From an uncultured Anaerolineae bacterium (GTDB taxonomy: Bacteria > Chloroflexota > Anaerolineae > Anaerolineales > Villigracilaceae), in contig CAILYI010000194.1 in the NCBI GenBank assembly GCA_903838415.1, forward strand, positions 1 through 64,000: a DNA stretch of 64,000 nt, written 5' to 3'. The position numbers and the translations under genes are program-made. The notes beneath the pieces are model-generated. The model made no database searches and was not told where the DNA came from. It saw only the letters and a list, made by a program, of their open reading frames with translations. Shown here one piece after another: positions 1 through 64,000 of the stretch. Position 1 is the first letter of the stretch, and every line of letters begins with the position of its first letter.

Positions 1-111
1 CCTTTTGACCAATTTTTCTCATCCAACCCATCTTTTTTGCCTGCTCCCATCTGTCCACCCCCTTTTCCCTTCATTATCGGACTTGTTGCTGAATCCCACT
101 GAATCAAAACC

Positions 112-139
112 TTGACATTCCGGCCGGTCGGCTTATAAT
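112..139 (+). promoter_or_regulatory. Promoter of the Trp T-box / trpB2 unit
   Basis: A perfect -35 box TTGACA (112-117) and perfect -10 box TATAAT (134-139) are separated by 16 bases. Transcription would start near 146, just before the T-box stem I sequence. Bases 1-111 upstream show no gene or recognisable element. Confidence 0.85.
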
Positions 140-145
140 ACTGCC

Positions 146-470
146 CAATATTGAAAAGACGTTGAAGAGGACGAGTACGCGCAGTACGACGGTTCAGAGA
201 GCAGGCAGTAATTGGTGAGAGCCCTGCCCGAAACGACAGCGCAGAATGGACCTCGGAGTTGCAGGGCGAAAGAGTTCAAGTAGCCCGCGCCGGGAAGCCC
301 CCGTTATAGGGCCAGGGTATAACTCTCTTTGAGAGCGTACCCGGACGAGTGAGGCTGGCTCCATCCCGTTTGCATCATAACGGGATTTTTTGTTAAAACA
401 GCCTAATTCGGGTGGCACCACGGACTACGCGTTCGTCCCGTTTATCGGACGAACGCGCCTTTTTTTAACC
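146..470 (+). promoter_or_regulatory. T-box riboswitch leader, probable tryptophan specifier
   Basis: The conserved T-box core GGGTGGCACCACGG is at 410-423, directly followed by an intrinsic terminator (429-465). Upstream are the GGACGAGTA motif (169-177) of the specifier-loop 5' side, an AGAGA segment near 195, and the 3' specifier strand AATGGACCTC. There TGG (247-249) sits where the specifier codon belongs, flanked by bases pairing with GAGG on the 5' strand. A small hairpin at 363-387 fits stem III. T-box leaders bind uncharged tRNA and then form an antiterminator. A Trp specifier agrees with trpB2 downstream. The codon assignment rests on manual alignment. Confidence 0.88.
429..466 (+). 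terminator. T-box conditional terminator
   Basis: A 10-bp stem (GCGTTCGTCC, 429-438, with GGACGAACGC, 447-456) is followed by CC and a run of seven T. It lies right after the T-box core, so it is the terminator that competes with the antiterminator. Confidence 0.9.
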
Positions 471-486
471 TGCCGAGGAGGACAGT

Positions 487-648
487 ATGGTTCCACAAAG
501 TAAAGCGATTTTGGAAAATGAACATCAAGAAAGGGTAGCCGCTGTCGGGGAGTCCGAGTGGGGACTGACCGCAGAGCAAGTCTACGCCCAACGCCTCGCT
601 GAAACTCCGTTTAACGGCGCTCTCGCCGCCCCAACCTTCATCCCATAA
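487..648 (+). CDS. 53-residue small ORF between T-box and trpB2, unknown function
   Basis: An ATG at 487 follows a very strong Shine-Dalgarno (GAGGAGG, 475-481) with 5-base spacing and opens a 53-codon frame ending TAA at 648, 24 bases before trpB2. The peptide starts MVPQSKAILENEH, has one Trp (residue 25, in SEWGLT), is soluble and helix-like at the start and Ala/Pro-rich at the end. It has no signal peptide or membrane segment. It would be expressed only when the T-box reads through. I recognise no family; it could be a translated small protein or a coupling ORF for trpB2. Confidence 0.6.
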   Translation: MVPQSKAILENEHQERVAAVGESEWGLTAEQVYAQRLAETPFNGALAAPTFIP

Positions 649-672
649 AAATCCATCCAAAGGAGAAATCTC

Positions 673-2040
673 ATGTCAGAACAAACTCGCTTCAATCTCA
701 ACCAGACCGACCTGCCGAAATTCTGGTACAACATCTACGCTGATAGTCCGGTCAAACCCAACCCCGTTCTGCATCCCGGCACCAAGGAACCGGTCACCCC
801 CGATTTTCTCTCCGTCCTGTTTCCGATGGAACTGATCCTGCAAGAAATCAGCACCGAACGCTATATCCAGATCCCTGAAGAAGTGCGCGACATCTACAAA
901 CTTTACCGCCCCACCCCGCTCATCCGCGCCGTGCGGCTGGAGAAGGCGCTCGGCACGCCCGCGCATATTTACTACAAATACGAAGGCGAATCCCCGGTGG
1001 GCAGCCACAAGCCCAATACCGCCATCGCCCAGGCTTTTTACAACAAAGCCGCCGGGACCAAGGCCCTGACAACGGAAACCGGCGCCGGTCAGTGGGGCAC
1101 CTCGCTGGCGATGGCCTGCAACTTCTTTGGGATTGACCTGGAAGTGTACATGGTCAAGGTTTCATACAATCAGAAACCCTACCGGCGCATTTTCATGGAA
1201 CTTTACGGGGCGCAGGTTTTTGCCAGCCCAACCAACCGCACCAATTATGGCCGCTCGCTGCTGGAGACAGATCCATCCAACAACGGCTCACTCGGCATCG
1301 CCATCTCGGAAGCCGTGGAAGTGGCCGCCACTTCGGGCGGAGCCAAAAAATACAGCCTGGGCTCAGTGCTCAATCATGTGCTGATGCATCAGACCGTGAT
1401 CGGCGAGGAAGCTCTGAAGCAGATGGATTTGGCCGGGGAATACCCGGATGTGGTAATTGGCTGCGCGGGCGGCGGCTCCAATTTCGCCGGGATTGCCTAT
1501 CCGTTCTTGCGCGAAAATCTCAAAAACGGAAAACAAACGCGCCTGCTGGCGGTTGAACCCACCGCCACCCCTTCGCTGACCAAGGGCACCTTCGCCTTCG
1601 ACTTTGGCGATACCGCCCAGATGGCCCCGATCGTCAAGATGCACACGCTCGGCCACACCTTCATGCCGCCAGGTATCCACGCGGGCGGACTGCGCTATCA
1701 TGGCATGGCGCCCAGTGTTTCGGCGCTCTATGATGCCGGGCTGATCGAGGCGGTCGCCGTGCAGCAGCGCGCCACCTTTGAGGCCGCCATGCAATTCACC
1801 CGCGCCGAGGGCTTTTTACCCGCCCCCGAATCGGCGCACGCCATCCGTGCGGCCATTAACGAGGCGTTGGATGCCAAAGCCAAAGGCGAAAAACGGACAA
1901 TTCTGTTCAACCTGTCAGGTCACGGTCATTTCGACATGATGGCGTACCAGTCTTATCTGAACGACGAACTGGTCGATTACGAATATCCCGCCGAAGCCGT
2001 GCAAGCCGCGATGAAAGATTTGCCGCAAGTTGCGTTTTAG
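673..2040 (+). CDS. trpB2: TrpB2-type tryptophan synthase beta chain (TrpB-like PLP enzyme)
   Basis: This PLP enzyme is expected to condense indole with L-serine to give tryptophan. The 455-residue length and the N-terminal extension before the RPTPL segment (residue 79 onward) are typical of the TrpB2 class rather than the ca. 400-residue TrpB1. The PLP lysine is Lys113 in VGSHKPN; the phosphate-binding loop GCAGGGSNF is near residue 263. An AAAGGAG sequence precedes the ATG. The Trp-type T-box upstream supports a role in tryptophan supply. No trpA or other trp gene is in the window, so it may work alone on free indole or with a distant TrpA. Confidence 0.93.
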   Translation: MSEQTRFNLNQTDLPKFWYNIYADSPVKPNPVLHPGTKEPVTPDFLSVLFPMELILQEISTERYIQIPEEVRDIYKLYRPTPLIRAVRLEKALGTPAHIYYKYEGESPVGSHKPNTAIAQAFYNKAAGTKALTTETGAGQWGTSLAMACNFFGIDLEVYMVKVSYNQKPYRRIFMELYGAQVFASPTNRTNYGRSLLETDPSNNGSLGIAISEAVEVAATSGGAKKYSLGSVLNHVLMHQTVIGEEALKQMDLAGEYPDVVIGCAGGGSNFAGIAYPFLRENLKNGKQTRLLAVEPTATPSLTKGTFAFDFGDTAQMAPIVKMHTLGHTFMPPGIHAGGLRYHGMAPSVSALYDAGLIEAVAVQQRATFEAAMQFTRAEGFLPAPESAHAIRAAINEALDAKAKGEKRTILFNLSGHGHFDMMAYQSYLNDELVDYEYPAEAVQAAMKDLPQVAF

Positions 2041-2055
2041 TCAATCCGCATGAAA

Positions 2056-2083
2056 AACCGCCCGCCGAAATTGGCGGGCGGTT
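2056..2083. terminator. Hairpin between convergent trpB2 and FIST gene
   Basis: An 11-bp perfect stem (AACCGCCCGCC, 2056-2066; GGCGGGCGGTT, 2073-2083) with a 6-base loop lies between the two convergent stop codons. The T tract on the plus side is weak. Confidence 0.75.
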
Positions 2084-2087
2084 GCAT

Positions 2088-3266
2088 TTAATCGACTTTT
2101 TCCTTTTCCCCAAAGAGCACCACAACGATGTGTTGATTCAAAAACTGCGGGTGCTCGTTCGGCCCAACCGGCGGCACAATCTGTCCGATCGTATATCCGC
2201 CCGCAATGGGCACATCTTCGCCAAGCACATCCATGACGGCCTTTATTTCCGAGCCGGGATTTGCCTGTAACAGCATTTGCCAGGCTGCATCCACCAAAAC
2301 GAGCGCAAACGCTGGCTTGGAGCTGCCCAACGCCAGCAAGGCCTGCCTGGTCGCTTCCCTGGCGGCTGCCAGGCAGGCGGACGGACTGCCAATCATCAAA
2401 TAGGCATCGCTGCCATCGCGCAAAGCGGCATTCATACGGAAACTGCCATCTTCTTCCACACGCAAGGGCGCGCGCAGCAGCAGATCAGCGCCAGTTCCCT
2501 GCTCGAATCCAAGCGGATAGATGCGGGTCATATAGTTAAGCGGCGGAATCTCCCAGTCGCGCACGGGCTGTCCAAACATCTCCGCATACGTCTCAGCTGC
2601 CGGGTGTCCATCCAGGGTTCGCAGCCAGAAACCGCGCGAACGCGTCACGCGAAATTGACTGCCGACGGCGTGCCAGCCATGACCATATCCAATGCCGGTC
2701 TTGAAGTTGCCACGCAGAAAAGCTGCCGCCAGACCACCCATCCCGGATTGCGCCCCTGCAATTTGGAAGCTGCTGGCGTTCTGCGGATCTCCGCTGGAAA
2801 GTCCGCCAAAGATGGGCAGACCAGCTGGCAATCCAGCGCAGAACTCTTCGGCATTCCCGATCAGACCATCGGCAAAAACAATTACGCTATCTGCCGGACG
2901 CTGTTCGTAACCAAGCAATTGAGAAATCCGGGTGGCGGTCTCGCCGCTGGCCTGGCTGTAAGCCGGGAACCAATGTGTTTCGGACTGCAAACCTTCCCCG
3001 GCGAGCAGCGCCACCAGCACAGAATGTGAATGCGCGCCGGTGCGCGTCAGGGCAGAGGAAACACTGCAGCCAATCAGGGGCACATTGGTCAGCAAGCTGG
3101 ACGCGCCTGAAATCACCTGCTGCGGATCATAGCGATACGGAGCAATAATAATGCCCAGGGCGGGCGGAGTATTCCCCAGCCGGTTTAAGGCCAGATGCAC
3201 GGCCTGCAGCCCCGCTTCGCGAGCATCCAGTGCCTGAGCCTGTGCAACTGCAGCAATAAACGGCAT
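2088..3266 (-). CDS. FIST N and C domain sensory protein
   Basis: The 392-residue soluble protein matches the FIST architecture. An N-terminal FIST domain (about 30-220) carries APYRYDPQQ, GCSVSSAL and GGLSSGD; a FIST_C domain (about 225-370) carries AGGYTIGQI near the end. FIST domains are predicted small-ligand sensors, often paired with signalling proteins. The gene starts 11 bases after the end of the giant sensor kinase gene and reads the same way (SD GGGAGA), so the two probably form an operon in which this protein feeds a signal into, or reports from, the kinase. Ligand unknown. Confidence 0.85.
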   Translation of the reverse strand: MPFIAAVAQAQALDAREAGLQAVHLALNRLGNTPPALGIIIAPYRYDPQQVISGASSLLTNVPLIGCSVSSALTRTGAHSHSVLVALLAGEGLQSETHWFPAYSQASGETATRISQLLGYEQRPADSVIVFADGLIGNAEEFCAGLPAGLPIFGGLSSGDPQNASSFQIAGAQSGMGGLAAAFLRGNFKTGIGYGHGWHAVGSQFRVTRSRGFWLRTLDGHPAAETYAEMFGQPVRDWEIPPLNYMTRIYPLGFEQGTGADLLLRAPLRVEEDGSFRMNAALRDGSDAYLMIGSPSACLAAAREATRQALLALGSSKPAFALVLVDAAWQMLLQANPGSEIKAVMDVLGEDVPIAGGYTIGQIVPPVGPNEHPQFLNQHIVVVLFGEKEKVD

Positions 3267-3277
3267 GGCGGTCTCCC

Positions 3278-6200
3278 TTAATTCTCAGCGATCGGCACGG
3301 TAAAGTGGAAAGTCGTCCCGTTACGGAACTCACTTTCGAACCAGATGCGCCCACCTTGCATTTCCACCAGGCTCTTAGTGATATTCAGCCCCAAACCAGT
3401 CCCCGGTGACTTGCGCGCCTGGTCATCTTCCGAGCGGAAGAATTTCTGAAATATTTTCTTCTGATCTTCGGGCGTCATACCATAGCCATTATCCCGCACA
3501 TAGATGTGGATCACTTCAGCCGGGCCATGCTCATCCCATTGATTGGGCGATCGTTCAGCAACGATGCTGACGGTGCCGCCCTCCTGGGTGTACTTGTGGG
3601 AATTACTCACCAGATTTACCAAAACCTGTTCCACGCGCGTCCGGTCGGCCCAAATTTTCGGCAAGTCTTCATGAATGCTGATTTCGATGGTTTGTTTTTT
3701 ATCTTCAATCTGCCGCCGGGTCGAACGAATGACAGTTTCCACCGCTTCAGCCACGTCGACTGCCCTGTAATCCAGGTGCAAACGCCCGGCCTCGATCTTG
3801 GAGTTATCGTTCAAGTCTTCTACGATGGTTTTCATACGTTCAATATTGCTGCGGATAGTGCTGAGCGCGTTCGACTGCATATCCGTAATCTGTCCAACGG
3901 CCCCGGCGGCCAGCAAATCCGCCCAACCTTTGATGGAGGTCATCGGGTTTTTCAATTCGTGAGCCACGAAGGAGACAAACTCGCTCTTGGCAATATTGGC
4001 TTGCTGAACTTCCGCGTAGAGCTGGCCATTGGATATGGCGATGGCGGCATGATCCGAAAGACGGCTGAGGAAAGCCAGCGCATCCTGCTGGAACGCGTCA
4101 GAGCGAGTGCTTTCGAGCAGAAAAAGCCCAATTGCCTTGGATTCGCGCCGAATGGGAATGACCAATTGACTGCGAGCGCCGGTTAAGAAAGCCTGCGTCA
4201 AATTGGGAACGTCAGAAACAACCCGATTCGGCAATCCCGTTGCGAGGGCTTCCCTGACTGACGGATGCTCGAGCGAGAGATAATCTTCCTGGTAGGCTTC
4301 AACCTCGCTGCTGTAGCCCTGATCCGCCATCACGCGCACACCTTTCGGCTCCACAAAACCGATTAATCCGGCTTCGCTCTGCGACTGGCGCATGGCCCAT
4401 TCCAATGTGATGCGCATGGCACGGTTCACTTCCAAGCTGGCATTCAACTCACGGTCAATGCGCTGCATGACGGAAAGTTCATCAATACGGGCGGTCAATT
4501 CCTGGTCTGTCAGGGTATACAGGCGGGCATTATCGATGGCGACCGCCGCCTGACCGGCGAAAGCCGAAAGCAGGTTCTGATCGTCACCGGTAAAGGGATT
4601 ACCGTCTTTTTTGTTGACAATTTCGATCACGCCGATAATCCGATTCTTGACTTCCATTGGAATCGCCAGGATGGCGCGCGTCATGAAACCCGTCTGCTTA
4701 TCAGACGCGGGATTCCAGGTGGTGGTGGCTGCGACGTTGTTAATGATGACAGGGAGTCGTTTATTGACAGCTTTCCCAACAACGCCGGTTCCGGGCGGCA
4801 GGCGCTGGCCCGCCAGGTTTTGCGCCACCGGCCCCACCGTCACCTCGAAAATCAACTCATCAGTTTGTGCATCCACCAGAAACAGGCTGCCCGCTTCCGT
4901 ATCCAAAATGCTGACGGCGCTTTCCAGGATGCTTTTGAGCAAAGGCTGCAGCTCCAGCGTGGAGGTCAGCTGGCGCGTAATTGTGTTCAGAGTCGAAAGC
5001 TGCTGGGCGCGGCGTTCCGTCTCTTGCAGCAGGCGCGACTTGACGATGGCTCCGGCGGCCTGATCGGCCACAGCCTGCAGCAGTTCCATCTGCGCATTGG
5101 TATATGCCACGGATGGATCGTTCGATGCCACGCTCAACACGCCAATCGTTTCCACGCCCGCATTCAGCGGCACACCCAACCAGGAATAAATCCCCTTGGA
5201 TGGCGGCATAACTCCCAGAACCTGGCATTGGCTGAAAAAATCCTGGGCCAAAATTGACTTGCGCGAAATGATGACTTCCTGATCGAGACTGGTTTTGGGC
5301 TGCAAAGGAATATTTTCCTTGCTGGAAATACGCTCTTCGCTTTCAACGCAAAACGCATAATAGGCATATTGCCCGGTCTTGTGGAACAAGGTCAGATGAA
5401 AATCAGAACTGGGGATAATCTGCGCTGTTTGAGCATAGATCAGCTCCAGAATGTCGTCAAAATTCAAGGTGATGTTGATACCCTGGGCCACGCGCGCCAG
5501 CGCGTTCATTTCGTGAACACGCCGTTCCATATTAGAGACAACCTGCGCACGTTCCAGCGCCACGGCAGCCTGGCTGCTCAAAGCTTCAAGAAAAGAAATA
5601 TCGTGACTGGCATAATTTTCGCCGGAAAGACGTTCCCCCAGCGCGAACCAACCCACCAGTCGCTCACGGCCCGGCATGGGAATAAAAAGCTGGGTTCCCA
5701 GCAACGCCAGCCGTCCACGCTCAACGCGGATGCTTTCCGGCATGCGGTCATCATCCACAAAAATGGGCAGTTGTTCGCGGCGCAGCGCCAGTGGCAGCGG
5801 GCTATTGACCGTGAAACGGATGTCGCTAGTGGCGGCTTGACCCGCCTCAGCGGGTGCGGCGGAATATAAATCGTTCGGCTGATCAAAAAGATAAATATGG
5901 AGTTGATTGGGCGCCAGGCTTAGTAAAATATTTTCACGCAAGATATGCAAGATATCGTCCAGCGCAACCGCAGTTGTCAATTCCCGTGTAAATTTTTTCA
6001 GACGTTCCTGATGCGCCCGTTCTCCACGAAAGAAGATGGCATCGATCATACTCTGCAAACGAGCACGCACCGGATTGAGCACCAGGACCGTCAAAAAGAC
6101 AGCCAGGCTGATCAATACCGGGTTATCAGGGCCAACCTGTGAGCCGACCACCAGGCTCAGCCCGGCAGCCAAAAATACATAGCCCCCCAGCGTCAGGACG

Positions 6201-7315
6201 GTCAGCAAGGCATATAAGACACCACGACTGATCAAATAATCGGTGCGCATCAGGCGGTACCGCATGACCGTGTATCCGGTCATCGCCGGGAATACCACCA
6301 GCGGCAGAAACCCCAAATAAGGATTAAAGTTCAATCTCGAAGTGGAAGTCAGCAAAAGCCAGGTAGTGACGGGCGCAAACCCCACCACCGCGCCCACCAA
6401 AACGGTCCGCGCCTGCTGACGCGCCACTGGCGAGGTGGACCAATAACGCCGGTAAACCGCCGACGCAACGAAAAATAGCACACTCAACCCGACAAATATA
6501 TAGCTAAAAACCCACGTATCCGCATAAGTCCAGGGGTGGCCAAAGTCAAACAGCAGTGAATATTGCAGAATAATCAGCCCCAAAGCCGCAAGATATCCTC
6601 CCCAGCGCAGGGATGGATATTTCAGAACAAAGTGCGCTTCCTGCGGAAAAACCAGCCCCAAATGGATGAGCGACGCGCCCACCATCGGCACAGCTGCCAC
6701 CCACAGGTAGGTGAGATGGTTGGTGGTATACAAGTCAAGCAGGCCGCCCACCACAATCGCCACAGAACTGGCGAAAACAGAAAATGCCCGCCCCGCTGTT
6801 TCAGAGCGACGCAGGCCAAAAATCCACAGGCTGACGGCCAGATAAACCACGCCGATTAAATATGGCAGGTAAAAAAAACGAGTTTGATCTGCCGCCGGGA
6901 AAGAATTTAACGGGACGATATACGTTATCGTTTGCCCCTGCTCGGTACGGAAAGTAGCCGAAATCAACTCCCCCGGAACATGACCCTGTAAAAGAGTCTC
7001 AACATCGCGAAACCTTTTGGGCTGAATCGTCTCAACCGGATTTTTATTGGCATCCAGCAAGGACAGCGAAGTCAGCTGGTTCCCAAAACGCAACCCTTGA
7101 GCGTAGAGCGGCCAGCCCTTGGAATCCGCATCCGGACCAACTCCGTTTGTGACCATGGTATGTTCAACAAACACACCAATGAACGGCTGTTGGAAAAAGC
7201 GAATCGCCCAGAACGGCATAGCCATCATGGCCAGCACGGCTATCATTTGATAGACGATCACCGCATATTGGGCGATCCGATCTGTCATCTGAACAGGCCC
7301 TGATTTATTAATCAT
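3278..7315 (-). CDS. Multi-GAF transmembrane sensor histidine kinase
   Basis: The 1345-residue protein has an N-terminal membrane helix (about 12-40), an extracytoplasmic segment (about 45-130), about seven more helices (130-400), then four consecutive GAF-like domains (about 420-590, 600-760, 780-930, 955-1100). A HisKA domain follows with phospho-acceptor His1119 in HELKNPMTS, then an HATPase_c domain with N box (LVNLVSNSHKYT), G1 (DNGYGM) and G2 (GTGLGL). There is no receiver domain and no response regulator beside it. The likely partner in the operon is the FIST protein. It may sense small molecules, redox state or light through the GAF domains; the stimulus cannot be read from sequence. 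Confidence 0.92.
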   Translation of the reverse strand: MINKSGPVQMTDRIAQYAVIVYQMIAVLAMMAMPFWAIRFFQQPFIGVFVEHTMVTNGVGPDADSKGWPLYAQGLRFGNQLTSLSLLDANKNPVETIQPKRFRDVETLLQGHVPGELISATFRTEQGQTITYIVPLNSFPAADQTRFFYLPYLIGVVYLAVSLWIFGLRRSETAGRAFSVFASSVAIVVGGLLDLYTTNHLTYLWVAAVPMVGASLIHLGLVFPQEAHFVLKYPSLRWGGYLAALGLIILQYSLLFDFGHPWTYADTWVFSYIFVGLSVLFFVASAVYRRYWSTSPVARQQARTVLVGAVVGFAPVTTWLLLTSTSRLNFNPYLGFLPLVVFPAMTGYTVMRYRLMRTDYLISRGVLYALLTVLTLGGYVFLAAGLSLVVGSQVGPDNPVLISLAVFLTVLVLNPVRARLQSMIDAIFFRGERAHQERLKKFTRELTTAVALDDILHILRENILLSLAPNQLHIYLFDQPNDLYSAAPAEAGQAATSDIRFTVNSPLPLALRREQLPIFVDDDRMPESIRVERGRLALLGTQLFIPMPGRERLVGWFALGERLSGENYASHDISFLEALSSQAAVALERAQVVSNMERRVHEMNALARVAQGINITLNFDDILELIYAQTAQIIPSSDFHLTLFHKTGQYAYYAFCVESEERISSKENIPLQPKTSLDQEVIISRKSILAQDFFSQCQVLGVMPPSKGIYSWLGVPLNAGVETIGVLSVASNDPSVAYTNAQMELLQAVADQAAGAIVKSRLLQETERRAQQLSTLNTITRQLTSTLELQPLLKSILESAVSILDTEAGSLFLVDAQTDELIFEVTVGPVAQNLAGQRLPPGTGVVGKAVNKRLPVIINNVAATTTWNPASDKQTGFMTRAILAIPMEVKNRIIGVIEIVNKKDGNPFTGDDQNLLSAFAGQAAVAIDNARLYTLTDQELTARIDELSVMQRIDRELNASLEVNRAMRITLEWAMRQSQSEAGLIGFVEPKGVRVMADQGYSSEVEAYQEDYLSLEHPSVREALATGLPNRVVSDVPNLTQAFLTGARSQLVIPIRRESKAIGLFLLESTRSDAFQQDALAFLSRLSDHAAIAISNGQLYAEVQQANIAKSEFVSFVAHELKNPMTSIKGWADLLAAGAVGQITDMQSNALSTIRSNIERMKTIVEDLNDNSKIEAGRLHLDYRAVDVAEAVETVIRSTRRQIEDKKQTIEISIHEDLPKIWADRTRVEQVLVNLVSNSHKYTQEGGTVSIVAERSPNQWDEHGPAEVIHIYVRDNGYGMTPEDQKKIFQKFFRSEDDQARKSPGTGLGLNITKSLVEMQGGRIWFESEFRNGTTFHFTVPIAEN

Positions 7316-7338
7316 AGGGGTACTCCCCGGTGCTACGA

Positions 7339-10264
<2,926 letters not shown>

Positions 10265-10368
10265 AGTTATTTGATTCTACCACAGGCAAGATTTTTAGCC
10301 TTACCGCGAGACACAACCCAAGAGCAAGCGCCCTTCCCCTCTCTGATGGTGACAGGTACAATCAATCC

Positions 10369-11184
10369 ATGCCCGAAGAACGCAGTCACATGCCAGATGC
10401 CAATCGACTCAGTGTGCTGGTCGCCGCTGTCCTGTTGGCGTATGCGCTGGCGCATTTAATTGAAACTCAACGCTACGTCTTTAATTTCAAGGTGCTGGGA
10501 ATTGCCTTTCCTCTGCCACTGAACATGAACGTTGCCGCAACCTTCATGGCCACCGGGCTGACTGCCGCCGGGATGGATTGGCTGCTGCGCGGACATCCGC
10601 ATTATGAAGGGAAAAATACCTTCCAGCATTGGATTTTGCCCGCCCTGACGTCTTTTGCGCTGGGTCTGCCACTTTACAACCTGCCGTTTGGCCCGGCCTG
10701 GTGGCTCAGTTTTGGGCTGGGGGGGACTTTGCTTTTGTTGGTCTTCCTGGCTGAATACATTGCGCTTGATTCAGCGGATATTCGCCACCCGGCAGCTTCG
10801 GCGGGACTTGTGGCGCTTTCTTATGCGTTATTCCTGATCGTGATGGCAACCTTGTCGCTGACAACGGCCCGTTTGGTGCTGATTGTGATCGTGACCGCCC
10901 CGGCCGCTGGATTGGTGTCACTGCGCGCCCTGCATCTGCGAACCGGAGAATGGAAAATTGCCTGGGCAATTGGCATTGCGCTCATCCTGACGCAATTGGC
11001 CACTTCGCTGCATTACTGGCCACTGGAACCAGTGCAGTACGGATTAGCATTGCTCGGTCCATTGTATGCGCTGACTGAACTGGCCCTGAACCTGGACGAG
11101 GACGTTTCGCCGCGTCGTGCGGCAATCGAAGTATCGATTGGATTGGCCGTTTTTTGGGCGGCCGCCTTTTTGGCACGAGGATAA
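10369..11184 (+). CDS. Polytopic membrane protein (DUF5656-like)
   Basis: 271 residues with about eight hydrophobic helices and short loops, without transporter or enzyme motifs. The layout (helices in pairs, conserved His/Tyr-bearing loop GHPHYEGKNTFQHWILPA near 65) resembles the uncharacterised DUF5656 family found in Chloroflexota; that match is from memory and tentative. A TACAAT box (10357-10362) ends 6 bases before the ATG and no SD is seen, so a leaderless start is likely; an internal ATG at 10390 is an alternative. The JAMM gene follows after two bases. Confidence 0.72.
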   Translation: MPEERSHMPDANRLSVLVAAVLLAYALAHLIETQRYVFNFKVLGIAFPLPLNMNVAATFMATGLTAAGMDWLLRGHPHYEGKNTFQHWILPALTSFALGLPLYNLPFGPAWWLSFGLGGTLLLLVFLAEYIALDSADIRHPAASAGLVALSYALFLIVMATLSLTTARLVLIVIVTAPAAGLVSLRALHLRTGEWKIAWAIGIALILTQLATSLHYWPLEPVQYGLALLGPLYALTELALNLDEDVSPRRAAIEVSIGLAVFWAAAFLARG

Positions 11185-11186
11185 AT

Positions 11187-11597
11187 ATGACTGATCATGC
11201 GCTCACGTTAAAACGCGCCCATATGTTTGCCATGCAGCGCCACATCAATTTTGAGGCGCCGCTCGAGGCCTGCGGTTTGCTCGGAGGAAAAAACGGGGTG
11301 GTGGAACTCGTTTTACCGGTCAAAAATGCCGCGGAAAGCCGGGTCCGGTTTCAGATGGAACCCAGGGCACAGTTAAAAGCGATCGAACAGATTGAAGCCG
11401 AAGGCTTGGAAATCGTCGCCATTTTTCATTCTCACCCCAGAGGCCCGTCGATGTTATCGCCAACCGACATTAAAGAAGCCGCCTATCCGGTGGTGAATAT
11501 TGTCTGGTCGAAGGCGGGGCGCCGCTGGCAAACGCGCGGATTTTGGCTCGAGGCCGGACAGGCCATCGAAGTGCCACTTACTGTGCTGGAAATGTAA
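11187..11597 (+). CDS. JAMM/M67-family metallopeptidase
   Basis: The 136-residue Mov34/MPN domain protein carries the full JAMM zinc motif: HSHPRGPSMLSPTD gives H-x-H-x7-S-x2-D, with the upstream catalytic Glu in the FEAPLEACGLL segment. Bacterial members of this size cleave isopeptide-like bonds, for example at C-termini of ubiquitin-like sulfur carriers, or act in cysteine or thio-cofactor metabolism. The start at 11187 (MTDHALTLK) is preferred over an upstream in-frame ATG at 11154 because GAGG precedes it and because it avoids a 31-base overlap. No ThiS/MoaD-like partner is adjacent, so the substrate is unknown. Confidence 0.85.
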   Translation: MTDHALTLKRAHMFAMQRHINFEAPLEACGLLGGKNGVVELVLPVKNAAESRVRFQMEPRAQLKAIEQIEAEGLEIVAIFHSHPRGPSMLSPTDIKEAAYPVVNIVWSKAGRRWQTRGFWLEAGQAIEVPLTVLEM

Positions 11598-11648
11598 CTT
11601 CGCAGCTGTTTTTGTGTTACGGCACATAAAACAATTGGAGATTCGAGA

Positions 11649-12365
11649 ATGCAACTTTTGATTGACATTGGCTTGGTCGTGCTGGGGTATTTGATCGGCT
11701 CGATTCCTTCCGGCTTGATTATTGTCAAGCTCAAAACTGGCAAGGATATTCGCCAGGTTGAAAGCGGCCGCACGGGTGGCACAAACGCCATGCGCGCTGC
11801 CGGATTTTGGGCCGGGCTGCTGACAGCATTTTCGGACATCCTGAAAGGCATCGTGGCGGTATGGCTTGCTCAATGGCTTAGCCCCGCCAATCACTGGGTG
11901 CATATCCTGGCGCCAATTGCCGCAATTTTGGGACACAATTACTCGCTGTATCTGCCGGATTTTGACGAAAACGGACGGTTTAAGCGTTTTCGCGGCGGAG
12001 CGGGCGGAGCTCCAGCCTTGGGCGGAGCGATTGGACTGTGGGCGCCCTCCGTGCTGATCATTTTGCCGCTGGGAGCGCTGGTTTTCTTCAGCCTGGGCTA
12101 TGCTTCAGTGACGACGTTAAGCGTGGCGTTTTTTGCAATTATTGTCATGGCGGTACGTCTGGCTGTGGGCGCACCTGGTGCCTACTGGACAGATGTCGTC
12201 TACGGGGTGGTTGCGGGGGCACTGCTGACAGTGGCGCTCCTGCCAAATATCAAGAAATTATTGAGCGGCACCGAACGTGTTGTCAACATCAGCCTGCATG
12301 GACGGATCAAGGCCAGGAAGGAACTGCAGCGTGACGCCGAAGAAGCGCTGGATGATGTTGAATAG
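11649..12365 (+). CDS. plsY: Acyl-phosphate:glycerol-3-phosphate acyltransferase PlsY
   Basis: PlsY transfers an acyl group from acyl-phosphate to glycerol-3-phosphate, the first step of phospholipid synthesis, in the inner membrane. The 238-residue protein has five to six hydrophobic segments and the family motifs: GSIPSGLIIVKLKTGKDIR (residues 16-34) followed by SGRTGGTNAMRAAG, then the conserved GHNYSLYLP and KRFRGGAGGAPALG segments. SD TTGGAGATTCGAG precedes the ATG. It follows the JAMM gene by 51 bases and ends at a strong terminator. A lysine-rich C-terminal tail (KARKELQRDAEEAL) extends past the usual end. Confidence 0.93.
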   Translation: MQLLIDIGLVVLGYLIGSIPSGLIIVKLKTGKDIRQVESGRTGGTNAMRAAGFWAGLLTAFSDILKGIVAVWLAQWLSPANHWVHILAPIAAILGHNYSLYLPDFDENGRFKRFRGGAGGAPALGGAIGLWAPSVLIILPLGALVFFSLGYASVTTLSVAFFAIIVMAVRLAVGAPGAYWTDVVYGVVAGALLTVALLPNIKKLLSGTERVVNISLHGRIKARKELQRDAEEALDDVE

Positions 12366-12398
12366 CGGAGTTCACAGTCCATCTTCACAGGTTAATCA

Positions 12399-12440
12399 AA
12401 ATTGGCCGACTCGTGCAACTGAGTCGGCCAATTTGTTTTT
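12399..12440 (+). terminator. Terminator after plsY
   Basis: A perfect 14-bp stem (12399-12412 with 12421-12434) with 8-base loop is followed by GTTTTTG. Because the stem starts with AAATT and ends with AATTT it could work in both directions between plsY and the convergent MBL gene. Confidence 0.92.
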
Positions 12441-12534
12441 GTTGTCAAGCTATTCTTAAGCAGCCCCCTCAAGTCACGCTAATCTTCAAAGTTTGCGCTT
12501 TAATCTTTCAGCTTGGGGATTTCCGTTTGGGCGA

Positions 12535-13389
12535 TTATTCGTCCGTTTCAACGCTATCTTTATTTTCCAGCATGTGCCGGTAAAGCGCCCGCAAGTTGCG
12601 CCTGTGCAAGGGTTCTGCCAGGCCTCCCAGGTATACACGGCTTTTGCTGCAGTCTTCGATCCCAACTTCGTCCAGATATTCGAGAGGGGCCTTGCGCTTG
12701 AGGGCAATGCGCACGGCTTTGCGAATGGCGGAAAGATAGGCTAGATTTTCTTTCACGGCAGCTTCAATTTCGCCGCGTAAAATGATGTCGCCATGTCCCT
12801 GGACGATATTCTCCAGCCCCATGCGCCCGATTTTTCGAATGGAGGCGGCCAATTCGTCGATGTTGCCGTCGACGATGTAAGGCATGGGCATGAAGGCGTC
12901 GCCAGCAAACAGAATGCGATCCTCCTCCACAAACACGGAGATGCCATCACTGCTGTGTCCAATGGCTGGCGAAAGGACCAGGTTTTTCTTGCCAACGCGC
13001 AGACTGAATTCGCCCTGTTCGAAGGTCAGGTGTGGCAGGACGATTTTGACCTGGCGCAGGGCGGCGTTATTCTTTTTGGCAACTTCCAACGAAGGGATGC
13101 CTTTTTCCTGCATTAACTGGCGGCACATGGCGTGGGAAATGATCGTCGCGCCCGGGAAAAAGCAATTGCCCCAGGTGTGGTCGGCATGGTAATGCGTGTT
13201 GATGACGTACCGGACCTGCAGCCCCAGCTCATGTTCGATATATTCACGCATGACCAAAGTTTCTTCGGGGACGGCAAGTGTATCAATAACCACGGCCCAT
13301 TGTGGCCCGGCAATCACTCCCGCTGTTACCTGGGCATATAGTTCGCTTTGGAACCAATAGACATTTTCAGAAACGCGTTCGCGGTGCAT
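12535..13389 (-). CDS. MBL-fold metallo-hydrolase
   Basis: 284 residues with the metallo-beta-lactamase metal motif HYHADH (in VINTHYHADHTWGN, near residue 62), a downstream His in the AIGHSSDGIS segment, the Asp in FAGDAFMPMP and the late His in QGHGDIIL. The four metal-ligand regions are intact, so it should bind two metals. The fold covers many hydrolases; the substrate is not predictable here. Start at 13389 has AAAGGATTT upstream. Its 3' neighbour is the convergent plsY, and upstream is an aldo/keto reductase. Confidence 0.88.
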   Translation of the reverse strand: MHRERVSENVYWFQSELYAQVTAGVIAGPQWAVVIDTLAVPEETLVMREYIEHELGLQVRYVINTHYHADHTWGNCFFPGATIISHAMCRQLMQEKGIPSLEVAKKNNAALRQVKIVLPHLTFEQGEFSLRVGKKNLVLSPAIGHSSDGISVFVEEDRILFAGDAFMPMPYIVDGNIDELAASIRKIGRMGLENIVQGHGDIILRGEIEAAVKENLAYLSAIRKAVRIALKRKAPLEYLDEVGIEDCSKSRVYLGGLAEPLHRRNLRALYRHMLENKDSVETDE

Positions 13390-13564
13390 AGAAATCCTTT
13401 TTTTGAAGATAGCCTATAGATAGCACAAACGCGAGTCAAAATCAAGGACAAGTTTTGTTTTTTCCAAAGCAATGTATAAAAACTACCTTATCCGGTGCGT
13501 TGAGGTAGTCAATCGGTCAATTTTTAGCCGGGAAGCGGCCTGGAAGCGGTTGGCAGGCTGCGGG

Positions 13565-14530
13565 TCAATCCTCGTCGGGATAATTTCCCAGGATTTGTTC
13601 GATCCGTTCGAGGATTTCATCTTGCAGTTTTTCGACCGCTTCGGCGGAATCCAGGTTATCCTGCAATTGTTTGAGATTGGTCGCGCCGGTAATCACGCTG
13701 CTGATTTCCTTGCGCCGTAACAACCAGGCGATTGCCAGCTGGGCGGTGCTGATGTGCAGGTCTTCGGCCACTTTGGTCAATTCGCGGACGATGGCCACGC
13801 GCTCAGGGGTGATGCGGTCGCGGATCCAGGCCATGCTGTCCAGCGAGGCGCGGCTGCCTTCGGGGATTCCGTCGTTATATTTGCCAGTCAGAATTCCGTA
13901 ATACAGCGGGCTCCAGGTGGTCAAGCCGATACCGTATTCCTTGCACAAAGAAGAAAGTTCCATTTCCACGCGACGACGATGGAACATGTTGTACTGCGGC
14001 TGTTCCATGCTGGGCGGCGTGAGATGGTGCTGCATGGCGGCGGCGAAGGCGGCGGAAATCTGCCAGGCGCGCCACTCGGACGTGCCCCAGTACAGGATTT
14101 TGCCCTGCCGCACCAGTGTGTCCATGGTAAAGACGACTTCGTCGATGGGGGTATCGGGGTCGAAGCGGTGGCAGAAATAAAGGTCAACGTAATCGGTGCC
14201 GAGCCGTTTGAGCGTGGCATTGACTGATTCGATGATATGTTTGCGCGAAAGTCCGCGCCCGTTGGGACCGGGCATGGTGGGCCAAAACACTTTGGACGAG
14301 ATCACCAGCGCTTCACGCGGCATGCTTTTCAGGGCTTTGCCCATCACCATTTCGGCCAGGCCGTTGGCATAAATATCGGCATTATCGAAGAAATTAACGC
14401 CGGCATCGTAGGCGGCCTGAATTAACTCAATGGAGACATCTTCGTCCACCTGCGAGCCAAATGTGACCCAGGCGCCGAGAGAAATTTCACTGATTTTTAA
14501 TCCGGAACGACCTAATCTTCGGTAATGCAT
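13565..14530 (-). CDS. Aldo/keto reductase (Kv-beta/YajO-like)
   Basis: 321-residue NADP-dependent oxidoreductase with an AKR TIM barrel. It begins MHYRRLGRSGLKISEISLGAW; the catalytic Asp/Tyr region is FFDNADIYANGLAE; catalytic Lys and His lie in VISSKVFWP and VDLYFCHRFDPDTPIDE; the cofactor loop is TGATNLKQLQDNL near the C-terminus. Similarity to K-channel beta subunits is strongest in the middle (TWSPLYYGILTGKY). Start supported by AGGAGGTCTT. It sits alone between an MBL hydrolase and the zinc-ribbon gene on the same strand; physiological substrate unknown. The 175 bases downstream (13390-13564) hold only a weak hairpin. Confidence 0.9.
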   Translation of the reverse strand: MHYRRLGRSGLKISEISLGAWVTFGSQVDEDVSIELIQAAYDAGVNFFDNADIYANGLAEMVMGKALKSMPREALVISSKVFWPTMPGPNGRGLSRKHIIESVNATLKRLGTDYVDLYFCHRFDPDTPIDEVVFTMDTLVRQGKILYWGTSEWRAWQISAAFAAAMQHHLTPPSMEQPQYNMFHRRRVEMELSSLCKEYGIGLTTWSPLYYGILTGKYNDGIPEGSRASLDSMAWIRDRITPERVAIVRELTKVAEDLHISTAQLAIAWLLRRKEISSVITGATNLKQLQDNLDSAEAVEKLQDEILERIEQILGNYPDED

Positions 14531-14542
14531 AAGACCTCCTGC

Positions 14543-15616
14543 TCAGGGAGAAACATCGACAATCATCCCGAGGGTATTCACGCTGAGAGTCCACTGTGTG
14601 CCGGGTTGGAGTTGGGCAAATAACGCGGCGTCGTTAGTGGTGAATTGCTTAATGCCATCTTTGGTTTCAAAATCCACCAGGTAAGATTCGGAGCGCTCTC
14701 CTGCCCGCTGACCGTTTACCAGGTTTTCCTGCGGCCAATAAGGCTGAGAATCAGCCCCTTGCGCCGATAAGTCATCCACTTTTTGCCATTCCATGGCCGG
14801 ATACTTGCAATAATCACCATACACTTCATAATAGCAGGTTTCGACCACTTTGGCGGAGCCATTACCCTGATCGACCAGTTCAGTGGCGCAGACTTCCTTA
14901 GAATTGGGCGCCGGGTTATCCTGTCGACTGCGGTATTCCTGCCGGCAGGATAGAACTTCCACGCCAGCGGGAACCTGATCTCGCCAGGTTTCCCTGATTA
15001 CTTCGCGCGGTGCTTCAATGGCGATGGTTCTCTGCCACTGCACGCCCTGTACCAGCCCGGTCTGACTCGTGGTGCGCACAAAAAGGAGACCAAAAATGAG
15101 ACAAATAGCCGCCAGGATACCGATAATGGGAATCGCCATCCATGGGCGAAAAGGCGTGGACTTCGCACCCGCTACCGGCGTGGCCGTTTGGGAGGGAGTT
15201 TGTGGCGCTGACAGGGAAATCCCGCAAACGGAACAGGCGCCGCTCCCGGCTTGATTGAGAGCGCCGCAGCCTGGACATTTCAATTCGGCGCTGGCTGGGA
15301 GAACGGAACCGCTGAGAACGCGTCCACTTTCGCGCTTCAGGCCTTCTTTCAAGTCGCCCCCGCACTGAATGCAAGTCAGCGCATCTGCGAGATTGCGCGT
15401 GTTGCAATATGCACAGTGAATGTTCGCGCCCCTGGCGGCTTCAGCCGCTTTTTGGGCATCTGCGATCATGTCTTGCTTTTGACCAAGTTCAAACTGCGCA
15501 TTTGTGGGTTGAGGAGAACCACAAGCTGCGCAGTTTTTTTTCATGCCTGGGTTTTTGTTACCACAATTGGAACAAGACCATTCAAGCTCCACATAGCCTA
15601 ATGTTTTCTTGGTCAT
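14543..15616 (-). CDS. Zinc-ribbon membrane protein
   Basis: 357 residues. The N-terminus holds three zinc ribbons: CSNCGNKNPGMKKNCAACG (about 14-32), CAYCNTRNLADALTCIQCG (about 68-86) and CPGCGALNQAGSGACSVCG (about 113-131). A single transmembrane helix follows (about 160-183, PIIGILAAICLIFGLLFV), and then an exported domain of about 170 residues rich in Trp, Cys and Tyr without known motifs. The topology puts the ribbons in the cytosol. Function unknown; the neighbourhood of two exported NBR1-domain proteins suggests an envelope role. It lies 15 bases after the lipoprotein gene. Confidence 0.82.
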   Translation of the reverse strand: MTKKTLGYVELEWSCSNCGNKNPGMKKNCAACGSPQPTNAQFELGQKQDMIADAQKAAEAARGANIHCAYCNTRNLADALTCIQCGGDLKEGLKRESGRVLSGSVLPASAELKCPGCGALNQAGSGACSVCGISLSAPQTPSQTATPVAGAKSTPFRPWMAIPIIGILAAICLIFGLLFVRTTSQTGLVQGVQWQRTIAIEAPREVIRETWRDQVPAGVEVLSCRQEYRSRQDNPAPNSKEVCATELVDQGNGSAKVVETCYYEVYGDYCKYPAMEWQKVDDLSAQGADSQPYWPQENLVNGQRAGERSESYLVDFETKDGIKQFTTNDAALFAQLQPGTQWTLSVNTLGMIVDVSP

Positions 15617-15631
15617 GAAATACCTAATTTT

Positions 15632-16342
15632 CTATTGAATCGTGAATTTTATGGTAAACGAGCAAAAAATGTGGTTACTTTTAATCAGGCGCAATGCCCA
15701 TACGGTTCGATAGTGTCCCGCCGCTTTGGGCGTAACAATATTCACTACCGGCGTTATGGATTGATTGACCCGGACATCTCTGATCAGAGTCAAGGCCTTT
15801 TCAGGGCCGAGCTTGGTACCGTCGATATACATCAGCACAATGCCGTCGGACTGCCAGTTCTTTTTCCCTGTATTAAGCAGCGTCCACTTGACTTTATACA
15901 TCGAACCAGCCGGGAGAGTCGTCCAATCTGCCGGGGACTTGCCAGTTAACGTACAGCGATAATCCGAGCCGTAATCATCCGTGGCACCCTCGGCAGGATC
16001 AGGAGTTTCCACGCCTTCAGCCCAAGTAGCGGTTGGCGGCACCGCGGTGGTAGGTTCAACAAATCCAAACGGCGTTTCTGTAGATGTCGCCGTTGCGGTA
16101 GGCAGCGCTGTAATACTTGGAAATGGCGTCAGCGTGATGGAGGGCGTTGCTGTTGGCAAAATGGGAGTTACGGTAAAAGTGGGTGTCGGCGCCGCGGTCA
16201 GCGTTTGGATTTTACCTGTCAGCATCAGATTCTGCGTCGGGATGACAGGCGTAGCCACAGTTGCTGGCAGCGTCAATACACAGGCAGACGCTGCCAGCAA
16301 CGTGACCAAAGCAATCACCAACGGGCTTTTTTTCCTTTTCAT
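15632..16342 (-). CDS. Lipoprotein with NBR1-type Ig-like domain
   Basis: 236 residues. A signal peptide with lipobox LAASAC (Cys21) marks a lipoprotein. A Thr/Pro/Ala-rich linker (about 25-120) leads to a C-terminal NBR1-Ig-like domain (about 128-236), recognisable by WTLLNTGKKNWQSDGIVLMY and by Cys-anchored strands starting YRCTLTGKSPADW. Such domains occur in bacterial surface proteins, mostly as binding or spacer modules. The next gene upstream encodes a shorter protein with the same domain, so the pair arose by duplication. SD GGGAG precedes the start. Confidence 0.86.
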   Translation of the reverse strand: MKRKKSPLVIALVTLLAASACVLTLPATVATPVIPTQNLMLTGKIQTLTAAPTPTFTVTPILPTATPSITLTPFPSITALPTATATSTETPFGFVEPTTAVPPTATWAEGVETPDPAEGATDDYGSDYRCTLTGKSPADWTTLPAGSMYKVKWTLLNTGKKNWQSDGIVLMYIDGTKLGPEKALTLIRDVRVNQSITPVVNIVTPKAAGHYRTVWALRLIKSNHIFCSFTIKFTIQ

Positions 16343-16367
16343 ACTCCCATTCGCCGAAAAAGAAAAC

Positions 16368-16928
16368 CTAATAGCGGTTTACCACAACAATCAGAGTAAC
16401 GCGGCAAAATGCTTTGGGGCCCGAATACATGCCCCATACCGTGGTGTACAAACCTTTGGCCTTGGGCGCGGACATATCGATGACCAGCGTGGTTCTCTTT
16501 CCAGCGGCAACATCGTTGGAAATGCCATAGGAATTTCCATAGGTTTGCATTTTTGATCCGCCCATATAAGCAAAGGTGGTGTAGTTGGTGTGCCACATGC
16601 GCAGACCGGTATTCTGCACAGTCCAGCTCATGTCAAAATCCTGGCGGGACTGCATCTTGGTATAGTCTGCGGGACTCTGTCTTACCAGCGTGCAGCCGTA
16701 ATCAGGCGTTCCGGCGGTTTTTTCTACGCTCAGCGTGACGAACGGCGCCGAAAGGCTCATGGGCGCGAGCAAAGGCAGTCCACGGGTGGCGTTCATAAAA
16801 GCCTGGAGCGGAGATCCCGCAACAACGGTCAGATTCTGCGCTGCGGCAGGAGTCGCGGCAAACGGGAGGAAGGCGGTTACAGCCAGTACAACAGCCAAAA
16901 CAACGGAGATTGTGCGAACAGCTTTCAT
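16368..16928 (-). CDS. Secreted protein with NBR1-type Ig-like domain
   Basis: 186 residues from ATG 16928, chosen because GGAGAAAAAA precedes it and because a clear signal peptide starts there (MKAVRTISVVLAVVLAVTAF, cleavage after PAAA-Q near 32); a longer frame adds 34 unlikely residues. The rest is one NBR1-Ig-like domain (about 75-186): YGCTLVRQSPADYTKMQ, SWTVQNTGLRMWHTNY, and paired cysteines near both ends. It lacks the lipobox and the Thr/Pro linker of its neighbour. Probably secreted or cell-wall associated; ligand unknown. Confidence 0.85.
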   Translation of the reverse strand: MKAVRTISVVLAVVLAVTAFLPFAATPAAAQNLTVVAGSPLQAFMNATRGLPLLAPMSLSAPFVTLSVEKTAGTPDYGCTLVRQSPADYTKMQSRQDFDMSWTVQNTGLRMWHTNYTTFAYMGGSKMQTYGNSYGISNDVAAGKRTTLVIDMSAPKAKGLYTTVWGMYSGPKAFCRVTLIVVVNRY

Positions 16929-16987
16929 TTTTTTCTCCTTCAAAATTTCCTGGCATGGCGTATTACCATAATACACGCCAGGATAAA

Positions 16988-18322
16988 CTAATCGGTGGAT
17001 TCGCCCGAGCCAATTCCCAGCGGTTTCCACTTATTCTCATCTTTCAGTCGGTGCTGGAGACCGTCACGATTGTGCAGCTGGTCGAATCCTTCGGGTTTGA
17101 TAAACATCTGGTCGCCATCCAGCAGGCCGGTGAGACCGGTTTGTCCCACTTCGGGGCGTTTGTTCTGACAGGCTTTGCAGGTTTTCGGATCGTGCAGCTT
17201 ATATTCTGTCGGCTCTTCGTAAGTGGTGATGTAGCCTTCGTAGTTGCGCAGAATGATCTTATGATCTGACATGCTGATCTGATAATTGGGCATGACCGGG
17301 ATCTTTCCGCCGCCGCCAGGCGCATCGACGATGAACTGCGGCACGGCATAGCCGGAAGTGTGTCCGCGCAAGCCTTCAATAATCTCGATTCCTTTTGCCA
17401 CCGGTGTGCGAAAGTGTCCCGCACCTTCAACCAGGTCACATTGATACAAATAGTAGGGCCTGACCCGAATGCGGACAAGTTTTTGCACCAGTTCGCGCTG
17501 CAGGTGAACACAGTCATTCACGCCCGCCAGCAAAACCGACTGGTTCCCCAATTGTATCCCGGCGCGAGTCAGCCGGTCCGTGGCTGCTTCCAGTTCCGCC
17601 GAAATCTCATTGGGGTGGTTGACGTGAATATTCATCCATAACGGATGATACTTACCCAGCATATCACAAAGTTCCTGTGTTACGCGTTGCGGCATGAAAA
17701 CAGGCACCCGCGAGCCAATGCGGACAATTTCCACATGCGGGATTTCACGCAGGCGGCTCAACAGTTCTTCCAGGATTTTGGGAGCCAGCACCAGCGGGTC
17801 GCCGCCCGAAAGCAGTACATCCCGCACCTGTGGAGTGCGCTTAATATACTCGATCTGCAGTTCGAAATCCTGACGGTTGAAGGTTTGACCGGGATCGCCC
17901 ACAATGCGCGAGCGTGTGCAGTACCGACAGTAGGAGGCGCATTGGGTTGTTACCAGCATCAGCACCCGGTCCGGGTAACGGTGGACAAGCCCCGGGACAG
18001 GTGAGTGGCGATCTTCAGCCAAGGAGTCTTCCATCATGGCGGTGAAGGCCTTCATCTCCTCGGCGCGCGGAATAATCTGCTGGCGGATGGGATCGTCAAC
18101 ATCTTCAGGGTTGATCAGCGAAATATAGTAGGGAGTCACATCGACGCGAAACAGGCCGCTGGTATTGAGCGCCTTGCGTTCGCTTTCGGTTAATGGCAAC
18201 ACTTTTTCAATATCTTCGACACTATTCAAGCGATTGCTTAACTGCCAGCGCCAATCGTTCCATTTTTCGTCAGGAACGTCCATGTAAACGGGAGCGCGCT
18301 TGGATACAAAAGGTTGGGGCAT
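16988..18322 (-). CDS. kamA: KamA-family radical SAM aminomutase (lysine 2,3-aminomutase-like)
   Basis: 444 residues. The radical SAM cluster is Cys128-x3-Cys132-x2-Cys135 (CASYCRYC). The PLP-lysine motif is DAPGGGGKIPVMPNY in the C-terminal third, and a C-terminal zinc-site region has CKACQNKRPE. Lysine 2,3-aminomutases convert L-lysine to beta-lysine for fermentation, osmolyte synthesis or EF-P modification; related enzymes act on glutamate or arginine. The full-length C-terminal tail favours the lysine enzyme over short EpmB. No ablB acetyltransferase or efp/epmA gene is adjacent, so the pathway is open. Start has GGAGG five bases upstream. Confidence 0.88.
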   Translation of the reverse strand: MPQPFVSKRAPVYMDVPDEKWNDWRWQLSNRLNSVEDIEKVLPLTESERKALNTSGLFRVDVTPYYISLINPEDVDDPIRQQIIPRAEEMKAFTAMMEDSLAEDRHSPVPGLVHRYPDRVLMLVTTQCASYCRYCTRSRIVGDPGQTFNRQDFELQIEYIKRTPQVRDVLLSGGDPLVLAPKILEELLSRLREIPHVEIVRIGSRVPVFMPQRVTQELCDMLGKYHPLWMNIHVNHPNEISAELEAATDRLTRAGIQLGNQSVLLAGVNDCVHLQRELVQKLVRIRVRPYYLYQCDLVEGAGHFRTPVAKGIEIIEGLRGHTSGYAVPQFIVDAPGGGGKIPVMPNYQISMSDHKIILRNYEGYITTYEEPTEYKLHDPKTCKACQNKRPEVGQTGLTGLLDGDQMFIKPEGFDQLHNRDGLQHRLKDENKWKPLGIGSGESTD

Positions 18323-18549
18323 TATTCCTCCAGGGTGTTGATTTATGAGTATGCGGCGAAGAGCAGTATTACATTACATGGACAGGAGGCGGTCTAAGGG
18401 AGGGTCGTGGTCTGGTCGAAAGAAACTGGCAAAACAATTAAAAAAATGCGCCATAAAGGTATTGTAAGAGGAAAAAGGATGAGGGTCAATAATCAATTCG
18501 TCCGTAAAAAGTGTAAAATAAGTATGGAAACCAAATTAAGGAGGCTTTT

Positions 18550-19410
18550 ATGTCTCAAGTTGCGATCGTAACCGATAGCTGTGCCAGCATCCCCGAAAAT
18601 ATTTTACAACAACTGGATATTCACACGGTGGCCTATTATATCCACCGTGGGCAGGAAGTGCTGCGCGATCTCGTCACCATTCAGCGTGACGAGTTTCTGC
18701 GCTGGCTGCCGGGGGCATCGGCCTTGCCCACCACCGCGAGTCCAGGCCCCGGCGATTATTTGGAAATGTACCAGAGTCTCATAGCAAAGGGCATCAATGA
18801 AATCCTGAGCATTCACATGACCTCGCGCGGCAGCGGCGCCTTCCAGGCCGCCAGTGTGGCGCAATCCATGCTGGCTGAACAATACCCGCAGGTTCATATC
18901 GAAGTGGTCGATACCCAGAACGTTTCGCTCTGCCAGGGTTGGATGGTGATCGAATCGGCCCGCGCCGCACTGGCAGGAGCCAGCCTGGACGAAATTACCG
19001 CCCAGGTCAGGCGCATGATTCCGGTCACGCAGATGATTCAGACTGCCGATACGCTCAAATATCTGTATATGGGCGGGCGCATCGGCCTGGCCAAACGCCT
19101 GGTAGGCACCCTGCTCAACATAAAGCCGTTGATTGGTATGAAAGATGGCGTGATCGTTGCACTTGGTCAGGCGCGCTCGCGCCTGGGCGCGTATTCCGAG
19201 ATGGCTGATTATGTGGCTGAAACGGTTGGGAAAAGCAAAGTAAAAGTGGCCTACGTCCATGCCGGGGCGCTCGCTGAAGCGCAAAAACTCAAAGAAGTGG
19301 TCGAAGCGAAGCTGAACGTGGCCGAGTCGATCATTGCCGAGCTTTCGCCTGCGCTGGCGGTTCATACCGGCCCCGGCACCGCCGGATTATGCTTTTATCA
19401 GGTGGAATAG
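18550..19410 (+). CDS. DegV family fatty-acid-binding protein
   Basis: 286 residues with the two-domain DegV fold: N-terminal VAIVTDSCASIPENI, the fatty-acid head-group region SPGPGDYLEMYQSL, SIHMTSRGSGAFQAA, and the C-terminal HTGPGTAGLCFY. DegV proteins (FakB-like) bind fatty acids and present them to a FakA kinase for incorporation into phospholipid; FakA is not in this window. SD AAGGAGG. The 227-base divergent gap to kamA (18323-18549) holds a TAAAAT-like -10 near 18513 but no other element I can name. Confidence 0.9.
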   Translation: MSQVAIVTDSCASIPENILQQLDIHTVAYYIHRGQEVLRDLVTIQRDEFLRWLPGASALPTTASPGPGDYLEMYQSLIAKGINEILSIHMTSRGSGAFQAASVAQSMLAEQYPQVHIEVVDTQNVSLCQGWMVIESARAALAGASLDEITAQVRRMIPVTQMIQTADTLKYLYMGGRIGLAKRLVGTLLNIKPLIGMKDGVIVALGQARSRLGAYSEMADYVAETVGKSKVKVAYVHAGALAEAQKLKEVVEAKLNVAESIIAELSPALAVHTGPGTAGLCFYQVE

Positions 19411-19479
19411 ACGAGTTGGCGTAAAATTCCCCACGATAAAGGCCCGCGCTCCGTCAAATTTGGAAGAAAGCTGCGGGGA

Positions 19480-21183
19480 TTAATCGGCCGCTTTTGCATC
19501 CTTGAGATTTAGCTGGAGCGACGTGCGCCCGTTAAACTCATTCATTTCAAAGGTATACATCACATCCACCCTGGGAGGCATATTGGCCTGTAAATGACCC
19601 AGGCGAAAACCGATCGCATCATAAGTCACCCGGCCATCCGAGAGAGTCATTTTAATATGTTTCGCATCCGCGCCAACCGTGCGCGAGGACTTTACTTGCA
19701 GATTGCGGCTGACAAAGACCGCATCCAGGTTGCCGTAACCGGTGGGCTGGAGATAATCCAGGAATTTCAGCACTTCCGGCTTCATCTCATATAGCGGCAC
19801 TTCCATATCCGCCACCAGTGTGGGATGAAGTTCAATTTCTGCCAGCTGCTTCCCGGCAATGACCATCAAGCGTTCCTTCAAGGCCGGTAAATTCTCATTT
19901 TTGACGGTAAACCCGGCAGCGGCGGCGTGCCCGCCATGCCGGACAAGCAAGTCGGCGCATTGATCGAGCGCTTCGGTGATGTGGAACTCAGGGATGGAGC
20001 GACACGAACAACGCGTGGTTTCTGCGTTCTGCTGACCGACAATCGCCGGACGGTAAAAAGTCTCCACCAGGCGCGAAGCGGCCAGCCCCACCACCCCGGA
20101 ATTAAATTCGGGATGCACGGCAAACAAGATGTGCGCCTGCGGATCGTCAGCCAGGGCCATTTCTTCGGCCTGGGCCTGAATTTCGCGCGTCACGCGTTGA
20201 CGCTCGCGATTCTGCAAATCGAGTTTTTGGGCCAATTGACCAGCCAACATCGGGTCGGAGGTAGTAAGCAGGTCAAAAGCCGCCAGCGCCGATTCCAGAC
20301 GCCCGGCAGCGTTCAGGCGCGGACCGAGCGCAAAGCCAATGTTCATGGCGGTTGTTTTTGCAATCGGCATTTCAGCCACATTCGCCAGCGAAAAAAGCCC
20401 CTGCCGGGTGGTATTGCGAATTCTCAGCAACCCTTTCCGCACCAGCATGCGATTTTCGCCCACCAGCGGAGCCAAATCTGCGACGGTGCCCAGCGCGACC
20501 AGATCGAGCAAACTGTCAGGGTTGAAATCTGTCAGCTGGCCGGTAAGCAGGTATTTTTCCAAAACGGCGAGCGCCAGCTTGTAGGCGATTCCCACCCCGG
20601 CCAAATCCTTATCGGGATAGAGGTCGCCATCCTGTTTGGGATTGATGACCGCAAACGCAGACGGGAGCAAGCTGGCGGGTTGGTGATGGTCGGTGATGAT
20701 CAAGTCGAGTCCGATTTGACGGGCGTGGGCCGCTTCGTCGGGGGAGCGGATGCCACAATCCACCGTAATGACCAGACTGACTCCATCTTCCTTCAAAGCG
20801 GAAAGGGCCTCGATATTGAGTCCGTAGCCTTCATCGAAACGGTTGGGGATGTAGCCGCGCACCTCGATTCCGAGTTCCCTGAGGGTTTGGACCAACAGGG
20901 CGGTGGCGGTCACGCCATCCACGTCGTAATCTCCATAAATGGCGACCTGCTCGTGGTGATCGAGCGCGTAAAGGATGCGCTCAACGGCGGCACTCATGCC
21001 AATCATCTGAAATGGCGACGTGTCAAAATTGGCTTCGGCACGCAAAAAGGCGCGGGCCTCGACATCGCTGCTGTATCCGCGATTAAATAATAGCTGCTGC
21101 AAAATGGGCGGGAAAGCTGCCAGCGCTTCTTTTGCCTGCTCGGTGATGTTGGGGGAAACGTACCAGCGTTTGGATTGGGTCAC
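19480..21183 (-). CDS. recJ: Single-stranded-DNA-specific exonuclease RecJ
   Basis: 567 residues. DHH motifs are in order: GDYDVDGVTATALL (motif I, near 83), VDCGI (near 140) and DHHQP (near 163), followed by the DHHA1 domain with GGHAAAAGF near 420 and an OB-like C-terminal domain (about 455-560). RecJ degrades 5' ssDNA ends in recombination and mismatch repair. All catalytic Asp/His segments are intact and the length fits the family. It is convergent with degV and divergent from the 171-residue protein gene; the 91-base divergent gap includes a stretch of G. Confidence 0.94.
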   Translation of the reverse strand: MTQSKRWYVSPNITEQAKEALAAFPPILQQLLFNRGYSSDVEARAFLRAEANFDTSPFQMIGMSAAVERILYALDHHEQVAIYGDYDVDGVTATALLVQTLRELGIEVRGYIPNRFDEGYGLNIEALSALKEDGVSLVITVDCGIRSPDEAAHARQIGLDLIITDHHQPASLLPSAFAVINPKQDGDLYPDKDLAGVGIAYKLALAVLEKYLLTGQLTDFNPDSLLDLVALGTVADLAPLVGENRMLVRKGLLRIRNTTRQGLFSLANVAEMPIAKTTAMNIGFALGPRLNAAGRLESALAAFDLLTTSDPMLAGQLAQKLDLQNRERQRVTREIQAQAEEMALADDPQAHILFAVHPEFNSGVVGLAASRLVETFYRPAIVGQQNAETTRCSCRSIPEFHITEALDQCADLLVRHGGHAAAAGFTVKNENLPALKERLMVIAGKQLAEIELHPTLVADMEVPLYEMKPEVLKFLDYLQPTGYGNLDAVFVSRNLQVKSSRTVGADAKHIKMTLSDGRVTYDAIGFRLGHLQANMPPRVDVMYTFEMNEFNGRTSLQLNLKDAKAAD

Positions 21184-21274
21184 ATAAATAGTATAAACGC
21201 GGATGATGGGGGGGGGAAGGGTTGTTGTATAATCGAATCAAGGTTTTAATGGGATCATAACTGGAGGCTTTTAT

Positions 21275-21790
21275 ATGGAAAATCTGGCGCCCGATGAAAA
21301 ATCAACGATGGTCATCATTTACACAGCAAATTCACTCATCCGTGGCGAGGTGGTGACCAAGGAAGGGGCGCGCGTCAGCATCTGGATGCGGACCCAGGGT
21401 GTGCCCAACTTAATACACCTGCACAAGCCAAACGTCCTGCTTTTTGGCGGCACCCCGCCCAAATCGCTCACTTACAATGAGATTTTTGTACCAAGCGCCT
21501 CGGTGATTGGTTTTCACATGGCGCCCCCGGCGATTGACCCGCTGGATTATGACCCCCATGAAGCGAATCGTTCAATGGAGCCAATCTCGTTTCTGATGGG
21601 AACTTTTATCGTCAAAGGCAATATCCGCATTGCGTCATCAGCGTTGGTGAGTACCAGCCTGGAGGTGGCTTACCACGGCTGGATGTCTATTTATGACGCC
21701 GAGGTTACCAATCCGTTTTTACCGCAGATGCCGCCGATGCAGGTTCCAATGCTGCTGACCAGCCCAAGCCGCGTCAACTTCATGAAGTAG
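21275..21790 (+). CDS. Conserved-looking 171-residue protein, unknown function
   Basis: Soluble 171-residue protein without signal peptide. The N-terminal half (TMVIIYTANSLIRGEVV, RVSIWMRTQGVPNLIHLHKPNVL) looks like a small beta-barrel. A Pro-rich link (APPAIDPLDYDP) leads to a C-terminal half with a second barrel-like stretch (SFLMGTFIVKGNIRIASSALVS, EVAYHGWMSIYDAEVTNP), perhaps an internal duplication. It resembles uncharacterised DUF6812-type proteins but I cannot confirm this. A TATAAT box at 21229 and SD GGAGG give a normal leader. It ends in a very strong terminator. Confidence 0.75.
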   Translation: MENLAPDEKSTMVIIYTANSLIRGEVVTKEGARVSIWMRTQGVPNLIHLHKPNVLLFGGTPPKSLTYNEIFVPSASVIGFHMAPPAIDPLDYDPHEANRSMEPISFLMGTFIVKGNIRIASSALVSTSLEVAYHGWMSIYDAEVTNPFLPQMPPMQVPMLLTSPSRVNFMK

Positions 21791-21800
21791 GCAAATTATT

Positions 21801-21845
21801 GCAAAAAACGAAGTGGGCGCTGGCAGCGCCCACTTCGTTTTTTGC
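21801..21845. terminator. Bidirectional terminator
   Basis: A perfect 21-bp stem (21801-21821 with 21825-21845) and 3-base loop, with A6 at its left edge and T6 at its right edge. It therefore looks symmetric for both converging genes and overlaps nothing coding; the next stop codon is at 21850. Confidence 0.95.
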
Positions 21846-21849
21846 AACT

Positions 21850-23526
21850 TTACCGGCAAATCAAAATGGGACAATCGCCTTCGCGCAGCAGGAAGTTGAC
21901 CGCGCTGCCGATGATGATTTCCTGCCAGGGGCTGCCGCTATAGCCGCCCATCACCACCAGATTAATCTCCCGGTCCTTGATGATGCTCAGGAAAGTTTCG
22001 AGGGGGCCGCTGGTCAGGATGAAATCAGCCTGGATGTCGTGCGATGACAGGTAATCGCGGGCATAATCCTGAATTTGAGCGGAAGTGTCGTCCGAGATGG
22101 TTAAGACCGTCAGCGCAGTTTTCCAGCGTTCTGCCAGGTATGCCGCCACGAAAATGGCTTCCTTCGATTTGCTGCTACCATCAAAAGCGACCAGCGCCCG
22201 ATCCAGGCGGCTGACTTTGCCAGGGACGGTCAGTATGGGGCGGGCAGAGCGCCAAATGATGGAGCGCAGACCGGATCCCAGGCTGGAAAGTCCGGGCGAA
22301 GGGGGATGGGCAACATTCATCACCACCAGATCCGTCAACAGCGCCCGCCGGCAAACATGCTCGGGGACGCTGCCTTTTTCCACGATCAAATTTCCAGTCA
22401 ACCCGGCTTCAACACAGCGCTGACCAAACTCAGCCTGGATGGCTTGCGCCCGGCCTTCATCCACTTCCGTCTTGGATGTCTGGATATGGATGCCGTGTAA
22501 ATCCGCCGCTTCGTTGCGCGCCACAATCACGGCCTGTTCCAACGCCTGCCAGCTTTCGGGTTCGCCGCTCATCGGAACCAGAATATCGCGGAAAAGCCGG
22601 TCGCTGTAACGATCCTGCATTTTCGTGAGACGCCAGTTTCCCGTTTCGGCGGCGTCGCTTTCAACCTGGGGATTCTCGCGGATGGCGAAATCAGCGGCGG
22701 CAGCTTCCGGTCGCACTGACCAGCCCAATTCACTCTCAAGGGTGGCGCGATGTTCGGAAACCCACAGATACAGATCGGTTTCGGTGCGGCCCGGGAACCA
22801 GCGCAGCAATCCACGCTCGCGCAGCGGCTCAACAATCGGGGTGTAGACGGTCTCATGCCAGTGGATGACAGCTTCAGCGTAGGAAATATCCCGTTGAAAG
22901 TCCAGGCCCATAAAATAGCGGTGGACTTCGATATGTTCACGCAGCCGGTCATATTGACCAGGGATGGTCAGGCTGAGATCGATGCCAGGACACAGGCTGT
23001 TGAAATCGGTCTGCGCCAGGAATTCGGCATATTCAGCCTTGATGATCAGATCGTCGGGCTGGATATCGGGCGTGAGCGGAATATCGGTTTTGACTTCAAT
23101 GACGTGCGCCTGGATGTGGCTGAAACCTTCCTGGCGCGCCACCGAAACGCGGTGGTTGCCATCCAGCACAAAATAGACTTCGCCCACTTTATAAACTTCA
23201 ATGGGCGGCAGTCCCATGCCGGATGGATCATCGATGGCGGCTTTGACGCGCGCCCAACGTTCCTGGTCAATGTTTTTAAGCGGTAAAAAGCTGCGGTTGA
23301 AGTCGGTGTAACGCCCCACACTGCCGACAATCGCCGCGACAGGGATGTCAAACAAGCCGCGCTCGCTGCGGACATTCAGTTTGAGTTTTTCGGCAACTTC
23401 TTCGTAGGAAAGCAGTTCGTTGGATTTGCCCGTCAGACGCGCCAATACTTCCTGCATGGAGGCCAACAGGCGGGCTTCATTAAAATCATTGAGCGCAGAA
23501 TGGTAGGCGGGACCGTTGTTATTCAT
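21850..23526 (-). CDS. ParB-like / universal stress protein fusion
   Basis: 558 residues. The N-terminus (about 45-125) has a ParB/Srx-like fold signature: VGSVGRYTDFNRSFLPL and VLDGNHRVSVARQEG. The middle (about 150-275) resembles DUF4032 (HIEVHRYFMGLDFQRDIS, WFPGRTETDLYLWVSEHR). The C-terminus holds two UspA-like domains: the first (about 312-425) is degenerate, the second (about 428-558) ends with GSAVNFLLREGDCPILICR, near the USP nucleotide motif but with Ser replacing one Gly. The combination suggests a nucleotide-binding stress protein with a ParB-like NTPase or DNA-binding head. Function unproven. Confidence 0.82.
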   Translation of the reverse strand: MNNNGPAYHSALNDFNEARLLASMQEVLARLTGKSNELLSYEEVAEKLKLNVRSERGLFDIPVAAIVGSVGRYTDFNRSFLPLKNIDQERWARVKAAIDDPSGMGLPPIEVYKVGEVYFVLDGNHRVSVARQEGFSHIQAHVIEVKTDIPLTPDIQPDDLIIKAEYAEFLAQTDFNSLCPGIDLSLTIPGQYDRLREHIEVHRYFMGLDFQRDISYAEAVIHWHETVYTPIVEPLRERGLLRWFPGRTETDLYLWVSEHRATLESELGWSVRPEAAAADFAIRENPQVESDAAETGNWRLTKMQDRYSDRLFRDILVPMSGEPESWQALEQAVIVARNEAADLHGIHIQTSKTEVDEGRAQAIQAEFGQRCVEAGLTGNLIVEKGSVPEHVCRRALLTDLVVMNVAHPPSPGLSSLGSGLRSIIWRSARPILTVPGKVSRLDRALVAFDGSSKSKEAIFVAAYLAERWKTALTVLTISDDTSAQIQDYARDYLSSHDIQADFILTSGPLETFLSIIKDREINLVVMGGYSGSPWQEIIIGSAVNFLLREGDCPILICR

Positions 23527-23583
23527 AGGGCTGAATTGTATCTTTCACGCTGCCGGAGCTTTTTCCCGGCGCGTCAGACATGC

Positions 23584-24879
23584 TCAATTTCCCATCATCA
23601 AGCGCGCCGCCTTGCGCCCAATCTCCACCGCAAAGTTCGTGCCGCGATCCCAAGGATAGACCTGGCTCATCGAAGCGAAATACAACCCTTCAATCGGGGT
23701 CTCAATGGCCGGGATGTTCTGCGAGTGATTGACCAGCGGCACCGGCTGTCCGTAAGTGGTGCGGTACAGCCAGCTCTTGTTGACCCAGCTCAGGTCAAAG
23801 TTGGGGTTGAACTTTTTCAGGCTGGGCGCAAACTTTTCGAGCAGTTCTTCCTTGGAAAGCTGGAAATACTCATGCTCCGGCTCGATGTAATCGCCCAGGT
23901 AAACGATGTGTTCGCCGCCGAAATTCTCCGGCGAGACGTAATTGGTATGCTCCACCACTGCCAAAAACGGAAAGCCCGCGCTCTTGGGAATGTTGTACCA
24001 GTAATAACCCTCGCGCGAAAGCTGCTGCTTGAGCGAAAGCGTCAGCACCACCGCGCCCATCGACTTTAATCTCAACAGGCCTTCCAGATAATCTTTGGGA
24101 AGCGACGGAACCATTTTAGCGGCGACTCCCGGCGAGAGCGTCACCAACACCTGATCGGCGGATTCAAGCCCGTCAGCCGTCGTCAGCGAAAATGCCCCGG
24201 AGCCTGTATTCCGTTCAATCTGCGTCACCGGCGCTGAAAGCTTGATCGTCACCCCCGCCGCCGCCAGCTTTTCCGCAAACTGGTCGGCAAACGCCTGGAA
24301 GCCGCCCTGGAACGTGCCCAGGCGCGTGGTGCGGGCATGCAGGCGCGCCCACATCCAGGCCATGTTGACCTGTTTGTAGTATTTCTCGCCAAACTTGCCG
24401 ATCACGAGCGGCTCCCACATCAGCTTATAGACGGTTTCGCCGCACCATTTGCGCATCCACTCGTCGACGGTGTACTTCTCCAGTTCGCGCCAGTTGGTTG
24501 TCAGGCGCAGGTACAGCCCCACCAACCCAAAGCGGATTTTGTTAATCCCCCAGCCCAAACCGGGAAAGAGAATGGCCTTGACGATTGAATCGAGCGGGTA
24601 GAACTTGCCTTCGTGGTACATGACGGTGAACGGGCGCGGAAAAAGCACCTGGTCGCTCAGCCCCAATTCATCGATCAGCCCAAGCATGTGGCTGTCGCTG
24701 GCAAACCAGTGATGATAGAACTTTTCCACCGACCACTTCCAGCCCGGTTCCTTGAAACCGCTCGCCAGCCCACCGACATAATCCGCCGCTTCGTAAATGG
24801 TGACTTCGTGCCCGGCTTTCCGCAAATCCCACGCCGCCGACATACCGCCATACCCCGCGCCAATGATTGCTATTTTCAT
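23584..24879 (-). CDS. FAD-dependent amine-oxidase-like oxidoreductase
   Basis: 431 residues. The N-terminal dinucleotide fold GAGYGGMSAAWDL (about 7-19) and the EAADYVGGLASG loop mark the protoporphyrinogen-oxidase/phytoene-desaturase/UDP-galactopyranose-mutase-like superfamily; a C-terminal FAD contact lies in YPWDRGTNFAVEIGRKAARL. The start at 24879 (MKIAIIG) is preferred to 24885 because GGAGG then lies 6 bases upstream instead of touching the ATG. The next gene upstream is a flippase-like membrane protein often linked with lipid or glycan modification, so a role on an isoprenoid or glycan substrate is possible but not shown. Confidence 0.86.
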   Translation of the reverse strand: MKIAIIGAGYGGMSAAWDLRKAGHEVTIYEAADYVGGLASGFKEPGWKWSVEKFYHHWFASDSHMLGLIDELGLSDQVLFPRPFTVMYHEGKFYPLDSIVKAILFPGLGWGINKIRFGLVGLYLRLTTNWRELEKYTVDEWMRKWCGETVYKLMWEPLVIGKFGEKYYKQVNMAWMWARLHARTTRLGTFQGGFQAFADQFAEKLAAAGVTIKLSAPVTQIERNTGSGAFSLTTADGLESADQVLVTLSPGVAAKMVPSLPKDYLEGLLRLKSMGAVVLTLSLKQQLSREGYYWYNIPKSAGFPFLAVVEHTNYVSPENFGGEHIVYLGDYIEPEHEYFQLSKEELLEKFAPSLKKFNPNFDLSWVNKSWLYRTTYGQPVPLVNHSQNIPAIETPIEGLYFASMSQVYPWDRGTNFAVEIGRKAARLMMGN

Positions 24880-24890
24880 GTCCATCCTCC

Positions 24891-24926
24891 GTAGGGGCGA
24901 GGGGCGAACCGTCGGCTCGCCCCTAC
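24891..24926. repeat. GTAGGGGCGA inverted repeat, copy 1
   Basis: GTAGGGGCGA (24891-24900) and its exact complement TCGCCCCTAC (24917-24926) flank 16 bases. The element lies immediately upstream of the oxidoreductase Shine-Dalgarno. Related copies are at 32697-32725 and 52676-52770. Confidence 0.8.
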
Positions 24927-24936
24927 CCGAAATGTT

Positions 24937-25938
24937 TTATTCCGCTTCAGCGCGCAGTGAATCGTTCCACTTGATGCCTTCTTTGGCCAGGTAATAGGCC
25001 CCCAGAACAGTAATCGGAATCCACAGCGCGGCGTGTAACGTCAGCGTGTACCCGGCTGCCGTGGCCTGTTCTACGCCGTAAGCGCCCAAAACAGCGATGC
25101 CGGGCGCGTCAAATGTGCCGATGTAGCCCGGCGCCGAAGGGATGGTCGTGGCCAGGTTGACGATACCGTTCATCAGCATCAGCGCAAAGAAGGAAACAGT
25201 AAAGCCAAAGGCGTGCATCACGAACCAGTATTTCATGGTTTCAAACAACCAGATGATGACGGACGTGACGAACACCATCAGAATATTGATCGGCGAGCGC
25301 AACGAAGCCAGCCCGTCTAAAAATTTATGCATGATGCCGCTCATTTTTTCGCGCAGGCGTAAAGGCAACACCCGTTCGATGAACCACTGCCCAATACGGG
25401 CCGTGATAGCTGGAAACATGGCCGCCAGCAGGAAAATGATCAGCGCCGCCACAAAAGCCGCCGTGCCGTACACCGCCACCTGCTGGATATTGCCCACGAA
25501 ACCGGAGTCGCTCGTCAGCCGGGCCAGTTCGGGCAGGTTGATGAACACGAAGGCCAGCATCACCACGCCGTCAAAGATGCGCTCGACGATGATGGTGGCC
25601 AGCGAGGCCGAAACCGGCACGCCTTCTTTGCGCTTCAAAATGACCGCGCGCAAAATTTCCCCGGCGCGCGCCGGGTAGATGTTGTTGCCCATGTAACCGA
25701 TGGTCGTGATCGGGAACATCCTGCGTGTGGGAATTTCCTTGATGGGCTTGAGCAGGTAATGCCAGCGCCAAGCCCGCACCCAGACTCCCACAAAATAAAC
25801 CGCGATACCGGGCAAAATCCACCAGTAATTCGCGCTTTTGACGACATCCCAGAACTCTCCAAGGCGCAATCCGCGCAGGGAAATCCAGACAAAAAATACG
25901 CTGATGAGTACACCTAGCCAAAATTGCCATTTTTTCAT
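24937..25938 (-). CDS. Lysylphosphatidylglycerol synthase-type flippase-like membrane protein
   Basis: 333 residues with eight to nine hydrophobic helices, matching the LPG_synthase_TM (UPF0104) family: YFVGVWVRAWRWHYLLKPI (about 47-65), MGNNIYPARAGEILRAVIL (about 88-106) and the late PSAPGYIGTFDAPGIAVLG segment. Family members move or modify lipid-linked compounds; there is no fused aminoacyl-transferase domain here, so a transport or flippase function is more likely than lysylation. It is transcribed toward the FAD oxidoreductase and is separated from it by the GTAGGGGCGA repeat. Confidence 0.88.
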   Translation of the reverse strand: MKKWQFWLGVLISVFFVWISLRGLRLGEFWDVVKSANYWWILPGIAVYFVGVWVRAWRWHYLLKPIKEIPTRRMFPITTIGYMGNNIYPARAGEILRAVILKRKEGVPVSASLATIIVERIFDGVVMLAFVFINLPELARLTSDSGFVGNIQQVAVYGTAAFVAALIIFLLAAMFPAITARIGQWFIERVLPLRLREKMSGIMHKFLDGLASLRSPINILMVFVTSVIIWLFETMKYWFVMHAFGFTVSFFALMLMNGIVNLATTIPSAPGYIGTFDAPGIAVLGAYGVEQATAAGYTLTLHAALWIPITVLGAYYLAKEGIKWNDSLRAEAE

Positions 25939-25983
25939 AGTCCGGTCATTTTATCATGTCTGCGAGAAGGTATAATTTTCCCC

Positions 25984-26484
25984 ATGCAACTCAACCAACC
26001 CGTTCCCGATTTTTCCCTGCCTGACCAAAACGGACAGATTCATCACTTGAGCGATTACCGCGGCAAAATGGTGCTGGTCAATTTCTGGTCAGCGGAATGC
26101 CCGTGGAGCGCGCGCGCCGATCAGGCTTTGCTGGCCATCCTGAATCAGCGCCCCGACCAGGTGGCGCTGCTGCCCATCGCGTCCAACGAGAATGAATCAG
26201 CCGCGCTGATTAACGAGGCCATTCGTCAGCGTGGCCTGCGTTTTGTTTTACGGGATTCCGGCTGCGGGTTGGCGGATCTCTGGCAGGCGCAGACTACACC
26301 CCACGCTTTCGTCATCGACCCATCTGGCCTGCTGCGCTATCAAGGCGCCGTCGACGATGTCACCTTCCGCAAGCGCACCCCGGAACGGTTCTACGTTAAA
26401 GAAGCGGTGGAAGCCCTGCTGGAAGGGCGCCCGCCGCCGCTGCAGGAAGCTCCGCCTTACGGCTGCACGATTGTGAGATTCTAA
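25984..26484 (+). CDS. Redoxin / TlpA-like protein with a single active-site Cys
   Basis: 166 residues with a thioredoxin fold of AhpC/TSA-TlpA type: PVPDFSLPDQNGQ, LSDYRGKMVLVNFWSAECPWS, then TTPHAFVIDPSGLLRYQGAVDD. The usual CxxC is CPWS (Cys39-Ser42), so it cannot form the normal active-site disulfide; other cysteines are in the DSGCGLADLW segment and in the C-terminal CTIVRF. It may act as a one-Cys peroxidase. There is no signal peptide when the start is 25984; a longer frame from 25924 is disfavoured. TATAAT (25971-25976) ends 7 bases before this ATG, implying a leaderless mRNA. Confidence 0.85.
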   Translation: MQLNQPVPDFSLPDQNGQIHHLSDYRGKMVLVNFWSAECPWSARADQALLAILNQRPDQVALLPIASNENESAALINEAIRQRGLRFVLRDSGCGLADLWQAQTTPHAFVIDPSGLLRYQGAVDDVTFRKRTPERFYVKEAVEALLEGRPPPLQEAPPYGCTIVRF

Positions 26485-26535
26485 CGTGGCGCGGGAGAGC
26501 ATCCCGCGCTGCCGTTTTAATGCTAGAATCAGCGC

Positions 26536-28191
26536 ATGCCCGATACTCCGTTCCGCATTGAGTTTCTGAAGAAGTTACACCTATTCCGCGGCTTGAGCAA
26601 TGAAGAACTTGCCGCGGTGGCGGAGGAACTGAGGGAAAAGACTTTTACAGAATCCGAAGTTGTCTTTGCTGAAGGAACGGTGGCGGATTCGTTTTTTCTT
26701 ATTTTTGAAGGCCGCGTGGATATTTCTCGGCTCGTCAAAAATAAACCTGTAAAAATCGGCTCGCTGGTAAAAGGGGACTATTTCGGCGAGCAAGGTTTGC
26801 TAAGAGGCAAGAATCGCAACGCCACCATAACAGCCGACCAGGGCACGATTGTGCTGTTTTTATATCGCGTCCAATTTGAGCAGCTGCTGACCAAAGTTCA
26901 GGGACTCCATCACAATTTCGACATCATGATGGCCAGCCGAAAGTTGGCCAATGAGCTACATTTCAACTGGCTGGCCGAAAACGAGATTATCTATTTTCTG
27001 GCGCGCAAACACCAGTTTTTGCTGGTGCGCGCGTTGGTGCTGCCAGCGCTCATTCTTATCCCTGCTTTTGGGCTGCTGGCAAGCGCATATTTACTGCTCA
27101 GCGCAGCGATCGGCCTAGTGGGCGGATTCTTGCTGATTGTTGACCTGGCCTGGGCAGGCTGGCGTTACCTGGATTGGGGCAATGACTTTTATATCGTCAC
27201 CAATCAGCGTGTGGTCTGGCTGGAAAAGGTGATTGGCCTGTACGACAGCCGCGTCGAGGCTGGGATCGGGACGATTCTCTCCGTCAATACGGAAACGGGT
27301 TTCTGGGAACGGGTTTTTGATTTCGGCACGGTCGTCGTCCGCACCTATACAGGTCAGATTCGGCTGGATTTTGTGCGCCATCCCAAACAGGCCGCCGCCA
27401 TGATCGAAGAATATCAAAACCGCGCCAAAGACGTCGGGCGCATGGCGGATCAAGAAACCATGAAACAGGCCATCCGCAATAAAATCGAGCCCCCAAAACC
27501 GGTCCCGCCACCTCCGCCACCACCCGCGCCCAAAAAACCGGCCAAAAAGCTTTTTTCCCTGCAGGCTTGGTGGAAGAATGCTTTCCGCATGCGCACCGAA
27601 GATGGAAGCACGATCACCTATCACAAGCATGTATTTGTATTCTTTCGCAACGCATCTCCCTACATGGCAGGATTTTTTATCGCTTTGAGCTCATTTCTGA
27701 TCTGGCCTTTGGTGATGGGCTATATCATGCCACTCTGGTTGGTAATGTTGGTGCTGTTCGGTATGTTTGTTTTGTTTTTCGTTGTGGCGTATGAATACGT
27801 GGACTGGAAAAACGATATCTACCAGGTGACCGTCGATCAAATCATCGACGTGACCCGCAGTCCATTTGGCACCGAAGATCGCAAGGCCGCGCCGCTCGAA
27901 AACATCCTGAGCACCGAATATAAACGGCGCGGTTTTATTGGTATGGCGCTCAACTTTGGCTCAGTGACAATCATGGTGGGCGGCGCGCAGTATAAATTTG
28001 AAGATGTGGTTGACCCGCCCTCCGTCCAACTGGATATCGTCCGCCGCCAGCAGGGACGACTGGCCAAAAAGCGCGAAACCGAAATTGCCGGTGAACGCGA
28101 TCGCATGGCTGAATGGCTGGCCATGTACCATCGCACCATGGCAGAAATTGACCGCGAAAAGAATCAATCCAGACCGGCAAATCCAGAGTAA
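26536..28191 (+). CDS. Cyclic-nucleotide-binding protein with two membrane/PH-like modules
   Basis: 551 residues. Residues 10-135 form a cNMP-binding domain (LFRGLSNEELAAVAEEL, GEQGLLRGKNRNATITAD), though the phosphate cassette shows GEQGLL followed by RNA rather than a strict RSA. A pair of membrane helices (about 165-205) and a bacterial PH-like domain (about 215-290) follow. After a Pro-rich linker (PKPVPPPPPPPAPKKP, about 315-330) comes a second pair of helices (about 375-425) and a second PH-like domain. Probably a membrane regulator that responds to a nucleotide. TAGAAT (26524-26529) is 6 bases before the ATG, so leaderless. Confidence 0.84.
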   Translation: MPDTPFRIEFLKKLHLFRGLSNEELAAVAEELREKTFTESEVVFAEGTVADSFFLIFEGRVDISRLVKNKPVKIGSLVKGDYFGEQGLLRGKNRNATITADQGTIVLFLYRVQFEQLLTKVQGLHHNFDIMMASRKLANELHFNWLAENEIIYFLARKHQFLLVRALVLPALILIPAFGLLASAYLLLSAAIGLVGGFLLIVDLAWAGWRYLDWGNDFYIVTNQRVVWLEKVIGLYDSRVEAGIGTILSVNTETGFWERVFDFGTVVVRTYTGQIRLDFVRHPKQAAAMIEEYQNRAKDVGRMADQETMKQAIRNKIEPPKPVPPPPPPPAPKKPAKKLFSLQAWWKNAFRMRTEDGSTITYHKHVFVFFRNASPYMAGFFIALSSFLIWPLVMGYIMPLWLVMLVLFGMFVLFFVVAYEYVDWKNDIYQVTVDQIIDVTRSPFGTEDRKAAPLENILSTEYKRRGFIGMALNFGSVTIMVGGAQYKFEDVVDPPSVQLDIVRRQQGRLAKKRETEIAGERDRMAEWLAMYHRTMAEIDREKNQSRPANPE

Positions 28192-28242
28192 AATCGGGGT
28201 TCTAACCGTTTCTAAACGTATAAGGATTTGACAGAGGTAGTT

Positions 28243-28776
28243 ATGACAGTACTTGAAATTGTGACCGTTCCCGATCAGGTTTTGCGAAAAAAAGCGAAAA
28301 CTATTACCAAGTTTGACGAAAAACTCCAAACCCTGATCGATGACATGGTCGAAACGATGCGCGCCGCTCCCGGAGTGGGTTTGGCGGCGCCCCAAGTCGG
28401 CGTGCTGGAACGGCTGATCGTGGTGGAATACTACGAAAACGAAGACGCCGAAGAAGATGAAGACGATGAAGAAGCCGGGCCTGCGCCCAAAAGACTTTAC
28501 ACCATCGTCAACCCGGAGATCACCCGCAAATCCGTCGACATGGAAGAGGGCGACGAAGGCTGTCTCTCCATCCCCGGCTATTTGGGCAAGGTGGAACGTC
28601 ATCTGGCGATCACCGTCAAAGGGCAAACCCGCCACGGACAACCCGTCACGCTCAAACTCAAGGATTGGACGGCGCGCATCTTCCAACACGAGATCGACCA
28701 CCTGGAAGGCATACTCTTTACCGACCTGGCGACCAAAATCTGGAAGCCGGAAACCCCGATCGAAGACAACGTCTAG
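28243..28776 (+). CDS. def: Peptide deformylase
   Basis: Removes the N-formyl group from nascent proteins, with Fe2+ or Zn2+. All three motifs are present: GVGLAAPQ (44-51), EGCLS (105-109, metal Cys107) and HEIDH (149-153). The start at 28243 is chosen over 28228 because AGAGG precedes it and because the family starts with this segment. An unusual acidic insertion (about 65-77, 13 residues nearly all Glu/Asp) lies between motif 1 and motif 2. It lies 18 bases upstream of recF in the same direction; no fmt is adjacent. Confidence 0.95.
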   Translation: MTVLEIVTVPDQVLRKKAKTITKFDEKLQTLIDDMVETMRAAPGVGLAAPQVGVLERLIVVEYYENEDAEEDEDDEEAGPAPKRLYTIVNPEITRKSVDMEEGDEGCLSIPGYLGKVERHLAITVKGQTRHGQPVTLKLKDWTARIFQHEIDHLEGILFTDLATKIWKPETPIEDNV

Positions 28777-28794
28777 CCACCCAATCGACTTCTG

Positions 28795-30012
28795 ATGTAT
28801 CTGAAGCACCTTTCGCTGACCAATTTTCGCAACTTCGCCCGCCTGGATCTCGACATTCCACGGCGGGCTGTTTTGCTGGTGGGCAGCAATGCGCAGGGCA
28901 AAACCAGCCTGCTCGAAGCGATTTACTTCCTGGCTACGTTCACTTCCTTCCAGACGCATACCGATCGACAGCTGGTTAACTTCGTCGCAGCCAAAGAAAG
29001 CCTGTCCGTGGCACGCATTGTAGGCGATTACGAGCGCGGAAAAAAGACGCACCGCATCGAGGTGCGCATCATCATCGAAGCCGTCGGCCCGCTGGGACAG
29101 CGCGCCCGCAAGGAAGTGCTGCTCGACGGCGTCAAGCGCAACACCAGCGACGTGATCGGCCAGTTTAATGCCGCGCTTTTTATTCCGCAAATGTCGCAAG
29201 TGTTGGAAGGCGGCCCCGAAGACCGCCGCCGCTACCTCAACCTGGTGCTGGCGCAGGTGCTTCCCGGTTACGCCAAAGCGCTGAGCGATTATCACCAGTC
29301 ACTCACCCAGCGCAACGCCCTGCTCAAACAGCTGGCCGAACGCGGCGGCGATATCAGCCAGCTCGATTTCTGGGATAACAACCTGGTTCAAACCGGCGCG
29401 CAGATTATTCTATGGCGCATCCAGTCGATTCACGAGTTGGAACGACTGGCCGCCCGCACCCACCTCGGCCTGACGCGCGGCAAAGAAGTTCTACGCCTGG
29501 CCTATGACCCGGCCTACGACCCTATGCCGCGACCCACCGGTCAATTTGCGCTGCGGATGGATGTTCCGGTGGACCGCTCCAGCCTGGAACTTGACTCCAT
29601 TAAACGCAGTTTTACCGAAGCCCTGAAGAAACTCCGCTCCGAAGAAATCAACCGCGGAGTGACCACCATCGGCCCTCATCGCGACGAAATGCGTTTTCTC
29701 GCAAACGGCGTGGATTTGAGCAATTACGGCTCGCGCGGACAAGTACGTACCACGCTGTTGGCGCTAAAACTGGCGGAAGTGGCCTGGATGAAAGATAAAA
29801 CCGGCGAATGGCCGGTCATCCTGCTGGACGAAGTCATGGCCGAATTAGATCACGAGCGCCGCGCCGACTTGCTTTCCAGCCTGGCAGAGACCGAACAATC
29901 GGTGCTGACCACCACTGACGCGCATTTATTCACGCCCGAGTTCCTGAATGCTTCCACACAATGGCAAGTCCACGCCGGGACGGTATCCGCGGGATGGCGA
30001 GTTGGGGAATAA
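28795..30012 (+). CDS. recF: DNA replication and repair protein RecF
   Basis: 405-residue SMC-like ATPase that loads RecA at gaps. Walker A is GSNAQGKTSLLEAIYF (about 32-47), the signature segment is YGSRGQVRTTLLALKLAE and Walker B is VILLDEVMAELD near residue 342. N-terminal MYLKHLSLTNFRNFARLDL is typical. No Shine-Dalgarno is visible; the frame starts 19 bases after def, so translation is probably coupled or SD-independent. In many genomes recF sits beside dnaN and gyrB; here it does not. Confidence 0.94.
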   Translation: MYLKHLSLTNFRNFARLDLDIPRRAVLLVGSNAQGKTSLLEAIYFLATFTSFQTHTDRQLVNFVAAKESLSVARIVGDYERGKKTHRIEVRIIIEAVGPLGQRARKEVLLDGVKRNTSDVIGQFNAALFIPQMSQVLEGGPEDRRRYLNLVLAQVLPGYAKALSDYHQSLTQRNALLKQLAERGGDISQLDFWDNNLVQTGAQIILWRIQSIHELERLAARTHLGLTRGKEVLRLAYDPAYDPMPRPTGQFALRMDVPVDRSSLELDSIKRSFTEALKKLRSEEINRGVTTIGPHRDEMRFLANGVDLSNYGSRGQVRTTLLALKLAEVAWMKDKTGEWPVILLDEVMAELDHERRADLLSSLAETEQSVLTTTDAHLFTPEFLNASTQWQVHAGTVSAGWRVGE

Positions 30013-30187
30013 CATTTTTGTAGGGGATTCAGCGCTCACGCGGTGGTATAAGTGAAATTGAATCCTGTCATCAAACTCTAATCATTTTCATATATGGTTT
30101 TGAGTTCCTTTTTTGGTAAAATGAAAATCGACCGTTCTGGTCTGATTGGTAATGTCAGGACAATTCGCCCTGACTTAGGAGAATTTT

Positions 30188-32689
30188 ATGGCTGGTATGG
30201 AACGCTTTACACAGCGAGCAAGACGGGTACTGAGTCTGGCGCATCAGGAAGCTGAACGCGCCCATCATAGTCTTATAGGAACTGAACACCTGCTCGTTGG
30301 TCTGATTGAAGAAGAAGGTGGCGTTGCCGGGCGCGTCCTGCGCGAAATGGGCCTGGAGCCTGAGCGAGTCCGCGAAATGGTGATGCGCCTGACCGGCGAA
30401 GGGAAAAACCCTCCCGGCGAAAAAATTGAGCTTTCCAACGACACCCAACAAGTGTTGGAATTTGCCGTTGACGAAGCTCGCCGCCTCGGACATCACTATA
30501 TTGGCACCGAACACCTTTTACTGGCACTGGTACGCACGGAAGGCACCGCCATGGAAGCCATGCGCCGCCTCGGCCTGACCCCGGATGAAATCCGCCGCCA
30601 AACCCGGCGCGTTTTGCAGGAGTCATCCACCAACACTCCGCCCGCGACTCCGGTTGGCGCGCAAAATCGCGGCCCAGAGCAGCAAAAGGGTGAAAAGGGT
30701 GGCAAAACGCCCATGGTGGATCAGCTTGCCACCGATTTGACCACCAAGGCCGAACAAGGCAAGCTCGACCCGGTCATTGGCCGCCAAATGGAAATTGAGC
30801 GCGTGATCCAGATTTTGGCGCGCCGCACCAAGAATAATCCCGCGCTGATTGGCGAACCGGGCGTTGGCAAGACCGCCATCGTCGAAGGCCTGGCCCAGCG
30901 CATCACCGAAGGCGACGTGCCTGCGCCGTTGATGAACAAGCGAGTTTTACAACTGGATGTGGGCTCCCTCGTGGCCGGGACGATGTATCGCGGCCAATTC
31001 GAGGAACGCCTCAAACGCGTCATCGACGAGTTGAAACAGTCGGGCGCCATCCTGTTCATTGACGAAGTCCACATGCTGGTGGGCGCCGGTGCAGCCGGTT
31101 CCTCCGTCGACGCGGCCAATATCCTGAAACCGGCGCTTTCACGCGGCGAGTTACAGGTCATCGGCGCAACCACGCTCGATGAATATCGCAAACATATCGA
31201 AGCAGATGCGGCCCTCGAACGGCGCTTCCAACCTGTCCAGGTGGATGAGCCTTCGGAAGAAGAGACCATTCAAATCCTGAAGGGTATTCGCGGCGCTTAC
31301 GAGGAACACCACAAGCTGGTGATTTCAGACGAAGCCCTCGAAGCGGCCACTCACCTTTCAGCGCGCTATGTCACCGAACGTTTCCTGCCCGACAAGGCCA
31401 TCGATTTAATCGACGAATCGTCATCGCGGGTGCGCATGTACAAATCCCCGGCGGCCAAACAGGCCAAAGACCTGTTCACCCAACTGCGCGATGTGCGCCA
31501 AAATCGTTCGCTGGCGCAAGAAGAAGGCAATGTTGAAGAAGTCCGCTCATGGCAGGCGCAGGAATTGGGCATCGAAAACCAGCTGGAGCGCATGCGCACC
31601 GTTTGGGATCGAGCCAACAGCCCGGTCGTGACTGCCGAAGATATCGCCGAAGTCGTCTCAATGTGGACGGGCGTTCCGCTCATGCAGATCGCCCAGGAAG
31701 AATCCGAGCGACTGCTGCACATGGAAGATGAACTCCAAGCCCACATCATCGGCCAGGATGAAGCCATTACCGCCATCTCGCGCGCAGTTCGCCGCGCCCG
31801 CGCCGGTCTCAAGGACCCGCGCCGCCCGATCGGCTCGTTCATTTTCCTCGGTCCAACCGGCGTCGGCAAAACCGAGCTGACCAAAACCCTGGCAAAATTC
31901 ATGTTTGGCAGCGAAGACGCCGCCATTCAGCTGGATATGTCCGAATTCATGGAACGACACACCGCCGCCCGCCTTGTCGGCGCGCCTCCCGGCTATGTCG
32001 GATACGAAGACGCCGGTCAACTGACCGAAGCTCTGCGCCGTCGCCCCTATTCGATCATCGTCTTCGACGAAATCGAAAAAGCACATCCTGAAGTCCACAA
32101 CATGCTGCTCCAAATCATGGAAGAAGGCCATCTCTCCGACGCGCGCGGCCGCAAGGTCGATTTCCGCAACGCCATCATCGTGATGACTTCCAATGTCGGC
32201 GCGGACATGATCAAAAAGCAGGCTTCACTCGGCTTTTCTTTGAAGCGCGATGCGGTTACTGAAGAACAGGTTTCTTACGATGAAATGCGCAAGAAACTGA
32301 CCGAAACGCTGAAACGCGCCTTCCGGCCAGAATTCATCAACCGCGTGGATAGCGTCATCGTCTTCCGTTCCCTGAACAAGGAAGATATTCAGAAAATCGT
32401 CACGCTGGAATTGAACAAGGTTGCCGAACGCCTGAAAGACCACAATATTTCCCTGACCGCCACCTCTGCAGCTTTGACCTCGCTGGGTGACGAAGGCTAC
32501 GACCCGGATATGGGCGCTCGTCCCCTGCGCCGCGTCATCCAACTCAAGGTGGAGGATCAACTCTCCGACAACCTGCTTTCTGGCGGCTTTGTCGATGGAG
32601 ACACCATTCAAGTGGACACCGACGCGGAGGGCAAGATCATCCTGACGCGTCTTGAAGCACCCGAACCGGCCCCTGAGCCGAGTGCGTAA
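30188..32689 (+). CDS. clpC: ATP-dependent Clp protease ATP-binding subunit ClpC
   Basis: 833-residue AAA+ unfoldase. The N-domain repeats ([34 protein letters not shown]) are followed by AAA-1 with Walker [10 protein letters not shown], a middle domain (about 405-490), AAA-2 with Walker [10 protein letters not shown] and Walker [12 protein letters not shown], and an LGF loop (SLGFSLKRD) that docks on ClpP. This fits ClpC rather than ClpB, whose middle domain is much longer. No mcsA/mcsB/ctsR precede it. SD AGGAG; the 175-base upstream gap has a TAAAAT-like -10 near 30116 and a 6-bp hairpin before the SD. ClpP is elsewhere. Confidence 0.94.
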
Positions 32690-32696
32690 ACACCTG

Positions 32697-32725
32697 GTAG
32701 GGGCGATCCAATGGGTCGCCCCTAC
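32697..32725. repeat. GTAGGGGCGA inverted repeat, copy 2
   Basis: GTAGGGGCGA (32697-32706) and TCGCCCCTAC (32716-32725) flank 9 bases; the two arms extend to a 12-13-bp stem with TCC/GG(T). It sits between clpC and msrA and is followed by T6 (32727-32732), so it may also act as a terminator. Confidence 0.8.
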
Positions 32726-32743
32726 GTTTTTTGGAGGACTTTT

Positions 32744-33283
32744 ATGGGTACAAAAGAGCTTGCTACTTTAGCCGGTGGCTGCTTCTGGTGCGTGGAAGCA
32801 GTTTTTGATCAGCTCAAAGGCGTGGAATCGGTCGAATCGGGTTATTCTGGCGGACATGTCGCCAATCCCACCTACCGGCAGGTGTGCAGCGATACAACCG
32901 GTCACGCCGAAGTGGTGCAGATCACTTTTGATTCATCCGTCATCTCGTACCAGGACATTTTAAACATCTTTTTCGCCGTGCATGACCCGACCACGCTCAA
33001 CCGGCAAGGAAATGACGTTGGAACCTCCTACCGCTCGGCGATTTTTTACCATTCCGACCAGCAAAAAATCAGCGCGGATAACGTCATCCGCGAATTGACG
33101 GCTCAAAAACTGTGGCCCAACCCCATCGTCACCGAAGTCACCCAATTTGACAAGTTTTACCTTGCCGAAGATTATCATCAGGAATATTTTGCGAACAATG
33201 CCAGCCAGCCCTACTGCAACGCGGTTGTTGCCCCCAAAGTAGCCAAATTTCGCAAACAGTTTGTCGATCGCCTGAAAAAGTAG
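32744..33283 (+). CDS. msrA: Peptide-methionine (S)-S-oxide reductase MsrA
   Basis: 179-residue repair enzyme that reduces methionine-S-sulfoxide in proteins. The catalytic motif GCFWC (residues 14-18) is at the N-terminus, followed by GVESVESGYSGG and the conserved HDPTTLNRQGNDVGTSYRS segment. A C-terminal Cys in QPYCNAV could be the resolving residue. The start at 32744 is chosen because TGGAGG precedes it; a frame from 32711 would include the repeat. No MsrB domain is fused or adjacent. Confidence 0.95.
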   Translation: MGTKELATLAGGCFWCVEAVFDQLKGVESVESGYSGGHVANPTYRQVCSDTTGHAEVVQITFDSSVISYQDILNIFFAVHDPTTLNRQGNDVGTSYRSAIFYHSDQQKISADNVIRELTAQKLWPNPIVTEVTQFDKFYLAEDYHQEYFANNASQPYCNAVVAPKVAKFRKQFVDRLKK

Positions 33284-33297
33284 CTAATTAATTGTCG

Positions 33298-34314
33298 ATG
33301 ACCAACGAACTCCAAGCTCCAGAGCCCCAAAAACCAGCCTCCCCAACCTTTTGGATTCGGGATATTCCCGTTTATGGCGATGCCATCCTGGCGCCCATGG
33401 ACGGTTATTCTGACTGGCCTTTTCGTTCCCTATGCCGCGCGCTGGGTTCAGCCATGAGTTACACCGAATTCGTGCGAGCGCAGCACATCGTTCAAGCTTA
33501 TGAGCACATGGCGCTTCGACTGACTTTTGACCAGGCTGAACGTCCGATGGTTTTCCAGATTTATGGCGATGACCCCAACGAACTGCTCGAAGCGGCTCTG
33601 CGCGTGCAGGATAAACAGCCCGATATCATAGACATCAACATGGGCTGTCCCGCAAAGAAAGTTGTCCATCACGGTTCAGGCGTGGGGCTGATGCGCACCC
33701 CGTTAAAAATCGCTCGCATCTTCCGCAAACTCAGCGCCAAGTTGGAAGTGCCCGTAACCGGGAAAATCCGCCTGGGCTGGGAAGACTGCCGCAGCTACAA
33801 GCTGATCGCCCGGATTGTGGAAGAAAATGGCGGGCAGCTGATCGCCGTCCACGGGCGCACCAAGGAACAGGGTTATGGCGGTCTGGCTGATTGGGATGCC
33901 ATCGCCGAGATCAAAGCCACCGTCAAAATCCCCGTCATCGGCAACGGTGATGTCAAATCCCCGGCGGATATTGACCGGATGAAAGCTTACACCGGCTGTG
34001 ACGCTGTGATGATCGGGCGCGCCGCCATCGGCAACCCGTGGATTTTCTCCCGCATCGAAAGGGATGATGTTCCCCCGCAAGTGGTGCGCGAAATGGTGCG
34101 CCAGCATTTGGAACGCAGTATTGCTTTTTATGGGCCTTACACAGGGCTGGTTGTATTTCGCAAACACGCATTACAATACTTGAAACTCCAGCGTCTTTCG
34201 CGCGCAACACGCACCAAAATATTCATCCAGAATACGCCGGAAGGATTCTTCTCTTTGCTGGATGAAGCGTTCATCGAATTAAGTAAGGTCGAATTGCCAA
34301 TTCAACAGGGTTAG
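33298..34314 (+). CDS. dusB: tRNA-dihydrouridine synthase (DusB-like)
   Basis: 338 residues. FMN-dependent reduction of uridine in tRNA D-loops. Motifs: APMDGYSDWPFRSLCR (about 29-44), DINMGCPAKKVVHHGSGVGLMR with the catalytic Cys, GKIRLGWED, HGRTKEQGYGG, VIGNGDVKSPAD and MIGRAAIGNPW. The ATG at 33298 is preferred to TTG 33292; no clear SD exists before either. Starts 14 bases after msrA and ends 9 bases before radA, so the three genes are probably one operon. Confidence 0.93.
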   Translation: MTNELQAPEPQKPASPTFWIRDIPVYGDAILAPMDGYSDWPFRSLCRALGSAMSYTEFVRAQHIVQAYEHMALRLTFDQAERPMVFQIYGDDPNELLEAALRVQDKQPDIIDINMGCPAKKVVHHGSGVGLMRTPLKIARIFRKLSAKLEVPVTGKIRLGWEDCRSYKLIARIVEENGGQLIAVHGRTKEQGYGGLADWDAIAEIKATVKIPVIGNGDVKSPADIDRMKAYTGCDAVMIGRAAIGNPWIFSRIERDDVPPQVVREMVRQHLERSIAFYGPYTGLVVFRKHALQYLKLQRLSRATRTKIFIQNTPEGFFSLLDEAFIELSKVELPIQQG

Positions 34315-34323
34315 GTCCCGATT

Positions 34324-35745
34324 ATGCCAAAATCATACTCCCGCTATGTTTGCCAGCAGTGCGGACGCGTCTCCGCCTCGTATATGGGAAAATGCCCACA
34401 GTGCGGCTCTTTCAGCAGCATGGTTGAGGAAATTGTGCAGGAAGAAGCCCCGTCCAAATCTCCCAACGCCTCGCGCGGATTGACCGGGCGCACCGCGCCG
34501 CGTCGCATTGGGGATATCGCCACTGACGCCGAGCCGCGCATCCACGTTCCGATCAGCGAATTCTCGCGCGTTTTGGGCGGTGGCATCGTCCCCGGCTCAA
34601 TTGTGCTGGTCGGCGGCGATCCCGGCATCGGAAAATCCACGCTCATGCTGCAAATGGCGCTGGATATGGCCAAAACCCAGCGCGTTCTGTACGTCTCCGG
34701 CGAAGAATCCGAACGCCAGATCAAAATGCGCGCAGACCGTCTGCTCGAAGCGGGCGCAAAACTCCCTGAGAATCTTTACCTGGTCACCGAGACGAATCTC
34801 TCCACGATCTTTGAGCACAACCGCGAGGTCCGCCCAACGCTTTTGATCGTAGATTCCATCCAGACGGTGTACCTGTCCGAACTGGATTCTTCCGCCGGGT
34901 CGGTTTCGCAGGTGCGCGAGTGCTCATCCCAACTGCGGGAGCTGGCAAAATCCAGCGGCGTGAGCGTTTTTGTCATCGGGCATGTCACCAAGGAAGGCGT
35001 CATCGCCGGACCGCGGGTGTTGGAACATATCGTGGATACCGTCCTGTATCTGGAAGGCGACCGATTTCAAGCCTACCGACTGCTGCGTTCCGTTAAAAAT
35101 CGTTTTGGCGCCACTGCCGAGGTGGGCGTGTTCGAAATGCGCGAACGCGGACTGGTGGAAGTAACCAACCCTTCTGAAGCCTTTCTGGCCGAGCGCATGG
35201 TCAATGCCCCCGGTTCTGCCATCGCCGTGACGATGGAGGGCACCCGTCCGCTGCTGGTCGAGGTGCAGGGACTGACCTCTCCCGCGCAGTTTGGCAACGC
35301 GCGCCGCACCCCCAACGGCGTGGACTATAACCGCCTGCTGATGATTTCTGCCGTGCTGACGCGCCGGGTAGGCGTCAAACTTGGCGAACAGGATATTTTC
35401 GTCAACGTGGTGGGCGGCATGAAAGTGGACGAACCCGCCGCCGACCTGGCAATCGCCGCCGCTGTGGCCTCGTCCATGAAAGACCTGTCCATCCGCGCCG
35501 ATGCGGTCTTGATTGGCGAAATTGGCCTGGCTGGAGAATTGCGCCTGCCCAGTCAAATGCCCGTCCGCCTGCGCGAAGCTCAGAAACTTGGGTTTAAAGT
35601 CGCCATCGTGCCCAAGCGCCTGCGCAAAGCCGAACCCTGGCCCGAGAATATCCAGATTATCGAAGCCCGCTCCATTTATCAGGCCCTCGAATTGGCCTTT
35701 GCCAGCGAGCAAAAGGAATTGCCCAAGGGCAGGCAAGTGGCCTGA
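34324..35745 (+). CDS. radA: DNA repair protein RadA/Sms
   Basis: 473-residue RecA-like branch-migration helicase. The zinc finger is CQQCGRVSASYMGKCPQCG (about 9-27), Walker A is GGDPGIGKST (about 97-106), the RadA-specific KNRFG motif is in VKNRFGATAEVGVF (about 256), and a Lon-type C-terminal domain follows (about 300-460, DEPAADLAIAAAVASS). All domains are full length. Follows dusB by 9 bases and ends at a terminator shared with convergent rplT. RadA acts with RecA in recombination, and recJ and recF are also in this window. Confidence 0.95.
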   Translation: MPKSYSRYVCQQCGRVSASYMGKCPQCGSFSSMVEEIVQEEAPSKSPNASRGLTGRTAPRRIGDIATDAEPRIHVPISEFSRVLGGGIVPGSIVLVGGDPGIGKSTLMLQMALDMAKTQRVLYVSGEESERQIKMRADRLLEAGAKLPENLYLVTETNLSTIFEHNREVRPTLLIVDSIQTVYLSELDSSAGSVSQVRECSSQLRELAKSSGVSVFVIGHVTKEGVIAGPRVLEHIVDTVLYLEGDRFQAYRLLRSVKNRFGATAEVGVFEMRERGLVEVTNPSEAFLAERMVNAPGSAIAVTMEGTRPLLVEVQGLTSPAQFGNARRTPNGVDYNRLLMISAVLTRRVGVKLGEQDIFVNVVGGMKVDEPAADLAIAAAVASSMKDLSIRADAVLIGEIGLAGELRLPSQMPVRLREAQKLGFKVAIVPKRLRKAEPWPENIQIIEARSIYQALELAFASEQKELPKGRQVA

Positions 35746-35788
35746 CCTTTTCGGTGCGAATCCGGCGCGCACCCAAAACCAAGAATCA

Positions 35789-35815
35789 AAAAGGACGGCT
35801 TTGCGCCGTCCTTTT
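35789..35815. terminator. Terminator between radA and rplT
   Basis: An 11-bp perfect stem (AAAAGGACGGC, 35789-35799; GCCGTCCTTTT, 35805-35815) with a 5-base loop. The A and T tracts are inside the stem, so it can serve both converging operons. Confidence 0.92.
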
Positions 35816-35841
35816 ATATATCTACTTGTTTTCTGACTACT

Positions 35842-36186
35842 TTACTTGGTCGCCTGTGCCACGACCGCGGCAAAAGCTTGCGGGTCGCGCACGGCCAAGT
35901 CCGCCAGCATCTTGCGATTCAGCGTAATATTGGCCTTTTTCATTGCGGAAACCAAGCGGCTGTAGCTTATACCATTCAGGCGGGCAGCGGCGTTGATACG
36001 GGCAATCCACAGCTTGCGCAGATCACGTTTGCGGACCTTGCGGTCGCGCGTCGCATACCACAGGCTCTTGAGCATCGCCTCGCTAGCACGCTTGAAAAGG
36101 AAATGCCGGGAGCCGCGTTGGCCCTTGGTAATCTTGAAAACTTTCTTGTGGCGCAGATGTCCTTGCGGACCACCTTTAACACGCAT
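35842..36186 (-). CDS. rplT: 50S ribosomal protein L20
   Basis: 114-residue basic protein, essential for early assembly of the large subunit. Characteristic start [27 protein letters not shown] and later [32 protein letters not shown] and [14 protein letters not shown]. Last gene of the infC-rpmI-rplT operon. The 117-base gap before it (36187-36303) is long for a ribosomal operon, and L20 is known in other bacteria to repress its own operon by binding a structured leader; SD AGGAGG precedes the ATG. Confidence 0.97.
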
Positions 36187-36303
36187 GTTTTATTACCTCC
36201 TGCGAACCTTCGGGCGTCGGTGGGTGGCATCACGTCGATGAGATACCCTTCCAGCCAGTTGCACACACCCGGTAGCCGCAAATTCAAAATCGGATAGGAT
36301 GGC

Positions 36304-36531
36304 CTACTTCAGATTCGGCACAAGACGACGAATACGTTTGATGATACCGCGTCCATTGACAGGTACCATTTCCATAAATTGCGATTTGGTGCGCTTGGAA
36401 GTGTGGCGGCGTAAATGGCTCTTGCCACCTTTCGTGCGTACCAACAGCCCAGTCGCAGTCAGGCGAAAACGCTTCGACGTCGCCTTGTGGGTCTTGAGCT
36501 TAAACTTACCAGATCTCGGTTTTTGGGGCAC
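36304..36531 (-). CDS. rpmI: 50S ribosomal protein L35
   Basis: 75-residue basic protein; the segment KFKLKTHKATSKRFRLTATG near the start and the KSHLRRHTSKRTK stretch are diagnostic. It is a little longer than the usual 64-66 residues because of the C-terminal extension GRGIIKRIRRLVPNLK. SD AAAGGAG. Middle gene of infC-rpmI-rplT, 84 bases after infC. Confidence 0.96.
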   Translation of the reverse strand: MPQKPRSGKFKLKTHKATSKRFRLTATGLLVRTKGGKSHLRRHTSKRTKSQFMEMVPVNGRGIIKRIRRLVPNLK

Positions 36532-36615
36532 AGCAGCTTACTCCTTTCGGACAAATTAACCGCGGGATTGAATTTCTCCCGCGGGATTTCACTACAGTGT
36601 GGAGACGGGCATTAC

Positions 36616-37158
36616 TTATTCAGGCTTGATCTCTTTGGGTACTTTCGCTTTTGCCGGACCAAGGACGACCAGCATCGTGCGGCCTTCCATCATCGGTGAC
36701 TGTTCAATCACACTGACATCCGCCAGGGACTGGGCAATCTCGCGCAAATCTTCCAAAGCAATTTCTGGGTAATCCATTTCGCGCCCACGGAATTTGATGG
36801 TCACACGCACTTTATGGCCCTGGTTCAGCCAGCGGCGCGCATCATCCACTTTGAAACCGCGATGAGCATCATTCGTTTTTGGCCGCAGGCGAATTTCTTT
36901 GACCTCGATCTTAACCTGGGCCTTCTTCGCCTCGCGCTCCTTCTTTTCGCGCTCGTACAGGAACTTACCAAAATCCAGCACGCGGCAGACGGGCGGCGCG
37001 GCATTTGGTGAAACTTCCACCAGGTCCATTTCGGCATCGCGGGCGATTTGAAGCGCCTGGCGAATGGGCACGACACCCACGTTATCACCCGTCGGACCAA
37101 TCAGGCGCACTTCCGGAACTCGGATGGCCTCATTTACTCGGAACTCTACCTCAGCTAT
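36616..37158 (-). CDS. infC: Translation initiation factor IF-3, probable ATA start
   Basis: IF-3 prevents premature 70S joining and checks the start codon. The family N-terminus RVNEAIRVPEVRLIG lies upstream of the first in-frame GTG (37110), so the gene must start earlier. No ATG, GTG or TTG exists between that region and the in-frame stop TGA upstream. The codon with the right spacing behind AAGGAG (37165-37170) is ATA at 37156-37158, giving 180 residues. Other bacteria use rare infC start codons (AUU in E. coli) for IF-3 autoregulation. Linker and C-terminal domain (IRLRPKTNDAHRGFKVDDARRW, MMEGRTMLVVLGPAK) are complete. Confidence 0.9.
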   Translation of the reverse strand: MAEVEFRVNEAIRVPEVRLIGPTGDNVGVVPIRQALQIARDAEMDLVEVSPNAAPPVCRVLDFGKFLYEREKKEREAKKAQVKIEVKEIRLRPKTNDAHRGFKVDDARRWLNQGHKVRVTIKFRGREMDYPEIALEDLREIAQSLADVSVIEQSPMMEGRTMLVVLGPAKAKVPKEIKPE

Positions 37159-37250
37159 ATGCGTCTCCTTGAATCAAATAACACTTAACCAGCCTTCCTT
37201 GGCTGGCTATAGAGCGGATGGATAATACCACAGACTTACCCGTTGGACAA
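37159..37250 (-). promoter_or_regulatory. infC promoter and leader
   Basis: On the minus strand, TTGTCC (complement of 37245-37250) and TATTAT (complement of 37222-37227) are separated by exactly 17 bases. The leader of about 57 bases holds a 6-bp hairpin (CCAGCC 37189-37194 with GGCTGG 37201-37206) before the SD AAGGAG, a possible site for translational control. The -35 box overlaps the thrS terminator. Confidence 0.75.
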
Positions 37251-37292
37251 GACATGCGTCGCATTTTTGCTTGAAGGTGCGACGCATGTCTT
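37249..37292 (-). terminator. thrS terminator
   Basis: 15-bp perfect stem (37249-37263 with 37278-37292) with a 14-base loop, 37 bases after the thrS stop codon and before the infC promoter on the minus strand. The stem edge and loop are A/T-rich but no long T tract follows. Confidence 0.82.
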
Positions 37293-37329
37293 TAGTTTAC
37301 CCGGCAATAATCTCTGCTTTCGGTTGCTT

Positions 37330-39132
37330 TTACAGTTCGCTAGAACGTTTTGCGATGCGATCAGCTACCAGCGCCAGGAACTCCGCGGCAGGGATATTAT
37401 TCTTCTGAGTGCCATCACGGCCACGCAGGGAAACTGTCCCGGCTGTGCGCTCATTTTCACCGACCACCAGCATGTACGGGACTTTCATCAGCTGCGCGCT
37501 GCGGATTTTGGCATTCATGCGATCAGAGTTGAGATCAGCACTGGCGCGCACGCCCTGCTCACGCAACTGCGCGGCAAGCTGTGTGGCGTACTCGTTCTGC
37601 CCATCTGTGATGGGGATGACGCGCACCTGCTCGGGCGAAAGCCAGACCGGAAAAGCTCCGGCGTAATGCTCGATCAGGAAGCCGATCATGCGTTCATGTG
37701 TGCTGAGCGGCGCGCGGTGGATGCAGAGCGGGATTTCATCCGCGCCTTCGCGATTGACGAATTTCAGGTCAAAGCGCTCGGGAACCGCAAAATCGACCTG
37801 ATTCGTCGCCAGCGTGAATTCGCGTCCGACTGCGCTCCAAATTTGAACGTCGATTTTCGGGCCATAGAAAGCCGCTTCATTGTCCACTTCGACGAATGGG
37901 ACATTCCCGTTTTGCATGGCGCGTCGCACCATATCTTCCGTTTTGAGCCATAGGCGTTCGTTGTCGACATATTTCTTGCCCAACCCGGCTTTGCCGTGCA
38001 AAGACAGGCGCATGACGTATTTACCGATGCCAAACAGGTCGAAATATTTCTTGTAAAGATCGATCACGCCCATGAATTCCTGCTCGAATTGCTCTTCAGC
38101 GCAGTAGATGTGGGCGTCGTTCATCTGCATGGAACGCACGCGCATCAGGCCAAAAAGTTCTCCGGATTTTTCGTAGCGATAACACGTCCCATACTCTGCC
38201 AGGCGAATCGGCAGTTCGCGATAGGAACGCGGTCGCGCGCCAAAAATTTTGTGGTGCATCGGGCAGTTCATCGGCTTGACGTAATATTTCACGCCTTCCA
38301 GTTCCATGGGCGGATACATGCTCTCGGCATAGTAAGGCAGATGCCCGGAGCGGATGAACAAATCTTCCTTCGTCAAGTTCGGCGTGCGGACTCGGCTGTA
38401 TCCGGCCTTGTCTTCCATTTCCTTGGCAAGTTTTTCCAGCTCTTCGATCATTGTGCCGCCGTTGGGCATCCACAGTGGCAGGCCGGGACCCACCTCATCG
38501 TCGAACATGAATATTTCCAGTTCCTTGCCGAGCTTGCGATGGTCGCGTTTCTTGGCTTCCTCCAGCATCTGGAGATATTGCTTGAGTTCATCGGGCTTTT
38601 CCCAGGCTGTGCCATAGATGCGCGTCAGCATCTTGTTATGCTCATCACCGCGCCAATAGGCCCCGGCAATTGACGTCAGCTTGAAGGCGCTGGGGTTGAT
38701 CTGCTTGGTCGTTTCAACGTGCGGCCCGCGACAGAGATCCGTAAATGTGTCGCTCTGATAGAGCGAGATTTCGGGCTTCTCGTTCAGCGGATTGCCGTAC
38801 TCATCCAGGCCGCCTTTTTCGAGGCCTTCGATCAGCTCCAGTTTGTAGGGCTGATCCTTGAAAACCTGGCGGGCTTCATCGGCTGAGACGATTCTCTTCT
38901 CAAACTTGTGATGCCCGGCAGCGATCTGGCGCATGCGCTTTTCGATTTTTTCCAGATCATCTTGCGTGATGGGCTGGGGCAGGTCAAAGTCATAGTAAAA
39001 GCCGTTTTCCACGGGAGGGCCGATGGTGTATTTCGTTTCCGGGTAAAACTCCAGCACGGCCTGTGCCATGACATGCGCGGCCGAGTGGCGAATGCGGTAT
39101 AAAAGCGTATCTTCGTAGCGTTCCTGAGACAT
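37330..39132 (-). CDS. thrS: Threonyl-tRNA synthetase lacking the TGS domain
   Basis: 600 residues. It begins directly with the N2 editing domain (HSAAHVM, His16 and His20; DLCRGPHVETT near 134), then the class II catalytic core (motif 1 region YSRVRTPN, zinc Cys in PMNCPMHH, motif 2 RYEKSGELFGLMRVRSMQMNDAHIYC, motif 3 RAPLSTHERMIGFLIEHY) and the anticodon domain (about 500-600). Compared with the ca. 640-residue E. coli enzyme the N-terminal TGS domain is missing, and no TGS-coding frame is upstream. Editing and zinc residues look intact. Controlled by a T-box. SD GAGGAG. Confidence 0.95.
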   Translation of the reverse strand: MSQERYEDTLLYRIRHSAAHVMAQAVLEFYPETKYTIGPPVENGFYYDFDLPQPITQDDLEKIEKRMRQIAAGHHKFEKRIVSADEARQVFKDQPYKLELIEGLEKGGLDEYGNPLNEKPEISLYQSDTFTDLCRGPHVETTKQINPSAFKLTSIAGAYWRGDEHNKMLTRIYGTAWEKPDELKQYLQMLEEAKKRDHRKLGKELEIFMFDDEVGPGLPLWMPNGGTMIEELEKLAKEMEDKAGYSRVRTPNLTKEDLFIRSGHLPYYAESMYPPMELEGVKYYVKPMNCPMHHKIFGARPRSYRELPIRLAEYGTCYRYEKSGELFGLMRVRSMQMNDAHIYCAEEQFEQEFMGVIDLYKKYFDLFGIGKYVMRLSLHGKAGLGKKYVDNERLWLKTEDMVRRAMQNGNVPFVEVDNEAAFYGPKIDVQIWSAVGREFTLATNQVDFAVPERFDLKFVNREGADEIPLCIHRAPLSTHERMIGFLIEHYAGAFPVWLSPEQVRVIPITDGQNEYATQLAAQLREQGVRASADLNSDRMNAKIRSAQLMKVPYMLVVGENERTAGTVSLRGRDGTQKNNIPAAEFLALVADRIAKRSSEL

Positions 39133-39221
39133 TTTTATCTCCTCGTACTCATCATAAAATGGTCAAATTTGCCGCCGCAAATCAGGCAGGCCCGGGTCGG
39201 CGGCCTGTCCTCAAGCGAGGG

Positions 39222-39269
39222 CTATTGACCTCCGGGCTGCCGCATAGTATTAGTGTGGTCATCAGTCAT
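39222..39269 (-). CDS. 15-residue small ORF between T-box and thrS
   Basis: After the T-box terminator, a strong SD (GGAGG, complement 39276-39280) stands 6 bases before an ATG at 39269 that opens a 15-codon frame MTDDHTNTMRQPGGQ ending TAG, 89 bases before thrS. Three of the 15 residues are Thr (positions 2, 6, 8). It parallels the 53-codon ORF after the Trp T-box at 487. It could be a translated leader peptide or a chance frame; the near-ideal SD is the main support. Confidence 0.45.
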   Translation of the reverse strand: MTDDHTNTMRQPGGQ

Positions 39270-39285
39270 GGCAGGCCTCCGAAAA

Positions 39286-39320
39286 ATAAAAAACTCTCAC
39301 CCAAAGCTGGGGCGAGAGTT
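39286..39320 (-). terminator. thrS T-box terminator
   Basis: AACTCTCG-type stem (39312-39320 with 39292-39300) on the minus strand followed by TTTTTTATTTTT. It lies directly after the T-box core, as expected for the conditional terminator. Confidence 0.88.
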
Positions 39321-39535
39321 ATCACGCGGTTCCACCCAGATTGTCCTGCAAGCATGCTCAGGACATCTCTTTGAGCCAATAACGGGGCCAGCCGTTTCCC
39401 TTACTCTCGTCAGATTTTAGGGTTACACTCGCGGGTGGTTTTGGGCGGTGGATGCTGGAACTGGCTCTCAGTCGTTGGCCGGTTCTCCCTGTCAGCTTCC
39501 GGGCCGCTTACTCGTCCCGGTCAAGGTGTTTGATT
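39286..39535 (-). promoter_or_regulatory. T-box riboswitch leader of thrS
   Basis: On the minus strand, the T-box core GGGTGGAACCGCG (complement of 39325-39337) is followed by an intrinsic terminator. Stem I sequences upstream include GGACGAGTA, the same motif as in the Trp T-box, and a large paired region. A Thr codon ACC (complement 39447-39449) is a candidate specifier, but its flanking helix is weak, so the codon is uncertain; thrS downstream makes Thr by far the most likely amino acid. No promoter of its own is visible: it begins about 10-20 bases after tRNA-Val. Confidence 0.9.
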
Positions 39536-39542
39536 GGATGTG

Positions 39543-39616
39543 TGGGCGGAATAGGACTCGAACCTACGACCTTTGCGATGTCAACGCAATGCTCTAACCA
39601 ACTGAGCTACCCGCCC
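39543..39616 (-). tRNA. tRNA-Val (anticodon GAC)
   Basis: 74-base cloverleaf on the minus strand: acceptor GGGCGGG pairing with TCCGCCC plus discriminator A, D-arm with GCTCAGTTGGTTAGAGC, anticodon stem TTGCG/CGCAA with 7-base loop TTGACAT giving anticodon GAC, and T-arm GTTCGAGTC. CCA is not encoded. A good promoter is just upstream and the thrS T-box leader begins within about 20 bases downstream. Confidence 0.96.
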
Positions 39617-39628
39617 GGGCAGAAAAGT

Positions 39629-39658
39629 ATTATAAACGAGACTAGCGAGAAATGACAA
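39629..39658 (-). promoter_or_regulatory. Promoter of tRNA-Val and probably thrS
   Basis: On the minus strand TTGTCA (complement of 39653-39658) and perfect TATAAT (complement of 39629-39634) are 18 bases apart, about 12 bases before the tRNA. It is the only promoter seen upstream of the thrS T-box. Confidence 0.8.
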
Positions 39659-39747
39659 GGCATTAAAAGAGATTGATTTCAGGTTGGTTAATTTTCAGCG
39701 AGCCATTTGCCTCGAGCGCGGTCCAATCGCGGTATAATCGGCGCGGT

Positions 39748-40662
39748 ATGCTTGATAAGCGCCCGGAAGACCTGTCAGTGGAAGAACTGCGCCGTCTCCT
39801 GCTGGACAAGCGCCGGGTTAACCGCCGCGACCGGCTGGAGCGTTTCCGCCGTACCGGACGGGTGGTCTCTCTCGCTCCGGATATTGATGGCGATTTGATC
39901 GTTGGCCGCGTAGTGGATACGCTCGAAGACAACTCCGCCGCGGGACGGGAAAATGCTCCCAAAAGGGGCAACCGGCGCCGGGGTTGGACAGATAATCTGC
40001 TGTTGGGCGTGGAAGTCCTGGCAGTGATGGTGCTGATTGGCGTGGTGCTGAACGTCTTCTCCATCCTGCGCACGCTGAATCAGGAAGCTGCGGCGGCCAT
40101 TCAACCACCCCCGGTGGTTCCCACGGCGCTGATTACGGCGGTGGTTTTACCTTCGGGACACACGCCGCCAAACTCAGCCCAGGGTGCGCAGCCCAACGAG
40201 GCCGAAATTCCCGAGCATTTGCGGCCGTTGGTACCGGCGCTGGAAAATGTGCCCGTACCGACCGCCAGCGCGCAGCAAGGCATCCGTGTGCAAATTCCGG
40301 CCATTGGCGTGGATGCGCCCATCGTGCAGGGTGACGGTTGGGAGCAGTTAAAAAAGGGCGTCGCCCAGCATATCGGCACACCCAACCCGGGCGAAAACGG
40401 AAATGTCGTTTTTTCGGCACATAATGATATTTTTGGCGAAATCTTCCGCGAACTGGATAAGCTCCAGCCAGGCGATGTTGTGATCCTGTATACCAGCGCG
40501 CGGCAGTTTACTTACGTGATTACCGGCACGCAAATCGTTGAGCCGACCCGTGTGGAAGTGATGGCTGCCTCGCCTAACGCCACTGTGACGCTCATTTCGT
40601 GCTATCCATATCTCATCGACAACCAGCGGATTGTTGTATCTGCTGTGTTACAGAATCCATAG
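39748..40662 (+). CDS. Sortase-family transpeptidase
   Basis: 304 residues. A basic cytosolic N-terminus (RRLLLDKRRVNRRDRLERFRRTGR) is followed by one membrane helix (about 90-112), a Pro-rich linker, and a sortase domain (about 190-304) with catalytic His in VVFSAHNDIFGE, Cys in TLISCYP and Arg in NQRIVV. The TLxxC form and the N-terminal anchor suggest class D/E. Sortases cleave LPxTG-like signals; no such substrate is in the window. ATG 39748 is preferred over a frame from 39673 because a TATAAT box (39733-39738) ends 9 bases before it, implying a leaderless transcript. Confidence 0.9.
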   Translation: MLDKRPEDLSVEELRRLLLDKRRVNRRDRLERFRRTGRVVSLAPDIDGDLIVGRVVDTLEDNSAAGRENAPKRGNRRRGWTDNLLLGVEVLAVMVLIGVVLNVFSILRTLNQEAAAAIQPPPVVPTALITAVVLPSGHTPPNSAQGAQPNEAEIPEHLRPLVPALENVPVPTASAQQGIRVQIPAIGVDAPIVQGDGWEQLKKGVAQHIGTPNPGENGNVVFSAHNDIFGEIFRELDKLQPGDVVILYTSARQFTYVITGTQIVEPTRVEVMAASPNATVTLISCYPYLIDNQRIVVSAVLQNP

Positions 40663-40671
40663 GAGTAGAAA

Positions 40672-40872
40672 ATGGCAAAGAAAAGCAGAAGCACCTCCAC
40701 GAAATCCACACCCAGCAAATCCACCCCCACCTTCGCGGGTATTCAACGCGGCGTGGTGGGCACAGAATTCAACCCGGATTATTCCACCACCAAGCATGAA
40801 TTAAAGCGGATCGGAATCCTGGCTGCAAGTTTTTTTGCGCTCCTGATTGCGCTATCGTTTTTCATCAAATAA
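40672..40872 (+). CDS. Small single-span membrane protein
   Basis: 66 residues: a Ser/Thr/Lys-rich N-terminus (MAKKSRSTSTKSTPSKSTP), a middle with FNPDYSTTKHELKR, and one C-terminal transmembrane helix (about 46-64). It has a good SD (AGGAG) and follows the sortase gene by 9 bases, so the two are one operon. It has no sorting signal. The topology suggests a tail-anchored protein; function unknown. Confidence 0.75.
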   Translation: MAKKSRSTSTKSTPSKSTPTFAGIQRGVVGTEFNPDYSTTKHELKRIGILAASFFALLIALSFFIK

Positions 40873-40905
40873 CGTCAGCCGCCCCGAAACATTGGGCGTG
40901 AATCA

Positions 40906-40936
40906 AAAAATCCCCGGCGTCAACTCGGGGATTTTT
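40906..40936. terminator. Terminator between small membrane protein and pstB1
   Basis: 11-bp perfect stem (AAAAATCCCCG, 40906-40916; CGGGGATTTTT, 40926-40936), 9-base loop, between converging genes. Confidence 0.92.
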
Positions 40937-40970
40937 GTGTTTACGGCTCTTTCGTTGGTGACTGCTCGAC

Positions 40971-41735
40971 CTACCCCATCTTGCCAGTAATGTAGGATTC
41001 GGTCAATTCTTCTTTGGGGCGGGTGAACATTTCGGTGGTGGGTGAAAATTCCACCAGCTCGCCAAGCCAGAACAGGCCGGTGAGATCGGAGATGCGGGCG
41101 GCTTGCTGCATGTTGTGGGTAACAATCACGATGGTGTAGTCTTTTTTCAGGTCGGCGATCAGGTCTTCGATGCGGCCAGTGGCGATCGGGTCGAGGGCCG
41201 AGGTGGATTCGTCCATCAGGATGACTTCGGGTTTGGTGGCGAGCACCCTGGCGATGCACAGGCGCTGCTGCTGGCCGAGGGAAAGGCTGAGGGCGTCTCC
41301 GGTCAGGTTGTCTTTGACATCCTCCCACAGGGCGGCAGCTTTCAGGCTGGTTTCAACCGTTTCGGACAGATCAGACTTTCCGGTGGCAACGCCGAGAACC
41401 CGCGGGCCGAAGGCAACGTTGTCGAAAATGGATTGAGGAAACGGGTTGGGTTTTTGAAAAACCATCCCGACGCGTTTGCGCAGGTCGACCACGTCCACAT
41501 CTTCAGCGTAGATATCCTGTCCATTTAATAAAATTTGACCTTCGACGCGCGTTCCGGCAATCGTATCGTTCATGCGGTTGAGGCAGCGCAGGAAAGTGGA
41601 TTTCCCGCACCCGGAGGGGCCAATTAATGCGGTGACCCTGTGCGGCTGAATATCAATGTTGATATTGGCCAGGGCCCTTTTGGCGCCGTAGAAAAAGTCA
41701 AGCTTCTGGACGGAGAAAACGGGGGGTACGCTCAT
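40971..41735 (-). CDS. pstB: Phosphate ABC transporter ATPase PstB, paralogue 1
   Basis: 254-residue ATPase of the high-affinity phosphate importer. Walker [10 protein letters not shown] (39-47), Q-loop Gln94 ([11 protein letters not shown]), Walker B VILMDES (171-177) and His207 are present, but the ABC signature is LSLGQ (151-155) instead of LSGGQ and the D-loop context is DESTSALDP rather than DEPTSALDP. Similar signature variants are known among some PstB proteins. It is divergent from pstS, 53 bases away, while a second pstB lies at the end of the pst operon; two PstB forms could serve different conditions or pair in one transporter. Confidence 0.93.
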
Positions 41736-41788
41736 AGCTTGAATTTTACTTGATTAACCAGCGCCTGTTAACGATATAATTTGGGCCG

Positions 41789-42664
41789 ATGAACCGTATC
41801 CTGCTTTTCCTCCTGCTTTTGATGACATTCTTCATATCTGGCTGCGGAGCGAGCGCATCTGCGCAACCTGAGGCTGCCTCCGCGTATATCGAGAACAAGG
41901 GTTCCGATACGATTGTGAACCTGGCGCTGGCCTGGGCCGAGCAATATCAAGCTGAGCACCCGGATGTACGGATTTCGGTGACCGGCGGCGGATCGGGTAC
42001 CGGCATTGCGGCGCTAATCAACGGGACGGTGGGAATTGCCAACGCTTCGCGCAAGATCAGCGCCGATGAATTGACACAGGCTGAGGGCAAAGGCATTCAA
42101 CCGGTGGAGCATATCATCGCCCGCGATGCGATCGCCGTGATCGTCAACCCAGAGAATCCAGTCAATCAGCTGACTTTGCAGCAGATTTCTGACATGTACA
42201 GCGGAAAGATTAGTAACTGGAAAGAAGTGGGCGGCGAAGACCGACCAATTGTGCGCCTTTCGCGCGAAACCAATTCTGGCACGCATGTTTATTTTCTTGA
42301 AACGGTTTTGCGGCTGGGGGATAAGAAAAGTAAAACGCTTTTCTCCATGGATACGCTGCTGCTGCCGTCTTCGGAAGGCATTGTCAACGAACTGCGCCAG
42401 AATCCAAACGCGATTGGGTATGACGGGCTAGGCTATGTTCCCAAAGATTTGAAAGTGGTGGCGGTTGCCAAAAAAGAAGGCGACCCCTACGTCCTGCCAA
42501 CGATTGCAACCGTCAACGATAAGTCGTATGCCATCGCGCGCGATCTTTACATGTATACCGCCGGGGAAGCCACCGGCGCCGAGAAAGCTTACCTGGATTG
42601 GATCATCTCAGACGCAGCGCAGCAGATTGTGGCCAAACTGGGCTTTGTGCCCATTTTGAAATAA
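41789..42664 (+). CDS. pstS: Phosphate-binding lipoprotein PstS
   Basis: 291 residues. The signal peptide ends in lipobox FISGC (Cys19), so it is membrane anchored. Phosphate-binding loops are GSDTIVNLA, TGGGSGTGIAALINGTVGIANASRK and SRETNSGTHVYFLETV. It captures phosphate outside the membrane for the PstCA channel. TATAAT (41775-41780), with a TTGATT -35 at 41750-41755 and 19-base spacing, ends 8 bases before the ATG, so the mRNA is essentially leaderless. First gene of pstS-pstC-pstA-pstB2-phoU. Confidence 0.95.
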   Translation: MNRILLFLLLLMTFFISGCGASASAQPEAASAYIENKGSDTIVNLALAWAEQYQAEHPDVRISVTGGGSGTGIAALINGTVGIANASRKISADELTQAEGKGIQPVEHIIARDAIAVIVNPENPVNQLTLQQISDMYSGKISNWKEVGGEDRPIVRLSRETNSGTHVYFLETVLRLGDKKSKTLFSMDTLLLPSSEGIVNELRQNPNAIGYDGLGYVPKDLKVVAVAKKEGDPYVLPTIATVNDKSYAIARDLYMYTAGEATGAEKAYLDWIISDAAQQIVAKLGFVPILK

Positions 42665-42709
42665 TCGCTTCACCCACCGTCTGAATGAAACCCCTGAACG
42701 CGAGAATTT

Positions 42710-43606
42710 ATGGAATCTAACCTAGGCTGGAAAGAATACATCATCACCCGCGCTATCCGTGTGGCAGGATATTCCGCCATCGTGTTTGTGACGCTGATTT
42801 TTTACTTTCTGCTGCGTGAAGGTCTGCCCACTCTGGCAGAAGTCAAGCTGCCGGAGTTATTTGCGCTGCGCTGGTACCCGATCGAAAAGTATTTTGGGAT
42901 TCTGCCTCTGATCAGCGGCTCGCTGATTGTGACGATTGGCGCGGCCCTGATCGCAATTCCCTTTGGGATCGGAACCGCAATCTTCATCTCTGAAATTGCC
43001 CCGCGCTGGGCGCGCGAAATTCTCAAGCCGCTGGTTGAATTGCTGGGCGGTCTGCCTTCGGTCGTGCTCGGGTTTCTCGGTATTCTTGTCCTGGCTCCCA
43101 ATCTGCGGCTGCTGCTCAATCTGCCCACCGGTCTGACGGCGCTGACCGGTTCGCTGCTGCTGGGCGCGATTGCCGTACCGACGGTGGTTTCCGTGGCGGA
43201 AGATGCGCTCGACTCGGTTCCGCGCTCCTACCGCGAAGGCGCCTGGGCGCTCGGGGCCACGCGCTGGCAGACCATCTGGCGGGTGACGCTCCCTGCGGCC
43301 CGTTCCGGCGTGCTGACGGCGGTCATGCTGGGCGTGGGCCGCGCCATCGGTGAAACGATGACCGTCATGATGGTCACCGGAAATGCCCCAGTGCTGGTCA
43401 CCTCCCTGGGCGGACTATTTTCCCCCGTCCGCACCATGACCGCCACCATCGCCGCCGAAATGGGCGAAGTGGCCAATGGCAGCGTTCATTACCACACCCT
43501 GTTTTTTATCGGCATGGTGCTTTTCATCATCTCGCTGATCGTCAACGTAACCGCATCCGCGGTGGTCTTCCGCTCACAAAAACGCGCTGAGAGGGTTTTA
43601 TCCTGA
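42710..43606 (+). CDS. pstC: Phosphate ABC transporter permease PstC
   Basis: 298 residues with six transmembrane helices and the binding-protein-dependent transport motif EGAWALGATRWQTIWRVTLPAARSG (about 178-202), where the EAA loop contacts PstB. The helix-1 start (SAIVFVTLIFYFLLREGLP) and the RPA-type pore segments fit the family. Its stop codon TGA overlaps the ATG of pstA by one base (TGATG), so the two are translationally coupled. Confidence 0.94.
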   Translation: MESNLGWKEYIITRAIRVAGYSAIVFVTLIFYFLLREGLPTLAEVKLPELFALRWYPIEKYFGILPLISGSLIVTIGAALIAIPFGIGTAIFISEIAPRWAREILKPLVELLGGLPSVVLGFLGILVLAPNLRLLLNLPTGLTALTGSLLLGAIAVPTVVSVAEDALDSVPRSYREGAWALGATRWQTIWRVTLPAARSGVLTAVMLGVGRAIGETMTVMMVTGNAPVLVTSLGGLFSPVRTMTATIAAEMGEVANGSVHYHTLFFIGMVLFIISLIVNVTASAVVFRSQKRAERVLS

Positions 43607-44457
43607 TGAAACTCAATCGCAATCTCTCGCAACGCCTGGGCTTTGGCCTGATTACCCTGATGGCCACGCTGACCGTCATCCCGATCATCGTCGTGGTGAT
43701 TTACATCATCACCCAGGGCGGAGGAGCCATCTCGCTTGAGTTTTTGAGCGGCTTTCCGCACGACGGCATGCGCCAGGGCGGCATCATGCCAGCCATTATC
43801 GGAACCTTCTACCTGACGTTGGGAACGGCCGTTTTCTCGGTGCCGCTCGGTGTCGCGGCAGCCATCTACCTGGCTGAATACGCCGCCGACAACTGGCTGA
43901 CGCGCACCATCCGCATTGCCATTATCAACCTTTCGGGTATTCCTTCCGTGGTGTACGGATTGTTTGGGCTGGGCTTGTTCGTTTTGTTTCTCAAATTTGG
44001 CACAAGCATTCTTTCGGCCTCGCTGACGCTTTCGATCATGACGCTGCCGGTGATTATTTCCACTTCCGAGGAAGCGCTACGCGCCGTCCCGCAGGCCTTC
44101 CGCACCGTTTCGATCAGCCTGGGCGCCACCCGCTGGCAAACCATCCGCCGGATCGTGCTGCCCGAGGCTTTGCCCGGCATCATCACCGGCGTGATTCTCG
44201 GCCTGGAACGCGCCGCTGGTGAAACCGCCCCGATCCTGTTCACCGGCGCGGCATTTTTCCTGCCCCGTTTACCAAATTCCGTTTTCGATGCGACCATGGC
44301 CCTGCCCTATCACCTGTTCGTCATCTCGACCCAGGTGCCGGAGATGCCCTTCCAGATCCAATATGGCACGGCGCTGGTGCTGATCGCCTTCGTGCTGGGG
44401 ATGAATCTCATCGCGACAGTGGTCCGCTCCAGGGCGCGGGCGCGGAGACAATGGTAA
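43606..44457 (+). CDS. pstA: Phosphate ABC transporter permease PstA
   Basis: 283 residues, six membrane helices, EAA loop AFRTVSISLGATRWQTIRRIVLPEALPG (about 164-191). Pairs with PstC to form the phosphate channel. Starts at the ATG overlapping the pstC stop codon and ends directly at the ATG of the second pstB. N-terminal MKLNRNLSQRLGF is short and basic as usual. Confidence 0.94.
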   Translation: MKLNRNLSQRLGFGLITLMATLTVIPIIVVVIYIITQGGGAISLEFLSGFPHDGMRQGGIMPAIIGTFYLTLGTAVFSVPLGVAAAIYLAEYAADNWLTRTIRIAIINLSGIPSVVYGLFGLGLFVLFLKFGTSILSASLTLSIMTLPVIISTSEEALRAVPQAFRTVSISLGATRWQTIRRIVLPEALPGIITGVILGLERAAGETAPILFTGAAFFLPRLPNSVFDATMALPYHLFVISTQVPEMPFQIQYGTALVLIAFVLGMNLIATVVRSRARARRQW

Positions 44458-45213
44458 ATGAACAAAATCGAAATTGAAAATCTCACCCTGCAATACTCCG
44501 ACGGCAATGAATCGCTGCGCAACGTCAGCATGGGGATTCGGGAGAATGCCATCACGGTGCTGTTTGGCCCGGCTGGCGGCGGAAAATCGTCGCTGCTGCG
44601 CTGTTTGAACCGGCTCAATGATATGGCGGATGTTCAAACCGCGGTCGGGCGCATCATGCTCGATGGTGAGAATATCCTCGACCCAAAAACGGATGTGATC
44701 GCCCTGCGCCGCAAGGTGGGGATGGTTTTCGCCCGCCCGGTCGTGCTGCCATTATCCATTCGCGGCAACTTAACTTACGGGTTGGAAGTGATGGGCGAGA
44801 GTCGCCGCTCGAAGCTGGATGAAGCGGTCGAACGTTCCCTGAAACAAGCGGCGCTGTGGGATGAAGTTAAGGATCGCCTGGATGACCAGGCCATCGCCCT
44901 CTCTGGCGGACAGCAGCAGCGGTTGTGCGTGGCGCGTTCGCTGGCGCTGGAACCGGAAGTGATTCTGCTCGATGAACCGACCTCGGGCCTCGACCCGATT
45001 TCCACCGCCAAGGTGGAAGCATCCCTACAGGAGCTCAAAAAGGATTACACCATCATCCTGGTGCCGCATTCCGTTCAACAAGCCGCTCGCACCGCCGATT
45101 TCGCCGCTTTCTTCCTGCAAGGTGAACTGGTAGAATATGCGGAAGGAAAGTCTATTTTCACCACACCGGTAAATAAGCGTACTGAAGATTATGTTACTGG
45201 CAGATTCGGTTAA
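44458..45213 (+). CDS. pstB2: Phosphate ABC transporter ATPase PstB, paralogue 2
   Basis: 251 residues. Walker A GPAGGGKSS (37-45), full signature LSGGQ (148-152), Walker B VILLDEP and His204 are normal. The Q-loop, however, reads GMVFARPVVLPLS, with Ala92 where Gln couples ATP hydrolysis to the permease, and the usual NPFP is VVLPL. It starts with ATG immediately after pstA stop and ends 41 bases before phoU. The lesion is complementary to paralogue 1 at 40971, whose signature motif is altered but Q-loop normal. Confidence 0.9.
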   Translation: MNKIEIENLTLQYSDGNESLRNVSMGIRENAITVLFGPAGGGKSSLLRCLNRLNDMADVQTAVGRIMLDGENILDPKTDVIALRRKVGMVFARPVVLPLSIRGNLTYGLEVMGESRRSKLDEAVERSLKQAALWDEVKDRLDDQAIALSGGQQQRLCVARSLALEPEVILLDEPTSGLDPISTAKVEASLQELKKDYTIILVPHSVQQAARTADFAAFFLQGELVEYAEGKSIFTTPVNKRTEDYVTGRFG

Positions 45214-45254
45214 CTTTATCCGCTCATTAATCAGCAAGGAAATTGAGGTGCTCT

Positions 45255-45923
45255 ATGTTACGCAAAGCCTTTGAAACCGAAATCCAACAGATGAAAGATG
45301 AGATCATTTTGCTCGGAAGCATGGTCGAACAAAATGTCCTTGATTCAGTTGAAGCCCTAAAAAAACGGGATATGGAAGCTTCGCGCAAAATTGTTGCGCT
45401 GGATAAGCTGATTAATGACAAGCGCTTTGCGCTTGAAAACCAGGTGATGATTATCATCGCCACCCAGCAGCCGATGGCGCATGACTTGCGCCTGCTGGCT
45501 TCGTTCTTTGAAATCATCAGCGAACTGGAACGCATGGGCGACTATGCCAAGGGCATCGGCGTGATCAACATTCGCATGGGCGATCAGCCTTTGCTGAAAC
45601 CGCTGGTGGATATCCCGCGCATGGCCCAAAAAGGGGCGGATATGCTGCACCGCGCCCTGGCCGCTTTCGTCAACGAGGATGCTGTCGCTGCCCGCCTGAT
45701 TCCGGCGGAGGACGACGAAGTGGATCATCTCTACGAACAGATTTACCGCGAATTGATGACCTACATCATGGCTGATCCGAAAAACATTGAGCGCGCCAAC
45801 TGGCTTTTGTGGGTGGCCCACAACCTGGAGAGATTTGCCGATCGCGTCACCAATATTTGTGAGCGGACGGTTTTCATCGTGACCGGTGAATTGACCGAAA
45901 TCAACGATATGAAAGACGGCTAA
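45255..45923 (+). CDS. phoU: Phosphate signalling protein PhoU
   Basis: 222 residues, two three-helix PhoU repeats with metal-binding ExxxD motifs (SELERMGDYAKGI near 95; HNLERFADRVTNI near 196). PhoU represses the phosphate response and adjusts PstSCAB. The ATG at 45255 is preferred over TTG 45243 because GAGGTG precedes it. No PhoR/PhoB pair is next to it. It is the last gene of the operon and lies just before the his promoter. Confidence 0.94.
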   Translation: MLRKAFETEIQQMKDEIILLGSMVEQNVLDSVEALKKRDMEASRKIVALDKLINDKRFALENQVMIIIATQQPMAHDLRLLASFFEIISELERMGDYAKGIGVINIRMGDQPLLKPLVDIPRMAQKGADMLHRALAAFVNEDAVAARLIPAEDDEVDHLYEQIYRELMTYIMADPKNIERANWLLWVAHNLERFADRVTNICERTVFIVTGELTEINDMKDG

Positions 45924-45951
45924 TCAATGGTTGTCGAGCAACTTCGAGACA

Positions 45952-45980
45952 TTGACGGATTCTGACTCCACGAGTAAAAT
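45952..45980 (+). promoter_or_regulatory. his promoter
   Basis: TTGACG (45952-45957), 17-base spacer, TAAAAT (45975-45980). It lies 29 bases after phoU and 10 bases upstream of the leader-peptide ATG. Confidence 0.85.
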
Positions 45981-45990
45981 GACGCCCATC

Positions 45991-46059
45991 ATGAAACTGA
46001 CCTTCTCCCAGCACCATCACCATCTGATTTGCCCCCTGCCTAACCGGAGAGCAGGTTAG
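45991..46059 (+). CDS. hisL: Histidine leader peptide
   Basis: A 22-codon frame beginning MKLTFSQHHHHLIC has four consecutive His codons (CAC CAT CAC CAT, 46012-46023). It sits between a good promoter and a terminator that precedes hisG. In classical attenuation, ribosome stalling at these codons under histidine starvation selects an antiterminator. Transcription probably starts within a few bases of this ATG, so its translation may be leaderless. The His run, position and terminator all agree. Confidence 0.88.
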   Translation: MKLTFSQHHHHLICPLPNRRAG

Positions 46060-46125
46060 TTTCGTTCCCACCCAAACTAACCCCCAGTAATCTCAGCCCC
46101 CGGTCATACGACCCGGGGCTTTTTG
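46040..46125 (+). promoter_or_regulatory. his attenuator with mutually exclusive hairpins
   Basis: Three RNA structures are visible. (1) CTAACC (46040-46045) with GGTTAG (46054-46059). (2) The same GGTTAG plus TTT (46054-46062) with AAACTAACC (46074-46082), a 9-bp stem. (3) The terminator stem 46095-46105/46110-46120 followed by TTTTTG. Stems 1 and 2 share a strand, so only one can form. A ribosome stalled on the His codons (46012-46023) would cover part of the first region. How stem 2 prevents the terminator is not fully clear from pairing alone. Confidence 0.8.
46095..46125 (+). terminator. his attenuator terminator
   Basis: Eleven-position stem with one mismatch (AGCCCCCGGTC, 46095-46105; GACCCGGGGCT, 46110-46120), loop ATAC, then TTTTG, 30 bases before hisG. 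Confidence 0.9.
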
Positions 46126-46154
46126 TTTACGCCCACCACAGAAAAGGATTTTTT

Positions 46155-47171
46155 ATGCCACGAACCGAACTGCGTCTCTCGATCCCATCCAAAGGCCGGC
46201 TCTCCGAGGATACGGTGGCTTTTCTCGCCGCCTGCGGGATCGACATTTACAAGCCGAATCCGCGCCAGTACGAGGCCACCATCCCCACTATGCCGGGCGT
46301 GACGGTGCTTTTTCAGCGTCCGACCGACATTGTCATCTCGGTCCGTAACGGTTCGGTGGATTTCGGCATCACCGGGCTGGACGTGCTGGAGGAGCATCGC
46401 GGCAAAAATGGCGATATTCTCGTGCTGCACGATGCGCTTGGGTACGGCAAGTGCGCGCTGGCGCTGGCGGTGCCCGAGAGCTGGGATTCCGTCGAAACGG
46501 TGGCAGATTTGCGGGGGCAGTCTGAATCGTTGGGGCGGCCGCTCAAAGTGGCCACCAAATTCCCGGAGCTGACCTCCCGTTTCCTCGCCGCGCATCAAAT
46601 CCCCTTTGAAATTGTCAGCGCGGAAGGGACGCTTGAAATCGCGCCCGCCATTGGTTTCGCTGACCTGATCTCGGACCTGGTCTCGAGCGGGCAAACTCTG
46701 CGCGACAACCGCCTGCGCCCGCTGACGGATGGCACCATCCAGCCTTCACAGGCGGCGCTGATTGCGAATCGCGCGGCGCTGCAAAATCCGTCTGCACTGG
46801 CGGTGGCGCAGCAACTGCTGGAATTTTTCGAGGCATTTCTGCGCGCGCATAACAACCTGTCGATTTTTGCAAACATGCGCGGGGAAAGTCCGCAGGCGAT
46901 TGCCGAGCGCATTTTTGCCCAAAAAACCATCGGCGGGCTGAACGGACCAACCGTCAGTCACATCATCCACCGCGATGGCGACCCGAACTGGTATGCGCTG
47001 CATATCATCATCCACCGCGACGAGTTGTTCAGCGCCATCAACGAATTGCGCGCCATCGGCGGCAGCGGCGTGGTGGTCGCCCCGGTGACGTATATTTTCG
47101 AGGAAGAGCCGCCCAGATATAAGGCGATGATCTCTGAGTTAACGAGTAACGAGAAACAAGTTGACGAGTAA
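46155..47171 (+). CDS. hisG: ATP phosphoribosyltransferase, long form
   Basis: First step of histidine synthesis (ATP + PRPP). 338 residues: catalytic domain with PSKGRLSEDTVAFL (about 11-24), the PRPP loop around SAEGTLEIAPAIGFADLISDLVSSG (about 155-180), and a C-terminal ACT-like regulatory domain (about 255-325, HIIIHRDELFSAINELRAIGGSG) that binds histidine in HisG-long enzymes. No hisZ is needed. The last 11 residues (ELTSNEKQVDE) are encoded by the intergenic heptamer repeat, so the natural C-terminus was extended. SD AAAAGGA. Confidence 0.94.
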   Translation: MPRTELRLSIPSKGRLSEDTVAFLAACGIDIYKPNPRQYEATIPTMPGVTVLFQRPTDIVISVRNGSVDFGITGLDVLEEHRGKNGDILVLHDALGYGKCALALAVPESWDSVETVADLRGQSESLGRPLKVATKFPELTSRFLAAHQIPFEIVSAEGTLEIAPAIGFADLISDLVSSGQTLRDNRLRPLTDGTIQPSQAALIANRAALQNPSALAVAQQLLEFFEAFLRAHNNLSIFANMRGESPQAIAERIFAQKTIGGLNGPTVSHIIHRDGDPNWYALHIIIHRDELFSAINELRAIGGSGVVVAPVTYIFEEEPPRYKAMISELTSNEKQVDE

Positions 47172-47197
47172 AGGTTTTTCTTGTTTCTCGTTACTCG
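47143..47197. repeat. Heptamer-word inverted repeat at hisG/hisD
   Basis: 18-bp perfect arms (47143-47160 and 47180-47197). The left arm reads as degenerate heptamers AACGAGT, AACGAGA, AACAAGT and contains the hisG 3' end; the hisG stop codon lies in the loop. Confidence 0.85.
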
Positions 47198-47225
47198 CCA
47201 ACTTTACCATTCGAAGGAGTTATCC

Positions 47226-48578
47226 ATGTTAAAAATCTATTCCGTTCCCGAAGCTCGTCAATCTATCCTGAAACGCATCCCGCCCGATGAGACCGCCGTG
47301 ACACCCGCCATGCTCGACCGCCTGGCTGCCACTTTTGGCGAAAAAATCACCCCCGAAGAAGCCGTGCGCCGCATTTTACGGGATGTCCGCAGCCGGGGCG
47401 ACGCCGCCCTGCGCGAGTGGAGCGCCAAACTGGATGGTTTCCCGGCTGACGCGCCAATCCGCGTCCCCGCTGAAGCCTTATCCGCCGCCCTGGAAGCGCT
47501 CGACCCTGAAACGCGCGCCGCGCTCGAAGTGGCCGCACACAGAATCCGCGAGTTTTACCGCCGCCAGCCGCTGACCAGCTGGTTCACCAACGACCTGGGC
47601 GGCACGCTAGGACAGTTCATCCGCCCGCATGCCCGCGTCGGACTCTACGTTCCCGGCGGCACCGCCCCGCTTCCATCCTCCGTGCTGATGTCCGCCATCC
47701 CGGCGCAGGTGGCGGGCGTCAAAGACATCGTCATCGTCACGCCTCCGCAGAGAATTCAAAATTCAGAATTCAGAATTCAGAATTTGGTTTCCCCAGTGAT
47801 TCTGGCTGCCTGCGCCCTGGTCGGCGTGACGGAAGTCTATGCCCTGGGCGGCGCGCAAGCCATCGCCGCGCTGGCCTACGGCACTGAATCCGTCCCGGCA
47901 GTGGATAAAATCTTCGGCCCCGGCAACCTGTTCGTGACCCTCGCCAAGCGCCAGGTCTTTGGCGCGGTCGGCATCGACGGGCTGGCTGGCCCCACTGAAA
48001 CCGTCGTCATCGCCGACGACAGCGCCAAACCGGCCTGGGTCGCCGCGGATTTGCTTGCGCAGGCCGAACATGACGTGCTCGCCAGCGCCATCCTGCTGAC
48101 CCCATCCCAAAAACTGGCCGAAGCCGTCCAGATTGAAGTGGGCCGCCAGATGGAAACCCTGCCGCGCGCCGACATCCTGGCCCAATCCCTGCCCGGCCAG
48201 AGCGGCATCGTTGTCACCTGCGACCTCGACGAAGCCGCCGCGCTCAACAATGCCTACGCCCCAGAGCATCTCTGCCTGGCCGTGCGCGATCCCTGGGCAA
48301 TGAGTGAAAAAATCAGCAACGCGGGCGGCATCTTCATGGGTGAGCACTCCTTCGAAGTTTTGGGCGATTACGTCGCCGGGCCGAGTCACGTCATGCCGAC
48401 TGGCGGCAGCGCCCGCTTCGCCTCGCCGCTCAACGTCTGGGACTTTGTCCACATCATCAGCCTGATCGCCCTCAACCCGGCCACCACCGCCCAAATCGCC
48501 CCGCTCGCCGCCCGCATCGCCCGCGCGGAGGGGCTCGAAGCCCATGCGCGTTCCGCAGATGCGCGAGTAAACAAGTAG
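47226..48578 (+). CDS. hisD: Histidinol dehydrogenase with a repeat-derived insert
   Basis: 450 residues; oxidises L-histidinol to histidine in two NAD-dependent steps using zinc. Conserved: [94 protein letters not shown] and the late [13 protein letters not shown]. The start at 47226 has AAGGAG upstream. Between VTPP and PVILAAC the family has about seven residues; here there are about fifteen, including NSEFRIQNL encoded by AATTCAG heptamer repeats. Catalytic residues are outside the insert. Confidence 0.95.
47753..47787 (+). repeat. AATTCAG heptamer repeat inside hisD
   Basis: Five tandem 7-base units: AATTCAA, three AATTCAG, AATTTGG. The array is inside the hisD frame and adds residues to a surface loop; 35 bases is not a multiple of 3, but the frame stays open. 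Confidence 0.88.
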
Positions 48579-48627
48579 ATAAGTACTCACGTACTCGCCT
48601 ACCCGTTTACTTTTTTCCTTATCTACT
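48566..48627. repeat. Heptamer-word inverted repeats between hisD and hisC
   Basis: Two arm pairs: AGTAAAC (48566-48572) with GTTTACT (48605-48611) and AGTAGATAAG (48575-48584) with CTTATCTACT (48618-48627). The pairs are interleaved rather than nested. The hisD stop codon lies within the left side. Confidence 0.75.
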
Positions 48628-48630
48628 CAT

Positions 48631-49707
48631 ATGATTACTCTCCCTGCCCACATCACCTCCCTGCCGCCCTACACACCGATCGAGCCGTTTGATGTGCTCT
48701 CCGAGCGTGTTGGGCGCGCGCCCGACCAGATCATCAAACTCGACGCCAACGAGAACCCCTACGGCATGTCGCCGCGCGCCCGCGAAGCGCTCGCCAGCCT
48801 GGCCTACGGACACATCTACCCCGATCCCGAGTCCCGCGCGCTGCGCGCCGCCCTCAGCCGCTTCACCGGCGCTCCCGCCGAAAACCTGCTGCCCGGCTCC
48901 GGCGCCGACGAGCTGATCGACCTGATTATGCGCGTCACGCTCAGCCCCGGCGACGCCATCCTCAACTGCCCGCCCACCTTCGGCATGTACGCCTTCGACG
49001 CCGACTTGAACAACGCCCGCGTCATCAACATCCCGCGCAAAGCTGATTTTTCTTTGGATATGGATGGGATTTTGGAGGCCGCTGGAAAGTTTTCTCCCAA
49101 ACTGATCTTCGTCACCTCCCCAAACAATCCCGACGGCTCCCTGCTCCCGCCACCGGTCTTGCAAAAACTATTGACACTGCCCACGCTGATTGTCCTCGAC
49201 GAAGCCTACATCGAATTCTCCGGTGTCCCCTCCCAAATTACCAATGTCCCAAATTACCAGAATCTGATCGTCCTGCGCACCTTCAGCAAACTGGCTGGTC
49301 TCGCCGGTCTGCGCGTCGGCTACGGCGCCTTCCCCACCTGGCTGATGTCGACGCTCTGGAAAGCCAAACAGCCCTATAATATCAACGTTGCCGCCAGCGC
49401 CGCCGCGATTGCCTCGCTGGACGACCCGGAGTATCTCGATTGGACGGTCAAAACCCTGGTGGCTGAAAGGAATCGCCTTTTCGACGGCCTTTCCCGCCTG
49501 CCCTGGCTCTCCCCCTACCCTTCGAGCGCCAACTTCCTCCTGTGCCGCGTCGCCCCTGAAGTGGATGCCGCCCAACTCAAAGCGGATTTGGCCCAAAACC
49601 ACGGCATCTTCATCCGCTACTTCAACAAACCCGGTCTGACGGACTGTATCCGCATTTCGGTCGGCAAGCCGGAGCAGACGGACGCGTTGTTAAAGGCATT
49701 GTCATAA
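48631..49707 (+). CDS. hisC: Histidinol-phosphate aminotransferase
   Basis: 358-residue class II PLP aminotransferase converting imidazole-acetol phosphate to histidinol phosphate. Landmarks: KLDANENPYGMSPRARE (about 33-49), TSPNNPDGSLLP (about 159-170), DEAYIEFSG (about 190-198), and the PLP lysine in RTFSKLAGLAGLRVGYG (near 216). No Shine-Dalgarno is obvious: the ATG at 48631 is reached through the repeat (CTACTCATATG), so translation may depend on coupling. Confidence 0.95.
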   Translation: MITLPAHITSLPPYTPIEPFDVLSERVGRAPDQIIKLDANENPYGMSPRAREALASLAYGHIYPDPESRALRAALSRFTGAPAENLLPGSGADELIDLIMRVTLSPGDAILNCPPTFGMYAFDADLNNARVINIPRKADFSLDMDGILEAAGKFSPKLIFVTSPNNPDGSLLPPPVLQKLLTLPTLIVLDEAYIEFSGVPSQITNVPNYQNLIVLRTFSKLAGLAGLRVGYGAFPTWLMSTLWKAKQPYNINVAASAAAIASLDDPEYLDWTVKTLVAERNRLFDGLSRLPWLSPYPSSANFLLCRVAPEVDAAQLKADLAQNHGIFIRYFNKPGLTDCIRISVGKPEQTDALLKALS

Positions 49708-49745
49708 GTCATAGGTCATAAATCGCCGACCTATGACCTATGACT
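49707..49745. repeat. GTCATAG-word hairpin between hisC and hisB
   Basis: 14-bp perfect arms (49707-49720 and 49732-49745) made of the heptamer word CATAGGT/GTCATAG; the left arm begins at the last base of the hisC stop codon. Confidence 0.88.
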
Positions 49746-49758
49746 CAAAAGGATACTC

Positions 49759-50349
49759 ATGCGAACCGCCACCTTTTCCCGCAAAACCAACGAAACCGAC
49801 ATCAACATCGATTTGAATTTGGACGGCTCCGGCCTCCACGACATCGCCACCGGTGTCGGCTTTCTGGACCACATGCTGACACACATCGCCGTGCATGGAT
49901 TATTTGACCTGACCATCAAGGCGACCGGCGACTTGCACATCGACGTGCATCACACGGTCGAGGATGTGGCGCTGGTGCTCGGTTCCGCTTTCGACCAGGC
50001 GCTCGGCGACCGCAAGGGCATTTTCCGCATGGCCAGTTTTTACGTCCCGATGGACGAAAGCCTGGCCTTTGTGGCGCTCGATTTATCGGGACGCCCCTAC
50101 AGCGTAATCGACGCCACATGGGGCAGCGCCCCGGTCGGGCAAATTCCCACCAGCCTGTTCCCGCACTTTTTCGAGAGTTTCGCCGTCACCGCACGCTGCA
50201 ATCTCCACGCCCGGATTCTCTACGGCCGCGACGACCACCACAAAGCTGAGGCGCTCTTCAAGGCACTGGCGCGAGCGCTGGACGCGGCGACGATGTTGGA
50301 TGAAAGACGAAAGAGTGTGCCCAGCACGAAAGGGACGTTGACCGAGTAA
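49759..50349 (+). CDS. hisB: Imidazoleglycerol-phosphate dehydratase
   Basis: 196 residues, monofunctional (no phosphatase domain). Manganese-binding histidines are in [14 protein letters not shown] (about 34-47), [14 protein letters not shown] (about 68-81), [14 protein letters not shown] and [27 protein letters not shown]. It sits between hisC and hisA; because it has no N-terminal HAD domain, histidinol-phosphate phosphatase must be encoded elsewhere. Confidence 0.95.
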
Positions 50350-50397
50350 ACAAATAGACAGGTACACACATACCTGTTTCCTTTTTACTTGTTTACT
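50345..50397. repeat. Heptamer-word inverted repeats between hisB and hisA
   Basis: Nested arms: AGTAAACAA (50345-50353) with TTGTTTACT (50389-50397) and ACAGGTA (50358-50364) with TACCTGT (50371-50377). The hisB stop codon lies in the left arm. Confidence 0.82.
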
Positions 50398-50418
50398 TGC
50401 CTACTGGATACCTAACCC

Positions 50419-51153
50419 ATGACACCTGAACCCCCCTTCACCATTTTCCCCGCAATCGATCTCCGCAACGGCAAAATCGTCCGCCTGGCGCAGGGCGACC
50501 CCGAGCGCCAGACCACCTACGGCGATGATCCGCGTGCGCAGGCCGAGCAGTTCAAAGCCGCAGGCGCCGAGTGGATTCACGTTATCAACCTGAGCGGCGC
50601 GTTTGGCGAGGAGGCCTCGGCCAACATGAAAGCTCTCGAAACGGTACTCCGCGTCGGCTTGAAGGTTGAGTTCGGCGGCGGCATCCGCGACGAGGAAACG
50701 GTCCGCATCCCGCTTGAAATGGGCGTGGAGCGTGTTTTCCTGGGCACCGCCGCCATCCAGAACCCGGCGCTGGTCGATTGGGCGGTAGCGCGCTACGGCG
50801 CCGCCCGCATCGCCGCCGATATCGGCGCGCGCGACGGGCAGGTGATGATTCGCGGCTGGCAGGAATCCACCCCGCTGAGCATGCTCGAGGCTGGTAAGCG
50901 CTTCCGCGCCCAGGGCCTGGCGTGGTGCGTCCTGACGGACGTCCGCCGGGATGGCGTCGGCAGCGGCGTCAGCGTGGAGGCAGCCGTCGAGCTGCAAACC
51001 GCTACCGGCCTGCAAGTGGTCGCCTCGGGCGGCGTTTCCAGCCTGGAGGATGTCATCCGCGTCAAAAATGCCGGGCTGGCGGGCGTCATCATCGGTCGGG
51101 CGCTCTATGAAGGCAAACTCTCGCTGCGCGAAGCCCTGCTTGAGACAGCGTAA
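50419..51153 (+). CDS. hisA: Phosphoribosylformimino-AICAR-phosphate isomerase
   Basis: 244-residue TIM barrel that opens the ribose ring of ProFAR. Catalytic Asp in AIDLRNGKIVRLAQGD, EFGGGIRDEETV and the second Asp in CVLTDVRRDGVGSGV; late phosphate loop VASGGVSSLEDV and GVIIGRALYEG. The HVINLSGAFGE segment differs slightly from the usual HVVDLDGA. No clear SD: the preceding bases are repeat-derived. It closes the first his segment; hisH is 2.1 kb further on. Confidence 0.94.
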   Translation: MTPEPPFTIFPAIDLRNGKIVRLAQGDPERQTTYGDDPRAQAEQFKAAGAEWIHVINLSGAFGEEASANMKALETVLRVGLKVEFGGGIRDEETVRIPLEMGVERVFLGTAAIQNPALVDWAVARYGAARIAADIGARDGQVMIRGWQESTPLSMLEAGKRFRAQGLAWCVLTDVRRDGVGSGVSVEAAVELQTATGLQVVASGGVSSLEDVIRVKNAGLAGVIIGRALYEGKLSLREALLETA

Positions 51154-51165
51154 AACAAGCTGAGT

Positions 51166-51429
51166 GTGAAAACATCCCAAAGAATTCTTGTTTTGGCAAT
51201 CATTGTGCTGCTTAGCGGGCTCGGCCTGTTCTGTCTCGGCCTGATGCTTGATCCATTCAGCCTGCCTTTTCAAGATTACGAGCAAATGCCGCTCGCCACA
51301 CAGCAAGCCTACGAAACACGCGCCGCCTGGATGCAAATCATTCGTCTGTCTGGTTGCGGCATAACCGTCCTGGCCTTGCTGGGCATGCTGCTCACCTGGC
51401 TGGTTGGTCGGCGACGGCCGCAAGGATGA
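51166..51429 (+). CDS. Small two-span membrane protein
   Basis: 87 residues starting at GTG 51166, 12 bases after hisA. Two hydrophobic segments (about 7-30 and 60-80) flank a loop with MLDPFSLPFQDYEQMP. No SD is clear. Its 3' end overlaps the converging glycosyltransferase gene by 38 bases, which lowers certainty, though the hydrophobic pattern and position argue for a real gene. Function unknown. Confidence 0.55.
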   Translation: MKTSQRILVLAIIVLLSGLGLFCLGLMLDPFSLPFQDYEQMPLATQQAYETRAAWMQIIRLSGCGITVLALLGMLLTWLVGRRRPQG

Positions 51430-52663
51430 TTTTGGCGGCCGTCTCAGCGCCATTTTCTTCCCGGATTTTTGCGCCCAACACCTTGGCCGCCTCGCGTACT
51501 TCGCTCTTTAACACAAACCGGATCGCCTCCGCCAGATTCTCTGCCGTCAGTTTTTTGCGCGAAATAGGCCTGGCTGCGACACCCAACTCATAAACACGCT
51601 GCGCCCAGGCAAATTGATCGTTGCCATGCGGAATCACGATGGATGGCACGCCAGCCCGCAACCCCGCCGCCGTGGTGCCCGCCCCGCCGTGATGGACAAC
51701 CACCGCCATGCGCGGAAAAAGCCAGGCGTGTGGCGCGCTTTCCAACAGGTAGATGCTCTCAGGCAGGGAGATGCCTTCCGGCGTCCCACTCCAACCGGTG
51801 GCGAGCACCCCGCGTTCGCCCGAGCGCGCCAGGGCCTCGAGGATTAGCTGGGCGGTCTGGGTGGCCTGTTTCGGGTCGCCGATACTGCCAAAGCCGATGT
51901 AAACCGGCGCCGGGCCGCGTTCGAGGAAATCCGTCAGCGCGGTGGGCGGCTGCCAGTTGGGTTCGTCATCCAAAAACCAAAACCCGGTCTGATGGACGTG
52001 CGGCGGGAAATCCGCTGTCTGCGGGAAAATATGTGGACTGCACGAAACCACCGTTGGATGTGTCGCGCGTGTCTGGCGCGGAAAGGGACTGCCAAAATTA
52101 GCTGGCAGGCGGCCAAACTCTCGCTTCCAGAAATCTGCCACGCCGCCGCGCGACACCATCCAGAAAATTTGCTGGAAAACCTGGTGAGTCAGCAGGTTAT
52201 AGGTTTTCCCCAGGCGCGGCCCGGTAGAAAAAATCAGCGATGGGTAGGCGCGGGTGGCAGCCATCGGGAAGGGCGCAGCCAACACGGACGGAATTCCGCG
52301 TTCCTGCGCCGCAAAATAGCCAATCGTCATCCCAGGATGGTAAACCACCAGGTCGGCCTCCTGGCAGGCAGCAAAAAAATGTTTCTGCAGCGCCATTCCC
52401 AGGCGTTTCAACTCATTGAAACTGCGCGCAAATTTAAGCGGATTGTCGGCCTGCCGGGCATTATCAGCCACGGCGCTGTTCATCACACTGGCCAAATCGC
52501 CGGGGATGGGATAACACTCCAGTCCCAAGCCGCGCACGAAATCTGCGAACATTTCCAGTGTGGCAACTCGCACCTGCACCCCCGTTTTTTGCAGCGCCAG
52601 CCCAAGTGCCAGGTACGGCTGGACATCGCCGCGTGAACCCATCGTTAAAATAGTAATTAGCAT
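51392..52663 (-). CDS. GT1-family glycosyltransferase (UGT-like)
   Basis: 423 residues, two Rossmann domains (GT-B). N-terminal acceptor domain starts MLITILTMGSRGDVQPYLALG; the nucleotide-sugar motif in the C-terminal domain is HHGGAGTTAAGLRAGVPSIVIPHGNDQFAWA (about 332-362), typical of sterol/macrolide UGTs. It likely glycosylates a lipid or small hydrophobic compound. It is opposite in direction to the his genes and downstream of marR on the same strand, so marR may control it. Confidence 0.92.
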   Translation of the reverse strand: MLITILTMGSRGDVQPYLALGLALQKTGVQVRVATLEMFADFVRGLGLECYPIPGDLASVMNSAVADNARQADNPLKFARSFNELKRLGMALQKHFFAACQEADLVVYHPGMTIGYFAAQERGIPSVLAAPFPMAATRAYPSLIFSTGPRLGKTYNLLTHQVFQQIFWMVSRGGVADFWKREFGRLPANFGSPFPRQTRATHPTVVSCSPHIFPQTADFPPHVHQTGFWFLDDEPNWQPPTALTDFLERGPAPVYIGFGSIGDPKQATQTAQLILEALARSGERGVLATGWSGTPEGISLPESIYLLESAPHAWLFPRMAVVVHHGGAGTTAAGLRAGVPSIVIPHGNDQFAWAQRVYELGVAARPISRKKLTAENLAEAIRFVLKSEVREAAKVLGAKIREENGAETAAKIILAAVADQPAR

Positions 52664-52675
52664 ATCATCTCCGCT

Positions 52676-52770
52676 GTAAGGGCGACCTGCCCAGGTATAG
52701 CATTAACTATCTTCAGGCAAATTGGCCGCGTAAAATAGTTTACCGTCTGGTTTTGAAGGGTCGCCCCTAC
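52676..52770. repeat. GTAGGGGCGA inverted repeat, copy 3 (expanded)
   Basis: GTAAGGGCGA (52676-52685, one mismatch) and TCGCCCCTAC (52761-52770) flank 75 bases, longer than in the other two copies. The right arm overlaps the marR stop codon. Confidence 0.7.
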
Positions 52771-53177
52771 GCCTTAAAAAGTGCAACCAATTTGGTCAAA
52801 ATCGCATCGAACTGCCTGGCCTCCTCCGCACTCAGCGCCGAGCGGATAAAATCGCCGTATTCTTTCAAAGTCTGGAGTTTGGCCGCCACCAGTGCTGCTC
52901 CCGCCCCGGTCAGTGCGACGTAAAAAACACGCTTATCGGTCTCTGATTGGGTTTTCACCACGAAACCCATCTCGACCAGTTTCTGAATACCCGCTGTGAC
53001 CGAGGGTTTTGAAAACCCCAGCCGGGCAACAACGTCAGTGATCGTGGGCTGGCCCAGCGCGGCAATCGTGTCGATATATTGGAACTGGCTGACGGTCAGG
53101 TGCGCGAACCCTTCCGGTTGCAGGCGTTTGAGCGATTGATCCAGGGTTTCGATAAATTCGAGTAAGATTTTGTCCAT
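52767..53177 (-). CDS. MarR family transcriptional regulator
   Basis: 136 residues with a winged helix-turn-helix: AALGQPTITDVVARLGFSKPSVTAGIQKLVEMGFVVKTQSETDKRVFYVALT (about 39-90), and dimer helices at both ends. The wing and recognition helix (SKPSVTAGIQKLVE) are typical. It is divergent from hisH, and a 19-bp palindrome lies between them (53191-53209). Targets may be its own gene, the glycosyltransferase and hisHFIE. Its last residues and stop codon fall in the GTAGGGGCGA repeat. Confidence 0.92.
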   Translation of the reverse strand: MDKILLEFIETLDQSLKRLQPEGFAHLTVSQFQYIDTIAALGQPTITDVVARLGFSKPSVTAGIQKLVEMGFVVKTQSETDKRVFYVALTGAGAALVAAKLQTLKEYGDFIRSALSAEEARQFDAILTKLVALFKA

Positions 53178-53187
53178 AGCATCTCTT

Positions 53188-53215
53188 TTGATTAGTTAGG
53201 CTAACTAATTATAAT
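53188..53215 (+). promoter_or_regulatory. hisH promoter overlapping a MarR-type palindrome
   Basis: ATTAGTTAG (53191-53199), G, CTAACTAAT (53201-53209) is a perfect palindrome. It fills the spacer between TTGATT (53188-53193) and TATAAT (53210-53215; 16-base spacing) on the plus strand. Binding of a MarR dimer would block hisHFIE transcription. Confidence 0.72.
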
Positions 53216-53231
53216 CGTTTTTGGAGTAGTT

Positions 53232-53837
53232 ATGATTACACTTGTAGATTACAAAGCCGGTAACCTGACCTCCGTCCGGCGCGCGCTCGACCACCTGGGC
53301 ATCCCCTGCCAGATTTCCGCCGACCCAGATGTGGTGCGCCGCGCTGAGAAACTGATATTTCCTGGCGTGGGGGCCGCGGGCGCGGCGATGGCGGTGCTGC
53401 GTGAACGCGGGCTGGATGCGGCGTTGAAAGAGGCCTTCAAAACCGGGATTCCAATTTTGGGGATTTGCATCGGCTGCCAGATTATCCTGACTCATTCGGA
53501 GGAGGATGACGCTGATGGCCTGGATTTACTCCCCGGAAACACCGTCCGCTTTCGGGTGGATGACCCGGCGCTGAAAATCCCCCACATGGGCTGGAACGGT
53601 GTGACCGTTACCCGGCCACATCCCCTGCTGAGTCATCTCCGCCCCGGCGACGAGTTTTACTTCGTCCACTCCTTCTACCCCCAACCAGCGGATGCCGCGC
53701 AAATCTACGCTGTAAGCGACTACGGCGGCCAATTCCCGGTGGCGATTGGCAAAGACAACCTGTTCGCCGTGCAATTCCACGCGGAAAAAAGCGGGACGGT
53801 GGGGTTGAAGGTGCTAGAGAATTTTAGAAAATGGTAA
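53232..53837 (+). CDS. hisH: Imidazole glycerol phosphate synthase glutaminase subunit
   Basis: 201-residue class I glutamine amidotransferase that channels ammonia to HisF. Starts MITLVDYKAGNLTSVRRAL; oxyanion strand LIFPGVGAAG; nucleophile Cys in GICIGCQII (near 80); catalytic His/Glu in FAVQFHAEKSGTVG (near 185). SD GGAG precedes the ATG. Together with hisF, hisI and hisE it forms the second his segment. Confidence 0.95.
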   Translation: MITLVDYKAGNLTSVRRALDHLGIPCQISADPDVVRRAEKLIFPGVGAAGAAMAVLRERGLDAALKEAFKTGIPILGICIGCQIILTHSEEDDADGLDLLPGNTVRFRVDDPALKIPHMGWNGVTVTRPHPLLSHLRPGDEFYFVHSFYPQPADAAQIYAVSDYGGQFPVAIGKDNLFAVQFHAEKSGTVGLKVLENFRKW

Positions 53838-53846
53838 GCAAGTAGA

Positions 53847-53880
53847 CAGGGAAACAAGTAGACAAGTACTTGTTTCCCTG
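53847..53880. repeat. Heptamer-word hairpin between hisH and hisF
   Basis: 13-bp perfect arms (53847-53859 and 53868-53880), loop AGACAAGT. It begins nine bases after the hisH stop codon. Confidence 0.88.
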
Positions 53881-53899
53881 CTCACTCCAAAGGAGCCCC

Positions 53900-54688
53900 A
53901 TGTTATCCAAAAGAATCATCTCCTGCCTCGACGTACGCGATGGCAAACTCGCCAAATCGGTCAAATTTGTGGACACCAAAGACATCGGCGACCCGGTGGT
54001 GAAGGCGCGCGAATATTACGCCCAAGGCCTCGATGAATTGGTTTTTTATGACATCACCGCCTCCAGCGAGGATCGCGGCATCATGCTCGACGTGGTCAGC
54101 CGCGTGGCGGAGCAGGTTTTCATCCCATTTTCGGTGGGAGGCGGCCTTCGTACAGTGGAAGATTGCAGCCACGTCCTGCTCGCCGGGGCGGAAAAAGTCA
54201 ACGTCAACAGCGCGGCAGTCAAAAATCCGGGCTTGATCGCCGAAGCCTCGAAAGCGTTCGGGGCGCAGGCCGTCGTCCTTTCGATGGATGTGCTCAAAGT
54301 TCCCAAATCCGCCCAAATCCCCAGCGGCTACGAAATCGTCATCAACGGCGGGCGCACGCCGATGGGGCTGGACGCCATCGCATGGGCCAAACGCGGGCAG
54401 GAACTGGGCGCGGGCGAGCTGGTGGTCAACTCGATTGACGCGGACGGAACGAAGGCCGGCTACGAGCTGACCCTGACGCGCCTGGTGGCCGAAGCGGTCA
54501 CCATCCCGGTGATAGCTTCTGGCGGCGGCGGGAAGCCCGAACATCTGTACGACGTGCTGACCGAGGGCAAAGCCGATGCTGCGCTGGTGGCGTCAATGCT
54601 GCATTTTGGCGAGTACACGGTCGGGCAGATTAAGGAATATTTGGCGGGGCGGGGGATTAAAGTCAGAATTCAGAAGGATGAAGGATGA
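53900..54688 (+). CDS. hisF: Imidazole glycerol phosphate synthase cyclase subunit
   Basis: 262-residue TIM barrel; catalytic Asp in [14 protein letters not shown] (about 5-18) and in [13 protein letters not shown], with [19 protein letters not shown] and [11 protein letters not shown] loops intact. The start 53900 (MLSKRII) has AAAGGAG five bases upstream; a longer frame reads through the repeat. The final residues RIQKDEG derive from a TCAGAAT-type heptamer repeat, and the stop codon overlaps the ATG of hisI (ATGA). Confidence 0.95.
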
Positions 54689-54690
54689 AA
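54663..54690 (+). repeat. Heptamer repeat at the hisF/hisI junction
   Basis: Four tandem 7-base units: TCAGAAT, TCAGAAG, GATGAAG, GATGAAA. They encode the last hisF residues and carry the hisI start codon. Confidence 0.82.
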
Positions 54691-55020
54691 ACAGAACAAC
54701 TGAAATACGATTCGAACGGCCTGATTACCGCCGTCGTACAAGATGCCATCACCAAAGATGTGCTGATGGTGGCCTGGATGAACGCTGACTCTCTGGAAAA
54801 GACGCTCGAAAGCGGCGAAACCTGGTTCTGGAGCCGCTCGCGGCAGGAACTCTGGCACAAGGGCGGAACAAGCGGCAACGTCCAAACAGTGGTTGAAATC
54901 CGCTACGACTGCGACGCGGATACGCTGCTGGTGCTGGTCAATCCCGCCGGACCGGCCTGCCATACGGGGGAAATGACGTGCTTTTACAGAGTTCTGGAAC
55001 TCATAAGTCATAGGTCATAG
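54685..55020 (+). CDS. hisI: Phosphoribosyl-AMP cyclohydrolase
   Basis: 111 residues, monofunctional. Opens the adenine ring of [40 protein letters not shown] is the family core; metal ligands are in YDCDAD and [13 protein letters not shown]. Starts at the ATGA overlap with hisF. The final residues (ISHRS) come from the GTCATAG repeat. hisE is a separate gene downstream. Confidence 0.95.
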
Positions 55021-55057
55021 GTCATAGGTCAAAAGTAGTTGACCTATGACCTATGAC
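55007..55057. repeat. GTCATAG heptamer array and hairpin between hisI and hisE
   Basis: 3.5 tandem copies of GTCATAG (55007-55031), then an 8-base loop and the inverted array. The 18-bp arms (55014-55031 with 55040-55057) are perfect. The hisI stop codon is inside the direct array. Confidence 0.92.
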
Positions 55058-55087
55058 CACTATCAAAAACCACGCAAAGGAATCTCA

Positions 55088-55363
55088 ATGAACCTTAATG
55101 ATCTTTACGCCCTGATCCTTGATCGCAAAAACAACCCCAAACTCGGCTCCTACACCAACTCGCTGTTTGACTCCGGCCTGCCGCGCATGGCCCAAAAAGT
55201 GGGCGAGGAGGGCACCGAGGTGGTGGTGGCCGCTCTCGCGCAGGAAAATGCCCGTCTGGTGGAAGAAATCGCCGATTTGACGTATCACGTGCTCGTGCTG
55301 ATGGCCGCCAAAGGACTGACTCCCGCCGATATCCTGTCCGAGCTGGAAAAACGCCACAAATAA
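55088..55363 (+). CDS. hisE: Phosphoribosyl-ATP pyrophosphohydrolase
   Basis: 91 residues, MazG-like fold, removing pyrophosphate from PR-ATP. Motifs: SYTNSLFDSGLPRMAQKVGEEGTEVVVAAL (Glu residues bind metal) and EEIADLTYHVLVLMA. The start at 55088 (MNLNDLYAL) follows AAAGGAA; a longer frame from 55046 reads through the repeat. Last his gene; it converges with the nicotinate phosphoribosyltransferase gene 10 bases on. Confidence 0.94.
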   Translation: MNLNDLYALILDRKNNPKLGSYTNSLFDSGLPRMAQKVGEEGTEVVVAALAQENARLVEEIADLTYHVLVLMAAKGLTPADILSELEKRHK

Positions 55364-55373
55364 CGGCGGGAAA

Positions 55374-56717
55374 TTACCAGACCCGCTCCAGGCTGGGGTT
55401 ATCGAGCGGCTTGCGGCCCACCTTAGCCATATCCACCCACTCGCCGTGGACTTTGACGCGCACCACATCCGCCGTAAAATCGGTGACGGTGGTGCCGTTG
55501 TTGTTGAACAGATACGAACCGACCGCGTAAATATCCACCGGAACGCCCAGTTTTTCGAATTTGCGGATTTTCTCCGGAGCGAATCCGCCGGAAACGACAA
55601 TTTTGACGCTGTGACAGAATTCCCGTGCCCGCTCCTGCCAGGCCGGATTCAGATCCCAGCGCTCCCAGGCCGAATCCAATCCCTGGCGGACGTTGAACAC
55701 CAGCCGGGGCGTGACTCCCAGGTCGAGCGCCTGATCTCCCAGCGGGGTGACCGATTTATCGCGCAGGCTGCTGCTCGTATCCAGCCGGACGCCGTACAGC
55801 TTGTATTTCTCCGCTTCGGTTTCGTCACCGGCATCCTTCAGTTGACGATATTTGGCAAACATCGCATCCAGCACGCGCAATGAATCCTGCACCGAATCAT
55901 TGTTGAAATCCACCAGCGCAATGCGCGGAATATTGACCGGCAAAACCCGCGAAAAAGCCATCATCGCCTCGGCAGTATCGCCCAGGAAGCTGGCAATCGC
56001 CGCGTGCGCCACCGTTCCGCCGCCCGCACCGCCCCACCAGTCACCCTGGGCATCGGTCGAAATGAACGCGCCCAGTTCTTTGGCGTGGTCCACGTTAAAG
56101 CGTTGCAGCGCAATATTGTAAGCATACCCATCCGCCGCCTGGACTTCGTGCAGATCAAAGCGCGCCGGGAAAAACAAAACCGGCTTGCCGCGCGCCGCGA
56201 CAAAAGTCTCGTAAACATTGGTGGCGATGCGGCTGGAGCGGGTCAGAATCCCAAGCGTAGGCGTTTCGAGCAGCGCAAAATCACGATAACGACCTCGCAC
56301 TCGCATCACCGGCTGGACATTGAGCGGATCGCCGTCTGCAGAGACCACCGAACCATCATGCACCGCCCAGACTTTCAGCCGGTCGGCCGTTTCGACAAAA
56401 TTCCCGCCCTCAAAATAACCGGTGCAGAGCTTGAGCATCTCCAGCGCCTTATCCACGCCAACCACGATGCTGGTGCCAATACGGCGGGTGAACCACTGCA
56501 TTTCAACTTCCAGATCGCCAACGGCAATATTTTCAAAGGAAATATTTTTTGGAAGGTTGGGATATTCGCCAGTGTAGGTATAACCCTCGGCCGCCAGCGC
56601 CGTCAGCATGTGATTGATATTGGCAAAATACTTATCAGAATACCAACCGGTGCGCATTCTTTCAATATCTAATTTGAACGTTTCATTTGTCAGGCGCTTA
56701 CCATCAAAAATGGACAT
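55374..56717 (-). CDS. pncB: Nicotinate phosphoribosyltransferase
   Basis: 447 residues; makes nicotinate mononucleotide from nicotinate and PRPP. Landmarks: TNETFKLDIERMRTGWYSD (about 9-27), FFPARFDLHEVQAADGYAY, FNNDSVQDSLRVL, GVRLDTSSSLRD with the PRPP loop, and IVVSGGFAPEKIRKFE. It follows the isochorismatase-family gene on the same strand by 49 bases, and the pair fits NAD salvage (nicotinamide to nicotinate to NaMN). Start SD is AAGGAA. Confidence 0.92.
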   Translation of the reverse strand: MSIFDGKRLTNETFKLDIERMRTGWYSDKYFANINHMLTALAAEGYTYTGEYPNLPKNISFENIAVGDLEVEMQWFTRRIGTSIVVGVDKALEMLKLCTGYFEGGNFVETADRLKVWAVHDGSVVSADGDPLNVQPVMRVRGRYRDFALLETPTLGILTRSSRIATNVYETFVAARGKPVLFFPARFDLHEVQAADGYAYNIALQRFNVDHAKELGAFISTDAQGDWWGGAGGGTVAHAAIASFLGDTAEAMMAFSRVLPVNIPRIALVDFNNDSVQDSLRVLDAMFAKYRQLKDAGDETEAEKYKLYGVRLDTSSSLRDKSVTPLGDQALDLGVTPRLVFNVRQGLDSAWERWDLNPAWQERAREFCHSVKIVVSGGFAPEKIRKFEKLGVPVDIYAVGSYLFNNNGTTVTDFTADVVRVKVHGEWVDMAKVGRKPLDNPSLERVW

Positions 56718-56766
56718 GGAGTTCCTTCAACTCAAGCTATGCATTAGAAAATCGATCGCCAAATGA

Positions 56767-57768
56767 TCAAAGATCAAATTCGGTGGATTTGACAACGTGG
56801 ATTCCGGCCGCGGCAAATTTCGCAAAAGCGGCATCCGCCGCTTCGGTATGATCGACCACACCAGGGACGACCACCGGCGAAGTGCAATCTTCGAGCAGAT
56901 AAACTTTCCGGGTCAGGGACGGATCGGTGGCGTGGATGTCGTCGAGCAAATCTGAAACCGTCCAGACCACGCAGTGACTTTTGGCCTGTCCGGCAATGAT
57001 GACGCGATCACAGGCTTTGAGCTTCTCAATGAATTGCGGATTGCGCACTCCGAGAGTCTCACCGCGCGGCCCAAGCAAGACCTCCGGCCCAATCGCCGAG
57101 TAGTTTTCCGTGAAGGGTTTATCACCCTTGATCTCAAACTCTGTCTGGGACAGCCTGGCGATGGCGTGAAAGAAAAGCGCTTCTTCCACGGCAGAAACCA
57201 GGGAATGGCCAATTCCACCCAACATGGCGTGATACGGCCAAATCGTCAGCGCGTATTTGCCTTTTTTATCGAGCGACTCGGCATACAGCAGCATCATTTC
57301 CTGCCCATATTCCGGGGTAATGCCAAACTGCGGCGCAAGTTCCGCATTAAATTTCCACGCCCCGCTTTGCAGGTCCTTGACGTGAATATCGGTATAAGCG
57401 ACGGGATGATTTCCGTCAGGATCGACAAAAAACAGCGGGTGGAAAATTTGCATGGCGCTGTGCGTATCCAGCGTGGCGGAGATGCGCGTGATGGAGTCCA
57501 GGTTGCGGTAGATAAACTCGCACAGGCGGCGATTATCTTCCACGGCGCCGCGTCCGCTGCGACCGCCGACATACAGCTCAAAGCCCGGAATGCAAAAAGT
57601 GTTTTGCACATCAATCAGCAGCAGCCAGGTTTTTTGACGGTCAGTGGAAGCGGGCAGAAGCGCGTGTTTTAAACGGTAAGCCAGCGCGCGGGTGGAACGA
57701 TCGGCGTAATCCACCTGAAAAACGGTGCTGACTGATTCTGGTTGATAAAATTCCGGGTACGGAAGCAT
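56767..57768 (-). CDS. Isochorismatase-like cysteine hydrolase, probable nicotinamidase
   Basis: 333 residues, longer than usual PncA (about 200). The isochorismatase core has the catalytic Asp in LLIDVQNTFC (about 48-57), a Lys in the middle (LGVRNPQFIEKLKA) and the nucleophilic Cys in AGQAKSHCVVWTVSDL (near 265). Metal-site residues lie around DTHSAMQIFH. The neighbour is pncB, so nicotinamidase is likely. The extra N-terminal and internal segments make a distinct subgroup possible. GGAATAA precedes the ATG. Confidence 0.82.
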   Translation of the reverse strand: MLPYPEFYQPESVSTVFQVDYADRSTRALAYRLKHALLPASTDRQKTWLLLIDVQNTFCIPGFELYVGGRSGRGAVEDNRRLCEFIYRNLDSITRISATLDTHSAMQIFHPLFFVDPDGNHPVAYTDIHVKDLQSGAWKFNAELAPQFGITPEYGQEMMLLYAESLDKKGKYALTIWPYHAMLGGIGHSLVSAVEEALFFHAIARLSQTEFEIKGDKPFTENYSAIGPEVLLGPRGETLGVRNPQFIEKLKACDRVIIAGQAKSHCVVWTVSDLLDDIHATDPSLTRKVYLLEDCTSPVVVPGVVDHTEAADAAFAKFAAAGIHVVKSTEFDL

Positions 57769-57908
57769 TTATTCCATTTCCAAGTAGTGTTCAACGACAC
57801 TAAAAAGCAAGAATTTGAAAGCGGACAAGATCCGCCAGCTTGGCATTGCCAATTCTACCGTCGCAACCTGCCATGTCAAGAGGGCTGGACTTGTATTGTA
57901 ACCCGCTT

Positions 57909-57952
57909 AAACGGAAACAGGCTGCGCAGCGACCCGCAGCCTGTTTCCGTTT
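57909..57952 (-). terminator. Terminator after the FTR1 gene
   Basis: 18-bp perfect stem (57909-57926 with 57935-57952), 8-base loop, 14 bases after the FTR1 stop codon on the minus strand and upstream of the nicotinamidase gene. Confidence 0.9.
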
Positions 57953-57965
57953 AGCAAATTTTGCG

Positions 57966-58793
57966 CTAGGCCTGAGACTGTGCCGACGCGATTTCCGGCT
58001 GACGAGCCGCCCGCAGCCCCAAACCGATCGCCACAAAATACGCCACGTAAGCGATCATCTCGGTCAGAGCCGGATCGCCGTTATAGCCAAACAGCGCCTT
58101 GAGAATCGCCCCGAAAGTTGAATCTTCGCTCAAAATTGGGTTTAGATTCCAAATGTGCTCAACAATGGCCGGGATCCAGCCAATTTCGTTGAATTCGTGC
58201 ACGCCGAGCGCCACCAAACCGGCGGCGAACATAATCAACAGAATGCCGGTGACTTGAAAGAAGCGCCGCAGATCGAGCTTGACCGTGCTGGCAAAAAATG
58301 ACCAGCCCAGCAAAACGGATGTGAACAATCCCAACACCGCCCCGCTGACGGTCTGCGTGGCAGTCGAAGCGAAAGCGGAGGCTGCCAGAAACAAAGCCAG
58401 CTCCACGCCTTCGCGGGCTACGGCCAGAAAAGCCAGCAAAAACAATCCGCGTTTACCGGTTTTCAGGGCGGCGGTGCGCACACCGGCTTCCAGTTCGCTC
58501 TTGATAGTGTGTGACTGCCGATTCATCCAGAAAATCATCCAGGTCAAAACCCCGGCAGCCAGGAACATGGTGGTGCCTTCAAAAATCTGCTCAGCAGGGG
58601 ATGCCAATCCCACGCCCAACGCCGTCAAAATGACACCAACCAGAACGCTGAGAGCGACAGCGCTGAAAACGCCGCTCCAAACCGTCAGCGCCAAATCGGT
58701 GCGGCGCATCTGGCGCAAAGCCCCGAGCACAATTCCCACAATCAAAGCCGCTTCAAGTCCCTCGCGCAGGGAAAGCAGGTAAGAAGGAAGCAT
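57966..58793 (-). CDS. FTR1 family iron permease
   Basis: 275 residues, seven hydrophobic helices. Iron-binding REGLEAALI (near 10-18) and REGVELALF (near 107-115) are the two REGLE motifs of the FTR1/EfeU family; they are required for high-affinity iron uptake. No EfeO/EfeB partners are adjacent. The gene is divergent from a DtxR-type regulator 158 bases away. The 3' end is followed by a strong terminator. Confidence 0.92.
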   Translation of the reverse strand: MLPSYLLSLREGLEAALIVGIVLGALRQMRRTDLALTVWSGVFSAVALSVLVGVILTALGVGLASPAEQIFEGTTMFLAAGVLTWMIFWMNRQSHTIKSELEAGVRTAALKTGKRGLFLLAFLAVAREGVELALFLAASAFASTATQTVSGAVLGLFTSVLLGWSFFASTVKLDLRRFFQVTGILLIMFAAGLVALGVHEFNEIGWIPAIVEHIWNLNPILSEDSTFGAILKALFGYNGDPALTEMIAYVAYFVAIGLGLRAARQPEIASAQSQA

Positions 58794-58835
58794 AATTTAA
58801 TCTCCAGATTTTAATGTTGAGTTTTTTCTGTTTTC

Positions 58836-58903
58836 TTGACAGGAAAAAGCCGCATGATAGAATGAGTTTACATAGCTCACTTATTTTGTTAGTATATACT
58901 AAC
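58836..58903 (+). promoter_or_regulatory. dtxR-like gene promoter and 16-bp palindromic operator
   Basis: TTGACA (58836-58841), 16-base spacer, TAGAAT (58858-58863) form a promoter reading toward the regulator. About 20 bases past the expected start lies GTTAGTATATACTAAC (58888-58903), a perfect 16-bp palindrome suited to a dimeric metalloregulator. It lies in the leader, so binding would act as a roadblock and could control the divergent iron gene too. Confidence 0.7.
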
Positions 58904-58951
58904 TTTCCAAATTAGCCTAGAGCACCAATCAATATGAAATGCTGGTGATTA

Positions 58952-59644
58952 ATGTCACATCATTTGGTTTCGGCGGATGAAACCCGCCCCACGCACACAA
59001 TTGAAGATTACTTGATGACGATGTACGTCCAGGAACGCGACCAGGGCGAGATTGTGGCAGCCCGCCTGGCGGAATTGATGAATGTGGCCCCCGCCACTGT
59101 CGCCATGACGTTTAAACGGATGGAGCGCGACAACTGGATCAGCGGGAAAGGTCGCGGCGGAGTCCACCTGACAGAAACCGGGCATGCCGCGGCTTCATCG
59201 GTCATCCGTCGTCACATGCTGACCGAATGGCTGCTGGTAAGAATCCTGAAAGTGCCCATGACTCAAACCCACGAGGAAGCTCATAATATCGAACATGCCA
59301 TTTCTCCGGCGCTGGAGGAACGGATGCGCGAAATCCTGAATGATCCCAAGGTTTGTCCGCACGGCAATCCGTTCCCGGGCTTTGAACAGATTGTCAGCGG
59401 CTGGATTCCGCTCTCCGATCTGCCGCTCAACCAAACAGTCACCATCCGCCGCCTGCATGAAGTGATCGAGGACAATCACGAACTGCTGAATTATTTGATC
59501 ACGCACAACGTCCTGCCCGGCACACAAGTGCAGGTCGTCGAGTCGCTCCCTTTCAACCAGACTCTGTCGCTTTTGGTGAACGAAAAAGTCGTTACGCTCG
59601 GCTTTTCAGCGGCGCGCATGATCTTCGCCGAAAAATCCAATTAA
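58952..59644 (+). CDS. DtxR/MntR-family metal-dependent repressor
   Basis: 230 residues. HTH (TIEDYLMTMYVQERDQGEIVAARLAELMNVAPATVAMTFKRME, about 15-57), a dimer/metal-binding region with HMLTEWLL, HEEAHNIEHAISPALEERM (metal ligands), and CPHGNPFPG, and a C-terminal FeoA/SH3-like domain (about 150-228). Complete metal-site residues suggest Fe2+ or Mn2+ sensing. It is divergent from an FTR1 permease, which it likely represses with metal; the palindrome at 58888 is the candidate operator. A strong terminator follows. Confidence 0.93.
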   Translation: MSHHLVSADETRPTHTIEDYLMTMYVQERDQGEIVAARLAELMNVAPATVAMTFKRMERDNWISGKGRGGVHLTETGHAAASSVIRRHMLTEWLLVRILKVPMTQTHEEAHNIEHAISPALEERMREILNDPKVCPHGNPFPGFEQIVSGWIPLSDLPLNQTVTIRRLHEVIEDNHELLNYLITHNVLPGTQVQVVESLPFNQTLSLLVNEKVVTLGFSAARMIFAEKSN

Positions 59645-59686
59645 AAGCAAGCGGCTCGTCCGAACGATGGACGAGCCGCTTGCTTT
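59644..59686. terminator. Terminator after the DtxR-like gene
   Basis: 18-bp perfect stem (59644-59661 with 59669-59686) with 7-base loop, overlapping the last base of the stop codon and lying before the convergent AAA gene. Confidence 0.93.
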
Positions 59687-59700
59687 CGCGTAAATCGGTT

Positions 59701-60510
59701 TTACAAATGCTGCAGAAATGTGCCGGGGTTTTGTAAAAAATCGCGCATCAAGCGCACGCTTTCCAGGTCTTCGTAATCCGCAGGTTTGATTTCGCCCTCG
59801 TCAAAGCTGAGAATGGTTGCGCCCGGGAATGCCATCAGGATGGGGGAATGTGTGGCGATTATGAACTGGGAATCCTGGGCGATCATTTCTTTAATCATCG
59901 CAATCAAGGCCAACTGCCGCATCGGCGAGAGCGGCGCTTCCGGCTCATCCAGCAGGTACAGACCGCCAGGCACAAAACGCGACTGGAAAAGCGCCAGAAA
60001 ACTTTCGCCGTGCGAGCCAACATCCAGCCCATCGCCATATCGGCGGCGCATATCGCTCAATTGACCGGCGTAGCTCATGCTGGCCAGCGCCCTGGCATAG
60101 GCCGAACGATCCTTGTATTCCAGCGCCACGTCGCGTAAATCAGATTCCATTTCAGCACGCAGCTGATTCTGCTGTTTGGCATAACCGAAAAAATCTTCGG
60201 CACGCAAAAAGAATCCCTTGTGTGTGCGTTTCGTCCAGACCAGCCGGAAATATTTGGATAGTTCACGCTGGGCGGCGAGACATGGATCCGTTTTGACGCT
60301 TTCAATCCCGACCGTGATCGACTCCACTGCGCACGCCAACGCTTCGAGCAGCGTTGACTTCCCTGATCCATTTTCCCCCACGAAAAACGTGACCGGCGTG
60401 GTGAATTCCAGGGTTTGAATCGTCTGCGCGACGGGGAGATTAAACGGAAAACTGCCGTTGAACGACGGATTCCAGTCCCGCCGCGAAAGCGAACGCAGAT
60501 GAATCATCAT
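59701..60510 (-). CDS. AAA/ABC-type ATPase (COG3910-like)
   Basis: 269 residues. Walker A GENGSGKSTLLEALACAVES (about 45-64), a signature-like segment DGLDVGSHGESFLALFQ, Walker B LYLLDEPEAPLSPMRQLAL (about 187-205) and switch His in IATHSPILMAFPG. This pattern fits small stand-alone SMC/ABC-like ATPases (COG3910), which are often associated with DNA repair or toxin systems but have no assigned function. Its neighbour is an orphan antitoxin-like protein 15 bases upstream, so the two may form a unit. Confidence 0.85.
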   Translation of the reverse strand: MMIHLRSLSRRDWNPSFNGSFPFNLPVAQTIQTLEFTTPVTFFVGENGSGKSTLLEALACAVESITVGIESVKTDPCLAAQRELSKYFRLVWTKRTHKGFFLRAEDFFGYAKQQNQLRAEMESDLRDVALEYKDRSAYARALASMSYAGQLSDMRRRYGDGLDVGSHGESFLALFQSRFVPGGLYLLDEPEAPLSPMRQLALIAMIKEMIAQDSQFIIATHSPILMAFPGATILSFDEGEIKPADYEDLESVRLMRDFLQNPGTFLQHL

Positions 60511-60525
60511 GAAAGTCCCAAACGC

Positions 60526-60786
60526 TCAACGTGAGACATTGGTATTTGACTTGAAGGTGGCCGCCTTGGCGCGCGCGGCTGATAATTCTTCCCGAATTAC
60601 GCGCCGCACAATCTCCTCGACGGATTGCTCACGGTTCTGAATGTATTCCCGCAAGGCGCGATTCATCAGCGTCTGATAATTTCCCCCGCCCGCCGCATCG
60701 ACCTGGCTGCGAAACCAATTCAAAACGTCATCATCAATCCGGATGGTAATACGAGTCTTGTTTCCCGTGGAGTATTGATCGGCCAT
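60526..60786 (-). CDS. BrnA-like ribbon-helix-helix protein without BrnT
   Basis: 86 residues; RHH core TRITIRIDDDVLNWFRSQVDAAGGGNYQTLMNRALREYIQ (about 11-51), typical of BrnA antitoxins, followed by a charged helix (EEIVRRVIREELSAARAKA). BrnA normally pairs with the BrnT RNase directly upstream, but no BrnT-size frame exists in 60787-60988. The TATAAT box (complement 60792-60797) ends 5-6 bases before the ATG and a 6-bp inverted repeat lies next to it. Could be an orphan repressor or regulator of the AAA gene. Confidence 0.82.
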   Translation of the reverse strand: MADQYSTGNKTRITIRIDDDVLNWFRSQVDAAGGGNYQTLMNRALREYIQNREQSVEEIVRRVIREELSAARAKAATFKSNTNVSR

Positions 60787-60791
60787 GGCTC

Positions 60792-60813
60792 AATTATATG
60801 CACAAACGTGCAT
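60792..60813 (-). promoter_or_regulatory. BrnA-like gene promoter and operator candidate
   Basis: Minus-strand TATAAT (complement 60792-60797) abuts ATGCAC (60798-60803), AAAC, GTGCAT (60808-60813), a perfect 6-bp inverted repeat upstream of the -10 box. The layout suits RHH autorepression. Bases 60814-60949 show no gene. Confidence 0.6.
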
Positions 60814-60949
60814 CTTTTCAAGAAGCAAAACGGATAACATTTTCTATAACCAGGAAGTCTTTTGGCATTTCTTCAAAGAGTCTATCAAGCACAACGGCAA
60901 TCGGGATTTTTCCACGCTTTTAAGATGTGCACACTTGTACACTAAGCAA

Positions 60950-60977
60950 AATGGCGCGAGCTTTTGCCCGCGCCATT
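60950..60977 (-). terminator. Terminator of the primosome operon
   Basis: 9-bp perfect stem (AATGGCGCG, 60950-60958; CGCGCCATT, 60969-60977), followed on the minus strand by TTTGCTT, 11 bases after the loader stop codon. Confidence 0.82.
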
Positions 60978-60988
60978 CCAATAAGCCG

Positions 60989-62386
60989 TCACCGTGTTCT
61001 TTTTACTTTCGTTCCCATAAAAGCCGGGGCTGAAATCGTCACGATCGAACAAATCCGTTCATCCAGAATACGCGTCCGGATGCGCTCATCCACATCCTTC
61101 ATCATGTCGACCGCCACGGTGATAATGGTCGGGAGTTCGGCGTTGTAGCGATAATTCAGCAGTTGATAGAGTTTTTCTCGCGCCCAGGGCGTGGCGGACT
61201 GCGAACCCATGTCATCCAGCACCAGAAGCGGCGCCGTGCGGACTTCGTCAAAGCGGCGGTCGTAACTCGTGCCGGAATTCGGACTGAAAGCGGCGCGCAA
61301 ATGATCGAGCAAGTCCGGCACCATCACAAACAGCGGCGGATCGCCCAATCCGGCGCGGTAGTTGGCAATCCCGGCGGCCAGATGGGTTTTCCCACAGCCA
61401 TACGGACCGGTGAAAACCAGCCAGCCGCGCGGCTTTTTGGCAAAGGCTTGCGCTTCTTTGAGGGCCTTTTCCAGCGAACGGATTTCGTCAGGCTTCAACC
61501 CTTCATCAACCCGTTCCACGAAATTGACAAATGTGCGCTTTGAAAGCAAATCCAGCGAGGAAAGCTCCGAATGTCCCATGTCGTCCGTCGGGCGGCGATA
61601 ATCTGGGGAAGAAATCCGCACCGTGGTCACCAATTCCGGATCCTGCAAACGCGAGCGGATGCGCGCTTCGATTTCGTCCAGCGCCAGGTTGGTGGTCACC
61701 ACCAGCGGCAGCTTGTTGATATAACGATAATTGAGAATCTGAAACAGTTTTTCCTGCGCCCAACCGGTGGCATTTTGCGTGCCGAAATCGTCCAGCACCA
61801 GCAACTCGGCATTCTTGATCTGCTCAAAGCGCTGTTCAAAAGTGGTATCCACGCTGTCATAGGAAAAACGCAGCGTATCCAGCAGGTCAGGGACAGTTAA
61901 GAACAGGGTCGGGACGCCCATTTGGACGGCAAAGTTGGCAACCGCCGCCGCCAGGTGTGTTTTTCCGCAACCGTAACCGCCCTGCAGCAGCAGCCAACCT
62001 TTCAGCGAGGCGGCATACTGGCGCGCATGATTGTGCGCCCATTCCAGCGACTGCGCCTGCAGTTCACCCAGCCCCTTGCGTCCGCGCGGCTTGAATGATT
62101 CAAACGTCAGGTGGCTGAGTTCATCGAGGCGGCTGATGGAAAACAGGCGGCTGCGCACCTGCTCGGTCACCGACTGGCGGCGGCAGTCACATATGATCGC
62201 CTTGCCAAATTCGGGATGCCCAACCGGCAAGTCACGCCGCAGGTAGCCCAATCCGCCGCATAATGGGCAGTCCGCCGCCCCCAACAAACCGGGGTCAGCG
62301 CTTGCCTTTGCGGAACTCTTCGACTTTTCGGAGGACGTCGTCCCCGCGACTCGCTTCAGTGTCTCGTCGATTCTGCTTCTCGGCAC
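60989..62386 (-). CDS. DnaC/DnaI-like helicase loader with tandem AAA+ modules
   Basis: 465 residues. An N-terminal zinc knuckle has Cys40, Cys43, Cys66, Cys68. AAA+ module 1 has Walker A GGYGCGKT (136-143), Walker B LLVLDD (195-200) and arginine-finger-like RIRSRL near 242. AAA+ module 2 has Walker A GPYGCGKT (327-334), Walker B LLVLDD (387-392) and RIRTRI near 435. Usual DnaC/DnaI loaders have one module. Both look active. The start at GTG 62386 (GGAAGAAGG upstream) overlaps the DnaD-like gene by 92 bases in another frame; a later start is possible. It probably loads the DnaB helicase encoded upstream. Confidence 0.86.
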   Translation of the reverse strand: MPRSRIDETLKRVAGTTSSEKSKSSAKASADPGLLGAADCPLCGGLGYLRRDLPVGHPEFGKAIICDCRRQSVTEQVRSRLFSISRLDELSHLTFESFKPRGRKGLGELQAQSLEWAHNHARQYAASLKGWLLLQGGYGCGKTHLAAAVANFAVQMGVPTLFLTVPDLLDTLRFSYDSVDTTFEQRFEQIKNAELLVLDDFGTQNATGWAQEKLFQILNYRYINKLPLVVTTNLALDEIEARIRSRLQDPELVTTVRISSPDYRRPTDDMGHSELSSLDLLSKRTFVNFVERVDEGLKPDEIRSLEKALKEAQAFAKKPRGWLVFTGPYGCGKTHLAAGIANYRAGLGDPPLFVMVPDLLDHLRAAFSPNSGTSYDRRFDEVRTAPLLVLDDMGSQSATPWAREKLYQLLNYRYNAELPTIITVAVDMMKDVDERIRTRILDERICSIVTISAPAFMGTKVKRTR

Positions 62387-62966
62387 GGCCTTCTTCCTTC
62401 CAGCGACGCAAGATCGCTTCGATATATTTCCAACTACGCTTATTCAACTTTGCCGATTGCTCAATCGCATCAGCAAGCCACTCGGACGAATAGGTTTGTT
62501 CGGCATCTTTCACGGCGTCCGCAATCAGCGGCGTCAGCGGGCCGATGTTTTCTTCGTACAACTTGAAGACGTTCGGCACTTCACGCGGCACGCTGGATGG
62601 AATTCTGGCGGATGCGCGCCAATCGCCTTTTTTGAGGGATTCGGCGGAGGCGCGCCCACGAGGCGAATTCAGAAAATAGAAGCCGCCCTCGGGATTTCCC
62701 ACCCGAATCAGCGTTCCGCGCTGGAGAGCTTTTTCCAGCCCGGAGTTCAGGCCGTCCGCCGTCAACCCGCGCATGAAACCGTCATCTTCAACGATTTCGC
62801 TGCGACAGATTTGCCGGAACGCGCCCTCCATGTGCTCGATGCGCCACAGAACGTACAACGTGACCTTGAGTTCGTTCAGGTCGTCGATTTCGCCCAATAA
62901 ACGGAAGAGGGAATCAGGGACCTGGGTGAAGGTTTCAGAGGAGTTAAACCCGTCAAATGGGGACAT
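62295..62966 (-). CDS. dnaD: DnaD-domain primosome protein
   Basis: 223 residues. The N-terminal part (about 1-110) looks like a winged-helix module; the C-terminal DnaD domain (about 133-195, VFKLYEENIGPLTPLIADAVKDAEQ, SWKYIEAILRRWKEEG) is diagnostic. In Bacillus, DnaD brings DnaI and DnaB helicase to origins and restart sites. The gene starts 14 bases after dnaB on the same strand and overlaps the loader gene at its 3' end, so the three form one operon. Confidence 0.88.
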   Translation of the reverse strand: MSPFDGFNSSETFTQVPDSLFRLLGEIDDLNELKVTLYVLWRIEHMEGAFRQICRSEIVEDDGFMRGLTADGLNSGLEKALQRGTLIRVGNPEGGFYFLNSPRGRASAESLKKGDWRASARIPSSVPREVPNVFKLYEENIGPLTPLIADAVKDAEQTYSSEWLADAIEQSAKLNKRSWKYIEAILRRWKEEGRAEKQNRRDTEASRGDDVLRKVEEFRKGKR

Positions 62967-62980
62967 AGGCTGCGGGGAGA

Positions 62981-64000
62981 TTAAACCCGGGACAAATCCA
63001 CGTTGCGCGTGGCGGCATTCTCAAACTTGGTCAAATTGCTGCGGAAAATCAAATCCACCTGACCGACGGGGCCATTGCGATGTTTGGCGATCTTGAGATG
63101 GGTGACGTTGGCCATGGTCGGGTCTTTATCGTCGCGGTAAATGAACATGACGATATCGGCGTCCTGTTCGAGCGAGCCAGATTCGCGCAAATCGGAGAGC
63201 TGCGGCTCTTTATCCGCACGCTGTTCGACGGCGCGCGAAAGCTGCGCGGCGGCCATCAGCGGCACGTTGAGTTCGCGCGCCAATTGCTTGAGTGAGCGGG
63301 AAATGTACGAAACTTCCTGCACGCGGTTATCATTACGGGTTTCAGATGACATCAACTGGAGATAATCCAGAATGACCAGGTCGATGCCATATTCCATGTG
63401 CAAGCGGCGACATTTGGTGCGCAGTTGCAGCGGCGTGAGCGCCGGGGTGTCATCGAGATAGATACGCGTATCGCCGAGCACTTCGATGGCATGGTTGAAA
63501 ATCGGCCAATCGTCATCGGTGAGCTTGCCGGAGCGCAGACGCTGCGAATCGATGCCGGTTTGCTGGGCGATGAGACGCTGCACGACCTGTTCATTGGACA
63601 TTTCCAGCGAGAAGACGGCCACGCGCTTTTTATGGATCAGCGCAGCGTTGTGCACCATCGTCAGCATCAGCGCGGTTTTACCCATACCAGGACGACCGGC
63701 AGTAATCAGCAAATCGGAGGGCTGCAGGCCGCCGAGCATTTTGTCCAGATCGGTGAAGCCGGTCGGCACACCGACGATTTCATCGTCGCGGCGGGCCAGT
63801 TCATCGACATGATCGTAGTATTCAGAAAGCACTTCGCGGATCGGGCGCACGTCATGGCGCATGGTACGCTCGCCAACGTTGAAAATGGCCTTCTCAGCCT
63901 CGCCCATGACCGTGTCGATGGCTTCATTCTCGTCATAAGCCAGCGTGGCGATGCTGTTAGCGGCCGTCAGTAATTTGCGGCGAATGGAAGTGGCTTCGAC
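62981..64000 (-). CDS. dnaB: Replicative DNA helicase DnaB, 5' part outside the window
   Basis: Partial: the open frame runs past base 64000, giving at least 339 residues. Visible are the end of the N-terminal/linker region (IRRKLLTAANSIATLAYDENEAI) and the complete RecA-like domain: GFTDLDKMLGG, Walker A AGRPGMGKTALML, Walker B LVILDYLQLM, arginine finger region QLSRAVEQR and the C-terminal HRNGPVGQVDLIF. Unwinds DNA at the replication fork. It is first in an operon with the DnaD-like and AAA+ loader genes, a gram-positive-type arrangement. Confidence 0.94.
   Translation of the reverse strand, partial: VEATSIRRKLLTAANSIATLAYDENEAIDTVMGEAEKAIFNVGERTMRHDVRPIREVLSEYYDHVDELARRDDEIVGVPTGFTDLDKMLGGLQPSDLLITAGRPGMGKTALMLTMVHNAALIHKKRVAVFSLEMSNEQVVQRLIAQQTGIDSQRLRSGKLTDDDWPIFNHAIEVLGDTRIYLDDTPALTPLQLRTKCRRLHMEYGIDLVILDYLQLMSSETRNDNRVQEVSYISRSLKQLARELNVPLMAAAQLSRAVEQRADKEPQLSDLRESGSLEQDADIVMFIYRDDKDPTMANVTHLKIAKHRNGPVGQVDLIFRSNLTKFENAATRNVDLSRV

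Follow-up and report, generated by a model that had tools for sequence, protein, structure and literature searches.

A putative ribosome-mediated attenuator with a probably leaderless, histidine-rich leader peptide upstream of hisG in Anaerolineae

The DNA analysed here, a stretch of 64 kb which we call the window, comes from an uncultured Anaerolineae bacterium. The nearest named relatives of its hisG gene are Anaerolineae and Chloroflexi records, at no more than 95% identity, thus the initial annotation was right in its guess of Chloroflexota as the phylum. Between an ORF ending at position 45923, which we take to be phoU-like, and hisG lies a leader region, whose elements are collected in Table 1 together with the genes behind it. 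A TTGACG-17-TAAAAT promoter, a 22-codon ORF with four consecutive His codons and a terminator just 5' of hisG had all been claimed for this region from the sequence, and all three were found in place. Apart from this promoter, 45500-46400 contains no sigma-70-like match, although shuffled versions of the stretch average 0.5. An ATG at 45979 was dropped as a possible leader start, since it overlaps the -10 box. A simple terminator scan lists 46040-46059 as terminator-like and misses 46095-46120, a stem with a C-C mismatch, which is recovered by a folding search. Compared with dinucleotide shuffles, the folding energy of the leader RNA (45987-46128) is lower by 5 s.d. (z -5.05).

Table 1. Elements of the leader region and genes of the his operon in the window.
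Feature	Position	Strand	Basis
Sigma-70-type promoter, TTGACG-17-TAAAAT	45952-45980	+	sequence; similar spacing in relatives
-35 box TTGACG; 17-nt spacer to the -10 box	45952-45957	+	
-10 box TAAAAT	45975-45980	+	
Leader ORF MKLTFSQHHHHLICPLPNRRAG, 22 codons, ATG 45991 to TAG 46059	45991-46059	+	no Shine-Dalgarno
Segment 1, start-codon region; without ribosome predicted to pair with segment 2 and part of D	45991-46009	+	minimum-free-energy fold
Four His codons, CAC CAT CAC CAT, putative sensing codons	46012-46023	+	sequence
Segment D (AACCGGAGAGCA), putative antiterminator 5' half; core ACCGG 46043-46047	46042-46053	+	comparison with relatives
Hairpin 2:3, GGTTAGTTT / AAACTAACC, between D and E	46054-46082	+	sequence; similar repeats in near relatives by eye
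Segment E, terminator 5' arm; core CCGGT 46100-46104 can pair with D or F	46095-46105	+	
Intrinsic terminator E:F, stem 46095-46120, loop ATAC, T-rich tail	46095-46128	+	-18.2 kcal/mol
hisG, first operon gene, AGAAAAGGA upstream	46155-47171	+	Pfam HisG and HisG_C
hisD	47226-48578	+	Pfam Histidinol_dh
hisC, aminotransferase named by position	48631-49707	+	Pfam Aminotran_1_2
hisB	49759-50349	+	Pfam IGPD
hisA, hisA-type gene named by position	50419-51153	+	Pfam His_biosynth

The his genes of the window are split, with a minus-strand glycosyltransferase gene and a MarR regulator lying between hisA and hisH (51392-53215). A perfect palindrome, ATTAGTTAG-G-CTAACTAAT (53191-53209), adjoins a TATAAT sequence 5' of hisH. 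The hisHFI genes are probably outside the reach of the attenuator proposed below.

The frequency at which such a leader arises by chance was assessed in several controls. On the two strands of the window, starts of short His-rich ORFs number five on the plus strand (two of them belonging to the leader) and one on the minus strand, and only the start at 45991 has a promoter. The surroundings of trpE, leuA, pheA and aroH in relatives, used as control loci (747,416 bases over both strands), contain 32 such starts, two of which are accompanied by a promoter-like match. Of 1090 dinucleotide shuffles derived from 218 hisG upstream sequences, 4 contained a His ORF together with a promoter, as did 1 of the 218 antisense strands.

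To follow the leader among relatives, hisG was searched for in 152 genomes of the family (78 with a match), 151 of the order (77) and 199 of the class (154), and the HisG Pfam family in 201 genomes of the phylum (155 with a match). The upstream sequences used were those of 77 of the 78 family matches, 58 of the 62 order matches outside the family, 43 of the 146 class matches outside the order (37 chosen mostly by high hisG identity and 6 from the HisG Pfam search) and 78 of the 140 matches in other classes. The scan covered up to 500 nt in front of hisG, and genomes offering at least 200 nt there were used; a leader was counted when a short ORF starting with ATG encoded at least 3 His within 7 residues. 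Such a leader was present in 71 of 75 genomes of the family (Villigracilaceae), in 51 of the 58 genomes that represent the order's other families and in 13 of 42 from other orders of the class, where 28 genomes lack such an ORF; the total is 135 leaders in 175 usable genomes. These counts leave out one class-level genome, G519 (with it, 14/42), as well as L210 from another class, since in both the His-rich ORF has no promoter and was judged spurious. Apart from L210, the only such ORF there, other classes gave no convincing leader in 72 genomes; their hisG is mostly 25-52% identical, and since its start is set by a weak alignment and the first gene of the operon may differ, a leader may still lie elsewhere in these genomes. 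Thus, the leader is near-universal in the order as sampled, scattered through the rest of the class and unseen in other classes; the search of Anaerolineae hisG upstream regions suggested in the initial annotation found the His ORF in most relatives of the order.

The four family genomes without a counted leader are G071 and G065, in which hisG lies about 25 nt or less from the preceding gene, G109, in which a contig end cuts the leader and its distal part is still visible, and G141, which has no leader. Two genomes of the same genus (L011 and L018) lack the leader, with hisG within about 25 nt of a preceding phoU-like gene. One of the seven order genomes without a counted leader, G165, has a His ORF with a GTG start, as judged by eye. 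The genomes of Levilinea saccharolytica and Ornatilinea apprima carry such a leader. Two records titled Zixiibacteriota and Alphaproteobacteria (L113 and L128) contain an Anaerolineae-like hisG (63-65% identical) and are probably misbinned contigs. In one class-level relative, a SAM riboswitch was found near hisG (L313:208-403, minus strand).

Transcription typically begins at a purine that follows the -10 box by 5-8 nt. In the window, this rule predicts a start at about 45986-45988, which is 3-5 nt 5' of the leader ATG, itself ten bases behind the -10 box. A promoter matching at least 8 of 12 consensus positions within 4-16 nt of the ATG was found for 127 of the 135 leaders and not for the remaining 8. 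The distance from the end of the -10 box to the ATG is 6-11 nt in 122 of these 127 and exactly 10 nt in 74, a spacing that is partly selected, because the scan was limited to 4-16 nt before the ATG and the choice between ATGs with equal His content was decided by the best promoter. By the same rule, the predicted 5' UTR is at most 4 nt long in 121 of the 127. A duplex resembling a Shine-Dalgarno interaction (-4 kcal/mol or better) was found before only 2 of the 135 leaders vs 109 of the 135 hisG starts, the latter figure being the best of several candidate starts. No Shine-Dalgarno sequence precedes the leader ATG, as in leaderless mRNAs. The promoter-to-ATG spacing, seen from the predicted start, and the missing Shine-Dalgarno sequence bear out the suspicion, voiced from the window sequence, that the leader peptide is translated leaderless, which is probably the case. 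Of 12 Chloroflexi genomes, 4 are reported to contain leaderless genes, at a frequency of about 4.7% (Zheng et al., PMC3160421).

It could also be that the his attenuator is real and its leader is not leaderless, in which case transcription would start further upstream and the ribosome would be recruited by an unrecognised signal. This is unlikely: the selection imposed by the scan design, the 8 leaders without a promoter in the range scanned and the TACAAT located 36 nt upstream of the ATG used in G072 would all fit, yet a distance of 6-11 nt in nearly all of the leaders with a promoter, with more than half at exactly 10, the two cases of Shine-Dalgarno-like pairing and the yield of the shuffled upstream sequences argue against it.

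Two alternative hairpins, 46040-46059 and 46054-46082, had been named in the initial annotation. The inverted repeats exist (46040-46045/46054-46059 and 46054-46062/46074-46082), but neither hairpin overlaps the terminator, therefore they would be unable to control it alone and were ruled out as a full switch. Such control can be exerted by segment D, lying where the leader ORF ends, whose pairing with the terminator 5' arm E is the predicted antiterminator. A terminator lies between the leader ORF and hisG in 128 of the 135 leaders and was not found in 7. In the family, the median distance from the last His codon to D is 15 to 27.5 nt. In 124 of 127 leaders, D is separated from the His run by 10 nt or more, a figure obtained by seeking D only behind the run and without a shuffled control. 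The D:E duplex is stronger than in spacer shuffles (p<=0.05) in 76 of 127 leaders, namely 47 of 66 in the family, 22 of 48 in the order and 7 of 13 in the class; it is not above shuffles at this level in 19, 26 and 6 of them, respectively. The paired sequences differ: GACCGG in D and CCGGTC in E were found in the sister genome G070, GGTCGGG and CCCGACC in much of genus g26, and other pairs outside the order, e.g., GATCGAAGG with CCTTCGATC (G546).

Covariation was assessed in an alignment of 58 of the 67 family leaders with a terminator, compared with 500 shuffles. In D:E, 95.9% of cells are paired vs 86.6% in shuffles, 43 cells are doubly changed vs 17.6, and the covariation score is 0.422 vs 0.242, none of the 500 shuffles reaching any of these values; when the D:E partner is slid, pairing falls to 58.6% or less. 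Two of the five measures, namely how many pairs of D:E are doubly changed and how many pair types occur, are not above shuffles (157 and 125 of 500 reach them), and since the D:E changes largely track two clades, independent change events are few. The E:F stem is 98.5% paired, and the columns of hairpin 2:3 are non-homologous between the two main groups of the alignment.

We also folded the RNA as it would be before F is made, with a ribosome masked either at the His codons or at the leader stop. With the ribosome stalled, the mean pairing of E with upstream sequence is 0.61, 0.61 and 0.70 in the family, order and class, vs 0.38, 0.42 and 0.43 with a shuffled spacer, and it exceeds the shuffled value in 58 of 66, 37 of 48 and 12 of 13 leaders. 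In G136 the two are close (0.42 vs 0.39 in its own shuffles). With the ribosome at the stop, this pairing is 0.17, 0.22 and 0.22, and lower than in the stalled state in 65 of 66, 42 of 48 and 13 of 13 leaders, a difference that is partly built in, because the ribosome mask then covers D. Across relatives, antiterminator and terminator are thus mutually exclusive, with a modelled choice that depends on the ribosome; in the window this is weaker.

We propose, at a probability of about 0.88, that the hisGDCBA operon is controlled by this leader through ribosome-mediated transcription attenuation. This layout had been suggested from the window sequence, and it is strongly supported by the comparative evidence: the leaders and their spread, the promoter spacing, the terminator and the D:E complementarity are what the comparison of sequences provides. 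From these we infer the transcription start, leaderless initiation, stalling and a regulatory response. Transcription would begin a few bases 5' of the leader AUG, and a ribosome would load at the 5' end without a Shine-Dalgarno sequence. When histidyl-tRNA is ample, the ribosome would reach the leader stop and cover D, E would pair with F, and RNA polymerase would halt before hisG. When histidyl-tRNA is scarce, the ribosome would stall at the His codons, leaving D, which starts 19 nt past the last of them, free; segment 1 would be covered, segment 2 would pair with 3, and hairpin 2:3 would draw D and E together. D would then pair with E, which is made before F, so that the terminator is prevented and hisG transcribed. 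If there is no translation, segment 1 would sequester segment 2 together with part of D; the terminator would form. Such a design would make it possible to test leaderless initiation in a device that depends on ribosome-polymerase timing, and it would give regulatory access to a phylum of which few representatives have been cultured.

The window copy differs from that of the sister genome G070. Its D reads CTAACCGG where that of G070 reads CTGACCGG, a weakening substitution, and its D:E duplex (-11.4 kcal/mol, p 0.07) is weaker than in G070; the C-C mismatch of its terminator is absent from the G070 terminator. In an equilibrium model of the finished transcript, the window terminator forms at 0.89 in every ribosome state, while that of G070 forms at 0.00 with the ribosome stalled and 0.98 with the ribosome at the stop. 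This would suit a decaying copy, in which a constitutive terminator precedes hisG and no switching takes place in the window genome. We regard this as quite unlikely, since all elements are intact and, before F is made, E of the window pairs upstream at 0.69 in the stalled state vs 0.16 at the stop and 0.37 with a shuffled spacer. Control in the window copy may be weaker, or dependent on timing.

The short ORF might instead encode a functional His-rich peptide, e.g., a metal-binding one, with the terminator as part of a small gene. The leaders are widespread, and the S. meliloti peptide peTrpL is described as acting in trans (PMC7298713), however, the nucleotides past the His run are read in differing frames, clear cases being PLPDRRAG, CLTGAQVR and ARPGDSL, therefore the peptide is not the thing kept. 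A D-like core, the first RYCGG past the His run, occurs in 88 of 127 leaders (it is not always D, e.g., in G069) and, counted from the leader ATG, is found in each of the three frames, so that selection acts on the RNA and not on the peptide. Since the ORF also lies 5' of hisG and D is complementary to a terminator arm, a purely peptide function is very improbable and was rejected.

Control of the operon by a T-box or metabolite riboswitch, with a His run that is mere coincidence, is scarcely credible, even with a T-box elsewhere in the window: in the leader no Rfam family reaches its gathering score, an sRNA family that is unrelated provides the best weak match (E 0.29), the T-box model RF00230 gives no match, and His runs occur in 135 leaders vs the two promoter-linked cases in the 747 kb of control loci. 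Known Rfam families were thus rejected as the identity of the his leader.

The sole T-box of the window (153-443, E 2.8e-22) is located upstream of a gene at 673-2040, presumably tryptophan-synthase-beta-like. Elsewhere in the same genome (L402:2412-2513), the branched-chain-rich leader MNTYLISLVLVVLLAVLIIKDQLVVGMAKVRAK lies upstream of a gene that we take to be ilvD-like; a terminator follows, with a 5' arm complementary by eye to the distal part of the ORF. This leader is not leaderless, because its ATG lies 22 nt past a TATAAT. The window genome seems to use both T-boxes and leader peptides. In relatives, short ORFs very rich in Phe, Tyr and Trp (e.g., MNLSHRYYFAWYFYGFQ) were observed behind a promoter at 5 of 30 pheA loci (L401:2529-2606, L412, L414, L420 and L426; in L401 a terminator follows). 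They were also seen, again with a promoter, at 13 of the best 30 of 56 matches to CM_1, chorismate mutase (L431-L459), with a promoter gap of 6-11 nt in 9 of the 13. These ORFs are likely leaderless aromatic attenuators. Within the 23 trpE and 30 leuA loci retrieved, a scan for leaderless ORFs rich in Trp or Leu and preceded by a promoter of at least 9/12 gave none. We lean slightly towards the view that Anaerolineae independently evolved a general style of amino-acid attenuation, in which leader peptides start right at the 5' terminus of the mRNA. The His leader would be its most fully documented example; the aromatic leaders before chorismate mutase genes have a similar promoter-to-ATG spacing. 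If so, the first ribosome would load as the RNA emerges, and its coupling to the polymerase would be set at once.

The his leader of E. coli and Salmonella (Rfam His_leader, RF00514), described by a scheme of segments A-F, likewise combines consecutive His codons in a short leader ORF with alternative pairings, which lead to either an antiterminator (D:E) or a terminator (E:F) ahead of the first his gene. The Anaerolineae leader differs from it in being probably leaderless, with no Shine-Dalgarno sequence, in having D within or just behind the leader ORF, and in belonging to a different phylum; the RF00514 covariance model gave no match in the window (at the gathering score or at E<=10) or in 6 relatives (E<=1). 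A 2013 survey, which used the four amino-acid leader motifs that Rfam then contained and covered five Chloroflexi genomes among others, suggested that such attenuators may have arisen in gamma-proteobacteria and been transferred very rarely (PMC3766115). The his attenuator proposed here fits no Rfam family, and its wide distribution within one order of Anaerolineae favours an independent origin or a much greater age.

The initial annotation called this layout best known in Proteobacteria, which is true, but His leader peptides are already reported in Firmicutes, before hisZ and hisS (PMC2965389) and as candidate attenuators in three lineages (PMC9413887). The latter, described with 3-5 consecutive His codons, an antiterminator and a terminator, resemble the Anaerolineae leader and also lie outside Proteobacteria; the Anaerolineae leader, in contrast, is widespread in one order and present in others. 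Its promoter-to-ATG spacing is of the leaderless kind. A literature search found no report of a leaderless His attenuator, of a His attenuator in Anaerolineae, or of any work joining leader peptide, attenuator and Chloroflexota, in agreement with the initial annotation, which knew of no description in this phylum; this is provisional, as most subscription journals were outside the search. Leaderless leader peptides are known from S. meliloti trpL, part of an amino-acid attenuator (PMC7298713), and from C. glutamicum ilvB and the mycobacterial poly-Cys sORFs (cited in PMC4046766 and PMC13236596). As predicted for the leader described here, they have an mRNA starting at the start codon or no ribosome binding site; they differ in phylum and in using amino acids other than His. 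Thus, leader peptides of the leaderless type and, separately, His attenuators in phyla other than Proteobacteria were already known, and what is provisionally new, as far as the search extended, is their combination, the spread of the leader in the order and the D:E layout.
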